This document shows positions 1 through 64,000 of a stretch of 64,000 nucleotides of DNA, piece after piece (position 1 is the first letter of the stretch; every line of letters begins with the position of its first letter). A model generated the notes under the pieces. That model was not told the DNA's origin and made no database searches. It was given only the letters and a program-made list of their open reading frames with translations. Both the position numbers and the translations under genes were made by a program. The DNA comes from Symbiobacterium thermophilum IAM 14863 (GTDB taxonomy: Bacteria > Bacillota > Sulfobacillia > Symbiobacteriales > Symbiobacteriaceae): the NCBI RefSeq assembly GCF_000009905.1, contig NC_006177.1, positions 2,108,001-2,172,000 on the forward strand, written 5' to 3'.

Positions 1-1
1 G

Positions 2-622
2 GCCTCCTCCGGCTCCCTCTGGATGCACCTGGGGGTGACGCTCCGGGAGACCCTGGCCGGGTTCGCCATCGGCATGGCCCTGGGCCTCGGCGTCGCGATC
101 GCCCTCTGGTGGTGGCCGGCCCTGGCGGCGGTGCTGGACCCCTACCTGGTGGTGCTCAACGCCCTGCCCAAGATCGCCCTGGGCCCCATCTTCTACATCT
201 GGCTGGGCCACACACTGTCGGTCTACGGCATGGCCGTGGCCATCTCGGTGGTCGTGACCATTGTGATGCTGCACGCCGGGTTCAGCGAGGTCGAGGCCAA
301 CCAGGTGCTGGTCATGCGCACGTTCGGCGCCACCCGGGGGCAGATCCTGCGGAAGGTGGTCATCCCCTCCTCCCTGCCCACGGTGATGGCTGCCCTGAAA
401 GTGAACATCGGCCTGACGCTGGTGGGGGTGATCGTCGGCGAGTTCCTGTCGGCCCGGGCGGGCCTGGGTTACCTGATCATCTACGGGGGCCAGGTCTTCC
501 AGATGCAGCTGGTGATGACCTCGGTGGTCATCCTGGCGGTCATCTCGGCCCTGCTCTACCTGGCGGTCACGTGGGCGGAGCGGCTGGTTTCTCGCCTCCT
601 GCACCTGCCGATGCGCAGCTGA
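2..622 (+). CDS. ABC transporter permease, SsuC/TauC type (5' end outside window)
   Basis: This is the C-terminal 206 or so residues of an inner-membrane permease that would move a small solute (nitrate, sulfonate, taurine or thiamine-precursor class) with an ATPase and a binding protein. The reading frame is open from base 2, so the start lies upstream of the window. Several hydrophobic segments are visible, and the region around residues 100-120 ([20 protein letters not shown], then [11 protein letters not shown]) matches the EAA loop of the BPD_transp_1 family, which contacts the ATPase. The protein ends LLHLPMRS. The substrate cannot be told from this fragment. The family call is firm; the specific transporter is unknown. 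Confidence 0.85.
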
Positions 623-764
623 CCGACCCGGAGGACCTCCCGGGCCGCGCAGCCGGTGTGGACCGCGGCCGCGCCGGCCACCGGGCCACGAAACCGACGG
701 TGGCAGGAGAGTCCGGCCGCTTTGTAGAATCTACCATGATACTGCAGTGGGTTGGGAAACGCGT

Positions 765-799
765 CCAGAGGGCGGAGCCACACGGGCTCCGCTCTCTGG
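765..799 (+). terminator. Strong hairpin in the ftsK leader, possible terminator of the permease operon
   Basis: A 15-bp stem (CCAGAGGGCGGAGCC with GGCTCCGCTCTCTGG, one G-U) and a 5-nt loop ends about 22 bases before the ftsK/spoIIIE TTG start. No T-run follows, so intrinsic termination is uncertain. It may instead shape the leader of the next gene. Confidence 0.4.
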
Positions 800-821
800 T
801 TGGAGACTGGGGGGCTCCGGC

Positions 822-3800
822 TTGAGTCGCAGAAACCGTTCGCAACAGACGGGCCCGAGGGCCGCGGCGATCGTCGGCCTCGGCCTGGGCGTTTGGCTGG
901 CGCTCTGGTGGACAGGCCGGGCGGACTTCTGGACGACCGCCGCCGCAGCCGCGGGGACCGCCCTGCTCCTGCTCCTCAACCACATGGCGGGGCAGCGCGG
1001 ACCGGCCGCAGCGGCCCCGGGCCGGGCCGATGCGGAGGAGCCGCACGGTCCGTCCGAGGACGCCGCCGGCAGGAGGCTGCGCACGCCCAACGCCGTGCGC
1101 CCCGAGTACAACACCCTTCCCGACTCGTGGCCGTCCAAGACCTCCCGGGTACCGGCCGCCGCACCGTCCCCTGCCCGCCGGCGACCCGTCCCCGCGGCGG
1201 ACCAGGAGCACACCCATGCCTCCGCGCCCGGTCCGGTGCCGTCACGGGTCCCGCCCCCGCTGCCGCCGCCCCTGTTCGGCAACCCGGAATCCCGACCGAT
1301 CCTGGCGGGGATGGAGCACACCGTCCGCCAGCGACCGCGGATTGCCGGCCCGGAGGACGAGACTGCGGAGGCCGCATCCCCGTCGATGGGGGCGGTTCCT
1401 TCCTCCCCGGGCGCCGAATCCGGGGAGGAAGCGCCGCCGACCGCGGGCACCTTCGCCTCCGGCGTCCCCGTCGGCCCGTCGGGGATCCTGGCCGCAGACC
1501 CCGGGGGGAATGCGGCCGGGGCATCTCCGGAGTTGGTGGCCGGGGCACCTCCGGAGGTGGCCGCCGCGGCGCTGCCGGAAGCGCCTGCACCCGACCTCCC
1601 GCAGCCGCTCCGGCTTCCGGGATTGACGGAAGCGGAGCGGGCTGCCCTGGGGCTCGCGGAGGCCGGGTCAGGGCCTGACCCGGTTCCCGGGTCGACGGCC
1701 GGGTCTGCTCCGGGGCCTGCTATCGGGTCGCCTGCCGGACCTGTTTCCGGGCCTGGTTTCGGGCCAGCTACTGTGCCTGCACCCGGACCTGCTTTCGAGT
1801 CGACCGCCAAGTCTGCTCAAAGACCTGCTTTCGGACCGGCCCCTGGGCCTGCACTTGGGTCGGCTTCCGTGTCTGATCCCGAGCCGGTTATCAGGCCAGC
1901 TCCCGCACCTGCACCCGGACCTGCTTTCGGGTCAACCGCCGAGTCTGCTCAAAGACCTGCTTTCGGACCGGCCCCTGGGCGTGCTCCCGGACCGGCTTTC
2001 GGTCCGGATACCGAGCCCGCCCCCGGATCTAATGCAGGATCTGGTCCGGGGCTTGCTTCCGGGCCGACTGCCGGGTCTGCCCTCGGACCCGCTCCCGGGC
2101 CTGCGCCTGGACTTGAACCCGCCCCTGGGCCTGCTCCCGGACCGGCTTCCGGGTTGGCTCCCGGATTGGTTGCCGGGTCTGCTCCCGGACGTGGTGTCGG
2201 GTCAGCTGCCGGGCCGTCTTCCGAGCCGGCTGCCGAGCCCGCCCCAGGACCTGGCGCCGAGTCGGTACCTGGGCCTGCTCCCGAGCCTGCTTCCACACAC
2301 GCTCCGGTATCGACGGCGGACACGGATCCCGACGCCCGGGACCGTCAAGCCCCGGCCGGGTGGGCGGAGTACCACCTCCCCTCCCTCGACCTGCTCCCGC
2401 TGCCCGAGAGCGAGCGGGGCCTGTCCGAGGACGAGATCCTGGAACGGGCGTCGCTCCTGGAGCGCACCCTGGCCAGCTTCGGGGTGGAGGCCACCGTGGT
2501 CGACTTCTCCTTCGGGCCCGCGGTGACCCGGTACGAGCTGCAGCCGGGGCCGGGGGTGCGGGTGAACAAGTTCACCGCGCTGGCCGACGACATCGCCTTG
2601 GCTCTGGCCGCGACCGACGTGCGGGTGGAGGCGCCCATCCCCGGCAAGTCCGCGGTGGGCATCGAAGTGCCCAACAAGGAGCGGCTGGCCGTGCCCCTGC
2701 GGGAGGTGCTGCAGTCGCCGGAGTTCCTGGCCAGCACATCGAAGCTCACGGTCGCCCTGGGCAAGGACAACGCCGGCAACCCCGTGGTGGGCGACCTGGC
2801 CCGCATGCCCCACCTGCTCATCGCCGGGGCCACCGGTTCCGGCAAGTCGGTCTGCATGAACACCCTCATCTGCTCGTTGCTCTACAAGGCGCGGCCGGAC
2901 GAGGTCAAGATGCTCATGATCGACCCGAAGATGGTCGAACTGTCGATGTACAACGGCATCCCCCACCTGATGGCTCCGGTCGTCACCGATCCGCGCCGGG
3001 CGGCCGGGTTCCTGAAGGGCGCGGTCAAGGAGATGGAGTCCCGCTACGAGCTCTTCGCCGCGCTGGGGGTGCGCAACATCACCCAGTACAACCAGCTGGT
3101 GCGGGACAATCCCGGCCCGGACCCGGACCACCCCCGCAGGCCGCTGCCCTACATCGTCATCTTCATCGACGAGCTGGCCGACCTGATGATGGTGGCCCCG
3201 GCGGACGTGGAGGACGCGATCTGCCGGCTGGCCCAGATGGCGCGGGCCTGCGGCATCCACCTGGTGATCGCGACCCAGTCGCCCCGGGTGGACGTGATCA
3301 CGGGGCTCATCAAGGCCAACATCCCGTCCCGCATCGCCTTTGCCGTCTCGTCCCAGGTGGACTCCCGGGTGATCCTGGACGCGGCAGGCGCCGAGCGGCT
3401 CCTGGGCCGCGGCGACATGCTCTACCACCCCGCCGGCCTGCCCAAGCCGATCCGGGCGCAGGGGGCGTACATCAGCGAGGCATCGGTGGAAAAGCTGGTC
3501 CAGTTTGTGAAGGCCCAGGGCCGGCCCGAGTACACCGCGCAGGAGGTGCCCCTGGAGAACGGCGGCCGCCGCGGCCGCAACGGCACCTACGGGCCTCAGG
3601 CCGCCCAGGAAGCGGCCGCGCCGCAATCCGCCGTGGATGAGGCGTTGCCCGAGGCCGCCCGCATCATCATCGAGCACGGGCACGCCTCGGTGTCCCTGCT
3701 GCAGCGGCGGCTGCGGTGCAACTACACCAAGGCCGTCCGACTCATCGACCAGCTGGAGGAGATGGGGTTCATCGGCCCCCACCAGGGGTCCAAGCCCCGG

Positions 3801-3878
3801 GAGGTGCTGGCCACCATGGCCAAGTGGCATGAGGTGTTCGGCGACCGGGCGGGCGGTCCCCGCCCGCCGGCCGAGTAA
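822..3878 (+). CDS. ftsK: DNA translocase FtsK/SpoIIIE with a long Pro/Ala/Gly repeat linker
   Basis: A 1018-residue ATP-driven motor that pumps chromosomal DNA through the division or sporulation septum. Order: two short membrane segments (about residues 15-56), a 450-residue linker rich in P, A, G and S (about 60-505), then the motor. Motor signs are Walker A GATGSGKS near residue 669, the Walker B region [11 protein letters not shown], the [15 protein letters not shown] stretch typical of the family, and a C-terminal winged-helix gamma domain ([20 protein letters not shown]). Bacillus SpoIIIE is near 790 residues with four membrane segments, so this N-terminus is short and the linker very long. 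I chose TTG 822 because a G-rich Shine-Dalgarno precedes it; GTG 747 is in frame but lacks one. The linker is built of degenerate PxPGPA(F/L)GS units. Whether it serves division, sporulation or both cannot be told. Confidence 0.93.
1774..1981 (+). repeat. Direct DNA repeat in the ftsK linker (unit about 76 bp, offset 132 bp)
   Basis: Bases 1774-1849 and 1906-1981 are nearly identical, 132 bases (44 codons) apart. Both include the run CTGCTCAAAGACCTGCTTTC. They sit within a wider field (about 1665-2330) of degenerate 12-18-bp units encoding PxPGPA-like residues. The 132-bp phase is a multiple of three, consistent with in-frame expansion by slippage or recombination. Confidence 0.75.
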
Positions 3879-3891
3879 GGGGGTGAGTGCG

Positions 3892-4335
3892 GTGGCGATC
3901 CGCACCGTGCGCGTGACCACGCCGGAGCAGCTGGAGGCGGCCTTCGCCATCCGGCGCAAGGTCTTCATCGAAGAGCAGAACGTCCCGCCCGAGGAGGAGC
4001 TGGATGGCCTCGACCATACTGCGGCCCACGTGCTCGCCCTGGACCCCGCAGGCCGCCCGGTGGCCACGGGGCGCATCATCCCCTACGGCGAGGGGACCGG
4101 CAAGCTGCAGCGCATCGCGGTGCTGCCGGAGTTCCGGGGCCAGGGCTACGGCCGGGCGGTGGTCGGAGCCCTGGAGGAGATGGGGCGGGCCATGGGCTTC
4201 CGGCGGTTCGTGCTGGGCGCCCAGACCCACGCCGAGCCGTTCTACCGCAGGCTGGGGTACCGGACCACGTCGCCCGAGGTGTTCCTGGACGCGGGGATTC
4301 CGCACGTGCATATGGAGAAGGTGTTGGAAGACTGA
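3892..4335 (+). CDS. GNAT family N-acetyltransferase, YjcF/ElaA-like
   Basis: A predicted 147-residue cytoplasmic acetyl-CoA-dependent N-acetyltransferase; the substrate is unknown. The acetyl-CoA binding motif A is clear (IAVLPEFRGQGYGRAVVGAL, about residues 68-87), followed by the FYRRLGYRTTSPEVFLDAGI segment typical of YjcF/ElaA-like members, which ends HVHMEKVL. The first 40 residues (FAIRRKVFIEEQNVPPEEEL) also fit that subfamily. Start: GTG 3892 has AAGGGGGTG at good spacing; GTG 3883 is in frame but abuts the purine run. It lies 13 bases after ftsK and is probably cotranscribed. Confidence 0.85.
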   Translation: MAIRTVRVTTPEQLEAAFAIRRKVFIEEQNVPPEEELDGLDHTAAHVLALDPAGRPVATGRIIPYGEGTGKLQRIAVLPEFRGQGYGRAVVGALEEMGRAMGFRRFVLGAQTHAEPFYRRLGYRTTSPEVFLDAGIPHVHMEKVLED

Positions 4336-4350
4336 GCCGACGATCCGACG

Positions 4351-4433
4351 GGGGCTGTCCCAACAGCAGATCATTCTGCTTGGGGCAGCCCCTTCTGTTG
4401 TCCGTCAGGCTGGGTATTTCAGGAAGCCACAGA
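4351..4433 (+). repeat. Hairpin element, copy 1 (solo insertion-sequence end or MITE-like)
   Basis: A near-perfect hairpin (4351-4392, starting GGGGCTGTCCCAA and ending TTGGGGCAGCCCC, 4-nt loop) is followed by about 40 bases of tail. The same hairpin and tail occur inverted at 36661-36745. The tails agree at roughly two thirds of positions, including TCAG, TGG and GGAAGC blocks in register. Similarity stops at the outer GGGGCTG, as expected of a mobile-element terminus. The tail runs straight into a truncated ABC gene. The hairpin may also end transcription from the GNAT gene. Confidence 0.6.
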
Positions 4434-4439
4434 ACACGG

Positions 4440-5229
4440 GCCGGCTCTCCGGGGCGGCGGGCCGGTTGGGCAGACGGACACCCCCCGGGCCCCTGCCCGT
4501 CACGCTGCGGGAGGTCTCCTTCCGTTACCCGGGCGCAGACCAGGATGTCCTGGACCGGATCGCGGTGGCGATCCCGCCGGGGCAGGTGGTGGTGCTGGTA
4601 GGCCCCAACGGCGCGGGCAAGAGCACGCTGGCGGCGCTCATCCTCGAGCTCTACCCGCCGACGCGGGGAAGCGTGCACGTCGGCACGGGTGCCGTGGGGC
4701 ATGCCGTCCGCGGCGCCGTCTTCCAGGATTTTGCCCGCTACTCCCTCCCGCTGCGGGACAACGTCGGGTTCGGTGACCTGAGCCTTCTGCACAACGACGA
4801 CCACCTGCGGGCGGTGCTTCGGCGAACCGGGGTCGCCCTTCACGCCGACCTGGACCAGTGGCTGGGTGCGGAGTTCGGCGGCCGGGAACTCTCGGGGGCG
4901 AGTGGGCACGGGTGGCCATCGCCCGGGGGCTGGTCCGGCGGCGGGGACTGGTGGTCCTGGACGAGCCCACCGCCGCCATCGACCCCGTAACCGAGGTGGA
5001 GCTGTGCCCCCGCATGCTGGAAATGGGCGCAGGCAGCACGGCCATCGTCGTCTCCCACCGGCTCGGCGTCGCCCCTTACAGCGACCGGGTGCTGGTGCCG
5101 GACCAGGGCCGGATCGTGGAGGACGGCAGCCATGACGAGCTGCTGGCGCAGGGCGGCCTCTACGCCCGGCTCTGGAACGCCCAGGCCTCCTGGTACACCG
5201 ACCGGCCGGTGCAGGCCGGCAGCCCATAG
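4440..5229 (+). pseudogene. Truncated and frameshifted ABC transporter ATPase (exporter-type)
   Basis: Only the nucleotide-binding domain remains: REVSFRYPGADQDVLDRIAV, Walker A GPNGAGKST (about 4603), the Q-loop region VFQDFARYSLPLRDNV, then the frame changes inside the signature motif at the G5 run 4894-4898. Restoring one G gives ELSGGEWARVAIARGL, then Walker B LVVLDEPTAAIDP and the H-loop VVSHRL. The second part reads in another frame to 5229. No membrane domain and no start codon lie upstream; the frame runs back into the hairpin element. Probably a relic of a fused ABC exporter cut by mobile-element activity. A sequencing error at the G-run could explain the shift but not the missing N-terminus. 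Confidence 0.8.
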
Positions 5230-5264
5230 CGAAGTGCGGCGCCCAGCAGGGCGCCGCACTTCGC
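5229..5264. terminator. Perfect 16-bp hairpin between convergent genes
   Basis: GCGAAGTGCGGCGCCC pairs perfectly with GGGCGCCGCACTTCGC across an AGCA loop. It lies between the end of the ABC relic and the end of hflC, so it can serve as a bidirectional terminator. No T-tract is obvious on either strand. Confidence 0.6.
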
Positions 5265-5293
5265 GATGTCGCAGACCGCACACGGACTGACTC

Positions 5294-6208
5294 TCACTGG
5301 CCCATCAGCAGCCGGGCGTACGGCGAGTCGATGGGGATGACGATCGTCGGCTTGCCGTTCAGGGTGGTCTTGTAGGACTCCAGCGTGCGGTAGAAGGCGT
5401 AGAACTCAGGGTCGGCGCCGTACGCCTCGTTGAAGATGCGCGCGGCCTCCGCCTCGCCCTCGGCCTCGATCTCGGCCGCCTTCCGGGCCGCCTCGGAGAC
5501 GATCAGGGTCGCCTCCTTGTCGGTGCGGGCCCGGATGATGGCCGCCTGCTCGTCGCCCTGCGACAGGTAGTCCTGGGCGATCTTGGACCGCTCCGACTTC
5601 ATGCGGTTGAACACGGACTCCAGATTCTGCGGGGGCAGGTCGGTCCGCTTCAGCCGCACGTCGTGGACGGTGATGCCGTAGCTGGCCAGCTGCTCGTTGA
5701 CCAGCCGGGTGACCTCCTGGTTCAGGTTGCCCCGGGCCGACTCGCCCTCCGAGATGATCTCGCCGAACTTCAGCCGGCCCAGCACGCCCCGGACGGTGGA
5801 GTAGACGGCCGCGTCGATGCGCTGCTCCGCCCGCGCCACGGTCTGGGTGTTCTGCACGAAGAGGCGCGGGTCGGTGATCTGCCAGACAGTGTAGTGGTCC
5901 ACAATGATGGGCTTCTGGTCGGCGGTGAGCAGCTCCGCCGGGTTGCTGTCGTGCACCACGCGATGCTTGGGCAGGGTCTGCGCCGACTGGAGCAGGGGGA
6001 TCTTGAAGGTCGGCCCCGCTTCGGTCACCACCCGCTGCACCACGCCGGTCCAGGAACGGATCACCAGGTACTCGTCCTCCCGGACGAAGATCACCTGGCT
6101 GAGCGCCCCGGCGATCACGGCGATGGCGACGATCCACGCCAGCAGCCGCTTCACCTCGCCCGGGTTCACCTGGATCTTCAGATCGATGGGCTCACGCTCC
6201 GGCGTCAC
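5294..6208 (-). CDS. hflC: HflC, SPFH/prohibitin-family membrane protease modulator
   Basis: A 304-residue protein with one N-terminal membrane anchor (about residues 21-42) and a band-7/SPFH domain. In bacteria studied, HflK and HflC form a membrane complex that modulates FtsH proteolysis. HflC signs are VREDEYLVIRSWTGVVQRVV after the anchor, KRTDLPPQNLESVFNRMKSE, and the RARTDKEATLIVSEAARKA helix leading to a long A/E-rich coiled coil. Its GTG start overlaps the hflK stop by 4 bases (GTGA), with a G-rich Shine-Dalgarno just before it, so the two are translationally coupled. Family assignment is firm; the role in this organism is by analogy. Confidence 0.9.
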   Translation of the reverse strand: MTPEREPIDLKIQVNPGEVKRLLAWIVAIAVIAGALSQVIFVREDEYLVIRSWTGVVQRVVTEAGPTFKIPLLQSAQTLPKHRVVHDSNPAELLTADQKPIIVDHYTVWQITDPRLFVQNTQTVARAEQRIDAAVYSTVRGVLGRLKFGEIISEGESARGNLNQEVTRLVNEQLASYGITVHDVRLKRTDLPPQNLESVFNRMKSERSKIAQDYLSQGDEQAAIIRARTDKEATLIVSEAARKAAEIEAEGEAEAARIFNEAYGADPEFYAFYRTLESYKTTLNGKPTIVIPIDSPYARLLMGQ

Positions 6209-7125
6209 TGGCTGCCACCCCCTCCCGGCACGATGGGCAGGTACTTCACCGTGCCCTCGCTGGAATCCACGATGACGATGTCCGCCCCGGGCAGGATCTG
6301 CTCCAGGGTCTCCAGCAGGAGCCGCTCCCGGGTCACGTCCGGGTTGGCCTTGTACGCCTCGTAGATGGCCTTGTACTGGGCCACCTCAGCCAGGGCCTGG
6401 TTGATGCGGGCCTGCTTGTTGGCCTCGGCCTGCTCCAGCAGCTTCTGGGCCTCGGCCCGGGCCGCGGGGATCCGCTCGGCCTCGTACTTGCCGGCCTCGT
6501 TGATCTTGGTCTGCTGGGCCTCCCGGGCGTCGGTCACCGCCTTGAACTCGGCGGAGACCTGCTGCGGCGGCTCCACGTCCTGCAGCTTGACGTCGATGAT
6601 CATGATGCCGGCGCCGTAGGAGTCCATGAGCTCCACCAGCTGCCGCTCCACCTCCTCCTGGATCTCGAACTTGCCCGTGGTGATGGCGAAGTCCAGGCCC
6701 GTGGTGCCCATCACCGAGCGCAGGGCGGCCGCGGTGGCGTTGCGGAGCAGCCGATCGGGGTCGTCCACGGCGAAGAGGTACTTCTCGATGTCCTGGATGC
6801 GCCACTCCACCAGGAGATCGGCCCACACCAGGTTCTCGTCGCCGGTGATCATCAGCGCCTCGTCCTCCACCAGCTGGACCCGGCCGTTCTGTTCCCGGAA
6901 GCCGAACTGCAGCTCCTGGGTCTGCTTGGTCGGCAACACCACCGCCGTCTCCAACGGCCAGGGCAGCTTGGTATGCACGCCCTTGTCCACCTGGCGGGTG
7001 GCTCGCCCCATCGTGAGCACCAGCGCCGACTCGTGCTCTTCCACCCGGAACCAGGTCGTCAGGGCCAGGTTCGCCGCCAGAGCCGTCAGCAGGAGCCCCA
7101 GCAGCGCGCGCCGGATCAGTCGCAC
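6205..7125 (-). CDS. hflK: HflK, SPFH-family partner of HflC
   Basis: A 306-residue partner of HflC with one N-terminal membrane segment (about residues 7-26) followed by VEEHESALVLTMGRATRQVD and an SPFH domain. HflK-specific stretches are LPWPLETAVVLPTKQTQELQ, VWADLLVEWRIQDIEKYLF and DVKLQDVEPPQQVSAEFKAV. The C-terminal half is a coiled coil (AEAQKLLEQAEANKQARINQ). I placed the start at GTG 7125 because AAAGGAGG lies 9 bases upstream; an in-frame GTG at 7149 lies 5' of that Shine-Dalgarno and is unlikely. First gene of a two-gene operon with hflC, divergent from the gene at 7315. Confidence 0.88.
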   Translation of the reverse strand: MRLIRRALLGLLLTALAANLALTTWFRVEEHESALVLTMGRATRQVDKGVHTKLPWPLETAVVLPTKQTQELQFGFREQNGRVQLVEDEALMITGDENLVWADLLVEWRIQDIEKYLFAVDDPDRLLRNATAAALRSVMGTTGLDFAITTGKFEIQEEVERQLVELMDSYGAGIMIIDVKLQDVEPPQQVSAEFKAVTDAREAQQTKINEAGKYEAERIPAARAEAQKLLEQAEANKQARINQALAEVAQYKAIYEAYKANPDVTRERLLLETLEQILPGADIVIVDSSEGTVKYLPIVPGGGGSQ

Positions 7126-7314
7126 TCGCTCCAACCTCCTTTTGTCCACGTCGTGATGATCGGTAGATGAAGCGTCCAGTCAAAGGATGCTTCGCGACCC
7201 CCAAATGGTTCGGATCAACCGACGATCGGCGACGAACCACCAGGTCGGCAGCGTGCCGACCCGGGCCGCGTCGGGGACGGCCAAGGGCATACTACGGCGC
7301 AGGAGGTGCAGGTG

Positions 7315-7824
7315 ATGATGCGCGGCGACGTCGACCGCTTCTACCGCGCCATCCGGCGGGAGCACCCCGAGCCGCCGCCGGGCCCGATCCGCCACCTGGA
7401 CCACGTCCGGACCATCGCGGACTACTACGCGCGCCTCAGCCAGCAGGAGCGTCTTCTGATGCTGGCCTGGGCACGAAAAGAGGAGAGCGGCATCGGGATC
7501 ATCCCGCTCGCGCTCTCCGCCATCCCCTTCTTCGGCCTGATCGTCAGCGCCCGGCTCCAGGAAGTGCTGAACCGGCTGCCCATCTGGCAGGTCTTCGTCA
7601 CCTGGCTGCTCTTCGGCTCCCTGGTTCTGCTGGGCTTCTACGTCCACCAGAGCCAGAAGGCCTGGACGGCCCTGCACATCACCCTGCTGGAGCAGGCCAT
7701 CGCGGCGGCGGAGGCGGCTCAGTCGGAGCCGGCACAGGCCGGCGCGCCCGACGGGGACCCACCGCAGCCGTCGCCGGAGGACGCGCGCCGGCTCACGTTC
7801 CCTCCCGAGACGGGCGTGCACTGA
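7315..7824 (+). CDS. Small membrane protein of unknown function
   Basis: A 169-residue protein that I do not recognise. Residues 1-60 are soluble and basic/acidic (RFYRAIRREHPEPPPGPIRH). Two hydrophobic stretches follow, GIGIIPLALSAIPFFGLIVS and VFVTWLLFGSLVLLGFYVHQ, then a helix, and an acidic, proline-rich tail. ATG 7315 is placed 8 bases after AGGAGG. Two short predicted membrane helices with both ends probably cytoplasmic. It is divergent from hflK-hflC across 190 bases and may share a regulatory region with it; no function is inferred. Confidence 0.75.
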   Translation: MMRGDVDRFYRAIRREHPEPPPGPIRHLDHVRTIADYYARLSQQERLLMLAWARKEESGIGIIPLALSAIPFFGLIVSARLQEVLNRLPIWQVFVTWLLFGSLVLLGFYVHQSQKAWTALHITLLEQAIAAAEAAQSEPAQAGAPDGDPPQPSPEDARRLTFPPETGVH

Positions 7825-7868
7825 ACTTGCGGCAGGGAACGCCGGCCCGGCCGTAGAACCAGTGCTGC

Positions 7869-8648
7869 ATGAAGACGCATGAACCGTTGAACCTGTCTGC
7901 GCCGCACCCCGGGCCTGCGGCCCCGGGGTGCGCCGACCATCCTCCGCACCTCGTCCCGGAGCGCACCCGGTGCCTGGAAGGGCTGCACCGGGACATCATC
8001 GAATGTGACCGCTGCCCCCGCCTCCGCACCTACTGCGCGGAGGTGGGGCAGACACGCGTCCGCCGGTACCGGGACCAGGAGTACTGGGCTCGGCCCGTCC
8101 CCGGATTCGGCGACCCGGAGGCGCGCCTCTTCATCCTCGGGCTGGCCCCCGGCGCCCACGGGGCCAACCGCACCGGCCGGATGTTCACCGGCGATGACTC
8201 CGGGCGCTGGCTCTACGGCGCGCTCTACGAGTTCGGCTTCGCCGACCGGCCGGAGTCCGTGAGCCGGGACGACGGGCTCACCCTCACCGACGCCTACATC
8301 AGCAACGTCGTCCGCTGCGCCCCGCCCGGGAACAAGCCGTCCCCCGGCGAGATCGCCGCCTGCCGCCCCTTCCTGGAGGCCGAACTGGCCATGCTGACCC
8401 GGGTGCGGGTGGTGCTCGCCCTGGGCCGGATCGCGTTTGACACCTACGTCCGGCTGCGGCGGGCACAGGGTTTTGACCCGGGCCGGATCGACTTCCGGCA
8501 CGGCGCCGAATACCGCATCCCCGGGCTGCCGGTGCTGCTCTCCAGCTACCACCCAAGCCGCCAGAACACCAACACCGGCGTGCTGACAGCGCCGATGTGG
8601 CGTGAGATCTTCGCGCGCGCCCGCGCCCTGCTGGACGAGCCGTCCTGA
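7869..8648 (+). CDS. Family 5 (UdgB-type) uracil-DNA glycosylase
   Basis: A 259-residue base-excision repair enzyme that removes uracil, and in this family other deaminated bases, from DNA. Motif 1 is GLAPGAHGANRTGRMFTGDD (about residues 96-115), with the Ala-rich GLAPG and RTGRMFTGD pattern that separates family 5 from family 4. A late motif SSYHPSRQNT (about 227) carries the catalytic-site HPS. Cysteines in ECDRCPRLRTYC and in NVVRCAPPGN/AACRPF fit the iron-sulfur cluster seen in families 4 and 5. The first 35 residues are proline-rich and variable, so the start is less sure than the domain. Downstream on the plus strand lies the 3' end of an antisense group II intron. Confidence 0.88.
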   Translation: MKTHEPLNLSAPHPGPAAPGCADHPPHLVPERTRCLEGLHRDIIECDRCPRLRTYCAEVGQTRVRRYRDQEYWARPVPGFGDPEARLFILGLAPGAHGANRTGRMFTGDDSGRWLYGALYEFGFADRPESVSRDDGLTLTDAYISNVVRCAPPGNKPSPGEIAACRPFLEAELAMLTRVRVVLALGRIAFDTYVRLRRAQGFDPGRIDFRHGAEYRIPGLPVLLSSYHPSRQNTNTGVLTAPMWREIFARARALLDEPS

Positions 8649-8680
8649 AGACGACGCGCCGCCCCGCCGGGCGCCTGCCG

Positions 8681-10549
8681 ATCGAGTAGGAGGGGGCGGC
8701 TAGCCCCCGTCCTCTCACACCACCGGACATGCGGGTCCGCATCCGGCGGTTCGCCAGGATTGACGAGTCGCTTCATAGCATTCGGTCAGGCTTATCAGCC
8801 CCTGGGCACGCCAGTAGGCGTCGCCCAGGGCGCTGTTTAGTGGGCCACCTGCCATCCGCCACGGGCCTTTGCGGCTGTTGGCGAGTTGGTAGACTACCCA
8901 TTCGGGCAAACCGAGGGCGCGTAACTCCCGAAAGCGCGTGCGTACACGCTTCCACTGCCTCCATACGCATGCTCGCAGCCGACGCTTCAGCCATCCTTCG
9001 AGTCTTTCAAAGGCTGACCTGGCATCGGAGAGCGCATAGTACCCAACCCAGCCCCGCAAGTAGGCATTCAGGCACCGGATTCGGTTGGCTGCGGTTGCGG
9101 TCCGTCAGCGTGCGGAGCTTGTCCTTCACGCGTTTCAGGCTCTTCGGGGCCAGCCGGATGCGCACTCCCCGGTGCTTGTAGAAGCTAAACCCGAGGAACT
9201 GCCGCTTCCACGGCCGGTCTACTGCGCTCTTCTCCTCGTTGACCTTCAGCCGTAACCGCTCCTGCAGGAAGTGGCGCACGCTCCTGTAGACCCGTTCTCC
9301 CGCCCGCTTGCTGCGGACGTAGATGTTGCAGTCATCGGCGTACCGGACAAAGTGGTGGCCACGGCGCTCCAGCTCCTTGTCGAGGTCATCCAGCAGGATG
9401 TTCGCCAGCAGCGGACTCAGCGGACCGCCCTGCGGCGTCCCTTCCTCCGTCGCCACGACTACCCCGTTCAGCATGACCCCGGCCTGTAAGTACCGCCGGA
9501 TCAGCCGCAGCACACGCTTATCCGTTACCCGCCGCGCCACGCGGGCCATCAGCACGTCGTGGTTGACCCGGTCGAAGAACTTCTCCAGGTCCATGTCCAC
9601 GACCCAGTCGTACCCTTCCTCCACGTACTGACGTGCCTTCCTGACCGCATCATGACCCCGCCGCCCCGGCCGAAAGCCGTAGCTGGATTCGGAGAATGTC
9701 GGGTCAAAGATCGGCGTCAGTACTTGCAGGAGTGCCTGCTGGATCAGGCGGTCCATCACGGTGGGAATCCCCAGCATCCGCTTGCCGCCGCCCGGTTTCG
9801 GGATTTCGACCCGGCGGACTGGCTGCGGTCTGTAGGTCCCCTGGAGCAGTTCCTCACGGATGCGGCTCCACTCCACGCGAATCTGGTCCCGCAGCCGTTC
9901 GGTGGGGACACCGTCCACGCCGGGGGCGCCTCCGTTCCGCTCCACCCGTTTCAGGGCGGCCAGCATGTTCTCCCTGGCCACCACCTGCTCCATCAGGTTG
10001 CTGTGCTCCCCGCGGGGTGACGTTCCGTCTTGTGCCGGCTGCCCACTCCACCCTCTCGCCGTCCCTTGCGGCTTCACCGCTACCTCCGGCGAGCAGGTCC
10101 CGTTCGGGGTCTTCTGCGTTTGTCGCGGGCTGCTCGAACGCAACGGGTTCACCCCTTTCCTGACGTTCGGCCCTTCCCGGTTGGGGCGTCCCCCTGCCGG
10201 TACTATGGCCTTTGCTGACTTCTGCCGGTTCAGCTGCGTCTCCCGACGCAGGTTACCAGCGTTGCTGGCGTTCCCGGCAGATCTCCCCGGGTAAGAACGC
10301 TGACCTTCACCCCGCACCCGCCCCATCTACCGCACCGCCCTTTGGCAGCTTCGGGTTTTGCTGTGTTCGGCCAGCTCACCCGAGCGGCACAGCCTCCTAT
10401 GGGGTTCGTGTTCCTCGGGTCGTGGCTTTGCCTCGGGCTTCCTTCAGATTCCGCCTCACGACGGACACCCTTGCCTTTGGCTAACGGGCTGGTGCTGCCT
10501 CGCCCGTAGCGGACTTTCACCGCCAAGTCAGCGCCCATGCCGGGCACAC
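8681..10549 (-). mobile_element. Group IIC intron, copy 1 (1869 bp), maturase broken
   Basis: The element starts at GTGTGCCCGG (minus strand, 10549) and ends CTACTCGAT (8681). Both ends are set by comparison with copy 2 at 46945-48824, where identity begins and stops at the same bases. Flanks differ. It inserted on the minus strand 6 nt after a terminator hairpin (10556-10583) downstream of the ZIP gene, the classic target of class C introns. Its length differs from copy 2 by exactly 11 bases, the size of a deletion in the maturase reading frame. Domain V folds at about 8719-8750. The RNA may still splice if maturase is supplied in trans by copy 2. Confidence 0.92.
8715..9993 (-). pseudogene. 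Group II intron reverse transcriptase/maturase, frameshifted
   Basis: Equivalent to the intact 429-residue maturase of copy 2. The reverse transcriptase fingers and palm are present: GAPGVDGVPTERLRDQIRVE, the YGFRPGRRGHDA block, DMDLEKFFDRVNHD, TPQGGPLSPLLANILLDDLD and the YADD catalytic motif. Near 9080-9086, 11 bases are missing relative to copy 2 (the equivalent of 48409-48419), which shifts the frame just before domain X/thumb. The rest of the C-terminus (RGWVGYYALSDARSAFERLE onwards) continues in another frame to 8715. As read, the product would be a truncated enzyme with about 25 aberrant residues. Confidence 0.88.
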
Positions 10550-10555
10550 CGACAC

Positions 10556-10583
10556 GGGCCGCCTCCCGCACGGGAGGCGGCCC
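10556..10583 (-). terminator. Terminator of the ZIP gene and target site of intron copy 1
   Basis: A perfect 13-bp stem (GGGCCGCCTCCCG with CGGGAGGCGGCCC, 2-nt loop) lies 16 bases beyond the ZIP stop on the minus strand. The intron's first base follows after 6 nt (GTGTCG), where a U-tract would normally be. Confidence 0.8.
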
Positions 10584-10599
10584 GAATCGCGCCTACAGA

Positions 10600-11382
10600 C
10601 TAACCCAGCGTCGTGTCCAGCAGCATCATGATGACGAACCCCAGGAGCAACATGTACGTCGCGGTGCGCTCGTTGCCCCGCTCGTGGGTCTCGGGGATGA
10701 TCTCGTCGCTGATGACGAACAGCATCGCCCCGCCGGCGAAGGCCAGCGCCCACGGCAGGATCGGATGCATCAGGGTGACCGCCGCGACGCCCAGCAGCCC
10801 GCCCACCGGCTCGACCAGGCCGGTCAGCAGGGTGATCAGGAACACCTCGCGCAGGGCGTAGCGCTCCGACAGCAGCGCCAGGGCCACCGCCATGCCCTCG
10901 GGGATATTCTGCAGCCCGATGCCCATCGCCAGGCTGAGGCCGCTGCCCAGGTCGCCGCTGCCGACGCCCACGCCCACGGCCAGTCCCTCCGGGAAGTTGT
11001 GGATCGTAATCGCGATGATGAACAGCCAGATGCGCTGCAGCGACGAGGTCGCCCCGCCGCCTTCGGGCCCCTTGATGAAGTGCTGGTGCGGCGAGTACCG
11101 GTCGATCAGGTCCAGGAAGGCGCCGCCCACGAAGAGGCCCACGGCCGCGACCAGGGCGCCCCGCAGCCCTCCGCCGCCGTACTCCATCGCCGGAATCAGC
11201 AGGCTGAAAATCGTGGCGGCCAGCATGACCCCCGCGGCCATGCCCAGCAGGCCGTCCTGGATGCGCGGTGAGATCGATCGGGTGAACAGTGTCGGGAGTG
11301 CGCCGATCACCGTCGCGAGGCCGGCCAGCAGGCTGGCCAACAGGCCGAGCAGGATCGTGTTCGCGTTCGCAGCCAAGTCCAT
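10600..11382 (-). CDS. ZIP family metal transporter
   Basis: A 260-residue multi-spanning membrane protein with about eight hydrophobic helices, predicted to import or redistribute divalent metals such as zinc. The metal-binding signature helices are HNFPEGLAVGVGVGSGDLG (helix 4) and GLQNIPEGMAVALALLSERY (helix 5); the ISDEIIPETHERG stretch is also typical of the ZupT/ZIP GufA-like group. A GG-rich loop with DRYSPHQHFIKGPEGGG may be the cytosolic metal loop. I chose ATG 11382, 12 bases after GGAGG; upstream in-frame starts lack spacing. The gene stands alone and is followed by the hairpin that received intron copy 1. Confidence 0.9.
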   Translation of the reverse strand: MDLAANANTILLGLLASLLAGLATVIGALPTLFTRSISPRIQDGLLGMAAGVMLAATIFSLLIPAMEYGGGGLRGALVAAVGLFVGGAFLDLIDRYSPHQHFIKGPEGGGATSSLQRIWLFIIAITIHNFPEGLAVGVGVGSGDLGSGLSLAMGIGLQNIPEGMAVALALLSERYALREVFLITLLTGLVEPVGGLLGVAAVTLMHPILPWALAFAGGAMLFVISDEIIPETHERGNERTATYMLLLGFVIMMLLDTTLG

Positions 11383-11501
11383 GGGTCTACCGACCTCCCG
11401 CATGCATCTTACCACGTTGACGGGCCATCGGGAACCGCCGCCTCCCCTCCCCGGACCCCTTCCGCCTTCCGGGCATAGGATGGGGCGAGGGAGTGAAGCA
11501 G

Positions 11502-12776
11502 ATGGAGATTGCCGTTGTGAGGCCCGGCGAGTCGCTCTGGCAGATCGCCCGGCGCTATGGCGTCACCGTCCAGCAGATTGCCACGCTCAACGGCCTCCGT
11601 GACGCAAACCGGCTGGTGCCCGGCATGGCCCTGCTGATCCCGACCGAGCGGCGGCACGTGGTGCGGGCCGGCGAAACCCTCTGGCAGATCGCCGCGCGCT
11701 ACGGCACCACCGTGGACGCCATCGCCCGGGAGAACCGGATTGCGAATGTGAACCTGATCTACCCCGGCCAGACCCTGGTGATCCCCCGGGGCACCCGGCC
11801 GGTCATCGAGGCCAACGCCTACCAAGCCAATCTGGCCACCGGCAACGTGGCCCCCACCGCGGAAGCGGCCCCTTACCTGACGTACATCGCCATGTTCAGC
11901 GCCGCCGTCACCGAGGACGGCGACGTCGTGCCACCCCGCGCGGAGTCCTTCATCGAGGCCGCCCACCGGGGCGGGGCGGAGGCTCTGCTCACGCTGACCA
12001 ACTTCCGCGGCTCCACCTTCAGCTCGGACCTGGCCAGCCAGTTCCTCAACAACCCGGCGGCCGTCCAGCGGGCCATCGACGAGCTGGTGATCATCCTGCG
12101 GGTGCAGGGCTACGCCGGCCTGAACGTCGACTTCGAGTACGTCTACCCCTCCGACCGGGAGGCGTACAACAACTTCCTGCGGCAGCTGCGGCCCCGGCTG
12201 CACGCGGAGGGGCGCAGCCTCTCCACCGCCATCGCGCCCAAGGTCCGGGCGGACCAGCCCGGGCTGCTCTACGAGGCGCACGATTACCCGGTGCACGGCG
12301 AGGTCTGCGACTTCGTGGTGATCATGACCTACGAGTGGGGGTACGTCACGGGGCCGCCCATGGCCATCGCGCCGCTCCGGCAGGTCCGCCAGGTCCTGGA
12401 CTACGCCGTGTCGGCCATCCCCCCGGAGAAGATCCTGATGGGCATCCCCACCTACGGCCGGGACTGGCGGCTGCCCTACCAGCGGGGCGTCACCCGGGCG
12501 GAGACCTTCTCCCCCGTCGCCGCCACCAACCGGGCCATCGACGTCGGGGCGTGGATCCAGTACGACGAGGACGCCCAGTCGCCGTTCTACCGGTACTGGG
12601 ACGCCCAGGGCAACGAGCACATCGTCTGGTTCGAGGACGCCCGCAGCCTGCAGGCCAAGTTCGACACCGTGAAGGAGTACGGGCTGCGGGGCGTCAGCTA
12701 CTGGGTCCTGGGCAACCCCTTCCCCCAGAACCTGCCGCTGCTGCAGGACAACTTCCGGGTCCGGCGCCTGCGCTGA
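11502..12776 (+). CDS. Spore cortex-lytic-type glycosidase: two LysM repeats plus GH18 (SleL/YaaH-like)
   Basis: A 424-residue protein. Two LysM repeats occupy residues 4-48 (VRPGESLWQIARRYGVTVQQ) and 51-97 (VRAGETLWQIAARYGTTVDA). A glycoside hydrolase 18 domain follows, with GYAGLNVDFEYV (about residue 205) holding the family's D-x-E catalytic pair, then VVIMTYEWGY, MGIPTYGRDW and GVSYWVLGNPF. SleL and YaaH of Bacillus are spore N-acetylglucosaminidases acting on cortex fragments in germination, and the architecture here is the same. No signal peptide, as in those spore proteins. ATG 11502 lies 9 bases after GAGGGA; GTG 11493 is an alternative. The exact bond cleaved is inferred from the family. 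Confidence 0.9.
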   Translation: MEIAVVRPGESLWQIARRYGVTVQQIATLNGLRDANRLVPGMALLIPTERRHVVRAGETLWQIAARYGTTVDAIARENRIANVNLIYPGQTLVIPRGTRPVIEANAYQANLATGNVAPTAEAAPYLTYIAMFSAAVTEDGDVVPPRAESFIEAAHRGGAEALLTLTNFRGSTFSSDLASQFLNNPAAVQRAIDELVIILRVQGYAGLNVDFEYVYPSDREAYNNFLRQLRPRLHAEGRSLSTAIAPKVRADQPGLLYEAHDYPVHGEVCDFVVIMTYEWGYVTGPPMAIAPLRQVRQVLDYAVSAIPPEKILMGIPTYGRDWRLPYQRGVTRAETFSPVAATNRAIDVGAWIQYDEDAQSPFYRYWDAQGNEHIVWFEDARSLQAKFDTVKEYGLRGVSYWVLGNPFPQNLPLLQDNFRVRRLR

Positions 12777-12782
12777 CCCCGC

Positions 12783-12809
12783 CCCCCGCCTCCCGGTCAG
12801 AGGCGGGGG
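12783..12809 (+). terminator. Hairpin after the LysM-GH18 gene
   Basis: A 10-bp GC stem (CCCCCGCCTC with GAGGCGGGGG) with a 7-nt loop, starting 6 bases after the stop codon. No clear T-run follows. Confidence 0.55.
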
Positions 12810-12871
12810 CCTGCGCGCCGGGATGCTGCGCAGGGATCGAAAACGCCCCGCCCGCTCGGGCCATGCGGTGG

Positions 12872-12877
12872 TATGAT
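12872..12877 (+). promoter_or_regulatory. Possible -10 box (TATGAT) for manA
   Basis: TATGAT lies 37 bases before the manA TTG start in an otherwise very GC-rich stretch. No convincing -35 hexamer is visible at the right distance, so this is a weak call. Confidence 0.3.
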
Positions 12878-12913
12878 AGGGGGTAGCACACGAGGAAAGG
12901 GGAGGAAGGATCG

Positions 12914-13888
12914 TTGCTGTACCCGCTGCGATTTACACCTCTCTTCAAGGAGCGGGTATGGGGCGGCCGCCGCCTCGCCCGGTTCTACCCGGACCTGCCG
13001 CCCGGCCCCATCGGAGAGGCCTGGGTGCTGAGCGACCATCCCCAGGGCCGGACCCCGATTGCCAACGGCCCGTGGGCCGGCGAAACCCTCAGCGGCCTCC
13101 GCGAACACCTCCCGCCGGAGCGGGACGCGGCCCTCATGGGCGCCAGGGTCCTGGCCCGCGGAGAGGAAGGCTTTCCGCTTCTCTTCAAGCTGCTGGACGC
13201 GCAGGACGACCTCTCCATCCAGGTCCACCCGGCCGACGACTTCCCCGGCCTGCCTCCCGGCGAGCGAGGGAAGACCGAGATGTGGGTGGTGCTGGAGGCG
13301 GAACCCGGTGCGCGCATCGTGCACGGCCTTGCGGAGGGCGTCACCCGCGACGGCCTCGCCGCGGCGGTGCGCGAAGGGCGCACGGTGGAGGCCATGCGCT
13401 TCCTGACCGTGCGCCCCGGCGACGTGTACTACCTGCCTGCCGGCCTGGTCCACGCCCTGGGGGCAGGGCTGGTGGTGGCGGAGATCCAACAGTCGTCGGA
13501 CACCACGTACCGCCTGTACGACTACGGCCGGCTCGGCCTGGACGGCAAGCCCCGGGAGCTGCACATCGACCAGGCTCTGGCCTGCTGCAGCGACGCCCCG
13601 CCCCCGGCGCCGGCCCAGCTGGGGTTGCCGGAGCCCAACCGCTGGGAGACGCTCGTTTCGTCGCCCTACTTCGTCACCGCCCACGGGCGCTGCCGGGGCG
13701 ACTGGCCGCAGGAGACCGATCCCGGCACGTTCGAGGCGCTGATGATCCTCTCCGGCGCCGGCGCCATCGCGTGGCCCGGCGGCGGGGAAGAGCCGCTGGC
13801 GCCCGGCCAGGCGTGGCTCGTCCCGGCGGCCCTGGGGCCGTACCGGCTGAGCGGCGAGTTCGACGCCCTGCGGGTCCGCGTTCCGTAA
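12914..13888 (+). CDS. manA: Mannose-6-phosphate isomerase, type I
   Basis: A 324-residue zinc enzyme interconverting fructose-6-phosphate and mannose-6-phosphate, linking glycolysis to mannose use and nucleotide-sugar synthesis. Metal-site motifs are present: LSIQVHPADDF (about residue 98) with the QVHP pair, GKTEMWVVLEAEP with the Glu ligand (about 117), and YLPAGLVHALGAGL (about 175) with the His ligand. The length matches the short Firmicute form rather than the 390-residue enteric form. TTG 12914 has GGAGGAAGG upstream. Its stop is 4 bases from the convergent glpC stop. Function is secure; whether it serves catabolism or polymer synthesis is unknown. Confidence 0.92.
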   Translation: MLYPLRFTPLFKERVWGGRRLARFYPDLPPGPIGEAWVLSDHPQGRTPIANGPWAGETLSGLREHLPPERDAALMGARVLARGEEGFPLLFKLLDAQDDLSIQVHPADDFPGLPPGERGKTEMWVVLEAEPGARIVHGLAEGVTRDGLAAAVREGRTVEAMRFLTVRPGDVYYLPAGLVHALGAGLVVAEIQQSSDTTYRLYDYGRLGLDGKPRELHIDQALACCSDAPPPAPAQLGLPEPNRWETLVSSPYFVTAHGRCRGDWPQETDPGTFEALMILSGAGAIAWPGGGEEPLAPGQAWLVPAALGPYRLSGEFDALRVRVP

Positions 13889-13892
13889 CCGA

Positions 13893-15113
13893 CTAGGTCC
13901 CCTTGCGATCGCCCAGGCCGTACGCCCCCCAGAGCACACTGACGGGGTGTACGGCCTGCATTCCTGCCTGGTACTCGATCTGCCACCGGCAGGTCTCGCA
14001 GTCGGACACCGCCCGTGAGGCGCCGCTGGCCCTCAGGGCGTCGGCCATCGCCTGGCCCACCCGCATCGAGACGCCGTACTTCTCCTCCTTGAACCCGTAG
14101 GTCCCGGCGGAGCCGCAACAGCCGGCATCCAGGTTCCAGGCCTCCACGCCGGGGATCAGGTTCAGCAGCTCCACCGCGGGCAGGCCGATCGCCTGGGCCC
14201 GCTGGTGGCAGGGCTGGTGGTACGGCAGCCGCTCCCGGATCGGCCGGAAGTCGGTGCGCAGAAGCCCCTGCTCGTGGCAGGCCATCAGGAACTCGAACAG
14301 GTCATAGACCTGCTCGGCCACGGCGCCGGCGCCGTCGAGGCCCAGCAGCCCCGGGTAGTCGTGCTTCAGGGTCAGCGAGCACGAGGTGGAGCTGACCACG
14401 ATCGGGACGCCCTGCGCGGCCCACTCCCGCAGGTGCTGCACGTTGTACCGCCCGTTCCCGGCGGCTGACTTCAGGTCGCCGTTGGCGATGAGCGGCAGGC
14501 CGCAGCACTTCTGCGGGGGCAGCACCACCTCGAAGCCGTTGTGCTCCAGCACCTCCACCACGTGCCGCCCGATGTGGGGTTCCATGTACTGCACCGAGCA
14601 GCCGTGGAAGTAGACCACCCTGCCGTTGGGCGCGGGGCGGTCCTGCCACGGGGAGCGGCGGCGCCGGAACCACTCCCGGAACGAATGGTTGGCGTACTTG
14701 GGCATCGGCTTGTGGCGGTCGATGTGCAGGACCTTCTCCATCGTCCACCGGATCGGCCCGTTGGCCAGGACGCCGTTGACCAGCCCGGGCATCCTCACCG
14801 CCAGGGGGCCGAACAGGTAGGTGTGGGTAAGGACCCACTCCCGCAGGGGCAACCCGCGGCGGCTCACCTGCGCGACCTTGGGCGCGTTCACCAGCTCGGC
14901 CGGGCGGATGCCTGACGGGCAGACGGTGTCGCAGGTCCGGCAGCCCAGGCAGAGGTCCAGGTGATCCAGCTCGACCACCTCGCCGGCCGCGCGCAGCCGG
15001 GCCAGCCCCGGCCCTCCGTTCTTGGGCCCGGGGAACTCCGGCGCCACCCGCAGCACCGGGCAGTGCATCTCGCAGACCGTGCACTTCAGGCAGGCATCGT
15101 ACTCGTGGATCAC
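13893..15113 (-). CDS. glpC: Anaerobic glycerol-3-phosphate dehydrogenase, iron-sulfur subunit C
   Basis: A 406-residue subunit predicted to hold the membrane-side electron transfer centres of the GlpABC complex, passing electrons from glycerol-3-phosphate to quinone. Two [4Fe-4S] motifs lie near the N-terminus: CLKCTVCEMHCP (residues 8-19) and CLGCRTCDTVCP (about 55-66). Two cysteine-rich CCG domains follow (QKCCGLPLIANGDL and AGCCGSAGTYGFKEEKYG). The start overlaps glpB by 4 bases, showing translational coupling in the order glpA-glpB-glpC. It is last in the operon and meets manA tail to tail. Confidence 0.93.
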   Translation of the reverse strand: MIHEYDACLKCTVCEMHCPVLRVAPEFPGPKNGGPGLARLRAAGEVVELDHLDLCLGCRTCDTVCPSGIRPAELVNAPKVAQVSRRGLPLREWVLTHTYLFGPLAVRMPGLVNGVLANGPIRWTMEKVLHIDRHKPMPKYANHSFREWFRRRRSPWQDRPAPNGRVVYFHGCSVQYMEPHIGRHVVEVLEHNGFEVVLPPQKCCGLPLIANGDLKSAAGNGRYNVQHLREWAAQGVPIVVSSTSCSLTLKHDYPGLLGLDGAGAVAEQVYDLFEFLMACHEQGLLRTDFRPIRERLPYHQPCHQRAQAIGLPAVELLNLIPGVEAWNLDAGCCGSAGTYGFKEEKYGVSMRVGQAMADALRASGASRAVSDCETCRWQIEYQAGMQAVHPVSVLWGAYGLGDRKGT

Positions 15114-16366
15114 CGCGGCTCACCTCCCGCCACCAGCCGCGCCGCTTCCCGGCCGGCCGCGCCGCCGGTCGCGACGGCCACCCCGCCGCCGCTACCCTCG
15201 GCGTACGGATCGTATCCGGCCAGGGCGCGCCCGCACACAAACAGGTTCGTGTATCCCGGCGGTCGCAGCCGCCCGTCCACCGCCACCCCCACCCGCACGA
15301 AGGGGTGCCCCTCGGCGGGCAGGAACCGGGGATCGGCCCACTCCCCGTCAGGCGCCGAAACCGGCAGGTCGAACAGCGGTTCCCGCACCGAACGGCCCTC
15401 GGCCGTCAGGCCGTTGCCCATCAGGCCGCCGGTGGCCAGCACGTAGGCCTCCGCCTCATAGGTGATCCGACCGCCGGGGCCGCGGGTGACCACGTGGCGC
15501 ACGCGCCCGCCTTCCCGCCGCGCCTCCACGGCCCGGGCGCCGATCGCGAGGTCGACGCCCGCCTGCTGCACGGCCCGCCGCAGGGCGTCCGCCAGCCGGA
15601 GCCCCGGCACGGAGGGCGGCGGCAGCAGGACCTCGACCACCCGCATGCCTAGCCCCTCCGCGAGCGCCCGCCGCACGGCCGCGGCCCCGGAGAGGCCCAG
15701 CACCGCGGGCAACAGCGCCGCGCCGCCCCGGCCCTGCGGCCGGACCGCCGCCACCCGCTCGATCACCTGACGGCGGTAGGCCTCGTCTTCGAGCTGCCGG
15801 GCCAGGGCCACGGGGTGCACGTCCTCGGGCGCCCCCGGCAGCTCGACCTCGCCCCAGGCGACGTCCGCCGCAGGATCGGACCGGCGCAGGCCGGCGGCCA
15901 CGACCGCGGGATGGAAGTCCCGGAGCCCTCTGAAGCCCACGACCCAGAGCGGCTCGCCGGGGGGCGGCGCCGCCATGCCGGGCGCGACCAGATGTGTCCT
16001 CCGGCGGCTGCCCAGGGCCGTGATCACGTGGGACCCGCCCGCGCCGGGGCCGTCCGCGGCCAAGGGGTAACCCGCCGCCTCCATCGCCTTCTGGAAGGCG
16101 GCCAGCTCCTCGTCCACGGCCGCCATCCCGATCAGCCGGTACGGGTGCTCCGGGGGCAGCGACCCCTCCGGCACCGCCAGCCGGTCGATGCAGCCCGACG
16201 CCAGCTCCAGCACGCCGGCCCCCTCGGACACCACCGCCACGGTGGCCCCGGCCTGACGCGCGGCCAGGGCGGCGGCCATGCCCGCCAGCCCGCCGCCGAT
16301 CACCAGCACCTGCGGCCGGCGCACCCGGCCGCGGAAACGGGGCGTCCCCATGATGACTTCAGTCAT
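15110..16366 (-). CDS. glpB: Anaerobic glycerol-3-phosphate dehydrogenase, subunit B
   Basis: A 418-residue flavoprotein subunit. The N-terminal dinucleotide-binding fold reads VLVIGGGLAGMAAALAARQA (about residues 20-39), followed by the ELASGCIDRLAV block found in GlpB. The C-terminus closes the FAD site with NLFVCGRALAGYDPYAEGSG. GlpB works with GlpA and GlpC in the membrane-bound anaerobic enzyme. ATG 16366 lies within the end of glpA (8-base overlap) and has a GGGGGGTG Shine-Dalgarno inside glpA; GTG 16375 is an in-frame alternative. It is the middle gene of the operon. Confidence 0.9.
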   Translation of the reverse strand: MTEVIMGTPRFRGRVRRPQVLVIGGGLAGMAAALAARQAGATVAVVSEGAGVLELASGCIDRLAVPEGSLPPEHPYRLIGMAAVDEELAAFQKAMEAAGYPLAADGPGAGGSHVITALGSRRRTHLVAPGMAAPPPGEPLWVVGFRGLRDFHPAVVAAGLRRSDPAADVAWGEVELPGAPEDVHPVALARQLEDEAYRRQVIERVAAVRPQGRGGAALLPAVLGLSGAAAVRRALAEGLGMRVVEVLLPPPSVPGLRLADALRRAVQQAGVDLAIGARAVEARREGGRVRHVVTRGPGGRITYEAEAYVLATGGLMGNGLTAEGRSVREPLFDLPVSAPDGEWADPRFLPAEGHPFVRVGVAVDGRLRPPGYTNLFVCGRALAGYDPYAEGSGGGVAVATGGAAGREAARLVAGGEPR

Positions 16367-17996
16367 GGCCCGCACCCCCCATCTGCGCCACTGCGTCCGC
16401 CGTGCCGGCAGCGGGCTCCATGGCCAGCTGGGCCCGGGCCAGCGCGTAGTTGAGCTCGGCCGCCCGGAGCTCCAGCCCGCCCAGGCCGCCCCGGACCCCG
16501 CGCCACCGCTCCGCCTGGAACCGGGCCAGCAGCGCAGGAACCTGCTCCGGCGCCACGATCCCCTCCCGTGCCAGCAGGAGGGCGGCGCGGTAGCCGCAGA
16601 AGCCGCCCTGGCAGGTGCCCATGCCCAGCCGGGTCCGGCGCCGGAGGTCGCCCAGGGACGGTGCGCCCAGCTCCCGGGCGGTGCCCACCAGCTCGCCGGC
16701 GGTCACCTGCTCGCACTCGCACACCACCTGCCGGCCGCCTGGCCGGGCGATGGCCTCGGCGATCTGCGGCAGCGTCGCCGGGTGCCGGTCGGCCACGGCC
16801 TGCGCCAGGTCCCGGCCCACCAGGTGGACCAGCCGCCGGACGGCGTCCGGGTCGGGCGGCGGCAGGATCGGCTCTTCCGCCGTGCGGCACGGGACCGTCA
16901 CCCCCAGGCGGGCCGCTGCCACGTCCACCGCCTTCTCGGCCATCATCCGGTAGGTGGTGAGCTTGCCCCCGACCACCGAGAGGAGCCCGGGCACGCCGTG
17001 CTCGACCTCGTGGTCGATCACCGCGAAGCCCCGGGAGATCTCCCGGGTGTTTCCGCCAGGGCCCGATCCGAACAGCGGCCGCACGCCGGCAAAGGCCCGC
17101 AGGATGCGGGCCGTGGCCGCCATCGGCAGCATCTCCGCCCCGAGCCGCTTCAGTTCCTCGACCTCCTCGGGCGGCACGGAGATGTCGTCCGGGTCGGGTA
17201 CCGGCGTCGCCGTCGTGCCCAGGAGGGTGACGCTGCCCGCGGGCACGAAGATGTCGCCGTTGCCGGGCTTGCGCAACCTGTTGACGACCCGGCTGGTGAG
17301 CCGGCCGTGGTAGACCAGCAGGACGCCGCGGTCGGCCACCACGTCCAGCGGCGCCCCGGCCATCGCCGCGATCTGCCCGGCCCAGGCCCCCGCGGCGTTG
17401 ATCACCAGTTCCGCCTCCAGCCGCTCCTCCTCGCCGGTGGCCAGGTTCAGGAGGCGCACCCCGGCCACCCGGCGGCCGTCCATCAGCAACCCCACGACCC
17501 GCCGGTAGGTGAACACCCGGGCGCCACGGGCCTCGGCCGCGGCCACGTTCCCCCGGACCAGCCGCCAGCCGTCCACCGCCGCGTCCGGCACGGCCCAGGC
17601 CTCGCACACGGACCCGGCCAGCAGCGGCTCCTCCCGGCGCAGCCGGTCCGGGTCCACCTCCTCCACCGGGATGCCCGCCTCCCGGCAGGCGGCGACCCAC
17701 CGCCGGGCGTAGGCGGGGTCGTCCTGCTCCAGCCGCACGAACAGGCCGCCGCAGGGCTCCACCGCAAACGGCGCGATCCGGCGCACGATCTGGTTCTCGA
17801 CGGCGCACTCCCGCGCCGACTCCGGGTCCTTCACCGCGTACCGGCCGCCGCTGTGCAGCAGGCCGTGGTAGCGGCTGGAGGTACCGTGGACCAGGTCCCC
17901 CTGCTCCACCAGCGCGGCGCGCACGCTCCGCAGGGCCAGGTCGCGCAGGATGCCTGCGCCGGTAGCCCCCCCGCCGATGACGATGGCTTGCAGCAC
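16359..17996 (-). CDS. glpA: Anaerobic glycerol-3-phosphate dehydrogenase, catalytic subunit A
   Basis: A 545-residue FAD enzyme oxidising sn-glycerol-3-phosphate to dihydroxyacetone phosphate without oxygen. It starts MLQAIVIGGGATGAGILRDL (FAD fold), has the family block HGTSSRYHGLLHSGGRYAVK (about residues 37-56) and SVVGGKLTTYRMMAEKAVD (about 350). The C-terminal BFD-like [2Fe-2S] domain has CECEQVT and GMGTCQGGFC cysteines, which separates GlpA from aerobic GlpD. GTG 17996 follows AAAGGGGGAG; an in-frame ATG at 18020 lies upstream of it and is less likely. First gene of glpABC; no glpK or glpF lies in this window. Confidence 0.93.
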   Translation of the reverse strand: MLQAIVIGGGATGAGILRDLALRSVRAALVEQGDLVHGTSSRYHGLLHSGGRYAVKDPESARECAVENQIVRRIAPFAVEPCGGLFVRLEQDDPAYARRWVAACREAGIPVEEVDPDRLRREEPLLAGSVCEAWAVPDAAVDGWRLVRGNVAAAEARGARVFTYRRVVGLLMDGRRVAGVRLLNLATGEEERLEAELVINAAGAWAGQIAAMAGAPLDVVADRGVLLVYHGRLTSRVVNRLRKPGNGDIFVPAGSVTLLGTTATPVPDPDDISVPPEEVEELKRLGAEMLPMAATARILRAFAGVRPLFGSGPGGNTREISRGFAVIDHEVEHGVPGLLSVVGGKLTTYRMMAEKAVDVAAARLGVTVPCRTAEEPILPPPDPDAVRRLVHLVGRDLAQAVADRHPATLPQIAEAIARPGGRQVVCECEQVTAGELVGTARELGAPSLGDLRRRTRLGMGTCQGGFCGYRAALLLAREGIVAPEQVPALLARFQAERWRGVRGGLGGLELRAAELNYALARAQLAMEPAAGTADAVAQMGGAGHD

Positions 17997-18021
17997 GGTT
18001 CCGCTCCCCCTTTCGCGCAAA

Positions 18022-18063
18022 GCCCCGCCGGGGACACGCCTGTGCGGCGTGCCCCGGCGGGGC
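18022..18063 (-). terminator. Long hairpin between pepF and glpA
   Basis: GCCCCGCCGGGG(A)CACGCC pairs with GGCGTGCCCCGGCGGGGC over an 18-bp stem, followed on the minus strand by CTTTGCGC. It probably terminates pepF transcription, or acts as a leader structure for glpABC, since glpA starts only 26 bases downstream. Two further small hairpins lie in the same gap, at 18089-18109 and 18139-18166. Confidence 0.6.
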
Positions 18064-18223
18064 GTCTCTCCACGTCTCAGCGCCCTCGTTCCGGCCTGCG
18101 GCCGGAACCGCTTTGGCTTATGGTTTCCCTGCCATTGATTCTACGACGGCCCGGTCCGCCGCCGTAGGGGCATACGCCCTAATCGGGATAGTCCAAACGT
18201 GCCAAAGGCGGGCGCGTGGAGAG

Positions 18224-20023
18224 TCAGCGGTTCTCCGTGAGGGCCAGGAACTGCCGGACGTCGGCCACCGAGACGTCCACCGCGGCCTGCCAGAAGTCGG
18301 GCTTGGTCAGGTCGACGCCCAGGTGCTTCGCCGCCAGGTCCTCGACCCGCATCCGGCCGGTGTCGCGGAGCAGGTCCACGTACCGCTGCGCGAAGGCCGG
18401 GCCCTCCTCCAGCGCACGGGCGTAGACGCCGGAGCTGAACAGGAAGCCGAAGGTGTAGGGGAAGTTGTAGAACGGCTGCCCCGTGGAGTAGAAGTGCAGC
18501 TTCGACGCCCAGAAGTGCGGGTGATACTCCGAGAGCGCGTCCCGGTAAGCCTCCTTCTGCGCCTGCACCATGAGCTCGTTGAGCCGGGCCACGGGCACGA
18601 GCCCCTTCGCCCGCTCCGCGTAGAACCGGGTCTCGAACAGGAACCGGGCGTGGATGTTCATGAAGAAGGCCACGGCCCGCTCGGCCTTGCCGGCCAGCAG
18701 CACCAACCGCTCCTCATCGCTGCCGGCCGCCTTCAGGGCCGCATCGCTCACCAGCAGCTCGGCAAAGGTGGACGCCGTCTCGGCGACGTTCATGGCGTAG
18801 CCCTGCGCCAGCTGCGGCAGGTCGTTCATCACCGACTGGTGGTAGGCGTGGCCCAGCTCGTGCGCCAGGGTGGAGACGTTGTCCAGGTTGCCGCCAAAGG
18901 TCATGAAGATGCGGGACTGGCGGGTCAGCGGGAACGAGGTGCAGAAGCCGCCGGGCCGCTTGCCGGGCCGGTCCTCGGCCTCGATCCACCGCTCCTCGAA
19001 CGCCTTCCGGGCAAAGCGCGCCATGTCGGGCGAGAAGCGGCCGAAGTGCTCGACCACGAACTCTGCAGCCTCATCGTAGGTCATCTTGGTGTCGGCGCCG
19101 CCCAGGGGGGCGTCCACGTCGTGCCAGGCCAGCTTGTCGAGCCCCAGCAGCCGGGCCTTGCGGTTGAGGAACTCGACGAAGATCCCCTTGTTCCGGTCGA
19201 TGACGTCCCACATGACCTCCAGCGTCTCGGCCTTCATGCGGTTGTTCTCCAGCGGCTCGGAGAGGATCGAGTCCCACCCCCGGTGCTTGTACAGCTGGAT
19301 CCGGAAGCCCGCCAGGTGGTTCAGGGCCGCACCGATGAGGTCCGCCTGCTCGGCCCAGGCCTTCTCCCAGCGCTCCCACAGCCGCACCCGGACCGCCCGG
19401 TCGGGGTCCAGGAGCTTGTTCGCCGCCTGGCCGGCGGAGAGGTGCACCGTTCGGCCCCCCGCCTCCCAGGGGATCTGCACCCGGGCGACCAGCTCGCCGT
19501 ACAGCTGCCCCCAGGCGTGATACCCGTCCACCGCGAGGTCGCCGGCCAGCGACTCCCGCTGCGGATCCATCCGCATGGCGGCCCGCAGGCGGCGCTCCCG
19601 CAGCGGGTACGCGATGGCCTCGCATTCGGGGCGGGCCTCCAGCGCCGCGAAGACCTCCTCGGGCATCGCGCTCAGCTGGTGATCCAGCAGGGTCGTGGCA
19701 TTCCCGAGCGCCGCCCGGATCTGCGCCACCCGGCCCTGGAGCAGCTTGGCCCCCTCATCGGCCATGTCCTGGGCCGTGAGGCAGGAGACGAACGCGCCGG
19801 CCTGCCGGATCCGCTGAGTCAGGTCCTGGAAGGTATCCAGGAGCGGCATCCAGCCGTCCAGGTCGGCCGCCGTCCCGGGCACGCCGGCCGCCTCCAGCCG
19901 CTGCCCGAAGGCTGTCACGTCCTCGGTCAGCGCATCCAGGAACCGCTTGAACTCGGGGGACGAGCTCCCCCCGGGGAAGAAAACGTCCAGGTCCCACGTC
20001 TGGTTCAGGGGCTGCTGCGCCAT
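18224..20023 (-). CDS. pepF: Oligoendopeptidase F, M3 family metallopeptidase
   Basis: A 599-residue cytoplasmic zinc peptidase that degrades oligopeptides of about 6-20 residues. The zinc motif HELGHAYHQSVM (about residues 392-403) is the M3 HExxH, with the third ligand in the NVAETASTFAELL helix about 25 residues on. The oligoF N-terminal domain (TWDLDVFFPGGSSSPEFKRF, then about 100 helical residues) and the C-terminal ARFLFETRFYAERAKGLVPV are typical. ATG 20023 follows AAGGAGG at 7 bases. Divergent from the T-box-cimA unit; an in-frame extension upstream has no ribosome site. Confidence 0.93.
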   Translation of the reverse strand: MAQQPLNQTWDLDVFFPGGSSSPEFKRFLDALTEDVTAFGQRLEAAGVPGTAADLDGWMPLLDTFQDLTQRIRQAGAFVSCLTAQDMADEGAKLLQGRVAQIRAALGNATTLLDHQLSAMPEEVFAALEARPECEAIAYPLRERRLRAAMRMDPQRESLAGDLAVDGYHAWGQLYGELVARVQIPWEAGGRTVHLSAGQAANKLLDPDRAVRVRLWERWEKAWAEQADLIGAALNHLAGFRIQLYKHRGWDSILSEPLENNRMKAETLEVMWDVIDRNKGIFVEFLNRKARLLGLDKLAWHDVDAPLGGADTKMTYDEAAEFVVEHFGRFSPDMARFARKAFEERWIEAEDRPGKRPGGFCTSFPLTRQSRIFMTFGGNLDNVSTLAHELGHAYHQSVMNDLPQLAQGYAMNVAETASTFAELLVSDAALKAAGSDEERLVLLAGKAERAVAFFMNIHARFLFETRFYAERAKGLVPVARLNELMVQAQKEAYRDALSEYHPHFWASKLHFYSTGQPFYNFPYTFGFLFSSGVYARALEEGPAFAQRYVDLLRDTGRMRVEDLAAKHLGVDLTKPDFWQAAVDVSVADVRQFLALTENR

Positions 20024-20083
20024 GGATCGGTCCTCCTTTTGTGGCATGGCATGGAACAGGGTCTGATTCATAGCGATTCGGAC

Positions 20084-20112
20084 TTGACACGTCGATTCCC
20101 TGCGGCTAAATT
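20084..20112 (+). promoter_or_regulatory. SigA-type promoter for the cimA T-box leader
   Basis: TTGACA (20084-20089) and TAAATT (20107-20112) are separated by 17 bases. Transcription would start near 20119, giving a leader of about 310 bases that contains the T-box. Confidence 0.6.
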
Positions 20113-20118
20113 GGTCGG

Positions 20119-20410
20119 TAAATCCGCATGATTGGCACGGGCGATGAGAAGGACGAGTACCCGGCATCCCCGCCGTCCCAGAGAGCGGGCCGTAAGCTGC
20201 GAGGTCCGCACGGCGGCTCCGGCGAACATCCCCTTCGAGCCGCCACCCGAGCCCCGGGGACGGGGTAGGCGTGGCCGGCACCTCCCCCGTTAACGGGAGG
20301 CGGCACTTCTCACGGTGCCGGCAAAGGCGGCCGCTCTGTGGGCGGCAAGTCCGGGTGGTACCGCGGTGGCGTTCAGGCCCCCGTCCCGACGCAGGGACGG
20401 GGGCCTCTAG
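20119..20410 (+). promoter_or_regulatory. T-box riboswitch controlling cimA, probable isoleucine specifier
   Basis: The conserved T-box sequence GGGTGGTACCGCGG is at 20353-20366 and is followed by a terminator stem (20375-20406, AGGCCCCCGTCCC with GGGACGGGGGCCT, then CTAGTTT). Upstream is a long structured stem I with the AGAGAGC element (about 20173). The candidate specifier codon is ATC (Ile) at 20228-20230 within GGCGAACATCCCC. T-boxes read uncharged tRNA and switch the terminator off. Ile fits a citramalate synthase, whose pathway feeds isoleucine. The T-box call is firm; the specifier is read by eye. Confidence 0.88.
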
Positions 20411-20430
20411 TTTCCCCCAGAGGAGGTCGA

Positions 20431-22008
20431 ATGAGGTTGTTGGCTGTCACCCTGTATGACACGACCCTGCGCGACGGGTCGCAGCGGGCTGGCATCGCGT
20501 ACACCAGCCAGGACAAGCTCCGGATCGCCCACCGCCTCGCCGGCCTCGGCATCCCGTACATCGAAGGCGGCTGGCCGGGAAGCAACCCCAAAGACGGCGA
20601 GTTCTTCCGCCTCCTGCGGGAACGGCCGCTGCAGGGCGCGAAGGCCGTCGCCTTCGGCTCCACCTGCCGGGCGGGAAACGCGCCCGAGTCGGATGCCACG
20701 CTGGGGGCCCTCGTGGAGGCAGGGACGGCGGTCGTGGCGATCTTCGGCAAGAGCTGGGACTACCACGTGACCCGGGGGCTGGGCACCACCCTGGAGGAGA
20801 ATCTCCGCATGATCCGGGAGTCGGTGGCCTACCTGAAGCGGCAGGGGCGCGAGGTGGTCTACGACGCGGAGCACCTGTTCGACGGGTTCCGGCGCAACCC
20901 CGACTACGCCCTGGCCACCCTGCGGGCGGCCGCCGAAGGCGGGGCTGACTGGATCGTGCTGTGCGATACCAACGGCGGCACCCTGCCGGAGACGGCGGCG
21001 GACATCGTGCGGCGGGTGGCGGCCGAGCTGCCCGGCGCACGGCTGGGGATCCACGCCCACGACGACAGCGGCCTGGGCGTCGCCGTCACCCTGGCGGCGG
21101 TCGCCGCCGGAGCGACGATGGTACAGGGGACGATCAACGGTTACGGGGAACGCTGCGGCAACGCCAACCTGTGTGCCATCATCCCGAACCTGGAGCTGAA
21201 GGTGGGCATCCGCTGCCTCCCTGAGGGCAGGCTGACGGAGCTCACCGCGGTCAGCCGCTTCGTCAGCGAGGTGGCCAACCTGCCGCCCTGGGACGCGCAG
21301 CCCTTCGTCGGCCACAACGCCTTCGCCCACAAGGCCGGGGTGCACGTGAGCGCCCTGCTGAAGGATCCGGTGATGTACGAGCACGTGCCCCCCGAGACGG
21401 TGGGCAACGCCCGCCGGGTGCTGGTCTCGGACCTGGGCGGCCGCTCCAACCTGCTGGCGACCTTCGGCGACCAGCTCACCCCCGCCGAGGCCGCCGAGCT
21501 GATCCAGCGGGTGAAGGAGCGGGAGAGCCGCGGCTTCCAGTACGAAGGCGCCGAGGCCTCGGTGGCGCTGCTCACGTACAAAGGACAGCCGCCGTTTGAG
21601 GTGCTGGGCGTGAAGCTGATGGTCACCGGCGGTGCCGACGGCCCCGCGGAGAGCGAGGCGGCCGTCAAGCTGCGGGTGGGCGACCAGGTGGTGCACACCG
21701 CCGCGGAGGGCAGTGGCCCGGTGCACGCCCTGGACCGGGCCCTGCGCAAGGCTCTGACCGAGGTCTATCCGTCCGTGGCGCGGATGGAGCTGCGCGACTA
21801 CAAGGTGCGGGTACTGGAGGGCTCCCAGGGCACCGGCGCCGTGGTGCGGGTCCTGATTGAGTCCGGCGACGGCGAGGCCCGCTGGTCCACGGTCGGCGCC
21901 TCGACCAACATCCTGGAGGCGTCGTGGCAGGCGCTCACCGACAGCTTCGCCTACTTCCTGCTCTTCCGTGAGGGCATCCGTACACCCGAGGCGGCGATGC
22001 AGGGGTGA
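20431..22008 (+). CDS. cimA: Citramalate synthase
   Basis: A 525-residue enzyme predicted to condense pyruvate and acetyl-CoA to (R)-citramalate, the first step of the threonine-independent route to 2-oxobutyrate and isoleucine. The HMGL-like barrel starts LYDTTLRDGSQRAGIAYTSQ (about residues 8-27), has GIHAHDDSGLGVAVTLAAVA with metal-binding HxHxD (about 208), and QGTINGYGERCGNANL. The stretch FVGHNAFAHKAGVHVSALLK (about 292-311) separates CimA-type from LeuA. A LeuA-type allosteric domain closes the protein. ATG 20431 follows GAGGAGG. It is controlled by the T-box just upstream and stands alone downstream. Confidence 0.93.
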   Translation: MRLLAVTLYDTTLRDGSQRAGIAYTSQDKLRIAHRLAGLGIPYIEGGWPGSNPKDGEFFRLLRERPLQGAKAVAFGSTCRAGNAPESDATLGALVEAGTAVVAIFGKSWDYHVTRGLGTTLEENLRMIRESVAYLKRQGREVVYDAEHLFDGFRRNPDYALATLRAAAEGGADWIVLCDTNGGTLPETAADIVRRVAAELPGARLGIHAHDDSGLGVAVTLAAVAAGATMVQGTINGYGERCGNANLCAIIPNLELKVGIRCLPEGRLTELTAVSRFVSEVANLPPWDAQPFVGHNAFAHKAGVHVSALLKDPVMYEHVPPETVGNARRVLVSDLGGRSNLLATFGDQLTPAEAAELIQRVKERESRGFQYEGAEASVALLTYKGQPPFEVLGVKLMVTGGADGPAESEAAVKLRVGDQVVHTAAEGSGPVHALDRALRKALTEVYPSVARMELRDYKVRVLEGSQGTGAVVRVLIESGDGEARWSTVGASTNILEASWQALTDSFAYFLLFREGIRTPEAAMQG

Positions 22009-22060
22009 CGGCCCACTGTCGTCCCGCCCCACGGAGGGAAAGGCCGGCAGACGCGCAAAA

Positions 22061-22094
22061 GAACCGACCCCGCCTTCCTCGGCAGGGTCGGTTC
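22061..22094 (-). terminator. Rho-independent terminator of the tRNA/SRP RNA operon
   Basis: On the minus strand GAACCGACCCTGCC pairs with GGCGGGGTCGGTTC (one mismatch) and is followed by TTTT (22060-22057). It lies 10 bases past the tRNA-Leu CCA end. Confidence 0.85.
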
Positions 22095-22104
22095 TGGTTC
22101 GTCA

Positions 22105-22195
22105 TGGTGCAGATGGGGAGACTCGAACTCCCACCGGGAGTGGTTACCCGACACGGTCCTGAGCCGTGCGCGTCTGCCAATTCCGCCACATCTGC
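22105..22195 (-). tRNA. tRNA-Leu (anticodon CAG)
   Basis: A 91-nt class II tRNA with encoded CCA. Acceptor GCAGATG pairs with CATCTGC. The anticodon loop is CTCAGGA between GG and CC pairs, giving CAG. A long variable arm and the T-loop GTTCGAGTC are present. Last gene of the minus-strand RNA operon. Confidence 0.96.
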
Positions 22196-22202
22196 AGGCT
22201 GT

Positions 22203-22270
22203 CCACCTAGCGACCCGGCGGTGCGCTGCTGCCTTCCGGCCCTGACGCGTTTCCGCAGGGTCGCTAGCGG
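22203..22270 (-). ncRNA. ffs: Small signal recognition particle RNA (4.5S-like)
   Basis: On the minus strand the conserved helix-8 sequence GTCAGGGCCGGAAGGCAGCAGC lies at about 22226-22247. It matches the bacterial SRP RNA core CAGG..CCGGAAGG.AGCAGC that binds Ffh. The ends pair perfectly, CTAGCGACCC with GGGTCGCTAG (22207-22266), closing a hairpin of only 60 nt. It sits between tRNA-Ala and tRNA-Leu with 7-nt gaps or less, so tRNA processing probably trims it. Known bacterial 4.5S RNAs are usually near 80-115 nt and Bacillus scRNA is near 270 nt, so this one is very short. Confidence 0.8.
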
Positions 22271-22272
22271 AC

Positions 22273-22348
<76 letters not shown>

Positions 22349-22353
22349 GTATG

Positions 22354-22429
22354 TGGTGGCCCAGGCCGGAATCGAACCGGCGACACCGCGATTTTCAGTC
22401 GCGTGCTCTACCAACTGAGCTACCGGGCC
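22354..22429 (-). tRNA. tRNA-Phe (anticodon GAA)
   Basis: A 76-nt tRNA with encoded CCA. Acceptor GGCCCGG pairs with CTGGGCC. The anticodon stem CGCGA/TCGCG encloses CTGAAAA, anticodon GAA. It is the first gene of the RNA operon, five bases before tRNA-Ala. Confidence 0.96.
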
Positions 22430-22561
22430 GTCTCGTGCCGCAGTGAGTGCCTGGCGAGTTTCTATGTTACCGCATCATGCCGGTCGAGTTCAAGTCCAAT
22501 TTCGTCCCAGAACCGGCTCCACTTGAAAAATCCCGCGCCGCCGCCCCGACGCGCCAGCTCG

Positions 22562-22590
22562 ATTGTTACACCCCGGCAGGCGGCTGTCAA
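22562..22590 (-). promoter_or_regulatory. Candidate promoter of the tRNA/SRP RNA operon
   Basis: On the minus strand TTGACA (22590-22585) is followed after 16-17 bases by TAACAAT (22568-22562). The -35 box is perfect and the -10 weak. It would give a leader of about 125 nt before tRNA-Phe. Confidence 0.45.
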
Positions 22591-22635
22591 CCCGCGGTGC
22601 TTCCCATCCGCCACGCATGCGGGGCGCGGTGCCGG

Positions 22636-22664
22636 TAGACGGGGTGCGTCGGCCGGTGTAAAAT
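22636..22664 (+). promoter_or_regulatory. Candidate promoter of the coiled-coil gene at 22700
   Basis: TAGACG (22636-22641) and TAAAAT (22659-22664) are separated by 17 bases, 35 bases before the ATG. The rest of the gap 22430-22635 shows no gene. Confidence 0.45.
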
Positions 22665-22699
22665 GGAGGAACAGCGGATGACAAGACCCGGAGGGGACT

Positions 22700-23023
22700 A
22701 TGCCAGATATTCCTTTTTTCGATGCAGCCGGCTTCTTTGCGGGCAAGATCCATGAGGTCGAGCAGCAGCTGATCGCGAAGAAGGCCGAGCGGGAGATCCT
22801 GCTGGCCAACCGGACGAGCCTGGAACAGGCGCTGGCCACGCTGGCGCTCCTCGCGCCGGAGCACCAGAAGGCGATTCAGCAGGAGGTCGCCTCCCTGAAG
22901 GAAGTGCTGCACTCCACCGAGCGGGCGCTTACGTCCCTGGAGAGCGAGATCGATATGTTGACGTCCAAGCTGGCCGCGCTTCAGGCCGCCCGGGAAATGC
23001 TGCACGTCGAAGGAAGCTCGTAA
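22700..23023 (+). CDS. Small coiled-coil protein of unknown function
   Basis: A 107-residue soluble protein that I do not recognise. After a short hydrophobic N-terminus (MPDIPFFDAAGFFAGKI) nearly the whole chain is helix with heptad spacing, in two runs (VEQQLIAKKAEREILLANRT and LHSTERALTSLESEIDMLTS) linked near APEHQ, so it may form an antiparallel hairpin. ATG 22700 follows GGAGGGG. It has its own candidate promoter, and the next gene starts 77 bases later. Codon use is like that of its neighbours. No function is inferred. Confidence 0.8.
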   Translation: MPDIPFFDAAGFFAGKIHEVEQQLIAKKAEREILLANRTSLEQALATLALLAPEHQKAIQQEVASLKEVLHSTERALTSLESEIDMLTSKLAALQAAREMLHVEGSS

Positions 23024-23100
23024 GCACGGGAGCCGTCACCTCTCCGGAGGTAGCGTGCTCCCGTAATGTATCCGGCGATGGCTGGAAAGGAGTGACCGGA

Positions 23101-23889
23101 ATGGACTTCGGGCTTCAAGGCAGGGTGGCCTGGGTGACGGCGGCCAGCAAGGGGCTGGGCGTTGCCTCGGCCATGGCCCTGGCGCGGGAAGGGTGCGACC
23201 TCGCGATCTGCAGCCGCAACGGGGAGGCGATCGGCGCGGCGGCCGAACGCATCCGGCAGGAGACCGGCCGCAGGGTGCTGGCCCTGGCGGCCGACGTCAC
23301 GCGCCGGGAAGACCTGGAACGGTTCATCACCGCCGCCATGGACGAGTACGGACGGGTGGACGTGGTCGTCTCCAATACGGGCGGGCCGCCCCCGGGCGGA
23401 TTCCTGGACTTCGACGATGCCGCCTGGGAGGCCGCCTTCCACTCGCTGCTCATGCCCGCGATCCGGCTCACCCGCGCGGCCATCCCGTCCATGCGGGAGC
23501 GGGGCTTCGGCCGGCTGATCTACATCACCTCCAGCGGCGTCAAGGAGCCCATTCCCAACCTCATCCTCTCCAACGCCCTGCGGGCGGCCCTGACCAACAT
23601 GATGAAGACCCTGGCCCGCGAGGTCGCCGCCTTCGGCATCACCGCCAACACGGTCGCGCCCGGCCGCATTCACACCGACCGGGTGGACTCCCTGGACCAG
23701 GGCGAGGCGGCCCGAACCGGCCGCACCATCGAGGAGGTGCGCCGCGCGCAGGAGGCCCGCATCCCCGCCGGCCGCTACGGCCGGCCCGCGGAGTTCGGCC
23801 AGGTGGTCGCCTTCCTGGCCAGCGAGCAGGCGGGCTACATCACCGGCTCGGCCATCCACGTCGACGGCGGCATGACCGTCAGCCTGTAG
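23101..23889 (+). CDS. Atypical short-chain dehydrogenase/reductase lacking the catalytic Tyr-Lys
   Basis: A 262-residue Rossmann-fold protein resembling 3-oxoacyl-ACP reductases in length and ends (AGYITGSAIHVDGGMTVSL). The glycine motif reads TAASKGLGVASA, with Ala for the first Gly. The segment that should hold YxxxK reads VKEPIPNLILSNALRAALTN, with Leu and Asn at the Tyr and Lys positions, while the upstream Ser (YITSSG) is kept. A described SDR subgroup (BKR-like SDR-like) has this imperfect motif and tetrad, so it is probably a real, divergent class rather than a decayed gene. ATG 23101 follows AAAGGAG at 9 bases. Substrate and activity are unknown. Confidence 0.88.
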   Translation: MDFGLQGRVAWVTAASKGLGVASAMALAREGCDLAICSRNGEAIGAAAERIRQETGRRVLALAADVTRREDLERFITAAMDEYGRVDVVVSNTGGPPPGGFLDFDDAAWEAAFHSLLMPAIRLTRAAIPSMRERGFGRLIYITSSGVKEPIPNLILSNALRAALTNMMKTLAREVAAFGITANTVAPGRIHTDRVDSLDQGEAARTGRTIEEVRRAQEARIPAGRYGRPAEFGQVVAFLASEQAGYITGSAIHVDGGMTVSL

Positions 23890-23898
23890 CCGGACGGC

Positions 23899-23932
23899 AG
23901 GCGGCGCCTCCCGCCCAAGGGGGGCGCCGCCT
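23899..23932 (+). terminator. Terminator between the SDR gene and the convergent PBP gene
   Basis: AGGCGGCGCC pairs perfectly with GGCGCCGCCT, followed by TTC. It lies 10 bases past the SDR stop and ends just before the PBP stop, so it may act for both strands. Confidence 0.7.
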
Positions 23933-23933
23933 T

Positions 23934-25616
23934 TCATCCTTCGTCCAGCGAGAGGATCGCCTCGGCAATCCGCCGGAAGAGCGGCGCCGCGTGGGCTCCC
24001 CCCGCGCGCCCGTCCTCGATGAAGACCACCATGACGTACTGCGGCTGCCGGGCTGGGAACCAGCCGGCGAACCAGGCATGGGTGGCCGGCCGGCCGTCCA
24101 GCACGGTGTCGGCTGAACCGGACTTGCCGGCGGCGCCCGCGTCGTCCACCCAGGCCGCCTCCCCGGTCCCGCCGCCGCCGGGCACCACCGCCAGCAGGAG
24201 CGCCTGCCGCAGTTCGGCGGCGGTCTCGCGGCTCATCACCCGCCGGGAGGGTTCCGTCCGCGGGCGGAAGACCACCTCGCCGTCGCTCCTCCTCACGCTG
24301 GTCACCAGGCGGATCGGATGCAGCACCCCGCCGTTGGCAATGGCGGTGTAGGCCCGCGCGACCTGCAGGGGGCTGGCCCGCAGGCCGCCCTGGCCGAAGC
24401 TGAGCTGGGCGACGTCGCCGCCGTAGCGGGGCTCCGGCAGCGGCGCCACCGTCTCGAAACCGGACGGGAGGGCGCCGGTCGGCTCGTCCAGCCCGAACCG
24501 CCGGGCGGCCTCCAGCAGCCGGTCTGCGCCCAGCCGCTCGTAGCCGATCCGGATGAAGGCCGTGTTGCACGACCGGGCGAGCGCCTCCCGTAACGTCACC
24601 GGCCCCGTCACCGTACCGGCCACGTCCCGGAAGATGCGGTCGCCCAGTTGATAGGTCCCGCTGCACTCGATGCGCTCGTGGGGGACGACGGCGCCGGCTT
24701 CCAGCGCCGCCGCCGCCACGATCGGCTTGAAGACCGAACCGGTCTCATAGGGGGTGAGGGCCCGGTTGCGCAGCTGGTCCTCGGTGGCGTAGCGGGCCTG
24801 GTCGAAGTTGGGGCGCGACGCCAGGGCCAGCAGCTCCCCCGTGGCCGGGTCCACCACCACCACCGCCGCCCGCAGGGGGCCGCCGTCCGGGTGGGCGGTC
24901 CGGTCCATCTCCCGCTCCACGGCGGCCTGGATCCGGGCGTCGAGGGTGGTGTGCACGTCGTAGGGCTCCTTGCCGGCGGGGTCGCGGGGCTGCAGCACCT
25001 GCAGCGGTTCGTCCCCGAGGGGGCCGCCCCGCCCGTGGTAGCTGGCCACCAGGTGCGGCACGTTCTCCCCCCGCAAGACGGAGTCGTAGGCCAGCTCCAG
25101 CCCCGTCCACCCCCCCGAGGCGTTGGCGAAACCCACCAGGTGGCGGGCCAGAGAGCCCGGGCCGTAGCGCCAGCCCGTGGGGCCCACCGCCACGCCGGGC
25201 AGCAGCCCCGCCGCGGCGTAGTCCTGCACCTGCTGCGCCGCCTCGTCCGACAGCCCTTCGATCACCCATCCCGCCTCGTGGTGCCGCTGCACGTAGTCCA
25301 GCACCACCGCGGCCCGCTCTTCGCCCAGGGCCTCCGCCAGCACCGGCGCCGCCACGGCCGGGTCGCCGAACAGGCGGGGAAAGACGGCCAGCCCCCACGT
25401 GGACTGCGGGTCCGTGAGCGGAACGCCATAGCGGTCGTAGATCATGCCCCGCCGCATCTCAAGGGGCAGCCGCTCGGTGCGCTGGCCGAACACCTGGCGG
25501 GTCAGGGCCGGCCCGCGCAGGATCTGGAGCTGGAACAGCCGTACCCCCAGGAGGGCCAGGCAGACCCAGGCCGCGAGGCTCAGCACGAACATCCGGCGAA
25601 CCATCCGAATACGCAC
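23934..25616 (-). CDS. Class B penicillin-binding protein, transpeptidase
   Basis: A 560-residue membrane-anchored D,D-transpeptidase that crosslinks peptidoglycan, of the PBP2/SpoVD type. One N-terminal membrane segment (about residues 6-26, FVLSLAAWVCLALLGVRLFQ) is followed by a dimerisation domain (RGMIYDRYGVPLTD) and the catalytic domain with SxxK in YETGSVFKPI (about 290), SxN in ARSCNTAFI and KSG in GAAGKSGSAD. No PASTA repeats. GTG 25616 is placed because GAGGTG lies 7 bases upstream, but that ribosome site is inside a hairpin. The function class is secure; whether it is a division, elongation or sporulation enzyme is not. Confidence 0.88.
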   Translation of the reverse strand: MRIRMVRRMFVLSLAAWVCLALLGVRLFQLQILRGPALTRQVFGQRTERLPLEMRRGMIYDRYGVPLTDPQSTWGLAVFPRLFGDPAVAAPVLAEALGEERAAVVLDYVQRHHEAGWVIEGLSDEAAQQVQDYAAAGLLPGVAVGPTGWRYGPGSLARHLVGFANASGGWTGLELAYDSVLRGENVPHLVASYHGRGGPLGDEPLQVLQPRDPAGKEPYDVHTTLDARIQAAVEREMDRTAHPDGGPLRAAVVVVDPATGELLALASRPNFDQARYATEDQLRNRALTPYETGSVFKPIVAAAALEAGAVVPHERIECSGTYQLGDRIFRDVAGTVTGPVTLREALARSCNTAFIRIGYERLGADRLLEAARRFGLDEPTGALPSGFETVAPLPEPRYGGDVAQLSFGQGGLRASPLQVARAYTAIANGGVLHPIRLVTSVRRSDGEVVFRPRTEPSRRVMSRETAAELRQALLLAVVPGGGGTGEAAWVDDAGAAGKSGSADTVLDGRPATHAWFAGWFPARQPQYVMVVFIEDGRAGGAHAAPLFRRIAEAILSLDEG

Positions 25617-25618
25617 AA

Positions 25619-25657
25619 AAGAACACCTCGTTGGAGAGGATCTCCCGAGGTGTTCTT
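25619..25657 (-). promoter_or_regulatory. Hairpin that both resembles a terminator and hides the PBP ribosome site
   Basis: A perfect 12-bp stem, AAGAACACCTCG with CGAGGTGTTCTT, is followed on the minus strand by TTGTG, where GTG is the PBP start. The only good Shine-Dalgarno (GAGGTG) lies in the 3' arm. It may terminate transcription from mltG, limit PBP translation, or both. Confidence 0.6.
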
Positions 25658-25743
25658 CCCTATACATTATGTCCCCGGCGGTCCGGTTCGTCGCGCGGCT
25701 TGGCCCCTGCCGGCCGGTCCGCGGACCGGCGGTGGCCGGGGCG

Positions 25744-26799
25744 TTACGGCCCCTGTTCCGCCAGGTTGGCCTCCGCCCGGTCGACGTTCTCCAGATGCTC
25801 CGCGTACGTGGTGGCGAAGTAGTGCTCGCCGGAGCCGTCGTTCTTGGCGACGAAGTAGTAGTAGTCGTGGGTGGCGGGGTAGAGCACCGCACGGATCGCC
25901 CCTTCGCCGGGGGCGGCGATGGGCCCCGGGGGCAGGCCGGGGTATCGGTACGTGTTGTAGGGGGAGTCGACCTCCAGGTCGTCGTAGGACAGCGCCTCGG
26001 ATCGGGGCAGCCCCAGGGCGTAGTACACGGTCGGGTCGGCCTGCAGCGGCATGCCCACGGCCAGCCGGTTCAGGTACACGCCCGCGATCTGCGGCTGCTC
26101 CGCCGCCACGCGCGCCTCCGTCTCGACGATGGACGCCAGGGTGGTCACCTCGTGCACCGAAAGGCCCATCTCGTCGGCTCGGGCCAGCAACTCGGGCGTC
26201 CAGACGGCCTCGAAGCGCGCCATGAGCATCGCCACCACCTCCTCGGCGGTGATGCCCGAGTGGTACTGATACGTGGCGGGGAACAGGTAGCCCTCCATTG
26301 GCTGAATCAGCTCGACGTCCTCCGGGAGGTAGGGGTTCTCCGCCGCCGCGGCCAGCGCGGCGTCCAGGAAGGCCTCGCGGTCCACGACCTGCGCCTCGGC
26401 CAGCAGGTCGGCCATCATCTCCACCGTCAGCCCCTCCGGGATCGTGAAGCGGCGCACGACCACCTCGCCGTTCACCAGCTTGGTCAGGATCTGGTCCGCG
26501 GACATCGCGGCCGAGAGCTCGTACCGGCCTGAGACGATCTGGCCGTCCAGCTCCCGGTAGCGCACGTAATACCGAAAGACAGCCGGATCACGGATGATGC
26601 CATGTTCCGCCAGGATCTGCGCGACGTCGGTGGTGGTGGCGCCGGACGGGATCTCGACCTCCAGAAGCCCCGCGGTCGGGTCCGCCGGCTCCAGGCGGGC
26701 GAGCGCCCAGCGCAGGCCGCCGTAGGCGGCGCCCCCGAGCGCGGCCAGCAGGATCAGCAGGGCGAGAACCAGTCGGACCGCCTTGGCTGCGTTCGACAA
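25744..26799 (-). CDS. mltG: Endolytic murein transglycosylase MltG (YceG-like)
   Basis: A 351-residue enzyme with one N-terminal membrane helix (about residues 9-29) that cuts nascent glycan strands and sets their length. The catalytic Glu lies in TTLASIVETEARVAAEQPQI (about residue 224). Other family blocks are IPSGATTTDVAQILAEHGII (LysM-like subdomain), PMEGYLFPATYQY, AGVYLNRLAVGMPLQADPTV and the C-terminal NTYRYPGLPPGPIAAPGEGA. The start is TTG 26799, 11 bases after GGAGGG; a nearby ATG is out of frame. The position after ruvX and the DUF1292 gene is conserved in many Firmicutes. Confidence 0.92.
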   Translation of the reverse strand: MSNAAKAVRLVLALLILLAALGGAAYGGLRWALARLEPADPTAGLLEVEIPSGATTTDVAQILAEHGIIRDPAVFRYYVRYRELDGQIVSGRYELSAAMSADQILTKLVNGEVVVRRFTIPEGLTVEMMADLLAEAQVVDREAFLDAALAAAAENPYLPEDVELIQPMEGYLFPATYQYHSGITAEEVVAMLMARFEAVWTPELLARADEMGLSVHEVTTLASIVETEARVAAEQPQIAGVYLNRLAVGMPLQADPTVYYALGLPRSEALSYDDLEVDSPYNTYRYPGLPPGPIAAPGEGAIRAVLYPATHDYYYFVAKNDGSGEHYFATTYAEHLENVDRAEANLAEQGP

Positions 26800-26854
26800 G
26801 CGCGTTCATCCCTCCAGAGATAGCCTGCGTCTCTTCACTATTCGCCATAAGAAA

Positions 26855-26877
26855 GAGCCCTCCTGTTCGGAGGGCTC
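26855..26877 (-). terminator. Terminator after the DUF1292 gene
   Basis: GAGCCCTCC pairs perfectly with GGAGGGCTC around a 5-nt loop, followed on the minus strand by TTTCTT. It begins 9 bases after the stop, so mltG probably needs read-through or its own promoter. Confidence 0.8.
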
Positions 26878-26885
26878 GTTGGCGG

Positions 26886-27185
26886 CTACTTCTCGGACTC
26901 CTCTTCGAACTCCTCGTCGTCCAGCATCTCTTCCCACGCATCGGCGACCCGGTCGAACTCCTCCTCGGACTCGATCTCGACCAGGACGTCCTCGCCGTCC
27001 TCCTCGTCGATGCGCATGATGACGGCCTCCTCCGCCTCCTCGCCTTCCTCGATGGGCAGCAGGATGGCGTAGTCCTTGCCGTCGACGGTGATCACCTGAA
27101 CAATGGAAAACTCGTGCTCGTTGCCTTCCTCGTCCGTCAGAACGATGATCTCGTCATCGTGCTCATGCTCGTGATCGTGGCTCAT
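26886..27185 (-). CDS. DUF1292 family protein (YrzB-like)
   Basis: A 99-residue very acidic protein (MSHDHEHEHDDEIIVLTDEE at the N-terminus; the C-terminus is nearly all E and D). The core HEFSIVQVITVDGKDYAILL fits the DUF1292/YrzB family, which is found next to ruvX in many Firmicutes and has no established role. The His-rich start may bind metal, though this is only a composition clue. The start at ATG 27185 follows GGAG. Its position between ruvX and mltG supports the assignment. Confidence 0.88.
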   Translation of the reverse strand: MSHDHEHEHDDEIIVLTDEEGNEHEFSIVQVITVDGKDYAILLPIEEGEEAEEAVIMRIDEEDGEDVLVEIESEEEFDRVADAWEEMLDDEEFEEESEK

Positions 27186-27241
27186 GGCAATCACTCCGAT
27201 CCCCAAGATATTCCTCATTCTAATGCAGCCCGGTTACCCTG

Positions 27242-27676
27242 TCAAACGAAACTTTCGGGCGGACGGGCGGCCCGGGCGTCCAGATACCCCTGCAGGATCA
27301 CCGCCGCGGCCATCTTGTCGATGACCTTCCGCCGCCGGGCCCGGCTGACGTCGGCCTCCAGCAGCACCCGCTCCGCCGCCATCGTGGACAGCCGTTCGTC
27401 CCAGGCCTCCACCGGGAGGCCGCTGTGGCCGGCCAGGCGCTCCATGAACGCTCGGGTGAGCTCGGCCCGGGGCCCGTAGGTGCCGTTCATGTTCCGGGGC
27501 ATGCCGACCACCCAGCGCACGACGCCGTAATGCCGGGCGATCTCGTCCAGGCGGGCCAGATCCTGCTCCAGCGACCGGCGGCGGATGACCTCCAGCGCCT
27601 GGGCCGTAAGACCCAGCTCGTCGGACAGCGCCACGCCGATGGTCTTCTCGCCGACGTCAAGCCCGCCGATGCGCAT
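27242..27676 (-). CDS. ruvX: Holliday junction resolvase-like protein RuvX (YqgF)
   Basis: A 144-residue RNase H-fold nuclease; family members act on Holliday junctions and in 5' processing of pre-16S rRNA. Active-site acidic residues fit: RIGGLDVGEKTIGVALSDEL (Asp 7), VVGMPRNMNGTYGPRAE and EAWDERLSTMAAERVLLEAD (about 90-100), then RKVIDKMAAAVILQGYL with the last acidic residue. ATG 27676 follows GAGGTG at 8 bases. It is 56 bases upstream of the DUF1292 gene and 7 bases downstream of the rhomboid gene, all on the minus strand. Confidence 0.93.
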   Translation of the reverse strand: MRIGGLDVGEKTIGVALSDELGLTAQALEVIRRRSLEQDLARLDEIARHYGVVRWVVGMPRNMNGTYGPRAELTRAFMERLAGHSGLPVEAWDERLSTMAAERVLLEADVSRARRRKVIDKMAAAVILQGYLDARAARPPESFV

Positions 27677-27683
27677 TCCATGC

Positions 27684-28376
27684 TCACCTCGGTTCTTCCG
27701 CCTTCTCCTGCCGCGGCGAGAGCAACTGCGCCAGGGCCACGCCGCTCAGGAAGCCGTTGATGTGCGCCCAGAAGGCGACCGTCTGGGTGAGGTCATGCAG
27801 CCAGATCGGCGCCAGGCCGCTGGCCAGCTGCACGAAGAACCAGAGCCCGAGGAACACCCAGGCCGGCACCCGGACGGCCGGGACGAAGGCGCCGATGGGC
27901 ACGAGGGCCAGCACCCGGGCCCGCGGGAAGCTGAGGATGTATCCTCCCAGCACCCCGGCCACGGCGCCCGAGGCGCCGATCGTCGGGATCGGCGAGGTCG
28001 GGTTGGCCACCGCGTGCGCCAGGTTGGCCAGGGCGATGCACAGCACGTAGAACAGCAGGTACCGCCCGTGGCCCAGCCGGTCCTCCAGGTTGTCCCCGAA
28101 GATCCAGAGGTAGAGCATGTTGCCCAGCACGTGGCCCCAGGAACCGTGCAGGAAGGCCGAGGTGAAGAGGGTCACCAGCGGCCATCCCCCGCTCGCCGCC
28201 CAGGCGTCCGGGCTGAGCAGCGCGGTCGGCCGGAGGGCGAAGTTCCCGATGAGCCACTCGCCCGTCACCGGGCTGGCCATCTCCAGGAGGAAGACGGCGA
28301 AGTTGAGGGCGATGAGCGCCCAGTTGACCCACGGGCGTCTGCGTACCGCTGGACTGTCACGCAGTGGCAGGACCAA
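27684..28376 (-). CDS. Rhomboid family intramembrane serine protease
   Basis: About 230 residues with six predicted membrane helices. Rhomboid marks are HGSWGHVLGNMLYLWIFGDN (loop 1/helix 2), the nucleophile in PTIGASGAVAGVLGGYI and the catalytic His in VAFWAHINGFLSGVALAQLL. It cleaves membrane-embedded substrates; targets are unknown. The start is not sure: TTG 28376 has GGGGGGAG at 6 bases, TTG 28382 is closer to it. It is inserted between ireB and ruvX relative to the usual Firmicute order and sits 7 bases before ruvX, so they are probably cotranscribed. Confidence 0.88.
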   Translation of the reverse strand: MVLPLRDSPAVRRRPWVNWALIALNFAVFLLEMASPVTGEWLIGNFALRPTALLSPDAWAASGGWPLVTLFTSAFLHGSWGHVLGNMLYLWIFGDNLEDRLGHGRYLLFYVLCIALANLAHAVANPTSPIPTIGASGAVAGVLGGYILSFPRARVLALVPIGAFVPAVRVPAWVFLGLWFFVQLASGLAPIWLHDLTQTVAFWAHINGFLSGVALAQLLSPRQEKAEEPR

Positions 28377-28485
28377 TGCCAACTCCCCCCGGAGTGTACC
28401 GCGCCGGCGCCGGCTTTGCAATAGCATATCTCCCCCGACGCTGAATCACTCTATGGGCAGCGAGTAAACCGGAGGTGCATTTGGT

Positions 28486-28914
28486 TTGCGTCTGCGCGAC
28501 CTGATGACAACGGACGTCCGCACCTGCGCGCCCGACACGCCCGTGTCCGAAGTGGCCCGCATCATGGAAGAGGCCGACTGCGGCTTCGTGCCCGTCGTCG
28601 ACGGCGGCCGGGTAGCCGGGGTGATCACCGACCGCGACATCGTGCTGCGGGCCGTGGCCAGGGGGCGGGACATCCGCACCACCACGGCGCGGGAGTGCAT
28701 GACCAGCCCGGCCGTCACCGTCGGTCCCGACACCGACGCCCACGCGGCCGCCGACCTGATGGCGGATAAGCAGATCCGGCGGCTCTGCGTGGTCGACGGC
28801 GGCCGCCTGGTGGGCGTGGTGGCCCTGGGGGACCTGGCGACGGAGCGGATCCACGTCGACGAGGCCGGGGAGGCCCTCTCCTCGATCTCGGAACCGGCCC
28901 AGCCCGCCCACTGA
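28486..28914 (+). CDS. Two-CBS-domain protein
   Basis: A 142-residue protein made of a tandem CBS pair: RLRDLMTTDVRTCAPDTPVS to VITDRDIVLRAVARG (residues 2-66) and RECMTSPAVTVGPDTDAHAA to LVGVVALGDLATE (residues 69-124). CBS pairs bind adenosine nucleotides and regulate partner proteins; free-standing ones like this (YhcV-like) have no defined partner. The start is TTG 28486, 8 bases after GGAGGTG. It is divergent from the rhomboid gene and is followed by a strong terminator, so it is a single-gene unit. Confidence 0.9.
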   Translation: MRLRDLMTTDVRTCAPDTPVSEVARIMEEADCGFVPVVDGGRVAGVITDRDIVLRAVARGRDIRTTTARECMTSPAVTVGPDTDAHAAADLMADKQIRRLCVVDGGRLVGVVALGDLATERIHVDEAGEALSSISEPAQPAH

Positions 28915-28935
28915 GATGGAGCAGGTCATTCTTCC

Positions 28936-28965
28936 GGGACGCCCCTGTCCGGTCGGGGGCGTCCC
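28936..28965 (+). terminator. Terminator of the CBS gene
   Basis: GGGACGCCCC pairs perfectly with GGGGCGTCCC over a 10-nt loop, 21 bases after the stop codon. The following sequence is CGCC, not a T-run. Confidence 0.65.
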
Positions 28966-29061
28966 GCCGCGTTCTGTCACGTGCTGCCGCCCCGCTTCAT
29001 ACCATAGCCCGGGGCCGAGCCTGTCCCGGCCCCACTTCAGTGCGGGGAGGCGTCGCCGGAC

Positions 29062-29352
29062 ATGTGCTGGCACTGCTCAGGCCACGATTGGGATTGGGAT
29101 TGGGACTGGAACTGCGACTGCCAGTGCCCCTGCCGTTGCCGCGGCGACCGCCGGCGACGCTTCGACCGGAAGCGCCGGTGCGACCTGCACGACGACTGGG
29201 ACGGCGATTGGGACGGGCACGATCGCGGGCGGTGCCGCCGCAGCCGGCGCCGCCGCTGCGACCACCGGGACGATGACCCGAAGTCGGACCTCTGCTCCCG
29301 TCCCGTCGTCGTGCACGGGCACGGCGGGGCGAAGCGGTTCCTCTTCATCTAG
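29062..29352 (+). CDS. Cys/Asp/Trp/Arg-rich small protein, not recognised
   Basis: A 96-residue ORF of extreme composition: MCWHCSGHDWDWDWDWNCDC, then QCPCRCRGDRRRRFDRKRRC, WDGDWDGHDRGRCRRSRRRR and an ordinary C-terminus (VVVHGHGGAKRFLFI). There are about eleven Cys, seven Trp and many Asp and Arg. Third codon positions are about 90% G/C, as in real genes here. GGGGAGG lies 11 bases before the ATG. Hairpins bound it on both sides (28936-28965, 29380-29400). The composition recalls small metal-binding or crosslinked spore-coat proteins, but that is only an analogy. An 81-residue A/V/P-rich frame on the other strand competes; I prefer this one for its ribosome site and codon bias. Confidence 0.5.
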   Translation: MCWHCSGHDWDWDWDWNCDCQCPCRCRGDRRRRFDRKRRCDLHDDWDGDWDGHDRGRCRRSRRRRCDHRDDDPKSDLCSRPVVVHGHGGAKRFLFI

Positions 29353-29379
29353 GCTTCGGCGAATCGATGCGCGCGAAAC

Positions 29380-29400
29380 GGGGCGCCCCCTGGGCGCCCC
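29380..29400. terminator. Hairpin between the small Cys-rich ORF and ireB
   Basis: GGGGCGCCC pairs perfectly with GGGCGCCCC over a CCT loop. It lies 28 bases after the plus-strand ORF and 28 bases after the minus-strand ireB stop, so it can serve both. Confidence 0.65.
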
Positions 29401-29427
29401 GCACTGTCTGCAGTTGAGAAAACCGCC

Positions 29428-29688
29428 CTACTCCTCCAGCTTCTCCAGGTAGCTGCGGACCAGCTCCTCCAGGAGCTCGTCGCGCTCGATGCGGCGGATC
29501 AGGTTCCGCGCGCCCATGTGACTGGTGATGTAGGTCGGATCCCCGGAGAGCAGATAGCCGACGATCTGGTCGATGGGGCTGTACCCCTTCTCCTTCAGTG
29601 CCGCATAGACCTTCTGCAGCACTTCACCCGGGTTCCGGTCTTCCGGCTTGTTCCGCCAGTATACGGTCTTGTCGCTGGTTCCTGGCAT
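29428..29688 (-). CDS. ireB: IreB family regulatory protein (DUF965)
   Basis: An 86-residue protein matching the IreB/YrzL family. In Enterococcus IreB is a substrate of the Ser/Thr kinase IreK and affects cephalosporin resistance. Diagnostic stretches are [40 protein letters not shown] and [18 protein letters not shown]. The N-terminus ([11 protein letters not shown]) has Thr residues of the type phosphorylated in IreB. It lies downstream of alaS and a GNAT gene on the same strand; alaS-ireB-ruvX is a common Firmicute order. The family is certain; the kinase is not in this window. Confidence 0.93.
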
Positions 29689-29819
29689 GGGAACACCGCC
29701 TTCCTGAACAGGATGGACCCGTGCGGTCTGCCTGTCTTCTTAGTGCGTATTCTCTGTCCGATCTCATGAATCCTCTTGCCCCGGGCATCGGCGGTAGTCT
29801 CCCTCCCCCGGGAGGTGCC

Positions 29820-30404
29820 CTATTCCAGGGACGCTCCCTGGTCCCGGGCCGCCGCCCGCTGCTGTTCCCGGGCGTAGAACTCCCGCCGGGTGATGCCCAT
29901 CACCAGGATGTCGTGGTAGCGACTGCCCCGGCGCAGGGCCTGGCGCCGGACCCCTTCGTGGACGAACCCCGCCTTCTCGTACGCGCGGATGGCCCGCTTG
30001 TTGAAGTCGAAGACGTGCAGCTCCACCCGGTGCAGGTCCATCGGCCCGAAGGCCTGCCGCAGCACCAGTCGGAGGGCGTCGGTGCCGTAGCCCCGTCCCC
30101 AGCAGCTCCGTTCGCCGATGAAGATGGTCAGCATGGCCGACCGGTTCCGCTCGCTCACCCGCCACAGCCGCACAACGCCGATGAACCGCTCCCGCTCGTC
30201 GACGATAGCCCATTCCGGCCGCGCGGCAAGCTGGTTCAGCCACACGTTGAACGCCAGGAGCGCGGGGCCGGGAACCGGCCCCGCCTTCTCCTCGTATAGC
30301 AGATCGGCGACCTCGGGATCGGTCATGAACCGGTACAGGGTGCCGGCATCCGTGGGGCGGAGGGGGCGGATCCCCGCCTTCTCGCCCCAGATCACACCCG
30401 CCAT
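29820..30404 (-). CDS. GNAT family N-acetyltransferase, RimJ/RimL-like
   Basis: A 194-residue acetyltransferase of the Acetyltransf_3 (RimJ/RimL/SpeG-like) group. It begins IRPLRPTDAGTLYRFMTDPE, has the acetyl-CoA loop GERSCWGRGYGTDALRLVLR (about residues 103-122) and the C-terminal VELHVFDFNKRAIRAYEKAG FVHEG block. The target may be a ribosomal protein, a polyamine or a small molecule; nothing here decides. ATG 30404 follows AAGGAGGAAGG. It starts 24 bases after alaS and is likely cotranscribed, an insertion into the usual alaS-ireB order. Confidence 0.88.
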   Translation of the reverse strand: MAGVIWGEKAGIRPLRPTDAGTLYRFMTDPEVADLLYEEKAGPVPGPALLAFNVWLNQLAARPEWAIVDERERFIGVVRLWRVSERNRSAMLTIFIGERSCWGRGYGTDALRLVLRQAFGPMDLHRVELHVFDFNKRAIRAYEKAGFVHEGVRRQALRRGSRYHDILVMGITRREFYAREQQRAAARDQGASLE

Positions 30405-30428
30405 GCGCCTTCCTCCTTGCGGGGACGC

Positions 30429-33059
30429 CTACAGACCGAGCTGGCTGCCCACCAGGCCCGGCACGGCGTTCAGGGCCTCGCCCAGCCGCTCCGGGTTCTT
30501 GCCGCCGGCGGTGGCCATGTCGGGCCGCCCGCCGCCGCCGCCGCCGCAGATCCGGGCGACCTCCCTGATGAGGTTGCCTGCGTGGACGCGCCCCGCCAGG
30601 TCCTTCGTCACCGCGGCCACGAGGTTGACCTTGCCCTCGCTGGTCACCGCGCCGAGGACGACCACCCCGGAGCCCAGCTTGGCGCGGATGGCATCCGTCA
30701 TGTTGCGCAGGTCCTCCATCGTGGCCACCGGCGCCGTGCCGGCGACGACCTTGACGCCGCCCACCTCCTGGGCCCGCTCCACCAGGCTGTCGGTCTGGCT
30801 GGCCGCCAGCTTGGCCCGCAGCTGCTCCAGCTCCTTCTCCATCTCCTTCATGCGGCTGCGCAGCTGCTCCTGCGCCTCCACGGCCCTGGCCTGCGCCTCC
30901 TCCAGGTGCCGGATCACACCGGGGCCGGTCACCGCCTCGATGCGGCGCACGCCCCCGCCGATGCCCGACTCGGAGAGGATCTTGAAGTACTGGACCTCGC
31001 TGGTATTACTGACGTGGCAGCCGCCGCAGAGTTCCCGGGACCAGCCGTCGCCGACGGAAACCACCCGCACGATCTCGCCGTACTTCTCGCCGAACAGCGC
31101 CATCGCCCCGAGGGCCCTGGCCTCGTCCAGCGGCATCTCGGTCCAGGTCACCGGCTCCGCGGCCTCGATCTCGGCGTTGATCATTTCCTCCACCGCGGCG
31201 ATCTGCTCCGGGGTCATGGGGCCGGTGTGGGTGAAGTCAAACCGCAGCCGGTCCGGCGCCACCAGCGAGCCCGCCTGCTGGACGTGGGTGCCCAGCACCT
31301 CCCGCAGGGCCTTGTGCAGGAGGTGCGTCGCGGTGTGGTTCTTCTGCGTGTCCTTCCGCTTGCGCGCGTCCACCCTGGCCTCGACCTGCTGGCCCACCTC
31401 CAGGAAGCCCTCCTGCACGGTGCCGTAATGCAGGTGGTGGCCCGAGGGCAGCTTGCGGCAGTCCTCCACCTCCACCCGCAGCCCCGGGGCGACGATCTGG
31501 CCGGTGTCGCCCACCTGGCCGCCGCCCTCGGCGTAGAACGGCGTCCGGTCGAGGACGATGATCACCGACGAGCCCTCGCCCGCGCCGGTGGCGTTGCCCT
31601 CCTGGTCGAACACGGCCAGCACCCGGCCCTCGCCGGCCAGCTCGGTGTACCCCACGAACCGGGTCGGCGCGACGCCCTCCAGGTGGCCCGCGATTCGGCT
31701 CTGGACCTCGGTGATGTACGAGACGTCCCGGGCCGCCCGCGCCCGGGCCCGCTGCTCGGCCATGGCGGCCTGGTAGCCCTGCTCGTCGACGGTGAAGCCC
31801 TGCTCCCGGGCGACGTCCCGCACGATGTCCAGCGGGAAACCGTAGGTGTCGTACAGGACGAAGGCGTCCTGGCCGGAGATGACCGTCTCGCCCTTCTGGC
31901 GCATCCGCGCCAGGATCTCCTCCAGCCGGTTCATGCCCTGCTCCAGGGTGCGCAGAAACCGCTCCTCCTCCCGGCGCAGCTCGTCCTGGATGACGGGCAG
32001 CCGCTCCCGCACCTCGGGGTAGGCGTCGCCCATGACGTCGGCCACCGCCCCGGCCACCTTCCAGATGAAGGGTTCGGCGAAGCCCAGGACACGCCCGAAC
32101 CGCACGGCCCGGCGGAGGATGCGGCGCATCACGTAGCCGCGGCCCTCGTTGCTGAACCGCACGCCGTCGGCGATGAGGAAGGTGCAGCAGCGGGCGTGGT
32201 CGGCGATCACCCGGAACGCCACCGCCTCGGGCCCTTCGCCCTCGTACTTCTTCCCGGAGAGCTCGTGGATGCGGGCGAAGATCGGCTGCCAGAGGTCGAT
32301 GTCCCAGTTGGACCAGACCCCCTGCATGATGGTGGCCATCCGCTCCAGCCCGAGGCCCGTGTCGACGCCGGTGCGCTCCAGCGGCACCAGCCCCTCCGGC
32401 GTCTGATTGTACTGCATGAACACGTTGTTCCAGAACTCCCGCCACCGGTCGCAGCCGCAGGTGTCGATGCGGCAGCCGTCGGGGTGGTCGCAGGCGTACT
32501 CGGGCCCCATGTCCCAGAAGATCTCGGAGCAGGGGCCGCACGGGCCGGTGTCGCCCATGCGCCAGAAGTTGTCCTTCTCGCCCAGCCGCACGATGCGGTC
32601 CGCGGGCACGCCCACCTTGTTGTGCCAGACGTCGAAGGCCTGTTCGTCGTCCTTGTAGATGGAGACCCACAGCCGGTCCTTGGGCAGCCCCAGCCACTCG
32701 GGGCTGGTGATGAACTCCCAGGCGTAGGCCAGGGCGTCCTCCTTGAAGTAGTCGCCGAAGCTGAAGTTGCCCAGCATCTCGAAGAAGGTGTGATGCCGGG
32801 CGGTGAAGCCGACCTCGTCCAGGTCGTTGTGCTTGCCGCCGGCCCGCACGCACTTCTGGGCGGTGACGGCCCGGGTGTACTCCCGCTTCTCCAGGCCGAG
32901 GAAGGTGTCCTTGAACTGGTTCATGCCGGCGTTGGTGAAGAGCAGCGTCGGATCGTTGTGCGGCACCAGGGACGAGCTGGGCACGTGGACGTGGCCCTTG
33001 GACTTGAAGAAGTCGATGAACTTCTGCCGGATCTCGGCGCTCGTCATGTACTTGGGCAT
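30429..33059 (-). CDS. alaS: Alanyl-tRNA synthetase
   Basis: An 876-residue class II synthetase that charges tRNA-Ala. Catalytic-core marks are VPSSSLVPHNDPTLLFTNAG MNQFKD (residues 24-49), RHHTFFEMLGNFSFGDYFK and GLGLERMATIMQG. The editing domain carries NHTATHLLHKALREVLG (about residue 567) and CGGCHVSNTSEV with the zinc-type Cys/His. A coiled coil and a glycine-rich C-Ala domain (ICGGGGGGRPDMA) end the protein. Length is normal for the family. ATG 33059 follows AAGGGGGG. It is controlled by the T-box upstream. Confidence 0.97.
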   Translation of the reverse strand: MPKYMTSAEIRQKFIDFFKSKGHVHVPSSSLVPHNDPTLLFTNAGMNQFKDTFLGLEKREYTRAVTAQKCVRAGGKHNDLDEVGFTARHHTFFEMLGNFSFGDYFKEDALAYAWEFITSPEWLGLPKDRLWVSIYKDDEQAFDVWHNKVGVPADRIVRLGEKDNFWRMGDTGPCGPCSEIFWDMGPEYACDHPDGCRIDTCGCDRWREFWNNVFMQYNQTPEGLVPLERTGVDTGLGLERMATIMQGVWSNWDIDLWQPIFARIHELSGKKYEGEGPEAVAFRVIADHARCCTFLIADGVRFSNEGRGYVMRRILRRAVRFGRVLGFAEPFIWKVAGAVADVMGDAYPEVRERLPVIQDELRREEERFLRTLEQGMNRLEEILARMRQKGETVISGQDAFVLYDTYGFPLDIVRDVAREQGFTVDEQGYQAAMAEQRARARAARDVSYITEVQSRIAGHLEGVAPTRFVGYTELAGEGRVLAVFDQEGNATGAGEGSSVIIVLDRTPFYAEGGGQVGDTGQIVAPGLRVEVEDCRKLPSGHHLHYGTVQEGFLEVGQQVEARVDARKRKDTQKNHTATHLLHKALREVLGTHVQQAGSLVAPDRLRFDFTHTGPMTPEQIAAVEEMINAEIEAAEPVTWTEMPLDEARALGAMALFGEKYGEIVRVVSVGDGWSRELCGGCHVSNTSEVQYFKILSESGIGGGVRRIEAVTGPGVIRHLEEAQARAVEAQEQLRSRMKEMEKELEQLRAKLAASQTDSLVERAQEVGGVKVVAGTAPVATMEDLRNMTDAIRAKLGSGVVVLGAVTSEGKVNLVAAVTKDLAGRVHAGNLIREVARICGGGGGGRPDMATAGGKNPERLGEALNAVPGLVGSQLGL

Positions 33060-33089
33060 GGTGTCGAAACCCCCCTTGAAAACTGAGAA

Positions 33090-33359
33090 CCCCCGCCTCC
33101 GACGCCTCAGGAAGCGTCAGGGGCGAGGGCTTGCTGCCGTCGCGGTACCACCCTGCTTGACCGCCGGGCCCCCGGCGGCCATCTCTCTCCAGTGATATCG
33201 GCATGGCGGCCGTCCCAGCCTACCGCGGAAGCTCCGCCTCGGTGGGCCCCTCAGGGGTGGCTGCGGCATCCCGCCTGCGCAGGCGCCCTTTCAGCCGAGG
33301 GGCGCCCTCTCTGGTGCGCGGCTCCTGGGACCCGTCTTCCCCGTCCTCGGGTTGGACTA
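33090..33359 (-). promoter_or_regulatory. T-box riboswitch controlling alaS, probable alanine specifier
   Basis: The T-box GGGTGGTACCGCG reads on the minus strand at 33153-33141. It is followed by a terminator stem (33090-33129, pairing around GACGC/GCGTC with flanking GC arms), then TTCTCAG. Upstream is a long stem-I region with the AGAGAGGGCGCC element. The candidate specifier is GCT (Ala) at 33232-33230 within GCGGAGCTTCCGC. Uncharged tRNA-Ala should prevent termination and raise alaS expression. The T-box is certain; the specifier is read by eye. Confidence 0.88.
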
Positions 33360-33365
33360 CCAGCG

Positions 33366-33395
33366 ATTATACAGACATGCGTAGGGCGGTGTCAA
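33366..33395 (-). promoter_or_regulatory. Consensus SigA promoter of the alaS leader
   Basis: TTGACA (33395-33390) and TATAAT (33371-33366) on the minus strand are both perfect, with an 18-base spacer. Transcription should start near 33359. It is the best promoter in the window. Confidence 0.85.
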
Positions 33396-33474
33396 GGAAG
33401 AGGTGGGCGGATGCTCCAGGGGGTACACGCGACCACTCGTTAGAATTCTCCGTCCTACATGCGAGGTGAACGCC

Positions 33475-34164
33475 GTGCGCCGTGCATCTGTCGCCACTCT
33501 CCTCGCCGCAACCGCCGCCGTGTTCGTCGCCTGCACCTCTCCACCGCCGCCACCGGGAACCAGCATGGAGGTGGAGGAACTGAGCGCACAGGTGGCTGAG
33601 CTCACAGCGGTCAACCAGCGGCTGGAAGCGGAGAACAGGGAACTCGAAGCCAGGGTCGCAGAACTCGACGCCAAGGTGAAGGAACTGGAATTCCGCAATC
33701 AGAACCTGGCGGACCGGCTGTCCCCTGAGGAGCGGGAGGTCAATCTCATCAACCCGCGCTTTCCGCCGGCGGTGGGGGGTGAACCCGGGTGGGAGTACCA
33801 CCAGGTCCTCTCCGCCGACCTGGACAACGACGGCGTGGAGGAGCGGGTATCGGTCACCACCAACGCCTTCTGGATGGAGGACCGGAAGGAGTTCGGCTGG
33901 GACGACGGCCACCCCTGGCACGTCTACGTGGAGGAGCCGGACGGCACCCGGACGTACCTGTTCTCCGATTGGGTTCAACTGGGGAAGCTGGACGTGATCC
34001 TGGACCGGGAAGGCCCGGGCGTGTTCATCGTCTACCGGCGGGACGGCGGCATGATCATCTACCGCGCCACCTACCAGGGGCCCGGCCAGTTCCGGACGGT
34101 TCGGTCCTACCAGATTCCACTCAGCTATTCCGCCACGTGGGCGAACCCGGACATGTTCCGGTGA
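33475..34164 (+). CDS. Predicted lipoprotein with a coiled-coil stem
   Basis: A 229-residue exported lipoprotein not assigned to a family. The signal peptide ends with lipobox VFVAC (Cys about residue 18), then TSPPPPPGTSMEVEELSAQV starts a coiled coil of about 50 residues (VNQRLEAENRELEARVAELD). The C-terminal 140 residues form a beta-rich domain with VLSADLDNDGVEERVSV, a short FG-GAP/EF-hand-like D-rich motif. GTG 33475 follows GAGGTG. It is divergent from alaS. It could be a surface-anchored sensor or a scaffold; function is unknown. Confidence 0.82.
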   Translation: MRRASVATLLAATAAVFVACTSPPPPPGTSMEVEELSAQVAELTAVNQRLEAENRELEARVAELDAKVKELEFRNQNLADRLSPEEREVNLINPRFPPAVGGEPGWEYHQVLSADLDNDGVEERVSVTTNAFWMEDRKEFGWDDGHPWHVYVEEPDGTRTYLFSDWVQLGKLDVILDREGPGVFIVYRRDGGMIIYRATYQGPGQFRTVRSYQIPLSYSATWANPDMFR

Positions 34165-34303
34165 TACAGGGGGAACCGCGGCACGCAGCGGGTGCGGCAC
34201 CTGGTGAGCGCTGGTCCGCCCCCGACCACAGCCGGGGCGCTGAGCGCGCCCGAGCACGAATGGGGCATCGTCTGGACAGAGCCCGGCGGCCGGCGCCGTC
34301 GCG

Positions 34304-34612
34304 TTGTCCCGCTTCCATGGGGCCCTCCGTGAGGCGAGGAAGGCGCGAAAGCCGCCCACCGCCGCGCCGTCCCTCCCGTGCGCGCCGCCTGACCAGGCCG
34401 TTGAGGCGCGCGAGGAACGCCTGCGGCTGGCCCGCGCCCTGGCGAGCCTGCCGGAGGCGTACCGGGAGGCCCTGATCCTGCGGGAGTACGAGGGGCTGCG
34501 CTACGCGGAAGTCGGCCAGGTGCTGGGCGGATCGGAGACCTGGGCCCGTGTCACCTGCTTCCGGGCCCGCCGCATGCTCAAGGAAGCGTATCTCAGGCTC
34601 GAAGGGGGGTGA
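34304..34612 (+). pseudogene. Truncated ECF sigma factor: region 4 only
   Basis: About 100 residues whose last 65 are a sigma-70 region 4: ALASLPEAYREALILREYEG, LRYAEVGQVLGGSETWARVT, CFRARRMLKEAYLRLEGG. Region 2, which binds core polymerase and the -10 element, is absent. The 140 bases upstream have stops in all useful frames and a short fragment (EWGIVWTEPGGRRR) but nothing sigma-like. It is probably a relic of a 5' deletion, though a stand-alone region-4 protein cannot be ruled out. The stop overlaps the next frame and the anti-sigma-like gene follows directly, the usual sigma/anti-sigma order. Confidence 0.7.
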
Positions 34613-34617
34613 GACCG

Positions 34618-36216
34618 GTGCAGATCGACCTCTGCACCCTGACCGAAGACCTGCTGCCGCTCTACGCCGACGACCTGCTCTCGCCGGCCACCCGCCAACT
34701 GCTGGAGCAGCACGCCGCCGCCTGCCCCGCCTGCCGGGAGCGGCTGCGGGCGGCCGGGATCCAGCACCCCCCGCCCGCCCCGACGGATCTGCCCCGGGTG
34801 GAGCGGCCCGCCCGGGCCTTTTTCCGGCGGTTGAGCCGCCTGCTGTACGCCGGGCTGGCCGCGGTGGTGGCGCTCCTGGTCGCGACCGGCAGCCTGGGCT
34901 ACGTCGCCGGCCGCCAAAGCCTCCACGACCGGCAGCGGATCCCGCAGCGGGTGGCCGGCGCGGAGGAGCTGGCCCGGCAGGCCATCCCGGGCTGGGACCG
35001 GGCCACGGCCCACGGGCTGGTGATGGACGTCGGGGTCACGGAACGGATTCCCCGCACCGACGCCGCCATCACCGTGGAAAAGGCCTGGTTCAGCAGCCGG
35101 CAGGTCTACGTGCTCTACACCGTGACCGCGCCGGAGGACAGGTACTGGTTCCCGGTGGAGGCCTTGTTGCGCGACGACAACCCCGACCGGATCCTGGACG
35201 ACGGCCGCACCCCCTGGAACCGTCTGGCCGACTGGGGCGGGGTTTCGCCGGAAGGGTTTCACAGCGTCCTGATCTTCAACCGGGTTGAGCCGTACCCCGG
35301 CCGGTCCCGTCTGCGGCTGGTGCTTCGCCAGTGGATGCGGCTGGATCCCCGGTCAGGCCCGCAGCACCTCGGGACCGACAACACCTTCTGGGAGGACCTG
35401 GAGATCCTGCTGCCCTGGAATGAGGCGTATCTCGCCGAGCCGCCGCCGGAGGTCATCCCGTGGCGACACCAGCACACCTGGCTGGGGCGAACCCTGGCCC
35501 TGGATGCGCTTGAGGTGGGCGTCGGCGAGACCCGGCTGACCGGGACCATCTCCCTCCCGGCGGGGGAGCGGGATCCGAGGCTGTACGCCACCCTGGTGAT
35601 CGGCAACCAGGAACTGGAGGGCGGGTACTATGCGCTGGAGCCGGCCGGTGAGCCGGGGCGCTACCGGTTCACCCTCAGCTACGACGGGCCGGACCGGTGG
35701 CCGGCGCCGGTCGAACTCCGACTGCACGCCATCGACTTCGTCACCGACCAGGTGCTGGAGTGGCCGGTGAACTGGGCCAAGTACCGGGAACCGGCGCCCG
35801 CCGACGACCGCCCGATGGACCCCGAGGACCAGGTGAGCTTGCCGTTCTACGACAGCGAACTGGTCAGCACCCACGCCGATGACAGCGGCGTGGCCATCGA
35901 GCAGCGCACCCCCAAGCGGAAGGCCCCGTACGTGAAGTCCTCCCTCCACATGGGCGGGCGCGGCATCCCGCCAGACCTGGGCCCCGGGTTCGAAATCGTC
36001 AACGACGACGGTGAGGTGATGACCAACCTCGGCGGGTTCGGCGGCCTGGTGTACGAGGGCCCGGACGGGAAGGACGTGCGGGAGCGGGTGGCGGCCATGT
36101 GGTGGGACGAACTGCCCGAGAGCTTCCGCCGGTCCGAGCGGCTGATCGTCCGCTACGTGCACCCTTCGGCCACGCTGGTGCTCGACGAGACGTGGACGCT
36201 CCCGGTCCGGGAGTGA
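34618..36216 (+). CDS. Large anti-sigma-like membrane protein with zinc-finger N-terminus
   Basis: A 532-residue protein. Residues 1-50 form a putative zinc finger of the anti-sigma HC2 type (HAAACPACRERL, with Cys at CxxC and an upstream His). One membrane helix follows (LYAGLAAVVALLVATGSLGY, about residues 74-93). About 430 extracytoplasmic residues follow; they look beta-rich with a DUF4179-like flavour (AITVEKAWFSSRQVYVLYTV), but I cannot name the domain. GTG 34618 has AAGGGGGG at 8 bases; GTG 34609 is too close to it. Its cognate sigma factor (upstream) is truncated, so it may be an orphan or hold another sigma factor. Confidence 0.8.
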   Translation: MQIDLCTLTEDLLPLYADDLLSPATRQLLEQHAAACPACRERLRAAGIQHPPPAPTDLPRVERPARAFFRRLSRLLYAGLAAVVALLVATGSLGYVAGRQSLHDRQRIPQRVAGAEELARQAIPGWDRATAHGLVMDVGVTERIPRTDAAITVEKAWFSSRQVYVLYTVTAPEDRYWFPVEALLRDDNPDRILDDGRTPWNRLADWGGVSPEGFHSVLIFNRVEPYPGRSRLRLVLRQWMRLDPRSGPQHLGTDNTFWEDLEILLPWNEAYLAEPPPEVIPWRHQHTWLGRTLALDALEVGVGETRLTGTISLPAGERDPRLYATLVIGNQELEGGYYALEPAGEPGRYRFTLSYDGPDRWPAPVELRLHAIDFVTDQVLEWPVNWAKYREPAPADDRPMDPEDQVSLPFYDSELVSTHADDSGVAIEQRTPKRKAPYVKSSLHMGGRGIPPDLGPGFEIVNDDGEVMTNLGGFGGLVYEGPDGKDVRERVAAMWWDELPESFRRSERLIVRYVHPSATLVLDETWTLPVRE

Positions 36217-36264
36217 TCACACCCCGACCTCGGCCGGCGAGCCCCTGCCGGCCCGGGTCAGCGG

Positions 36265-36656
36265 ATGGGGGGAGTGCGCGTGATTCTGACGGAGAGCGCC
36301 GCACAGAAGATCCTGGAACTGACAGGCGGCGCCGACGGGCGCGGACTGCGCATCCGGCTGCTGCCCGGGGGCTGCTGCGGCACCTACTACCACTTCGTCA
36401 TCGACGACCTCGGCCGGGGGACATGGTGGTCGAGGCCTCCGGCGCGCGGGTGCTGCTGGAGCCGGAGGTCTACCCGGTCCTGAAAGGAAGCCGGCTCGAT
36501 TACGGGCCGGCCCTCAAGCCGCCGCGCTTTCGCGTCCTGCGCAACCCGAACACCCCCCAGAAGTGTCCGTGCGGCCGCTCGTTCGGCCGCCCGTACCCGG
36601 GCAGGAAGTCCCCCCAGTGCCAGGCCTACCGGCCCATGCCCTGGGATGAACCGTGA
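36265..36656 (+). pseudogene. IscA/HesB-like iron-sulfur carrier, frameshifted
   Basis: The first half reads VRVILTESAAQKILELTGGA, then GLRIRLLPGGCCGTYYHFVI DD. The second half, in another frame, reads MVVEASGARVLLEPEVYPVL, then GSRLDYGPALKPPRF and RNPNTPQKCPCGRSF. Together they make a full A-type carrier with a CPCGRSF C-terminal motif and a 23-residue tail. The join needs one extra G in the G5 run 36416-36420. Such carriers help deliver iron-sulfur clusters. The single-base shift may be a true mutation, a sequencing error or recoding. No other iron-sulfur assembly genes lie nearby. Confidence 0.8.
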
Positions 36657-36660
36657 CAAG

Positions 36661-36745
36661 GTGAACTTGCTTCCGGAGATCACCATTCTGAGCGAAAACG
36701 GACGGGGCTGCCCCAAGCAGAGTCATCTGCTCTTGGGACAGCCCC
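36661..36745 (-). repeat. Hairpin element, copy 2 (inverted relative to copy 1)
   Basis: Hairpin 36704-36745 (GGGGCTGCCCCAA arm, ending GGGACAGCCCC) plus a tail of about 43 bases on its left, aligned base for base with the inverse of copy 1 at 4351-4433. It fills the gap between the IscA-like relic and the GerMN lipoprotein gene. It ends sharply at the outer GGGG. No transposase is next to it. Confidence 0.6.
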
Positions 36746-36801
36746 GTTCTGCGGATTCACCTGGCACGAGAATCCTCAGGCCGGCCCCACGCGCAGCCCG
36801 T

Positions 36802-38286
36802 TCACCTCACGGTCACGTACGTCACCGCCCGCGGCTGCCAGACGCCGTCCCGCATGCTGTAGTCGCCCACCTCCACCCGGTACTCGCCGGGCGGAGCATG
36901 GTGCTCCAGCACGATGGTGAACTCCCCCCAGTTCCACATGGCCGCCGCGGCGGTGGCGTGGGCGACCGCCACCTCCTGCCCCTGGCCGTCCAGCATGCGG
37001 GCCACCACGGTGGCCTCGAAGAGGTGCCGGGCATAGCCCTTCACCGCGATCCGCCCGGGCTCGCTGACGGCCGAGGCGATCACGGCGTCGCCGGTGAGCT
37101 TCACCTCGGGGTGCCCCACCCCTTCCGCCGTGTAGAGCCGGGGCAATTCCTCAGCCGGCGTGTGCTGGGCGACAGGCCCGGTGGGCTCCGCCTCCCAGCG
37201 GAAGACCACGTCCGGCGCAGCGCCGGGAAGGGGGACCGAGGCGATGGAGAGCCGCTGGCCGCCATCCTCGGCCACCCGCACCACCAGCGCATCGCCGTCG
37301 GCCTCCGCCGAGGTGATGCGCACCTCGCCCTCCTCCACGGAGGCGATCAGGTAGAGCCGGTCGGAATGGGCGACCGCCGCGCCGATGGTGGTCGCTGCGT
37401 AGCGGTCCGCCAGCTCCCGGACGGCGGCCGGCACCGCGTCGTACTCGTGCCACTGCATCGGGTTCAGGCTGTCGATGGTCCAGACGCCCTTCTCGCCGGC
37501 GGCCGGGTTGCGCACCAGCGTGAACTGGTAGGTGGTGCCGTCGCGGGTCACGTAGGCTTCGGCCCGACCGCCGTCCTGCCGGACCGTGGCCTGTTGGAGC
37601 TCGGCGGCCGTGAAGCCGAACATGCGCCCCTCAAACCGGGCCACCGCCGCCGGGTCCAGCCGCCAGGTGTCCAGCCCCTGGTCCGCCCGGGACTGCAGGT
37701 ACCGGGTCCGCTCCGGGTTGGGGAACACCGGGTACAGGTAGAGGTACGGGCTCTTCGTCTCCACCACCATGCCGTCCAGCTCGCCCCCGGAACCGCCGCT
37801 GACCTGGATCCGGACCTCATCGATGCCGGGAATGTCGCCGAGGCTCAGGCGGAGCGAGTGGAGGGCGGCCATGACGGCCGCCGAACCCTGCACCTGATCG
37901 AGTTCCCCGCTGAAGTTCACGGTCGCCTGCCCGCCCTCCAGCTTCACGGGCTCCAGGAGCCGCGTCCCTTCGGGGAACGCAGGCTTCAGGTGCGGGTCCG
38001 CCGGCCCGGCCAGCAGCTCCTCCACCACCCGGGTGGCCAGCTCGGCGGCGCTGCCCTCGGGCACTTGCCGCTGCTCGGGGATCAGGTGCTGCACCTGCCA
38101 GTCCGGGTAAAAGACGGTCACCGTCGTGGTCTGCACCGGGGGATCCACCTGCACGGACGGAGAAACCGGCGCCTCGCCCTCGGGGGACGGCTGCGGCCTC
38201 ACGCCCGCACAGCCGGACGCGGCCAGCAGGACGGCCAGCATCAGGGGCAAGGCCCTGGCAAAGGCCTTTGGACCGGCTTTGCTCAT
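36802..38286 (-). CDS. Lipoprotein with GerMN domain and C-terminal Gmad2-like domain
   Basis: A 494-residue lipoprotein (lipobox LLAASGC, Cys about residue 24). A GerMN domain occupies about residues 55-165 (VFYPDWQVQHLIPEQRQVPE, VNFSGELDQVQGSAAVMAAL). Its last 95 residues (VIASAVSEPGRIAVKGYARH, then WGEFTIVLEHHAPPGEYRVE) match the immunoglobulin-like Gmad2 domain found with GerMN in spore and envelope proteins. The middle is unassigned. ATG 38286 lies 9 bases after AAAGGAG; ATG 38292 is closer. It lies about 100 bases after the histidine kinase gene on the same strand and may be part of that operon. Confidence 0.82.
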   Translation of the reverse strand: MSKAGPKAFARALPLMLAVLLAASGCAGVRPQPSPEGEAPVSPSVQVDPPVQTTTVTVFYPDWQVQHLIPEQRQVPEGSAAELATRVVEELLAGPADPHLKPAFPEGTRLLEPVKLEGGQATVNFSGELDQVQGSAAVMAALHSLRLSLGDIPGIDEVRIQVSGGSGGELDGMVVETKSPYLYLYPVFPNPERTRYLQSRADQGLDTWRLDPAAVARFEGRMFGFTAAELQQATVRQDGGRAEAYVTRDGTTYQFTLVRNPAAGEKGVWTIDSLNPMQWHEYDAVPAAVRELADRYAATTIGAAVAHSDRLYLIASVEEGEVRITSAEADGDALVVRVAEDGGQRLSIASVPLPGAAPDVVFRWEAEPTGPVAQHTPAEELPRLYTAEGVGHPEVKLTGDAVIASAVSEPGRIAVKGYARHLFEATVVARMLDGQGQEVAVAHATAAAAMWNWGEFTIVLEHHAPPGEYRVEVGDYSMRDGVWQPRAVTYVTVR

Positions 38287-38384
38287 CGACATCTGCTCCT
38301 TTCGCGGGTTCATCTCCACGACCGAGTCTACCGGTGAAGTATGACCCCCCGATGACGAGGTTTTACGAAAGTGTGACGTGCCGG

Positions 38385-39905
38385 TTAAACCGGCAGCGTC
38401 AGCGTAAACCGGCTGCCCTCGCCGACCTTCGACGCCACGTGGATCCGGCCGCCCAGGCGCGCTGCGGCCTCCGCCGCGATGGCCAGGCCGAGTCCCGCGC
38501 CGCCGGTGGCGCGCGACCGGGCCTTGTCCACCCGGTAGAAGCGGTCGAAGATGTGCGGCAGGTGCTCGGGCGGGATGCCGATGCCCGAGTCCGCCACCGT
38601 CACCCAGGCCACCTGGCCCGGCTGCGCACCCCCGCGGGTCGCCTCCCCCGCGTCGCCCCCCGACACCGTCCCGTGCCATCCGCCGCTGTCCGGCTCGCTT
38701 CCGCCCGGCCCGGGTGCGGGCTCCGCCGGCCCGATGCCTACGGCCACCTGCACGGAACCGCCCCGCGGGGTGTACTTGATGCCGTTCTCCACCAGGTTGC
38801 CCACCACCGCCTCCAGCAGCTGCGGGTCGGCCGGCGCCGTCACCGGCAGACCCGGCTGCAGCTCCAGCCGCACGCCCCGCTCGGCGGCGAGCGGCTCCAG
38901 GGCGTGCACCACCTCCGCCACCAGCCGGCGCAGCTCGACCGGGTCGCCCGCCGCGCGGCGGGCCCCGGCCCGCATATCCAGGCGGGCCAGCTCCAGCAGC
39001 GCGTTCACCAGCCGGCCGGCCCGGTCGCACTCGTGCACGATGTCCTGCAGGTGCTCCTTGTAGATCGCCGGATCCACAGGCCGGTCGCTGAGCAGCGGCT
39101 CGGCCAGCGCCCGGATCGCCGCGATGGGCGTGCGCAGCTCGTGGGAGGCGTCCGCGACGAACGCCCGCCGCTGCTGATCCAGCCTTCCCAACTCCTCGGC
39201 CATGCGGTTGAACCCCCGCCCGAGGTCCAGCAGCTCGCTGCTGCCGCCCGGCACCACCCGTGTCTCCAGCCGCCCGCGGGCCAGGCACGACACCGCCTCC
39301 CGCAGCCGGACCAGCGGCCGGGTGAGGTAGCGTGCGAGCATCACGCCCGCCCCCACGGCCAGGAGCGCCATCGCCCCGGCCACCCAGGCCAGCTGCCGGA
39401 GCAGGTCGTCCCGGGCCTCCCGCACCGAGGTGATGTCCGCCGCCACCAGCACCGCCCCGACCAGCCGCTCGCCCACGACCACCGGCACGCCGGCGTACAT
39501 CACCCACTCGCCGCCGGGGAGCCGGCGGGTGCCTGCCGTCGCCCGGCCGGCCAGGGCGTCCCGGACCTCCGGGTGCGTCAGCCGCTGCCCCAGGAGCTCC
39601 GTCTCCGAGGTGATGTCGGCGACGACAACTCCCTGTCCGTCCACGGCCACCGGCCGCATCCCGCTCTGCTGGTGGAAGCGGTAGAAGGCCAGCGTCAGGC
39701 CTTCCTGCGGATCGGCCCAGTACTCGGCCGCCAGGCCCGCTGCAGCCTGCCCCCAGGCCATGACGGACGCCTCCCGCTCCTCCAGCAGCCGGGCCGTGGT
39801 CTGGTACAGCAGGAGCGCCCCGCTGCCGCCGAGGGCCAGGACCGTGACCAGCGCAAACGCCAGGGCCAGCTGGACGGCCAGCGGCCACTGACCCGGCCGC
39901 CTCAC
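38385..39905 (-). CDS. Sensor histidine kinase
   Basis: A 506-residue two-component kinase. Two membrane helices (about residues 7-32 and 170-190) flank an extracytoplasmic sensor domain; a HAMP linker follows (RYLTRPLVRLREAVSCLARG). The phosphorylated His is in DASHELRTPIAAIRAL (about residue 254). The ATPase domain has N-box VVGNLVENGIKYTPRGG and G-boxes VADSGIGIPPEHLPHIFDRF and GGAGLGLAIAAEAA. A 40-residue P/G-rich insert (EPAPGPGGSEPDSGGWHG) splits N- and G-boxes. GTG 39905 overlaps the regulator stop by 4 bases, so they are coupled. The sensed signal is unknown; the GerMN lipoprotein downstream hints at the cell envelope. Confidence 0.92.
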   Translation of the reverse strand: MRRPGQWPLAVQLALAFALVTVLALGGSGALLLYQTTARLLEEREASVMAWGQAAAGLAAEYWADPQEGLTLAFYRFHQQSGMRPVAVDGQGVVVADITSETELLGQRLTHPEVRDALAGRATAGTRRLPGGEWVMYAGVPVVVGERLVGAVLVAADITSVREARDDLLRQLAWVAGAMALLAVGAGVMLARYLTRPLVRLREAVSCLARGRLETRVVPGGSSELLDLGRGFNRMAEELGRLDQQRRAFVADASHELRTPIAAIRALAEPLLSDRPVDPAIYKEHLQDIVHECDRAGRLVNALLELARLDMRAGARRAAGDPVELRRLVAEVVHALEPLAAERGVRLELQPGLPVTAPADPQLLEAVVGNLVENGIKYTPRGGSVQVAVGIGPAEPAPGPGGSEPDSGGWHGTVSGGDAGEATRGGAQPGQVAWVTVADSGIGIPPEHLPHIFDRFYRVDKARSRATGGAGLGLAIAAEAAARLGGRIHVASKVGEGSRFTLTLPV

Positions 39906-40591
39906 GGCTCGGCCTCCAGGTAGTAGCCCACGCCCCACTTGGTGCGCAGGTACCGGGGCCGGGAGGGATCCTCCTCCAGCTTCTCCCGGATGCGCCGGAC
40001 GTGGACGTCGACGGTTCGCTCGTCACCGGCAAAGTCGTAGCCCCACACCAGGTCCAGCAGCTCCTGGCGGGTGTACACCACCCCGGGATGGCGGGCCAGC
40101 AGCTCCAGCAGGTCGTACTCCCGGGCCGTCAGTTCCAGCGGCCGGCCGGCCACCTCGGCCCGGCGCTGCCGGGGATGAAGCACCAGGTCGCCCACCACCA
40201 GCCGGCCGGCCCGGTCCTGCCGGGAGGCCGCCTCGGCCCGGCGCAGGACGGCCCGGATGCGGGCGATGAGCTCGCGCGTGTTGAAGGGTTTGGTGATGTA
40301 GTCGTCGGCCCCCAGTTCCAGGCCGAGGATCTTGTCAATGTCGTCCGCCTTGGCCGTGAGCATGATGATCGGCGTCATGCCGGCGGCGCGCACCTCCCGG
40401 CAGATGGTGAGCCCGTCCACCCCCGGCAACATCAGATCCAGCACGATCAGGTCAAAGTCGCCCGCGCGAAACTTGCTGAGCGCCTCCCGCCCGTCGGACG
40501 CGGTGGTCACCTGGAAGCCCTCCTGCTCCAGGCTGAGCCGGAGGCCCTTCACCAGGCCCGGTTCGTCGTCGACGACGAGGATGTGCGGCAT
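39902..40591 (-). CDS. OmpR/PhoB family response regulator
   Basis: A 229-residue DNA-binding regulator. Receiver domain: VDDEP acidic pocket (residues 8-9), phosphoacceptor Asp 52 in LIVLDLMLPGVDG, Thr and Lys switch residues in MLTAKADD and DYITKPFNTREL. The C-terminal winged helix (ELTAREYDLLELLARHPGVV, RTVDVHVRRIREKLEEDPSR, RYLRTKWGVGYYLE) is of the OmpR/PhoB type. It is the first gene of the regulator-kinase-lipoprotein cluster; the gap 40592-40706 upstream holds no gene. The closest model types are PhoP/ResD-like, but sequence alone does not fix the regulon. Confidence 0.95.
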   Translation of the reverse strand: MPHILVVDDEPGLVKGLRLSLEQEGFQVTTASDGREALSKFRAGDFDLIVLDLMLPGVDGLTICREVRAAGMTPIIMLTAKADDIDKILGLELGADDYITKPFNTRELIARIRAVLRRAEAASRQDRAGRLVVGDLVLHPRQRRAEVAGRPLELTAREYDLLELLARHPGVVYTRQELLDLVWGYDFAGDERTVDVHVRRIREKLEEDPSRPRYLRTKWGVGYYLEAEP

Positions 40592-40706
40592 CCTGCGTCA
40601 CCTCCTGCCGGGTGCATTCCTGTCAGTGCCAGCATATCCGGGCTACCCCGCAGCAGATCTCCAGCCGTTCGGGCGGCAGCGCGTCCTTGCCGCGATCGCC
40701 CCGCCT

Positions 40707-41984
40707 TCACCGCCTCGAGAGCCAAAGTTGAACCCGCATCAGGCCTGGCTCCTCCTCGATATGTCCGTAAGGCGCGTCCACCGACAGCGCCTCGGTCACG
40801 ATCCTGAGCCGCCCGCCGCGCTGGACCTCCGGCCGCCCGGGCAGCCGCAGCCGGAACCGCCTGCCCCTCTCCCCCCACTCCTCCAGGCAGAGCGCATGGA
40901 TGGTCACCCGCAGCCCGTCCGGCCCCACCGCCCCGCAGAACCGGGTATGGAGCCGCCGGCCCGGGGAGATGGTGAGCAGGTTGGTGGGGTCCCACATGAG
41001 CCCCTGCACCTCGGGCGGAAGCCGGATCTCCACCGCCAGGCCCGGCCCCTCGTCCAGCTGCCGGAGCAGTGCGGCGATCCGCGCCTGCCGCTCCGCCTCC
41101 GCCTCCTGCTCCGCCTCCAGCAGAGCGGCCAGCCCCTCGGCCACCACCACCTGGTTCACCGGGGGCAGCGGCTCAGTCAGGGACTCCTCCAGCAGCCGCT
41201 GCAGGCAGCCGCCCGCGTCCGCAATCCGGGCCTGCCAGCCCGGGGCGACCCGGTCCAGGAGCAGCGCCTGGGCGGCCCCGGTGTCGTAGAAGCGCCGGTA
41301 GGCGGCGTGGCGGCCGCCCAGGTTGTGCGTCTGCAGCCGCTCCACCAGGCCGTCCGTCGGGGCCCCCGCCTTCAGTTCCACGTACGTCGGGGTCCCCTCC
41401 ACCCACTCGACGGTCTGCTCGTAGACCACGGCGTCGCCCCGGTCCATCCGCACCAGCTGCCGGTGGCGGTGCTGGCGCATCGAGACAAACGCCCCCGGGG
41501 CCGCGGGGTCACCTTCCAGCGCCCGGGCGAGGAGCCGGTTCTCCACGATGGCCATGGCGTTGTTGGCCGGGTCGTTCTCCGGATAGGCGGCCATGGCCTG
41601 CAGGGCCGCGGCGTCCATCCGGGGCAGGTCCGGGAAGGCGGTCTGCTGGAAGACGTGGAACGCCTCGTGCAGGATCAGCCGCGCCAGGGCCCCCGGGTCG
41701 GTGGGGGGGCTGTCCGACAGGTTGACCAGGGCGGTGAGGTGACCGCCCACCGGCGCCGCGGTGTTGCCGGCCAGCTCCGGCCGCACCGGGCCCCGGTATA
41801 CCGGCCGGCCCGCCACCTCCCCCGCGTGCCCGTAGCCCTCAGGCGGGGCGGGGTGGCCGATGAGCCAGGCCTCCTCCGTTCCGTACAGCAGAATCGGGAT
41901 CGCGGCGAGATCGAACCCCGGCCAGAGCACGCCGGCCCCGCCGATCCTGTGCGCCTCCGCCACCACATCCATGATCCGTTCCAC
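40707..41984 (-). CDS. Unrecognised protein with an HExxH metallopeptidase-like motif
   Basis: A 425-residue protein that I cannot place in a family. ARLILHEAFHVFQQTAFPDL (about residue 103) contains HEAFH, a zinc-peptidase HExxH in a helical context, and NAMAIVENRLLARALEGDPA (about 145) supplies a Glu at the distance expected of a gluzincin third ligand. The N-terminus (GVLWPGFDLAAIPILLYGTE) and the C-terminal 120 residues (LAVEIRLPPEVQGLMWDPTN to RVQLWLSRR) look beta-rich. No signal peptide. GTG 41984 has GAGGTG 6 bases before. It is 50 bases after the sugar dehydrogenase-like gene on the same strand. A peptidase role is a hypothesis. Confidence 0.7.
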   Translation of the reverse strand: MERIMDVVAEAHRIGGAGVLWPGFDLAAIPILLYGTEEAWLIGHPAPPEGYGHAGEVAGRPVYRGPVRPELAGNTAAPVGGHLTALVNLSDSPPTDPGALARLILHEAFHVFQQTAFPDLPRMDAAALQAMAAYPENDPANNAMAIVENRLLARALEGDPAAPGAFVSMRQHRHRQLVRMDRGDAVVYEQTVEWVEGTPTYVELKAGAPTDGLVERLQTHNLGGRHAAYRRFYDTGAAQALLLDRVAPGWQARIADAGGCLQRLLEESLTEPLPPVNQVVVAEGLAALLEAEQEAEAERQARIAALLRQLDEGPGLAVEIRLPPEVQGLMWDPTNLLTISPGRRLHTRFCGAVGPDGLRVTIHALCLEEWGERGRRFRLRLPGRPEVQRGGRLRIVTEALSVDAPYGHIEEEPGLMRVQLWLSRR

Positions 41985-42034
41985 GGGAACCACCTCCCCG
42001 GCGCAGCCTGTGCGGCGCCGTTCATGATTGCTGC

Positions 42035-43300
42035 TCAGTCCGCTGCGACGATGCGGTACACCGCCCCGTTCCGGTCGACCACGTAGACCTCGCCGGCCTC
42101 GTCCTCGCCGAACGAGGTGATGTTCAGCCCGGAATCCAGGAGCCGCTCGGCCCGCCACTCCCCGTCCTGCCGGCGGAGTCCCCAGATGTACCCGGTGCAG
42201 TAATCGCCGTAGAGGTACGTGCCGACCAGGCCGGTGACGGCCTGTCCCCGGTACACGTAGCCGCCGGTGATCGAACAGCCGCCCTCGGCGTGGGTGTACT
42301 CGGCCACGGGAAAGACCGCGCCCGGCGCCTCGCCCTGGCCGTACCGCCGCGAGCCCTCCCAGACCCGCCACCCGTAGTTCTCGCCGCCGGGGCTGCCCGC
42401 CGGCTGGAGGTTGACCTCCTCCACCGCGTCCTGGCCGACGTCCGCGATCCAGAGGTCGCCGGTGGCCCGGTCAAAGCTGATCCGCCAGGGGTTGCGCAGG
42501 CCGTAGGCCCAGATCTCGTCCCGGCCTTGACGCCCGACGAAGGGGTTGTCCGGCGGGATGCGGTACGGCCCCGGCTGCGACACGTCCAGCCGCAGGATCT
42601 TGCCCAGCAGGCTGTCCAGGCTCTGCGCCCGGTTCCCCGGGTCGCCGGCCGAGCCGCCGTCGCCCAGGGCCAGGTAGAGGTAGCCGTCGGGGCCGAAGAG
42701 CAGCGCGCCGCCGTTGTGGTTGGCGTAGGGCTGGTCGACGGTCAGCAGCACCTCCTCGGAGGAGGGGTCGCCCCGGCGCGGGTCGCCGTCCAACAGCCGG
42801 AACCGGGAGAGCACCGTGCGCCCGTCAGGCCGTCCCGTGTAATGCACGTAGAAGACGCCGCTCTCCCGGAAGTCGGGGGCAAAGGCCAGACCCAGGAGCC
42901 CCTGCTCGTTCCCGCGGCTCAGCACCCGGTCGGTCAGGTCCAGGAAGGGCGTCTCCAGCAGGGCGCCGCCTTCCAGCACCCGCACGCGGCCGGGCTGCTC
43001 CAGGATGTACAGCCTGCCGCTGCTGTCCCCGGCGTGGGTGACGTAGAGGGGCCGCTCCAGACCGTCCACCACCTTCTGCAGCCCGATCCGCACCGGCTTC
43101 CGGGGCGCCGGCTGTCCCTGTTCCTGAGCCGGTTCCTGAGCCGGTTCCTGAGCCGGTTCCTGAGCCGGGTTCTGCACATGTTCCTGCGCCTGTCCCCCCA
43201 CCTGATCCGGCGCCGTTCCCTGCCCTGGCGGCGGCGCCGGGCTGCACCCCAGCAGCACCAGCAGGAGCACGGTGACCGCGCCGCGCAGGTATGCGCTCAA
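42035..43300 (-). CDS. Lipoprotein of the glucose/sorbosone dehydrogenase family (PQQ-type propeller)
   Basis: A 421-residue exported lipoprotein (lipobox VLLGC, about residue 19) with a six-bladed beta-propeller of the GSDH/YliI family, soluble aldose dehydrogenases that use PQQ. Family marks: VTHAGDSSGRLYILEQPGRV, GNEQGLLGLAFAPDF, NHNGGALLFGPDGYLYLALG, YGLRNPWRISFDRATGDLWI and GENYGWRVWEGSRRYG. A (QEPA)n linker (about residues 45-62) separates lipid anchor and propeller. TTG 43300 is 6 bases after GGGAGGG. Activity depends on a PQQ supply not seen here. It is followed by the HExxH gene. Confidence 0.87.
   Translation of the reverse strand: MSAYLRGAVTVLLLVLLGCSPAPPPGQGTAPDQVGGQAQEHVQNPAQEPAQEPAQEPAQEQGQPAPRKPVRIGLQKVVDGLERPLYVTHAGDSSGRLYILEQPGRVRVLEGGALLETPFLDLTDRVLSRGNEQGLLGLAFAPDFRESGVFYVHYTGRPDGRTVLSRFRLLDGDPRRGDPSSEEVLLTVDQPYANHNGGALLFGPDGYLYLALGDGGSAGDPGNRAQSLDSLLGKILRLDVSQPGPYRIPPDNPFVGRQGRDEIWAYGLRNPWRISFDRATGDLWIADVGQDAVEEVNLQPAGSPGGENYGWRVWEGSRRYGQGEAPGAVFPVAEYTHAEGGCSITGGYVYRGQAVTGLVGTYLYGDYCTGYIWGLRRQDGEWRAERLLDSGLNITSFGEDEAGEVYVVDRNGAVYRIVAAD
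43121..43168 (-). repeat. Four tandem 12-bp repeats coding (QEPA)n
   Basis: TTCCTGAGCCGG occurs four times head to tail with no mismatch (43121, 43133, 43145, 43157). On the coding strand each unit reads Gln-Glu-Pro-Ala in the linker of the lipoprotein. The unit is a multiple of three, so length changes would keep the frame. Confidence 0.9.
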
Positions 43301-43546
43301 GTCGAACCCTCCCGTCTGCCACTGTTCCACAGCCTCCGCCTCCCCTCCTGTTCCAGACTGGAAGCCATTTCAGCCGTCGCCCCGCCGGGCGGCCCCCCGC
43401 CGCCCCGGTCGATCCCTTGACGGCCCGCCACCTCTCCGATACGTTAGAACTCAGTTAACTGGCATGGATTGCCTCGCCCCGCCGCCGGCAACCCTCACGC
43501 CGCGCGGGAGGCAACCCATCCCAGCACCCAAGAGGGAGGTTCCCCC

Positions 43547-44317
43547 GTGGCCATCTACGCAATCGGCGACCCCCACCTCAGTCTGGCCGTCAACAAACCC
43601 ATGGATGTCTTCGGCCCCCGCTGGGCCGACCATGCCAAGCGCTTCCTGCAGAACTGGGAGGCCACGGTGGGCCCGGACGACTACGTGCTGGTCCCCGGCG
43701 ACATCTCGTGGGGCATGACCCTGGACGAGGCCCTGCCGGACCTGCAGGAGATCGACCGGCTGCCGGGGCGCAAGCTCCTCATCCAGGGCAACCACGACTA
43801 CTGGTGGCAGTCCCTGAAGAAGCTGCGGGAGCTGCCGCTGCGGACCATTTCCTTCATCCAGAATGACGCCGTGGTGCTGCCCGAGGGTTCCGTCGCCGGG
43901 GTGGACGGGCGGGTGGCAGTCTGCGGCACCCGGGGCTGGATCACCCCCGGCGACCGGGCCTGGGACGAGGATCCGGCCCACAACGAGAAGATCTACCGGC
44001 GGGAAGTCGGTCGGCTGCGGCTCTCGCTGGAGGCGGGCCGGAAGGCGGGTGCGGACCGGTACATCGTGATGCTCCACTACCCGCCGGTGGCGGACGACCA
44101 CGAGCCGACGGAGTTCACCCGGCTGCTGGAGGAATGGGGCGGCGTCCTGCTCTGCGTCTACGGCCACCTGCACGGGCCGAGCGCCCCGCACCGGGCATAC
44201 CAGGGGCTGCACGGCACTGTGCGCTACCGGCTCGTGTCCTGCGACGCCGTCGACTTCACGCCCGTCAACCTCTTCCCGCAGGGCGGGGACATGGCCGGAG
44301 ACGGCGGTGTATGCTAA
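43547..44317 (+). CDS. Calcineurin-like metallophosphoesterase
   Basis: A 256-residue cytoplasmic phosphoesterase of the YkuE-like/MPP type. All five metal blocks are present: AIYAIGDPHLS (residues 2-12), VLVPGDISWGM, LIQGNHDYWWQ (about 84-94), IVMLHYPPVADD and CVYGHLHGPS. The substrate could be a nucleotide, lipid or phosphoprotein; the sequence does not decide. GTG 43547 follows AGGGAGG. It is 38 bases before mntR and may share its transcript; the 250-base gap upstream (43301-43546) shows no gene. Confidence 0.88.
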   Translation: MAIYAIGDPHLSLAVNKPMDVFGPRWADHAKRFLQNWEATVGPDDYVLVPGDISWGMTLDEALPDLQEIDRLPGRKLLIQGNHDYWWQSLKKLRELPLRTISFIQNDAVVLPEGSVAGVDGRVAVCGTRGWITPGDRAWDEDPAHNEKIYRREVGRLRLSLEAGRKAGADRYIVMLHYPPVADDHEPTEFTRLLEEWGGVLLCVYGHLHGPSAPHRAYQGLHGTVRYRLVSCDAVDFTPVNLFPQGGDMAGDGGVC

Positions 44318-44355
44318 GATAAAGACACAATCGGCTCCAGGAAATGAGGATGGCC

Positions 44356-44817
44356 ATGGCTACCCCGAGCATGGAAGATTATGTCGAGAAGATCTACGAA
44401 CTCATCCAGTCGAAGGGCTACGCCCGGGTCAGCGACATCGCCATGGAGCTGAACCTCCAGCCGTCCTCGGTCACGAAGATGGTCCAGAAGCTGGCCGAGG
44501 CGGGCTATATCCATTATGAGCGTTACCGCGGGCTGGTCCTCACCCCTGCGGGGCAGCTGCTGGGTGAGCAGATGAAAGACCGGCACACCATGCTGTCGGA
44601 GTTTCTCCGCACCATCGGCGTGCCGGAAGAGGTCATTGAGGTCGACGTGGAGGGCATCGAGCACCACGTCAGCCCGTCCACCGTGCGCTGTATTCAGGAC
44701 CTGACGTCCTTCCTGCAGGAGAACGAGGACGTCCGGGAGGCGCTGGCAGCCCACCGGCGGCGCCGGCGGGAGCGGGAAGCCGCCGAGCAGGCGGCGCGGG
44801 AGCAGGCCGAAGCCTGA
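44356..44817 (+). CDS. mntR: DtxR-family manganese-responsive regulator MntR
   Basis: A 153-residue metal-dependent repressor. The N-terminal winged helix reads TPSMEDYVEKIYELIQSKGY ARVSDIAMEL, QPSSVTKMVQKLAEAGYIHY and ERYRGLVLTPAG. The metal-binding and dimer domain follows with DVEGIEHHVSPSTVRCIQDL. The MED/EGIEHH pattern is that of Bacillus MntR, which represses manganese import genes. ATG 44356 is chosen to match MntR family starts and the GAGG 6 bases upstream; ATG 44344 and 44350 are in frame. The C-terminal 25 residues are highly charged (HRRRRREREAAEQ), which MntR usually lacks. No mntH or mntABC is next to it. Confidence 0.9.
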   Translation: MATPSMEDYVEKIYELIQSKGYARVSDIAMELNLQPSSVTKMVQKLAEAGYIHYERYRGLVLTPAGQLLGEQMKDRHTMLSEFLRTIGVPEEVIEVDVEGIEHHVSPSTVRCIQDLTSFLQENEDVREALAAHRRRRREREAAEQAAREQAEA

Positions 44818-44846
44818 GGCGGGCCCTGAGCGCCGGCGCGGGGCGG

Positions 44847-46079
44847 TCAGGCGGTGAGCTGCGAATCCCGGTGCTGCCGGACGCGCGCCCGCACCAGGGA
44901 CCAGCACCAGCCCGCGGCGAACAGGAGCAGCAGCGCCGTGGCCGGGAAGACCCACCGGATCCCGACCCGGTCGCCCAGCACGCCGCCCAGGAGCGGACCC
45001 AGCATGGCCCCGACGTTGAACGCGGACTGGTTGAGCCCAAAGGCCTTGCCCCGCTGCTCCCGCGGGACCGATGCGGCGATCAGGGCGGAGATGCCGGGGG
45101 TGACGGCGGCGAGCGCGAGGCCGGCACTCAGGCGGAAGCTCCCCATGCCCAGACCGCTCTGCACCAGGGCCTGCGGCAGTGTGAACAGCGCGCCGCCCGC
45201 CAGGCCGATGGTCACCGTGGTGGTGTAGCCCCAGCGCTCGCCGAGCCTCGCCCACGACGGGGCGGCCAGCACGAAGGCGATGCCCGGCACGGAGTAGATC
45301 ACGCCGGCCATCCAGTTGGGGCTGCCGGAGCCCAGGAGCTGGCGGATATGGGGGATCAGCACCGGCTCCATCGCCGACTGGGACATCTGCAGGAGCAGGG
45401 ACATGGCCAGCACCACGATCAACGGCCCGCCCTGCAGCACCTGCCGCATGTCGCTCAGGAAGTGCGCCGGCTGCCGCGCCGGCCGCTGGAACTGCTCCCG
45501 GACCGCGAACACCACCAGCAGCGTCGCGGCGAACACGGCGACGCCGCTCAGGGCCATGGTATTGCGGATGCCGATCAGGTCGGCCAGGAAGCCGCCCAGC
45601 ATCGGCCCCAGGATCGACCCCGCCTGATTGCCGGTGGCCACCAGCGACAGGGCCTGTCCCATGTGGCGCTCCGGGGTGGTCGTGGCCACCAGCGCCGTCG
45701 CGGTCGGGATGAACCCGGTCAGGGCGCCGATCATGACCCGGACGCCCAGCAGCTCGTAGGGGTTGCGGACGAAGGCCATCAGCACGTAGGCGGAACCCAG
45801 GAAGATGCCGGCGCGCACCATCATCGCCTTGCGGCCCCAGCGGTCGCCCAGGGCGCCCCAGATCGGGGCGGTGAGCGCCGAGAAGCCCGAGTTGACCGCG
45901 CCCAGCAGGCCGGCCCACACCGTGACACCAGCCCCCACACCCAGGTCCTCGCTCAGAAAAACCGGCATGAACGGCATGACCATTGTCCATGCGGATGCTG
46001 CGATGAAGACCGCGATCCAGAGGACCGCCACGTTTCTCCGCCAGGGTTCCATCTCGTTATGGCGCCTTCTTTCCGTCAT
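44847..46079 (-). CDS. Major facilitator superfamily transporter, DHA1-like
   Basis: A 410-residue transporter with 12 predicted membrane helices. The A-motif between helices 2 and 3 reads GALGDRWGRKAMMVRAGIFL, and the repeat in the second half ARLGERWGYTTTVTIGLAGG; the helix 5 C-motif region is SLVATGNQAGSILGPMLGGF. It is of the proton-coupled multidrug efflux type (TetA/BmrA-like); the drug or metabolite is unknown. Start ATG 46079, with ATG 46052 as an alternative. It is convergent with mntR (29-base gap) and divergent from the FliN-like gene. Confidence 0.9.
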   Translation of the reverse strand: MTERRRHNEMEPWRRNVAVLWIAVFIAASAWTMVMPFMPVFLSEDLGVGAGVTVWAGLLGAVNSGFSALTAPIWGALGDRWGRKAMMVRAGIFLGSAYVLMAFVRNPYELLGVRVMIGALTGFIPTATALVATTTPERHMGQALSLVATGNQAGSILGPMLGGFLADLIGIRNTMALSGVAVFAATLLVVFAVREQFQRPARQPAHFLSDMRQVLQGGPLIVVLAMSLLLQMSQSAMEPVLIPHIRQLLGSGSPNWMAGVIYSVPGIAFVLAAPSWARLGERWGYTTTVTIGLAGGALFTLPQALVQSGLGMGSFRLSAGLALAAVTPGISALIAASVPREQRGKAFGLNQSAFNVGAMLGPLLGGVLGDRVGIRWVFPATALLLLFAAGWCWSLVRARVRQHRDSQLTA

Positions 46080-46227
46080 ACTGAACTCGCGTTGACGAAA
46101 TGACTATAGGCCGGAATCCCGCCGTTGTCTACGGGTCACTGCAAAATCCCGTCGGCTCCAGCAGGGAAACCGGCATGTACGATTGAAGTATTGAAAGATC
46201 TCAATGTTGGAAGAGGAGAGAGCCGCC

Positions 46228-46887
46228 TTGGCCAACAAGCTGTCCCAGAGCGAGATCGACGCTCTCGTGGCGAGCCTTTTGGCTGCCGACAACGCCGAGA
46301 AGCAGGCTGCGGATGGGCAGAGCGGACAGGGGTCGCCCGAAACCGCCGCCCCGGCCGCCGGCCAGAATGCCGAGGGCGCCCCGTCGGAGTTCGAGTCGGT
46401 GCAAGACCTGGGCCCCGTGACCCAGGCCGAACTCGACGCCGCCGTGGCTGCCTCGCGCGCCGCCAAGATGAAGGGGACGGCGCCGGCCGCCCCGGAAACG
46501 GCCCCCCCGCTCGGGGCGCCGGCCGCGCCGTTCGAAGCGGCCGCTGCGGCCGCAGCCGCCGTCCCGGCGCCCGCCCCGGCGGCGCCTGCTGGGCCGGGCC
46601 CCGGCGCGTCGAAGGCGCAGCTCCGGATCCCGCCCGCGCTGCGGGGGGTCCTGCTGGACATCGAGCTCACCCTGAGCGTGGAGCTGGGCAAGGCCCGGCT
46701 GCCGCTGGGCGAGATCCTGTCCATGGGGCCGGGGTCGGTCATCACGCTGGACCGGCTGGCCAGCGAGCCCCTGAACGTGAAGGTCAACGGCCTGCCGGCG
46801 ATGACAGCCGAGGTCATCGCCATCGGCGAGAAGTACGGCATCCGGATCGTGGAATCCCAGCTGCCCAACTACGCGGCGGCGTCGTGA
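46228..46887 (+). CDS. FliN-like protein with a SpoA domain, orphan
   Basis: A 219-residue protein. Residues 4-14 (KLSQSEIDALV) match the conserved N-terminal peptide of FliM/FliY-type switch proteins. A long A/P-rich linker (about 30-130) leads to a SpoA/FliN C-terminal domain: LRGVLLDIELTLSVELGKAR, LPLGEILSMGPGSVITLDRL, AEVIAIGEKYGIRIVE. FliN forms the flagellar switch ring and binds type III export. No other flagellar or chemotaxis gene is in the window. TTG 46228 follows GAGGAGAG at 8 bases; ATG 46204 is in frame but lacks a ribosome site. It is followed by the terminator that hosts intron copy 2. Confidence 0.85.
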   Translation: MANKLSQSEIDALVASLLAADNAEKQAADGQSGQGSPETAAPAAGQNAEGAPSEFESVQDLGPVTQAELDAAVAASRAAKMKGTAPAAPETAPPLGAPAAPFEAAAAAAAAVPAPAPAAPAGPGPGASKAQLRIPPALRGVLLDIELTLSVELGKARLPLGEILSMGPGSVITLDRLASEPLNVKVNGLPAMTAEVIAIGEKYGIRIVESQLPNYAAAS

Positions 46888-46909
46888 CCGTGGTCAGCAG
46901 AACAGGGAT

Positions 46910-46938
46910 CGGGCGGTGCCCCCTCGGGGCACCGCCCG
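46910..46938 (+). terminator. Terminator of the FliN-like gene and target site of intron copy 2
   Basis: GGGCGGTGCCCC pairs perfectly with GGGGCACCGCCC around CTC, extended by a closing C-G pair. It is followed by CTTTCC and then the first base of the intron (46945). It lies 22 bases after the stop codon. Confidence 0.85.
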
Positions 46939-46944
46939 CTTTCC

Positions 46945-48824
46945 GTGTGCCCGGCATGGGCGCTGACTTGGCGGTGAAAGTCCGCTACGGGCGAGGCAGC
47001 ACCAGCCCGTTAGCCAAAGGCAAGGGTGTCCGTCGTGAGGCGGAATCTGAAGGAAGCCCGAGGCAAAGCCACGACCCGAGGAACACGAACCCCATAGGAG
47101 GCTGTGCCGCTCGGGTGAGCTGGCCGAACACAGCAAAACCCGAAGCTGCCAAAGGGCGGTGCGGTAGATGGGGCGGGTGCGGGGTGAAGGTCAGCGTTCT
47201 TACCCGGGGAGATCTGCCGGGAACGCCAGCAACGCTGGTAACCTGCGTCGGGAGACGCAGCTGAACCGGCAGAAGTCAGCAAAGGCCATAGTACCGGCAG
47301 GGGGACGCCCCAACCGGGAAGGGCCGAACGTCAGGAAAGGGGTGAACCCGTTGCGTTCGAGCAGCCCGCGACAAACGCAGAAGACCCCGAACGGGACCTG
47401 CTCGCCGGAGGTAGCGGTGAAGCCGCAAGGGACGGCGAGAGGGCGGAGTGGGCAGCCGGCACAAGACGGAACGTTACCCCGCGGGGAGCACAGCAACCTG
47501 ATGGAGCAGGTGGTGGCCAGGGAGAACATGCTGGCCGCCCTGAAACGGGTGGAGCGGAACGGAGGCGCTCCCGGCGTGGACGGTGTCCCCACCGAACGGC
47601 TGCGGGACCAGATTCGCGTGGAGTGGAGCCGCATCCGTGAGGGACTGCTCCAGGGGACCTACAGACCGCAGCCAGTCCGCCGGGTCGAAATCCCGAAACC
47701 GGGCGGCGGCAAGCGGATGCTGGGGATTCCCACCGTGATGGACCGCCTGATCCAACAGGCACTCCTGCAAGTACTGACGCCGATCTTTGACCCGACATTC
47801 TCCGAATCCAGCTACGGCTTTCGGCCGGGGCGGCGGGGTCATGATGCGGTCAGGAAGGCACGTCAGTACGTGGAGGAAGGGTACGACTGGGTCGTGGACA
47901 TGGACCTGGAGAAGTTCTTCGACCGGGTCAACCACGACGTGCTGATGGCCCGCGTGGCGCGGCGGGTAACGGATAAGCGTGTGCTGCGGCTGATCCGGCG
48001 GTACTTACAGGCTGGGGTCATGCTGAACGGGGTAGTCGTGGCGACGGAGGAAGGGACGCCGCAGGGCGGTCCGCTGAGCCCGCTGCTGGCGAACATCCTG
48101 CTGGATGACCTCGACAAGGAGCTGGAGCGCCGCGGGCACCACTTCGTCCGGTACGCCGATGACTGCAACATCTACGTCCGCAGCAAGCGGGCGGGAGAAC
48201 GGGTCTACAGGAGCGTGCGCCACTTCCTGCAGGAGCGGTTACGGCTGAAGGTCAACGAGGAGAAGAGCGCAGTGGACCGGCCGTGGAAGCGGCAGTTCCT
48301 CGGGTTTAGTTTCTACAAGCACCGGGGAGTGCGCATCCGGCTGGCCCCGAAGAGCCTGAAGCGCGTGAAGGACAAGCTCCGCACGCTGACGGACCGCAAC
48401 CGCAGCCAGAGCATGGAGGACCGAATCCGGCGCCTGAATGCTTACTTGCGGGGCTGGGTTGGGTACTATGCGCTCTCCGATGCCAGGTCAGCCTTTGAAA
48501 GACTCGAAGGATGGCTGAAGCGTCGGCTGCGAGCATGCGTATGGAAGCAGTGGAAGCGTGTACGCACGCGCTTTCGGGAGTTGCGCGCCCTCGGTTTGCC
48601 CGAATGGGTAGTCCACCAACTCGCCAACAGCCGCAAAGGCCCGTGGCGGATGGCAGGTGGCCCACTAAACAGCGCCCTGGGCGACGCCTACTGGCGTGCC
48701 CAGGGGCTGATAAGCCTGACCGAATGCTATGAAGCGACTCGTCAATCCTGGCGAACCGCCGGATGCGGACCCGCATGTCCGGTGGTGTGAGAGGACGGGG
48801 GCTAGCCGCCCCCTCCTACTCGAT
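46945..48824 (+). mobile_element. Group IIC intron, copy 2 (1880 bp), apparently intact
   Basis: The 5' end GTGTGCCCGG follows the group II GUGYG rule and the 3' end is CTACTCGAT (AY). Domain V folds at 48755-48786 (ACCGCCGGATGCGG..., closed by CCGGTGGT) and domain VI at 48791-48820 (GAGGACGGGGGCT with GCCGCCCCCTCC). Insertion 6 nt after a terminator hairpin is typical of bacterial class C introns. Both ends were confirmed against copy 1 at 8681-10549, which is nearly identical except for a few substitutions and an 11-base deletion. It lies on the plus strand, so the two copies are inverted over 38 kb. Confidence 0.93.
47501..48790 (+). CDS. ltrA: Group II intron reverse transcriptase/maturase (class C)
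   Basis: A 429-residue reverse transcriptase with maturase domain. It starts MEQVVARENMLAALKRVERN (RT-0/1), then GAPGVDGVPTERLRDQIRVE, the YGFRPGRRGHDA block, DMDLEKFFDRVNHD, TPQGGPLSPLLANILLDDLD and the catalytic YADD (about residue 222). Domain X/thumb is GWVGYYALSDARSAFERLEG. There is no HNH endonuclease, as is usual for class C. The frame is open back to 47168, but the first 111 codons are the structured intron RNA (domains I-III), so I chose ATG 47501. The stop lies just past domain V, so the last dozen codons are also ribozyme. It should promote splicing and reverse-splicing into terminator sites. Confidence 0.92.
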   Translation: MEQVVARENMLAALKRVERNGGAPGVDGVPTERLRDQIRVEWSRIREGLLQGTYRPQPVRRVEIPKPGGGKRMLGIPTVMDRLIQQALLQVLTPIFDPTFSESSYGFRPGRRGHDAVRKARQYVEEGYDWVVDMDLEKFFDRVNHDVLMARVARRVTDKRVLRLIRRYLQAGVMLNGVVVATEEGTPQGGPLSPLLANILLDDLDKELERRGHHFVRYADDCNIYVRSKRAGERVYRSVRHFLQERLRLKVNEEKSAVDRPWKRQFLGFSFYKHRGVRIRLAPKSLKRVKDKLRTLTDRNRSQSMEDRIRRLNAYLRGWVGYYALSDARSAFERLEGWLKRRLRACVWKQWKRVRTRFRELRALGLPEWVVHQLANSRKGPWRMAGGPLNSALGDAYWRAQGLISLTECYEATRQSWRTAGCGPACPVV

Positions 48825-48850
48825 TGGCCGCTTCCACCGGGGTCCGCAGG

Positions 48851-50713
48851 TCAGCCGGCCAGGCCCTGCCCGGCGGCGAACTGGCTGTAGTACAGGTCCG
48901 CGTACGGGCCGCCTGCGGCCAGGAGCTCCCGGTGCGTGCCCTGCTCCACGATCCGGCCGTGGTCCATGACCAGGATCAGGTCTGCCTCCCGGATGGTCGA
49001 GAGCCGGTGGGCGATCACGAAGCTCGTCCTGCCCTTCATGAGGGTCTGCATGGCCTGCTGGATCTGCAGCTCCGTGCGGGTGTCCACGGAGGACGTCGCC
49101 TCGTCCAGGATCAGCATCGGCGGGTCGGCCAGGAACGCCCGCGCGATGGTGAGCAGCTGCTTCTGCCCCTGGGAGATGTTCGAGGCCTCCTCGTTGAGCA
49201 CGGTGTCATAGCCGTCGGGCAGGGATCGGATGAAGCCGTCGGCGTGGGCGAGTTTTGCCGCCCGGACGATCTCCTCCTCGGTGGCCCCCTCCCGGCCGTA
49301 GGCGATGTTCTCCCGGATCGTGCCATGGAAGAGCCACGTGTCCTGCAACACCATGCCGAAGAGGCTGCGCAGGTCGTCGCGGCGGAGGCGGCGGATGTCC
49401 ACGCCGTCGACCGTGATCCGGCCGCCGTCGATCTCGTAGAAGCGCATCAGCAGGTTGACCAGGGTGGTCTTGCCGGCGCCGGTGTGGCCGACGATGGCGA
49501 TCACCTGGCCGGGCCGGGCCGTGAGGTTCAGGTCCTCGATCAGCGGCTCGTCCGGCTTGTAGCGGAAGCTGACGTTCTCGAACCGGACCTCGCCCCGGAC
49601 CTGCTCCAGCCGCACCGGCTCGGCCGGGTCCGGGACGATCTCCGGCTCGTCCAGGAGCTCAAAGACCCGCTCGGCGGCGGCGATGGTGGACTGGAGGATG
49701 TTGGCGATGTTGGCCGTCTGGGTGATCGGCTGGCTGAACTGCCGGGCGTACTGGAGGAAGGCCTGGATGTCGCCGATCTCCACCGCGCGGCGGGCGACGA
49801 AGATGCCGCCGACCACGGCCACGATCACGTAGCCGATGTTGTTGACGAACGCCATCAGCGGCATGATGATGCCCGAGACGAACTGGGCCTTCCAGCCGGC
49901 CTCGTACAGCCGCTGGTTGATGCGGTCGAACTCGGCCACCACGTCCTCCTCCCGGCCGAAGGCCTTCACCACCTGGTGGCCGGTGTAGGTCTCCTCGACG
50001 TGGCCGTTCAGCTCGCCCAGCGCCTTCTGCTGCGCCTTGAAGTAGCCCTGTGACCGCCGGGCGACGCCGACCGTGACCAGGAGCGACAGCGGCAGCGAGA
50101 CCAGGGTGACCAGGGTGAGCACAGGGCTGATGGAGAGCATCATCACCACCACGCCCACCAGCGTGACGATGGCGGTGATCAGCTGGGTCAGGCTCTGCTG
50201 CAGCGTCCCGGCGATGGTGTCGATGTCGTTGGTCACCCGGCTCAGGACCTCGCCGTGGGTCTTCCGGTCGTAGAAGCTGAGGGGCAGCCGGGCCAGCTTC
50301 TCGTTCACCTGGTTGCGCAGGTCGTAGACCGTGCGCTGGGAGACGCCGGACATGACGAACTGCTGGACGATGCCGAAGGCGGCACTCGCCACGTAGAGCA
50401 GCCCCAGCAGGACCAGGATGCGGGCGATGCGGCCGAAGTCGATCCCCGCGCCGGGGACGCCGCTCAGCTTCGCCAGCAGCCCTTCGAACAGGATGGTGGT
50501 GGCCTTGCCCATGATGCGCGGGCTCACGATGCTGAAGACCGTGCTGAGAGCCGCCAGCAGGAAGACGGCGCCCAGCTGCCAGAGCCTCGGCCGCAGGTAG
50601 CGCAGCAGCCGCCGCAGGGTCCCGCGGAAGTCGCGGGGCTTCTCGCCCACCAGCGCCATCGCCGGGCCGGCTCCGGGACCATGACCGGGTCGGGGACCGT
50701 GCCGGGCGCTCAT
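48851..50713 (-). CDS. ABC exporter half-transporter, canonical Walker B with degenerate signature
   Basis: A 620-residue half-transporter: 45 residues of leader, six membrane helices (about 45-330), then the ATPase. Walker A GHTGAGKTTLVN, Walker B MLILDEATSSVD with the catalytic Glu, H-loop VIAHRLST. The signature is NISQGQKQLL rather than LSGGQ. It overlaps the next exporter gene upstream by 4 bases, and together they look like a heterodimeric exporter of the LmrCD/BmrCD/TM287-288 type, which pumps drugs or lipids. It is likely controlled by the MarR gene first in the operon. The substrate is unknown. Its stop lies 27 bases from the end of intron copy 2. Confidence 0.9.
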   Translation of the reverse strand: MSARHGPRPGHGPGAGPAMALVGEKPRDFRGTLRRLLRYLRPRLWQLGAVFLLAALSTVFSIVSPRIMGKATTILFEGLLAKLSGVPGAGIDFGRIARILVLLGLLYVASAAFGIVQQFVMSGVSQRTVYDLRNQVNEKLARLPLSFYDRKTHGEVLSRVTNDIDTIAGTLQQSLTQLITAIVTLVGVVVMMLSISPVLTLVTLVSLPLSLLVTVGVARRSQGYFKAQQKALGELNGHVEETYTGHQVVKAFGREEDVVAEFDRINQRLYEAGWKAQFVSGIIMPLMAFVNNIGYVIVAVVGGIFVARRAVEIGDIQAFLQYARQFSQPITQTANIANILQSTIAAAERVFELLDEPEIVPDPAEPVRLEQVRGEVRFENVSFRYKPDEPLIEDLNLTARPGQVIAIVGHTGAGKTTLVNLLMRFYEIDGGRITVDGVDIRRLRRDDLRSLFGMVLQDTWLFHGTIRENIAYGREGATEEEIVRAAKLAHADGFIRSLPDGYDTVLNEEASNISQGQKQLLTIARAFLADPPMLILDEATSSVDTRTELQIQQAMQTLMKGRTSFVIAHRLSTIREADLILVMDHGRIVEQGTHRELLAAGGPYADLYYSQFAAGQGLAG

Positions 50714-52437
50714 GCCAGTTCCTCCTCGGCGAGCTGAGAGGCCACGATCTCCCGGTAGACCTCGCAGCTCTGCAGTAGTTCGCGGTGCGTGCCGATGCCG
50801 GCGACGCGCCCCTGATCCAGCACGATGATCCGGTCGGCGTCCATCACCGTGCTCACCCGCTGGGCGACGAGGATGACGGTGGACCGGGCGGTCTCCGGCT
50901 TCAGGGCGGCGCGCAGCCGGGCGTCGGTCTTGAAGTCCAGGGCGGAGAAGTTGTCGTCGAAGATGTAGATCGCGGGCTTGCGCACCAGCGCCCGGGCAAT
51001 CGTCAGCCGCTGCTTCTGGCCGCCGGAGACGTTGGTGCCGCCCTGGGCGATCGCGGTGTCGTACCCGTCCTTCATCTCGGCGATGAACCCCTCAGCCTGG
51101 GCGATGGCGGCGGCCCGGGCCACCTCCTCGTCGGAGGCGTCCTCGTTGCCGAAGCGGATGTTCGCCGCGATGGTGCCGCTGAAGAGCATCGCCCGCTGGG
51201 GCACGTAGCCGATGCCCGCCCGCAGGTCGCGCAGGCGCCACTGGCGCACGTCGACGCCGTCCACCAGCACCGCGCCCTCCTGCACGTCGTAGAACCGGGG
51301 GATCAGGTTGACCAGGGTGGTCTTCCCGGCGCCGGTACCGCCGATGATGGCGGTCACCTCGCCGGGCCGGGCCCGGAACGAGATCCCCTCCAGCGCCGGC
51401 CGCTCGGCGCCGGGGTACCGGTAGGTGACGTTCCGGAACTCGACCTCACCCCGCACCGTTCCGGGCGAGTAAGGCTCCGGCGGATCGGTGACGCTGGGCC
51501 GCATCTCCAGCACCTCGTTGATGCGGGCGGCCGAGGCCGACGCCCGGGGCAGCATGATGAACATCATGGACAGCATCATGGTGGAGAACATGATGTGCAT
51601 CACATACTGGATGAAGGCCATCAGGTCGCCGACCTCCATGCGGCCGGCGTCGATGCGCAGGCCGCCAAACCAGACCACGGCGATGGCCGTGAGGTTCATG
51701 ATGAGCATCAGCGTCGGCATCAGCGCGCCCATCAGCCGGTTGACCCGGATGGCGGTCTCCGTCAGGTCGCGGTTGGCGTCGACGAACCGCTCCTGCTCGT
51801 AGTCGGTGCGGTTGAACGCCCGGATGACCCGGATGCCCGTCAGCCCCTCCCGCACCACGCGGTTGAGCCGGTCGATCTTCTTCTGCATCGCCTGGAACAT
51901 CGGAATGGCCTTCACCGCCGCCGCGCCGACCGCCGCGCCCAGGACGGGCAGCGCGACGACGATGATCAGCGACAGCGTGCGGTCCTTGGAGAGCGCCATG
52001 ACCACGCTGCCGATGCCCATCATCGGCGCGAAGAGCATCATGCGCAGCCCGACGATGATCAGGTTCGGCACCTGCAGGATGTCGTTGGTGGTGCGGGTGA
52101 TCAGGGTCGCGGTGCCCAGCCGGTCGAACTCGTGCAGGGAGAACCCCTGGGCGTGACGGAACACCGCCTGCCGGAGGTCGCGGCCCATGCCCATCGCGAC
52201 CCGGCTGGAACAGTAGCTGGCCAGCACGGCCACGACGGCGCCGCCCAGCGCGACCAGCAGCATCCAGCCGCCGACCCGCAGGATGTAGCCGGTGTCGCCG
52301 TTGACGACGCCGACGTCGACGATGTCCGACATCAGGGTCGGCAGGTACAGTTCGGCCACCGCCTGCAGAAACACCAGCAGGAAGGTGGCGGCAACAAGGG
52401 CAGAATACGGCTTCAGGAATCGCAACAGCTTGACCAC
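50710..52437 (-). CDS. ABC exporter half-transporter, degenerate Walker B
   Basis: A 575-residue half-transporter with six membrane helices (residues 15-310) and an ATPase with Walker A GGTGAGKTTLVN, a full signature NVSGGQKQRL, and Walker B IYIFDDNFSALDF, where Asp replaces the catalytic Glu. Its partner (48851-50713) has the reverse pattern, so one composite site is consensus and one degenerate, as in TM287/288, BmrCD and LmrCD. ATG 50713 of the partner overlaps its stop. It begins 2 bases after the MarR gene, so the three form one operon. Drug export is the likely role by family. Confidence 0.9.
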   Translation of the reverse strand: MVKLLRFLKPYSALVAATFLLVFLQAVAELYLPTLMSDIVDVGVVNGDTGYILRVGGWMLLVALGGAVVAVLASYCSSRVAMGMGRDLRQAVFRHAQGFSLHEFDRLGTATLITRTTNDILQVPNLIIVGLRMMLFAPMMGIGSVVMALSKDRTLSLIIVVALPVLGAAVGAAAVKAIPMFQAMQKKIDRLNRVVREGLTGIRVIRAFNRTDYEQERFVDANRDLTETAIRVNRLMGALMPTLMLIMNLTAIAVVWFGGLRIDAGRMEVGDLMAFIQYVMHIMFSTMMLSMMFIMLPRASASAARINEVLEMRPSVTDPPEPYSPGTVRGEVEFRNVTYRYPGAERPALEGISFRARPGEVTAIIGGTGAGKTTLVNLIPRFYDVQEGAVLVDGVDVRQWRLRDLRAGIGYVPQRAMLFSGTIAANIRFGNEDASDEEVARAAAIAQAEGFIAEMKDGYDTAIAQGGTNVSGGQKQRLTIARALVRKPAIYIFDDNFSALDFKTDARLRAALKPETARSTVILVAQRVSTVMDADRIIVLDQGRVAGIGTHRELLQSCEVYREIVASQLAEEELA

Positions 52438-52438
52438 G

Positions 52439-52903
52439 TCAGACCTTCTCTCTTGGGCGGGTTGTGGCGTTTCGTTCCAGTGTTTTCAGCAGGATGCGCA
52501 GCCCCTGTTCCACGGCGGCCAGCTCCTCCGCGGACATGTCCGCCACCAGGGACTGCCAGGCGGCGCACACCCGCCGGTCCGTCTGCTCCAGCTCACGCTC
52601 CGCCGGGGCGGTGGCGTACAGCCGGATCAGCCGCTGGTCGGCGGGGTCCGACTCCTTCCGGACGTATCCCCGGTCGGCCATGTGGTCGACGGTGCGGGAG
52701 ACGTGGCTCTTCACCATGGCGACCCGCCGGGACAGCTCCGACACGGTAATCCCCGGTTCCCGCACGATCTCCCGCAGCATGAAGTAGACGGGGGGCGGCA
52801 TGGCCGACTGCCGGAAGGCGTCGTCCAGCAGGCTGCGCATCTCCCGGTTCACCTGATGCCACAGCCGGCTGATCTCGGTGCGCAGCGGGGACAACGCATT
52901 CAC
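52439..52903 (-). CDS. MarR family transcriptional regulator
   Basis: A 154-residue winged-helix dimer. The helix-turn-helix and wing read GITVSELSRRVAMVKSHVSR TVDHMADRGYVRKESDPADQ RLIRLYATAPAERELEQ (about residues 52-107), flanked by the long dimer helices. MarR repressors bind operator DNA and release on binding small ligands. It is the first gene of an operon with the two exporter halves, so it probably represses its own transcript. The start is GTG 52903; the Shine-Dalgarno is modest. The operator cannot be picked out by eye in 52904-52990. Confidence 0.88.
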   Translation of the reverse strand: MNALSPLRTEISRLWHQVNREMRSLLDDAFRQSAMPPPVYFMLREIVREPGITVSELSRRVAMVKSHVSRTVDHMADRGYVRKESDPADQRLIRLYATAPAERELEQTDRRVCAAWQSLVADMSAEELAAVEQGLRILLKTLERNATTRPREKV

Positions 52904-52992
52904 CTCGTTCGCTCCAGAACGTTCGGTACAGAACTAGATCATACGGCGGGCGATCCCGAAATGCAAGCGCGAACTTGCGCCCGTCCGCGCGA

Positions 52993-53021
52993 AAAGCGGC
53001 CACCGACAGGGTGACCGCTTT
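52993..53021 (-). terminator. Terminator of the zinc-ribbon membrane protein gene
   Basis: On the minus strand AAAGCGGTCACC pairs with GGTGGCCGCTTT, followed by TCGCGC. It lies 26 bases after the gene's stop codon. Confidence 0.65.
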
Positions 53022-53047
53022 CCAGATGCTGCGCAACGGGTAAGCGC

Positions 53048-53329
53048 CTACGACCCCGGGGGCGCAAGCCGGGCGCCGCAGTTCGGGCAGACCCGCGGCC
53101 GGAACTCCACCCCCAGGCCCTTCTGGCACGCCGGGCAACGCCAGTCCCGCCAGATGAAGAGGAGGGCGCCGATCAGGACCACCAGCAGCGTGATCATCCC
53201 GTATCGGTCGCCGAAGATCTGGCCGATCGCGGAAGCGCCGACGAACATCAGCACCGCGGCCGTGATCAGGGTCCCGATGAACCGGCGCCGCCTTCGCTCC
53301 ACCAGCTGCCACATCTCTTCCGGGCTCAC
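53048..53329 (-). CDS. Small membrane protein with C-terminal zinc ribbon
   Basis: A 93-residue protein not assigned to a named family. It has a basic N-terminus (VSPEEMWQLVERRRRR), two hydrophobic segments (GTLITAAVLMFVGASAIGQI and GMITLLVVLIGALLFIW) and a zinc ribbon (RCPACQKGLGVEFRPRVCPN CGARL) with two CxxC knuckles. Both termini should be cytoplasmic. GTG 53329 has GGGAGG at 8 bases; an in-frame GTG at 53395 has no ribosome site. Its role is unknown; it is followed by a terminator and divergent from the CotF-like genes. Confidence 0.78.
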   Translation of the reverse strand: MSPEEMWQLVERRRRRFIGTLITAAVLMFVGASAIGQIFGDRYGMITLLVVLIGALLFIWRDWRCPACQKGLGVEFRPRVCPNCGARLAPPGS

Positions 53330-53509
53330 TCGGTAGGCCTCCCTTCTCCATGGCGGCCGGGATGTGTGCCACTCGTCCCGGTCGTGAACATCCACACTTG
53401 AATACTATATCCTACATAGCTCCCGCGGGACAATTCGTCTGTCCGTTGGCTGTCCGCCCACCGGATCATTCTGACCGTTTCGTCGCCGTGTTTTTTCGGC
53501 CCGTATCGC

Positions 53510-53516
53510 CATACTA
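53510..53516 (+). promoter_or_regulatory. Possible SigF/SigG-type -10 box (CATACTA)
   Basis: CATACTA fits the forespore sigma -10 consensus CATAMTA and lies 42 bases before the first CotF-like start. The -35 region (about 53488) is weak. It is suggestive only because coat-like genes follow. Confidence 0.3.
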
Positions 53517-53557
53517 GGAGCAGCGCCCGGAAACCGAACGCGAAGGGAGTGGACAGG

Positions 53558-53779
53558 TTGAGCACCCTCACCCAGACCGAACCGCTCACCGCCCACGAGT
53601 TGCTGCTCCTGAACGAACTGATCCGGCTGGAGTCCGGCGACGTGCAGAAGACCAAGTCCATGCTGGCGATGGTCAGCGACGCCGACCTGCGGCAGCAGCT
53701 CACCGGCTGCCTGCAGACCGGCCAGGCCCACGTGCGGGCCCTGCACGACTTCTGCCGGGCCCGGGGAATCGGCGGATAG
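53558..53779 (+). CDS. Small helical protein, CotF-like first partner
   Basis: A 73-residue helical protein (PLTAHELLLLNELIRLESGD VQKTKSMLAMVSDADLRQQL TGCLQTGQAHVRALHDFC). The LTAHELLLLNE and QAHVRALHDF segments resemble the half of a CotF/coat-F helical bundle. TTG 53558 follows AAGGGAG at 9 bases; GTG 53549 is an alternative. It is 12 bases before the next CotF-like gene, so they are cotranscribed and may pair. It probably belongs to the spore coat or the related rubrerythrin-like group; this is an inference. Confidence 0.72.
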   Translation: MSTLTQTEPLTAHELLLLNELIRLESGDVQKTKSMLAMVSDADLRQQLTGCLQTGQAHVRALHDFCRARGIGG

Positions 53780-53791
53780 GGGGGATGCGCC

Positions 53792-54091
53792 GTGTCCAGC
53801 GTCATCAGCGCCATCGGTGAGGCCATGGGCATGAAGCCCGACGACCGGGTGATCGCCGAGGGGCTGCTCACCGCGGCCAAGCTGAAGGCCACAGCCTACT
53901 GCGCGGCCGTGCTGGAGACCACCAACCCCGACCTGCGGCGGCTGCTCACCACCCATCTCACCGACGCCCTGGCCGAGCACGAGCGGTGCACCCGGCTGGC
54001 CATCGAGCGCGGCTGGTACCGGGCCCACGCCAGCCCGGAGGACCTGGTCAGCCAGTCGCTGCAGGACGCCCGGCACGTGCTGGACGGCTGA
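53792..54091 (+). CDS. CotF-like spore coat protein
   Basis: A 99-residue helical protein. VIAEGLLTAAKLKATAYCAA (about residues 20-39) and LETTNPDLRRLLTTHLTDAL then EHERCTRLAIERGWYRAH (about 40-78) fit the Coat_F domain. CotF is a structural protein of the Bacillus spore coat. The GTG start at 53792 follows GGGGGG. It is the second gene of a two-gene unit and is closed by a terminator. Assignment rests on pattern and length; a database search would firm it up. Confidence 0.75.
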   Translation: MSSVISAIGEAMGMKPDDRVIAEGLLTAAKLKATAYCAAVLETTNPDLRRLLTTHLTDALAEHERCTRLAIERGWYRAHASPEDLVSQSLQDARHVLDG

Positions 54092-54098
54092 TCGCTGC

Positions 54099-54123
54099 GA
54101 AGCCGCCCTCCTGGGGCGGCTTC
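54099..54123 (+). terminator. Terminator of the CotF-like pair
   Basis: GAAGCCGCC pairs perfectly with GGCGGCTTC over a 7-nt loop, followed by TGGTTTG. It begins 7 bases after the stop codon. Confidence 0.75.
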
Positions 54124-54429
54124 TGGTTTGCAGCGGGTACCAGGGGCAGCATCCGCCGCGGGGCGACGGTGGAGGCCACCTCCCCGGCCCGCGCCGCGCC
54201 CATCTTGCGCGATCATGGCCTCGGTCACCGTGACGGCCTCCCGGCGCCGCGCGATGGCCTCGGACGGTCTGGCGCGCCGGATCCGGCCGGGCATGGCCAC
54301 CTTCTCCCCTCCGGATGGGCCGACGCACCGAGTCCAGCGTAGACGGCGGGATGTGGCAGCCGTCCACGTCCGTGAACCCGGGGCAGGGCCACCAGCTCGC
54401 CTGCGGTGCCGGTGCGGCGTCCCCGTGGC
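54124..54429. other. Gap of 306 bases without a convincing gene
   Basis: Short minus-strand frames with a good ribosome site occur (GGAGGGG before an ATG at about 54300, starting MPGRIRRARPSEAIARRREA), and a fragment reads FTDVDGCHIPPSTLDSVRRP. Neither has a family I recognise, and both run into unrelated sequence. It may be a decayed gene between the CotF pair and the serine hydrolase. Confidence 0.4.
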
Positions 54430-55638
54430 TCACCTGGTCGAGGCAGGCTCCAGAAGCACGGCCTGGACCTCCGCAAGGACATCTGTGACGTCCGACATGG
54501 ACAGGTTGGAGAGCACGGCGACGGCGTGGTCATGGGCCGGGGCGTACAGCGCCACGTTGCTGTACCCCGGGAGGGTACCGGTGTGGCCCACCATCTCCTC
54601 GCCGCCGATGACCAGACGCCGTACCCCCAGGCCATACCCTGTCTGCGCCGGCATGTCCTCGTCAGGGGCGTCCACGAAGGTCAGCATGGACTGGAGCGTG
54701 GAATCCGCCAGCAGCCGGCCGCCCAAGAGGCCGGAGGTGAACCGGGCCACGTCGGCGGCGCTGGCCGTCACGGCGCCGGCGGCAAAGGCCGAGGTCTCAA
54801 ACGGCGCCCTGAACCGCTCCATGTCTAGCTTGATCCCCATCCGGCCGGTGCCCAGCACCGTCACGTCGTACCCGCGCACGGTCCCGACAGACTCGGGCTC
54901 GCCCGCAGCCAGGTAGGTGTTGGTCAGCCCGAGGGGGCGGAGCACCTCGTCGTGCAGCAGGTCGGCAAACGGCCGTCCCCCCGCCACCTCGGCGATGCGG
55001 CCCAGGAGCACGTAGTTGCTGTTGGAGTAGTAGTGCTCGGTTCCCGGCGCCGAGCGGGGCGCCTGCTGCCGGATGACATCCAGCACCTCGTCCACGCTCC
55101 AGCGCCGGCGCAGGAGGACCGTCTTCAGGTTGAAGGCCGTGTCCTCGGTGTAGTTGGCAAGCCCGCTGGTGTGGTTGAGCAGCTGCCGCACCGTAATCCG
55201 GTCCCCGTTGGGCACGTCCGGGACGAACCGGCTCACCGGATCCTCCAGGGACAGCCGGCCCTCCTCGGCGAGCCGCAGGACGAGGGCGGCGGTGTACAGC
55301 TTGCTCACGCTGCCGATGTGGAACCGGTCCTCCGCCGTCACCGGCCGCCCGGCCGGCGGGTCGGCCCAGCCCACGGCGCCGGTCCAGACCAGCTCGCCGC
55401 CCTTCACCACCGCCACCTGCAGCGCCGGCACGCCCAGCCGCTCCCGGGCGTCCGAGACCACCTGCATCAGCCGGTCGGAGGCGGCCGGGTCCAGCGTCGT
55501 CGCCACCGCGTGCGAACCCGCCGGCACCGCCGCCGTCACCACCGCCCGGGTGTGCCAGCGCAGGTACCCGATCGATCCCGCGCCCAGCGCCACGGCCCCC
55601 GCGAGGGCGACCAGCGCCAGGCGTTGCCACCGGCGCAT
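54430..55638 (-). CDS. Beta-lactamase/D-alanyl-D-alanine carboxypeptidase family serine hydrolase
   Basis: A 402-residue exported or membrane-anchored hydrolase (N-terminal hydrophobic stretch LALVALAGAVALGAGSIGYL) of the class C beta-lactamase/S12 family. The nucleophile is in FHIGSVSKLYTAALVLRLAE (SVSK, about residue 111), the YxN motif in HYYSNSNYVLLGRIAEV (about 210), and the third motif HTG in MVGHTGTLPGYSN (about 353). This family holds esterases, carboxypeptidases and beta-lactamases; the role here is open. ATG 55638 follows GGAAGGAG. It stands alone, 150 bases from the ISLre2 element. Confidence 0.88.
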   Translation of the reverse strand: MRRWQRLALVALAGAVALGAGSIGYLRWHTRAVVTAAVPAGSHAVATTLDPAASDRLMQVVSDARERLGVPALQVAVVKGGELVWTGAVGWADPPAGRPVTAEDRFHIGSVSKLYTAALVLRLAEEGRLSLEDPVSRFVPDVPNGDRITVRQLLNHTSGLANYTEDTAFNLKTVLLRRRWSVDEVLDVIRQQAPRSAPGTEHYYSNSNYVLLGRIAEVAGGRPFADLLHDEVLRPLGLTNTYLAAGEPESVGTVRGYDVTVLGTGRMGIKLDMERFRAPFETSAFAAGAVTASAADVARFTSGLLGGRLLADSTLQSMLTFVDAPDEDMPAQTGYGLGVRRLVIGGEEMVGHTGTLPGYSNVALYAPAHDHAVAVLSNLSMSDVTDVLAEVQAVLLEPASTR

Positions 55639-55781
55639 CGAATCCGCTCCTTCCCATTGTCGTGAAACCTGGCCACCGCCCCTTCGGTGGCCAACTTCGC
55701 ATGATTCGCCCTTCCCGCGCCGTTTCCTGCGCCGCCCTGCCCCCCGCACCGGGCACCGCCCTCTGCGGCCCGATCCGTCGT

Positions 55782-55793
55782 CCCGGCGCCCCG
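55782..55793. repeat. Left direct repeat flanking the ISLre2-type element
   Basis: CCCGGCGCCCCG here recurs at 57403-57414 on the other side of the element. The family usually duplicates about 9 bases, so a few of the 12 may match by chance in this GC-rich sequence. Confidence 0.55.
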
Positions 55794-57402
55794 TGTGAGT
55801 AAAGTTTTCGTGGGTACAACACATTTTTTCTCCTGAAATAGCAGGACGAGAGATGTGCCCTTCCAAAGTGTTGAGATTGGCCAATACCAACACGAGGAGG
55901 GTCATCTCTCGTCATGGAGCAAATTCGTGCTGCGGTGGATTTCTCCTTTCAGGAGATTGAACGTTTGGCTTGGCAACAGACACTCGACTGCTTCCGCGAG
56001 GCTTTGGTCGAGGCGCTCTCTGCGATTGACACGGCGCTGTACGAGAGCCGAGACCCGAGTCGGTATGTGTACAAGGAAATGCGGTCCCGAAGCGTCGTCA
56101 CCAAGTTCGGGCCGATCACGTTCCAGCGCCGCTACTACTGGGACCGCGAGGAAGAGCGTTTCGTGTTCCTGCTGGATGAGGTGTTGGGAATAGCGAAACG
56201 GCAGCGGGTGAGTGACTCGGTAAGGGCAGATGCGGTTGAAGCGTCTGTGACAGCTGGATCGTACCGGGGTGCTGCGGCAGAGCTGGAGCGGCGGGATTGC
56301 CAGGTGTTTGTCAGCCATGAAGCGATTCGGCAGTGGAACCTGCAGACCGGAAGGGCGCTTGCAGCGGCGGAAAAACAGCAGCAGATGACGTTGGCCGGTA
56401 CCCGACGTGTGCGGGTCTTGTTCATCGAGGCAGACGGGTTCTGGCCAGCTCGTCAGCGTGGCAAGAAGGCAGAAGTCCGGCTGTTTGTGATTCATGAGGG
56501 TTGGATCCAGCGAGGCCCAGGTAGTAAGGAGTACAGCCTGGTGAACCGGCGCGATTTCGTGCCCGAACCGGGCAGGGATAGCTGGGAGCAGTTGAGCGAG
56601 CTTCTGGAGAGCGAGTACGACCTAAGCGAGACCTGGGTGATCATCAACGGGGACCGGGCGTTGTGGATCCGGGAGGGCGTGACGTGGTTTCCCAAGGCGC
56701 TGTACCAGATCGATCGGTTCCACCTGAAGCGGGAGTTAAACCATGTGCTGCGCCACCGGCCCCAGCGCTTAGAGCAGGCACACGCTGCACTTGAAGCAAA
56801 CGATGCTGGACGGTTGCTGGCGGTGCTGGATGAAGCGCATAAAGCCGAGACCGACACGGATCGTCGTGGGAAGATGCGCCGGCTGCTGGCCGACCTCAGG
56901 ATGATGCCGGAGTCAATTCGAGATTACCGTATTCGGCTGCAAGAGCGGGGCGTCAACGTTGAGGGGTTACGCGGCGTGGGCGCCGCGGAAGGGGCGGTGG
57001 AGCGGTATTCGGCACGGCTGCGGAAGGTGGGGCGGAGCTGGTCGGAAAGTGGCCTGATGGCAATGCTGCAGGTGATGGCAGCATATTATCGCGGCGCTTT
57101 ACGGGGGGCCGTACAGTACGTTGAGCGTGCGTTGGGGCTTGAATCTGTGAACGCGGCTGCGGAGAAAGTGCGCCATCGGGTTCGTGAGACCGTAGGCCGG
57201 GGAGTCGATGCTGCCCGGCATGCACGCATGCCGATCCTGAACGCCGGTCGCAACAACAGCGGAGGATACTCCAAGACGTTCAGGGGGTTTGCGGGTCTGG
57301 TGACCAGGTAAAAAACGAGAACGGTAGTCAGCGTCCGTTCAAGAACCAGATTTATACAGAACACTTTTGGAAGTGAGACGTACCCACTTTGGCTTGACAG
57401 GC
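55794..57402 (+). mobile_element. ISLre2-family insertion sequence (about 1.6 kb)
   Basis: The ends share an imperfect inverted repeat: the left end reads AAGTTTTCGTGGGTAC and the right end, inverted, AAGCCAAAGTGGGTAC. A 12-base direct repeat flanks them. One complete transposase gene fills the interior. Base composition is clearly lower in G+C than the neighbours, pointing to recent arrival. The boundaries are uncertain by a few bases. Confidence 0.8.
55914..57311 (+). CDS. ISLre2-family (UPF0236) transposase
   Basis: A 465-residue transposase. The N-terminus (TKFGPITFQRRYYWDREEER) is the UPF0236 domain; SVRADAVEASVTAGSYRGAA and CQVFVSHEAIRQWNLQTGRA form a helix-turn-helix region. The catalytic core has VRVLFIEADGFWPARQR (first Asp, about residue 173), TWVIINGDRALWIREG (second Asp, about 245) and a later Glu. 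It ends NAGRNNSGGYSKTFRGFAGL, typical of the family. ATG 55914 follows GAGGAGGG. No frameshift or internal stop, so it is probably active. Confidence 0.92.
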   Translation: MEQIRAAVDFSFQEIERLAWQQTLDCFREALVEALSAIDTALYESRDPSRYVYKEMRSRSVVTKFGPITFQRRYYWDREEERFVFLLDEVLGIAKRQRVSDSVRADAVEASVTAGSYRGAAAELERRDCQVFVSHEAIRQWNLQTGRALAAAEKQQQMTLAGTRRVRVLFIEADGFWPARQRGKKAEVRLFVIHEGWIQRGPGSKEYSLVNRRDFVPEPGRDSWEQLSELLESEYDLSETWVIINGDRALWIREGVTWFPKALYQIDRFHLKRELNHVLRHRPQRLEQAHAALEANDAGRLLAVLDEAHKAETDTDRRGKMRRLLADLRMMPESIRDYRIRLQERGVNVEGLRGVGAAEGAVERYSARLRKVGRSWSESGLMAMLQVMAAYYRGALRGAVQYVERALGLESVNAAAEKVRHRVRETVGRGVDAARHARMPILNAGRNNSGGYSKTFRGFAGLVTR

Positions 57403-57414
57403 CCCGGCGCCCCG
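57403..57414. repeat. Right direct repeat flanking the ISLre2-type element
   Basis: CCCGGCGCCCCG, identical to 55782-55793, consistent with a target-site duplication. Confidence 0.55.
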
Positions 57415-57530
57415 CAGACCTTGACGCTCTTCTCCCGTCACCGTAGAATAAGTAAGTTGCATTGTAGACCACCGCCGTGCCGCACTCCTGCGCACGGCAG
57501 TTTGCTGTTCGAAAGGGCGGATCACCACGC

Positions 57531-59132
57531 ATGCTGGCCACCACCATGGACTCCCTGGCAGACCAGATCCGCCGCCGGCGGACCTTCGCCATCATCTCCC
57601 ATCCCGACGCGGGCAAGACGACCCTCACCGAAAAGCTCCTGCTCTACGGCGGGGCGATCCGGCTGGCGGGCGCGGTGAAGGGGCGCAAGGCCGCCCGGGC
57701 GGCGACGTCGGACTGGATGGAGATCGAGAAGCAGCGCGGGATCTCGGTGACCACCTCGGTCATGCAGTTCGAGTACGGCGGGTGCATGGTCAACATCCTC
57801 GACACGCCGGGCCACCAGGACTTCTCCGAGGACACCTACCGCACCCTGGAGGCCGCGGACTCCGCGGTCATGCTCATCGACGCCGCCAAGGGCGTCGAGC
57901 CGCAGACCATCAAGCTCTTCCAGGTCTGCCGGATGCGGGGCATCCCCATCTTCACCTTCGTCAACAAGCTGGACCGGGAGGGCAAGGACCCCTTCGCCCT
58001 CATGCAGGAGATCGAAGACGTGCTGGGGATGCGCACCTGCCCCATGAACTGGCCGGTGGGCATGGGCTCCACCTTCAAGGGGGTCTACGATCGGCAGAAG
58101 GGACATGTGGAGCTCTTCGACAACCGGGACCACGGCCAGACCAAGGCGCGGGTGGAGACCACGGGCGTCGACGACCCGGCGCTGTCGGCCGTCCTCGGCG
58201 AGGACCTGCACCGCAGGCTCGTGGAGGAGATCGAGTTGCTGGACGTCGCCGGCGACCCCTGGGACTTCGACCGGTTCCGGCGGGGCGACCTCTCCCCCCT
58301 CTTCTGGGGCTCCGCGCTCACCAATTTCGGAGTGCAGTCCTTCCTGGAGTACTTCCTGAAGCTGGCCCCCGCCCCGGCGCCGCGCCTCGCGGGCGACCGG
58401 CTGGTGGACCCGGAGGAGCCCCGGTTCTCGGCGTTCGTGTTCAAGATCCAGGCCAACATGAACCCGGCCCACCGGGACCGGATCGCCTTCATGCGGATCG
58501 TCTCGGGCCGGTTCGAGCGGGGGATGGACGTCCAGCACGTCCGGCTGGGCAAGAAGGTGCGGCTCTCCCAGCCCCAGCAGTTCATGGCCCAGGACCGGCA
58601 GATCGTCGAGGAGGCCTACGCCGGCGACATCATCGGCGTCTTCGACCCCGGCATCTTCCGCATCGGCGACACGCTCTGCACCGGCGAGCCGGTCGCCTTT
58701 GAGGGCATCCCCTCCTTCTCGCCCGAGCACTTTGCCCGGGTCCGCTTCAAGGACGCGATGAAGTCCAAGCACTTCCGCAAGGGGCTGGAGGAGCTGACGG
58801 AGGAGGGCGCCATCCAGGTCTTCTACGCCACCCAGCCCGGCCACCCCGACCCCATCCTCGGCGCGGTGGGCGAGCTGCAGTTCGAGGTCTTCCAGCACCG
58901 GATGCGGCACGAGTACGGCGTCGAGGTGATCCTGGACCGGCTGCCCTACGAGGTCGCCCGCTGGGTGGAGGGCGAGGGATACCAGCCCCGCCGCTTCTGG
59001 GGAACCGACCACATGGCCGTCACCGACCGGGACGGGCGGAACGTGCTGCTCTTCCGCAACGAGTGGACGATGCGCTACGTCGTCGAGCAGAACCCAGGCC
59101 TGATCTTCAGGGCCACCGCCCAGGCGAGATGA
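57531..59132 (+). CDS. prfC: Peptide chain release factor 3 (RF3)
   Basis: A 533-residue translational GTPase that removes RF1/RF2 from the ribosome after termination. GTPase motifs: G1 ISHPDAGKTTLTEKLLLYGG (about residue 23), RGISVTTSVMQF (G2), DTPGHQDFSEDTYRTL (G3) and FVNKLDREGKDP (G4). RF3 marks are VKGRKAARAATSDWMEIEKQ near the N-terminus and GELQFEVFQHRMRHEYGVEV near the C-terminus. ATG 57531 is the first in-frame ATG; ATG 57546 is also possible, and neither ribosome site is strong. The ISLre2 element lies just upstream and may affect its promoter. Its stop overlaps the next gene. Confidence 0.94.
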   Translation: MLATTMDSLADQIRRRRTFAIISHPDAGKTTLTEKLLLYGGAIRLAGAVKGRKAARAATSDWMEIEKQRGISVTTSVMQFEYGGCMVNILDTPGHQDFSEDTYRTLEAADSAVMLIDAAKGVEPQTIKLFQVCRMRGIPIFTFVNKLDREGKDPFALMQEIEDVLGMRTCPMNWPVGMGSTFKGVYDRQKGHVELFDNRDHGQTKARVETTGVDDPALSAVLGEDLHRRLVEEIELLDVAGDPWDFDRFRRGDLSPLFWGSALTNFGVQSFLEYFLKLAPAPAPRLAGDRLVDPEEPRFSAFVFKIQANMNPAHRDRIAFMRIVSGRFERGMDVQHVRLGKKVRLSQPQQFMAQDRQIVEEAYAGDIIGVFDPGIFRIGDTLCTGEPVAFEGIPSFSPEHFARVRFKDAMKSKHFRKGLEELTEEGAIQVFYATQPGHPDPILGAVGELQFEVFQHRMRHEYGVEVILDRLPYEVARWVEGEGYQPRRFWGTDHMAVTDRDGRNVLLFRNEWTMRYVVEQNPGLIFRATAQAR

Positions 59133-59656
59133 GCATGCTCACGGACGAGACGACGGTGTTCGCCACCGGCCAGGTCCGCTCGGTGCAGACCCTGGCGGTG
59201 CCCGGCGTCCGGTTCGTCCCCGACCGGCACCAGGTGCAGGAGGCCGGTTTCGCCTACTTCGCCTTCCTGGACCGGCTGGCCCGCCCGCTCCTCCGGGTGC
59301 GCTTCGGGGAGCGCGGCACCGCCGCGGTCCGGCTGTGCGGGATCACCCTCCTCTCCTTCCGGCCGCCCGAGGTCCGGGAGGCGCCGGGCATGGCCTCCAT
59401 CCGCTTCCCCATCGCCGCAGGGGTGCTGGTGCAGCGGCCCATGCGGGGCCGGGGCGAGCTGCGCTTCGAGATGCACGCCGACCGGCTGGTCATGGCCGTA
59501 GAGGGCTACTACGCCGCCCTGGCGGGTGCGGGCGGAAGCGACGTCCGACACTGGATCTATGAACGCACGCAGGCTGCGATCCACCGCCGGGTCGCGGCCC
59601 GGTACCTGGACCTGTGGCTGGGCCGTCTGATCGCGGCCCGGTCCATCAAATCCTGA
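59129..59656 (+). CDS. Protein of unknown function coupled to prfC
   Basis: A 175-residue protein that I do not recognise. The ATG overlaps the prfC stop by 4 bases (ATGA), so translation is coupled. It looks beta-rich up to about residue 130 (VPGVRFVPDRHQVQEAGFAY, VRLCGITLLSFRPPEVREAP, GRGELRFEMHADRLVMAVEG) and ends in helix (WIYERTQAAIHRRVAARYLD). No signal peptide or membrane helix. A strong terminator closes the two-gene unit. The coupling suggests a role near translation termination, but that is only positional evidence. Confidence 0.75.
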   Translation: MSMLTDETTVFATGQVRSVQTLAVPGVRFVPDRHQVQEAGFAYFAFLDRLARPLLRVRFGERGTAAVRLCGITLLSFRPPEVREAPGMASIRFPIAAGVLVQRPMRGRGELRFEMHADRLVMAVEGYYAALAGAGGSDVRHWIYERTQAAIHRRVAARYLDLWLGRLIAARSIKS

Positions 59657-59689
59657 AGGCGCTGCCCCTATCCCGGGGGGCAGCGCCTT
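59656..59689 (+). terminator. Terminator of the prfC operon
   Basis: AAGGCGCTGCCCC pairs perfectly with GGGGCAGCGCCTT over an 8-nt loop, followed by TGCG. It starts at the stop codon of the second gene. Confidence 0.85.
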
Positions 59690-59765
59690 TGCGCGCAGAA
59701 GTGCCGTACCTCTCTATGGTCAATGAATGTCAAAAGGTTAAACAAGGTCAAGAGAGGTGTTCCAG

Positions 59766-60656
<891 letters not shown>

Positions 60657-60662
60657 GCCGAC

Positions 60663-61175
60663 CTACGCCTGCCGGCCCCACTGGGCCAAGAAGTCCCGCA
60701 GGGCGTCGCGCGTGCTGGGGAAGGCCAGCTCGTCCCAGGGGATCTCATCGGGCGAAAAGAGCCGCACCTCCAGCGTCTCGCTGTTGGGGGCCGGCTCGCC
60801 GCCCAGCACCTCGCAGTGGTAGACGATCACCACGACCACCGAGTCGGGGTAGGAATAGATGCCGACCGGGCGCGTGGCCCGCACCCGCAGGCCCACCTCC
60901 TCGAAGGTCTCCCGCTCCGCGGCCTGCGGGACGGTCTCGCCCCGTTCCATGTAGCCGCCCGGGAAAACCCAGCGGCCCCGGGCGGGCTCGATCCCCCGCC
61001 GCGCGAGCAGGATCCGGCCGTCCAGCACCGGCACGGTACAGGCCGAGATCTTGGGATCCAGGTACGTAATGCGGCCGCAGGCGCGGCAGACCAGCCGCTC
61101 CTTGCCCTCTTCCGCCACGAATCGCAGCTCCAGCCGTCCGCCGCAGGCAGCACAGAACCTCAGCGTCTCCTCCAC
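60663..61175 (-). CDS. Nudix hydrolase with N-terminal zinc ribbon (NudC-like domain order)
   Basis: A 170-residue enzyme. Residues 7-40 are a zinc ribbon with two CxxC pairs (RFCAACGGRLELRF, RLVCRACGRITYLDPK). The Nudix box is GGYMERGETVPQAAERETFE EVGL (about residues 73-96), a full GX5EX7REUXEEXGU. It hydrolyses nucleoside diphosphates linked to another group; the substrate is not known. The short ribbon-plus-Nudix order is common in this family group. The start at GTG 61175 is the best guess but its ribosome site is weak. It is convergent with the HtrA gene. Confidence 0.85.
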   Translation of the reverse strand: MEETLRFCAACGGRLELRFVAEEGKERLVCRACGRITYLDPKISACTVPVLDGRILLARRGIEPARGRWVFPGGYMERGETVPQAAERETFEEVGLRVRATRPVGIYSYPDSVVVVIVYHCEVLGGEPAPNSETLEVRLFSPDEIPWDELAFPSTRDALRDFLAQWGRQA

Positions 61176-61302
61176 CTCCCGACGAAGCGGGCCCCCCTGG
61201 CGCCCGCCTCCGCCGTAAGAATTCCACGCCCTGGCGCCGACTCCTGGCGAACCATTTGCCGCTGTGGCATCATCTTTATGGCGACAGGAGGGAAGGGGCC
61301 AC

Positions 61303-62253
61303 ATGGACGAACTGAACAGGCGGCTGGCGGCAGCAGCCGAGCGCCAGGCCCGGAAGGAGAAGCTGGAGCGGCAGGCCGCCCGGGTGGAAGAGGAGTACCG
61401 CAGCGCGGCAGCCAGGGTCCGGGAACTGAAGCGGCAACTGGAGAAGGAGCAGCGGGACGTGGAGCAGCTGGAATCGGGTTCCCTCGGCTCCCTGCTGGCG
61501 ACGCTCTTCACCGACCGGACCGAGCGGCTGGATCGGGAGCGGCGGGAGGCCGCGGAGGCGCTGGTCCGCTACGAGGAGGCGCGCCGGTGGGCCGAGCAGC
61601 TCCGGGCAGACCTGGAAGCCATTCGCGCGGAGGTGGCGGAACTGAGCGGCGCAGAGGAGGAGTATCGCTCCCTGCTGGCCGAGAAGGAGCGCCGGATTCG
61701 GCAGGCGCAGGGTCCCGCCGCCGACCGGCTGCTGGCGCTGGAGGCGGAGGAGGCGCAGGCCAGAGGCCGCGCCCGGGAGATCGCCGAGGCGCGGGCGGCC
61801 GGCACCGCGGCCCGGTCCGGCCTCGGGCGGGTGCTCGAGCAGCTTCAGTCCGCCGAGGGCTGGGGCGCCTGGGACATGTTCGGCGGCGGCTGGTTCTCCA
61901 CCATGGTGAAGCACTCCCGCATCGACGCGGCCGAGGCCGAGCTGCAGATGGTCCGTCACGACCTGGACGTGTTCCGGCGGGAGCTGGCGGACGTGGGCGC
62001 GGTGGTGAACCTGCCGTCGGTGGACCTGGACGGCTTCACCCGCTTCGCGGACTACTTCTTCGACAACTTCTTCGTGGACTGGATGGTGCAGAGCAAGATC
62101 GGCGAGGCCCGGCGCAGGGTCGAGGAAGCCCGGCGGCAGGTGGACCGCTTGCTGGAGTGGCTGGACGGCGAGGAGCGCCGCGTCCATGAGGCGCTGGAGG
62201 AAATCCGGCGCCGGCGGGAGCAGTTGCTCACCGGGCACACGGAGGACTGGTGA
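61303..62253 (+). CDS. Long coiled-coil protein of unknown function
   Basis: A 316-residue soluble protein without a recognised domain. Residues 1-165 are a long heptad coiled coil rich in A, E, R and Q (RQARKEKLERQAARVEEEYR onward). A G/W-rich break (EGWGAWDMFGGGWFSTMVKH, about 187-206) follows, then a segment with FTRFADYFFDNFFVDWMVQS (about 247-266), and a second short coiled coil to the end. The aromatic block suggests a globular hydrophobic module rather than a membrane helix. ATG 61303 follows AAGGGGG. It is followed by a strong terminator. No function is inferred. Confidence 0.8.
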   Translation: MDELNRRLAAAAERQARKEKLERQAARVEEEYRSAAARVRELKRQLEKEQRDVEQLESGSLGSLLATLFTDRTERLDRERREAAEALVRYEEARRWAEQLRADLEAIRAEVAELSGAEEEYRSLLAEKERRIRQAQGPAADRLLALEAEEAQARGRAREIAEARAAGTAARSGLGRVLEQLQSAEGWGAWDMFGGGWFSTMVKHSRIDAAEAELQMVRHDLDVFRRELADVGAVVNLPSVDLDGFTRFADYFFDNFFVDWMVQSKIGEARRRVEEARRQVDRLLEWLDGEERRVHEALEEIRRRREQLLTGHTEDW

Positions 62254-62270
62254 ATCCACAAGAAAACCCA

Positions 62271-62300
62271 AACGGCGCATTCCGCCCGGAATGCGCCGTT
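62271..62300. terminator. Terminator between convergent genes
   Basis: AACGGCGCATTCCG pairs perfectly with CGGAATGCGCCGTT over a 2-nt loop. It lies 17 bases after the coiled-coil gene and just before the end of the GNAT-like gene, so it can serve both strands. Confidence 0.85.
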
Positions 62301-62306
62301 CATCGT

Positions 62307-63068
62307 TCACCGCCTGACCCGCCCCTCCGCGCTCCACTCCCGACAGACCGGCGAGAGCCCCAGCCGGGCGGCCAGGTGCAGCAGCGGAAGCTCCGACGCG
62401 GGCAGCCTGCACAGCACCCTGTGACCTGCCTGGAGCGCGGCCTGCACGGCGGCGGAGAGCGCGGCGGCACCGCAGCCCTGCCGCCCTTCCGGCGATGCCG
62501 GGAACAGGCACCGCACCGGCGCGTATCCGTTCTCGGGCGGGCCCAGGGCAGCGCAGGCGAGCAGCCGGCCTTCCCGCACCACGCCGAACAGCCGGTCCCC
62601 CTCCTCCGGCCCGACCGCGCCGTCGTGGCCTGCCTGTGCGACCTGATCGGCCCCGATCTCCACGGCCAGGTCCGTGCCGGGATCGGGCCGGAACCGCTGC
62701 GCGTCGGCCACGCAGAGCACGTGCTGAACCGTCCGTGCGCCCTCGAGCACGCCCAGGGCCAGCTCGTGCAGCCACGGCCGGTACGTGGTGAGCCGGACCT
62801 CCGCCCCCGGCGGGACCCACGCCAGCAGCCGCAGGGCGGCCCCGGCGGTCTCGGCGTCCAGCTGGATGTGGGTGGGGAGCGGATCCCGCTTCCGCCAGTC
62901 GGGCCGGTGGACCAGCATGACCGCGGTCACCCGCTCCGGGTCGTCCACGATCGCGGCCAGACCCGGTCGCAGTCCCGACTGGAGCGACCGGAGCAGAGCA
63001 AAACCCGCCTCCGGATGGCGTCCGGCGTACTCCAGAGCCGGCGCCAGGTCGCGCAGCTCGTACGGCAT
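62307..63068 (-). CDS. GNAT-like protein
   Basis: A 253-residue protein that resembles two fused acetyltransferase-like halves. The C-terminal half is the clearer: EEGDRLFGVVREGRLLACAA, the loop ASPEGRQGCGAAALSAAVQA in place of an acetyl-CoA motif A, and CRLPASELPLLHLAARLGLS. The N-terminal half (MPYELRDLAPALEYAGRHPE to LPTHIQLDAETAGAALRLLA) is of unknown fold. The acetyl-CoA loop is not a strict RxxGxG, so activity is uncertain. ATG 63068 follows GGAGGGG at 5 bases. It lies 15 bases after rnhB and is probably cotranscribed. Confidence 0.6.
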   Translation of the reverse strand: MPYELRDLAPALEYAGRHPEAGFALLRSLQSGLRPGLAAIVDDPERVTAVMLVHRPDWRKRDPLPTHIQLDAETAGAALRLLAWVPPGAEVRLTTYRPWLHELALGVLEGARTVQHVLCVADAQRFRPDPGTDLAVEIGADQVAQAGHDGAVGPEEGDRLFGVVREGRLLACAALGPPENGYAPVRCLFPASPEGRQGCGAAALSAAVQAALQAGHRVLCRLPASELPLLHLAARLGLSPVCREWSAEGRVRR

Positions 63069-63083
63069 GGCCACCCCTCCGAA

Positions 63084-63719
63084 TCAGAAGAACCGGATCT
63101 GCCGCGGGCCGATGAAGGTCCGCCGGTGCAGCGGGCACGGCCCGTACCGCTCCAGGGCGTCCCAGTGCTCCCGGGAGCCGTAGCCCTTGTTGCGGGCAAA
63201 GCCGTACTCCGGGTAGTGCGCGTCGTACTCGATCATCATGCGGTCACGGGTCACCTTGGCCAGGATCGACGCGGCGGCGATGGAAAGCGACTTGTGATCC
63301 CCGCCCACCACCGTCCGCTGCCAGCCGGGCCACAGGGGCAGGGGCCGGTTGCCGTCCACCAGGAGTGCGGCCTCCGCCGTGCGCCCCGGCCGCGCCGCCG
63401 CCATGGCCCGGGCCCCTTCCACCGCCTGGGCCATCGCCTCGAAGGTCGCCTGGAGGATGTTGATCTCATCGATGCGGGCCGCGTCCACGATACCGATCCC
63501 CCAGCCCACCGCAACCGCCTGGATCGCGGCGAAGGCCGCCTCCCGCCGTTTCTCGGTCATCCGCTTGGAGTCGTCCACCCCGGGCAGCGCCGCGTCCGGG
63601 GGCAGGATGCAGGCCGCGGCGACCACGGGCCCGGCCAGCGGGCCGCGCCCGGCCTCATCCACGCCGATCACCTGGCAGCCATGTCGCCAGAGCACCCGTT
63701 CCAGACGCAGGTCCGCCAT
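63084..63719 (-). CDS. rnhB: Ribonuclease HII
   Basis: A 211-residue enzyme that nicks RNA in RNA-DNA hybrids and removes ribonucleotides from DNA. The active site starts [20 protein letters not shown] (Asp 21 and Glu 22). Other acidic residues are in [12 protein letters not shown] (about residue 124) and the [20 protein letters not shown] block (about 156-175). The [20 protein letters not shown] stretch is family-specific. ATG 63719 is a clean start. It ends 15 bases before the GNAT-like gene on the same strand. Confidence 0.95.
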
Positions 63720-63759
63720 TTCGCCCTGCCTCCTCCGTGCGCGTCCTTACGCCGCCCCG

Positions 63760-64000
63760 TCACGGCTCGTCGTGGGTGGCCCGGCCGTCCCCGGTGATGG
63801 GAATCACGGGGCCGAGGAAAGCCGGTCGGCGGCGGACGGCCACCTCTGCGAAAGCCTTCACCCGGGCGGCGAACTCCCGGGCGGCGTAGTACTGCTCCAC
63901 GCCGTAGCGCCGCTGATCCGCCGCCACCCCCTGCGCGTCCAGCCCGAGGCGCGCCGCGATCCACAGCGCCCGCGGGAGGTGAAAGCCCTGGGTCACGACG
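63760..64000 (-). CDS. SanA/YdcF-like membrane protein (DUF218), 3' end only
   Basis: The last 80 residues of a DUF218 protein; the frame runs off the right edge, so the start is outside the window. VTQGFHLPRALWIAARLGLD AQGVAADQRRYGVEQYYAAR EFAARVKAFAEVAVRRRPAF LG matches the C-terminal part of SanA-like proteins, including the TQxFHLPRA motif. SanA affects envelope barrier function in enteric bacteria; the enzymatic activity is unclear. It is upstream of rnhB on the minus strand with a 40-base gap. Confidence 0.85.
   Translation of the reverse strand, partial: VVTQGFHLPRALWIAARLGLDAQGVAADQRRYGVEQYYAAREFAARVKAFAEVAVRRRPAFLGPVIPITGDGRATHDEP

Follow-up and report, generated by a model that had tools for sequence, protein, structure and literature searches.

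The window (the whole 64,000-nucleotide stretch of the Symbiobacterium thermophilum genome that was analysed) contains an open reading frame (ORF) of 96 codons between a CBS-domain gene and ireB, with which it is convergent. The features of this locus are as follows, in window positions:

28935 to 28966, plus strand: G+C-rich hairpin downstream of the CBS gene (-30.9 kcal/mol, z -3.8 against shuffles), with no T-run
28977 to 28980, plus strand: -35 element TCAC (C at position 4), unchanged in three genus members
28998 to 29006, plus strand: -10 element CATACCATA, 17 nt after TCAC
29044 to 29050, plus strand: Shine-Dalgarno-like GGGGAGG, 11 nt upstream of the ATG; GCGGGGAGGC is unchanged in three species
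29062 to 29352, plus strand: the ORF, a proposed gene for a structural protein of the spore coat or exosporium, with orthologues at the same site in two other genus members (G001 and G002)
29299 to 29349, plus strand: C-terminal tail of the ORF product, RPVVVHGHGGAKRFLFI (consensus [HR]P[VI][VI]VHGHxxxKRF[IL]F, then stop; gap-free)
29379 to 29401, no strand assigned: G+C-rich hairpin separating the ORF from the convergent ireB, with no T-run

The ORF translates exactly as an earlier sequence-only reading of this DNA had claimed, into a 96 amino acid protein (MCWHCSGHDWDWDWDWNCDCQCPCRCRGDRRRRFDRKRRCDLHDDWDGDWDGHDRGRCRRSRRRRCDHRDDDPKSDLCSRPVVVHGHGGAKRFLFI, translated from the window). Its composition is as extreme as that reading had described (R 20.8%, D 19.8%, C 11.5%, W 7.3% and also H 7.3%), with no Tyr and no Glu, and the net charge is +4 over the 96 residues. 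An AlphaFold model built from the single sequence with no alignment had a pLDDT of 38 and no confident structure, and it says nothing of function; the product is predicted to be a low-complexity, intrinsically disordered polyampholyte. The claimed ribosome site is present as GGGGAGG, and the claimed bias of third codon positions was borne out, with G+C fractions of 0.67, 0.56 and 0.90 at the three positions resembling those of adjoining genes. The sequence-only reading had also placed terminators on both flanks. Strong hairpins do lie on both sides, but they lack the T-run of a canonical terminator, and a scan for T-run-dependent terminators did not report the hairpin at 28935 to 28966. This hairpin probably ends the CBS transcript. 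The region around the other hairpin (29350 to 29412) folds at -32.8 kcal/mol (z -2.3), making it a possible two-way terminator of the ORF and ireB.

Both of the other Symbiobacterium members searched have a counterpart at the matching site, with the CBS gene, the ORF and ireB on the opposite strand. The comparison thus covers two relatives, and in one of them (G002) a contig break divides the gene. The G001 orthologue has 219 amino acids (L016:2205-2864) and contains approximately seven copies of a 30-bp tandem repeat coding for HRFDHDFDRK-like units. The G002 orthologue has about 135 amino acids and is split over two contig ends (L017:1719-2036 and L018:2-91), the pieces reading MGFWHSHCHCKDD...RHHD and HHDDCKKRSKSVHPIIVHGHCGAKRFIFA. 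This assembly break within the gene (L017 end and L018 start; G002:C218 and C45) is probably due to repeats. Despite lengths of 96, about 135 and 219 amino acids, the three proteins share HDWD-like tracts and RRRR runs and keep the same compositional bias (Asp, Arg/Lys/His, Cys, and Trp or Phe, with zero Tyr), Trp being mostly replaced by Phe in G001. Cys accounts for 10.5% to 13.3% and Ser for 2% to 4% of residues, and the net charges of the G001 and G002 proteins are +1 over 219 and +3 over 135 residues. The start M-G-F-W is common to the orthologues, with M-C-W in S. thermophilum. In the C-terminal tail, 11 of 17 residues are identical in every pair of species, and the BLOSUM62 score of the tail is the best among the six frames in every pair.

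Homologues were not found outside the genus, neither with a whole-protein profile in 398 genomes of the phylum nor with a protein search of 40 relatives, and a protein search of the S. thermophilum genome did not recover a paralogue. In the search of 40 relatives, a match in G011 (E-value 0.145) falls in an unrelated gene region. A profile of the 20-residue tail, run against 154 genomes of the class, was matched over its full length in the three genus members alone; of the weaker, partial matches, two that were inspected (in G490 and G487) are located mid-way in other open frames. The sequence-only reading had known of no named family like this protein, and this holds for Pfam (no family up to an E-value of 1 for the window protein) and for NCBIfam (no family up to 0.01 for any of the three orthologues). 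Rfam returned two matches only, far below the gathering scores, which we regard as chance. These comparisons mark the predicted gene as specific to Symbiobacterium and fast-changing.

The ireB-ruvX interval holds a rhomboid protease gene and the CBS-domain gene (window 27684 to 28914). The ORF and the CBS gene had been read as together interrupting a conserved alaS-ireB-ruvX order; the CBS gene does so, but the rhomboid gene interrupts it as well, and both are present in a Symbiobacteriaceae MAG (L019) that lacks the ORF. This MAG has ireB, CBS, rhomboid and ruvX in the same order, with an ireB-CBS gap of only about 209 bp. Among named records, the closest ireB is from a Symbiobacteriaceae MAG (85%). 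Because the ORF is absent from the L019 locus, it was either gained at this site at the level of the genus or lost elsewhere, and the CBS and rhomboid genes are older at the locus. The presence of the CBS and rhomboid genes there, shared with the MAG, is a family-level change of the alaS-ireB-ruvX order.

The consensus letters of the sigma-K -10 element are CATAnnnTA. The ORF promoter has C at position 4 of the -35 element and reads TCAC-N17-CATACCATA, in agreement with the sigma-K consensus, which is that of B. subtilis. An alignment of upstream regions revealed that TGTCAC-N17-CATACCAT[A/G] is kept in all three genus genomes around a spacer that diverges; the sigma-K-type spacing is equal in G002 and G001, the latter having one mismatch in the -10 element. 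In the window, GTCACN{15,19}CATACNATA occurs once, and it occurred in none of 100 shuffles. A scan for sigma-70 promoters returned none. The promoters that sigma-K and sigma-E read in B. subtilis have a common -10 element and are told apart by the fourth base of the -35 element, which is C for sigma-K and T for sigma-E (PMC517825). For sigma-K, a gap of 15 +/-1 bp separating the 5-nt box from the 10-nt box is optimal (PMC517825), and a gap of 15 bp corresponds to N17 between TCAC and CATA.

Across the 3.57-Mb genome, the pattern TCACN{15,18}CATANNNTA has five sites, against one for a reversed-pattern control. Three of the five are directly upstream of sigK, of a cwlJ-gerQ pair and of the ORF; of the remaining two, one precedes an Asp23-like gene and one falls within another gene region. 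The cwlJ gene encodes a cortex-lytic enzyme and gerQ a coat protein. The sigK product was identified by TIGR02846 (387.8 bits, cut-off 298.7), the cwlJ-like product as a SleB relative (E-value 6.5e-7), and the gerQ product by a GerQ match slightly under the cut-off (E-value 1e-23). Sigma-E is also present in the genome (442.9 bits, cut-off 348.6), and the sigma-E version of the pattern (TCAT) occurs once. The S. thermophilum sigma-K carries an arginine (GISRSYVSR) where sigma-E has a glutamine (GISQSYISR), the residues that are said to read the base at position 4 of the -35 element (PMC517825). In both G001 and G002 the pattern is found before cwlJ, and in G002 additionally before the ORF orthologue and a ylbJ-like sporulation gene. 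A single promoter site is no proof, because control patterns matched by chance one to three times in each genus member. Likewise, the -10 element alone is not discriminating, because most of the eight sites in a CATACNATA-only scan are not upstream of sporulation genes. The position, conservation and company of the predicted promoter sites agree, and the ORF is very likely to be under the control of sigma-K (or sigma-E).

The scans also revealed several other loci. The sequence TCACCTCGTT[CT]AAAGCACGATCCATATCATA before the Asp23-like gene is near-identical in two species (L104, G000:C1:1505467-1505497; L132, G002:C94:15733-15763); this site may be a real promoter of some different type, or else an additional mother-cell promoter. 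The gerQ-like protein encoded downstream of the cwlJ-like gene (L103 / L110, G000:C1 near 976,000) has a long N-terminus of MMPG repeats, which is unusual for GerQ. A sigma-K-like site in G001 (L133, G001:C30 near 16,900) precedes an open frame with ETGD/DTTGD repeats; this frame could encode a further spore protein of low complexity, or it could be an artefact of the antisense strand.

We propose that the ORF probably encodes a late mother-cell protein, disordered and structural, of the spore coat or exosporium. Among the functions that the sequence-only reading had offered, coat cross-linking is favoured by the conserved sigma-K-type promoter and by the low-complexity, Cys-rich character retained in two relatives. 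Many coat proteins have low-complexity repeats and disorder (PMC4219348), and the sigma-K regulon is less conserved than the genes of sigma-E (PMC517825). The change of length through in-frame repeats, the low complexity and the lack of a confident model therefore fit a coat protein. The promoter does not prove a location in the coat, because sigma-K also drives enzymes and regulators. According to our proposal, sigma-K RNA polymerase would transcribe the ORF alone, in the mother cell late in sporulation, and sigma-E, whose own promoter is almost the same, may also play a part. The product would combine Asp-aromatic-Asp-aromatic tracts, Arg/Lys/His-rich tracts, scattered CxC cysteines and a conserved hydrophobic/basic tail. 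Its short conserved ends may bring it to the coat or exosporium as this layer forms (the tail could be the recruiting piece), its variable middle would pack through charge and cation-pi contacts, and disulfides would then lock it into the protein shell. We infer the time of expression, the placement on the spore, the disulfide locking and the function of the tail. Cys-rich, self-assembling proteins are known from spore surfaces, where unrelated sequences converge on such shells (PMC7333573).

An unlikely alternative is that the product binds or buffers metal (Zn, Cu, Ca or similar, through Cys, His and Asp) in the mother cell or spore, with or without a structural role. Cys, His and Asp together make up 39% of the protein (51% in G001 and 53% in G002), and CxC runs are kept in all three orthologues. 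However, the number and spacing of cysteines differ between orthologues, unlike in metallothionein-type cores, the conserved tail has only two invariant His, and no metal-related gene was seen among the neighbours. Still less probable is a sigma-K or sigma-E dependent mother-cell protein that never enters the spore, such as a regulator, chaperone or condensate scaffold. The promoter evidence alone permits any mother-cell function, and a low-complexity polyampholyte with no confident fold would suit such a role, but the composition, repeats and fast turnover resemble those of coat or exosporium proteins more than those of regulators.

The ORF itself is very probably a real gene, and it is very improbable that it is a chance frame in G+C-rich repetitive DNA or that the true gene is the antisense A/V/P-rich frame. 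Its length was not counted as evidence, because a frame of at least 96 codons is expected by chance, appearing in 653 of 1000 random sequences (first-order, matched to this intergenic stretch in base composition and length). Antisense frames are open in all three species as well. Furthermore, the selection test on substitutions that the sequence-only reading had proposed, applied in frame-neutral form to the three genus members, found no frame with a significant excess of synonymous changes. An excess was positive only on an alignment guided by the sense protein and was not counted because such an alignment is circular. In the frame-neutral alignments, all 14 gaps are multiples of three, which is partly forced by the 6- and 30-bp repeats. 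On the other hand, the plus-strand frame is the one that has the conserved promoter, ribosome site, start, tail and stop, and its codon-position G+C resembles that of adjoining genes. Another check proposed by that reading, conservation of the frame in relatives, found it kept in both other genus members. Translation of the antisense frame, which it had also raised, is unsupported: the starts and stops of that frame do not correspond between species. Finally, an Arg-rich protein that coats nucleic acid in the forespore, as protamines or SASPs do, is suggested by the 20.8% Arg and the RRRR runs and is barely credible, since Asp balances Arg/Lys to near-zero net charge in the three orthologues (+4, +1 and +3) and the promoter is of a mother-cell type, not the forespore (sigma-G) type.

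The composition of the proposed coat or exosporium protein is unusual; the kind of protein is ordinary. Symbiobacterium is a thermophile that normally needs partner bacteria, and a search of one collection of papers found none on spores of S. thermophilum. Coat proteins change fast, and few are recognisable in lineages far from Bacillus and Clostridium. This candidate was reached through a conserved sigma-K-type promoter and a conserved tail rather than through homology. Because sigK and cwlJ-gerQ were also found with the promoter pattern, the pattern can serve to draw up a list of coat candidates for Symbiobacterium. The ORF product also offers a compact system for testing how chains that are disordered, aromatic-charged and Cys-rich form a tough shell. 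A bolder and rather doubtful extension is a genus-specific spore-coat polymer built on alternating Asp-Trp/Asp-Phe, together with blocks of Arg/His and of CxC. Contacts between aromatic and charged residues, along with disulfides or metal ions, would there take the place of the Tyr chemistry of Bacillus coats. If true, this deep, G+C-rich lineage of Bacillota would build its sigma-K-dependent coat with a material-forming protein of new design.

Among known systems, CotC and CotU of B. subtilis are Tyr/Lys/Asp-rich, low-complexity proteins of the outer coat. The ORF product is like them in being short and of low complexity, with Asp-aromatic-basic repeats, a narrow phylogenetic range and (as predicted) late mother-cell expression. 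It differs in having Trp/Phe instead of Tyr, which is zero in all three orthologues, and many Cys and Arg/His; Pfam and NCBIfam indicate no sequence relationship. Membership of a metallothionein-like group is contradicted by the shifting Cys positions of the orthologues. CotG of B. subtilis has central disordered repeats and a proposed structural role in the coat (PMC4130616). The ORF product is likewise repeat-rich and predicted to be disordered, with the same proposed role; CotG, however, is a strongly basic protein (pI 10.26) whose Ser-containing repeats are phosphorylated, in contrast to net charges of +1 to +4 and 2% to 4% Ser in the ORF orthologues. In comparison with the Cys-rich spore-surface proteins CsxA, CdeC/CdeM, CotY and ExsY, no homology was found, and the ORF product differs from these proteins in its extreme, repeat-built composition. 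It is nevertheless a Cys-rich candidate for the spore surface for which disulfide locking is predicted, and unrelated Cys-rich proteins of spore surfaces converge on just such a disulfide-locked plan (PMC7333573, PMC7677010).
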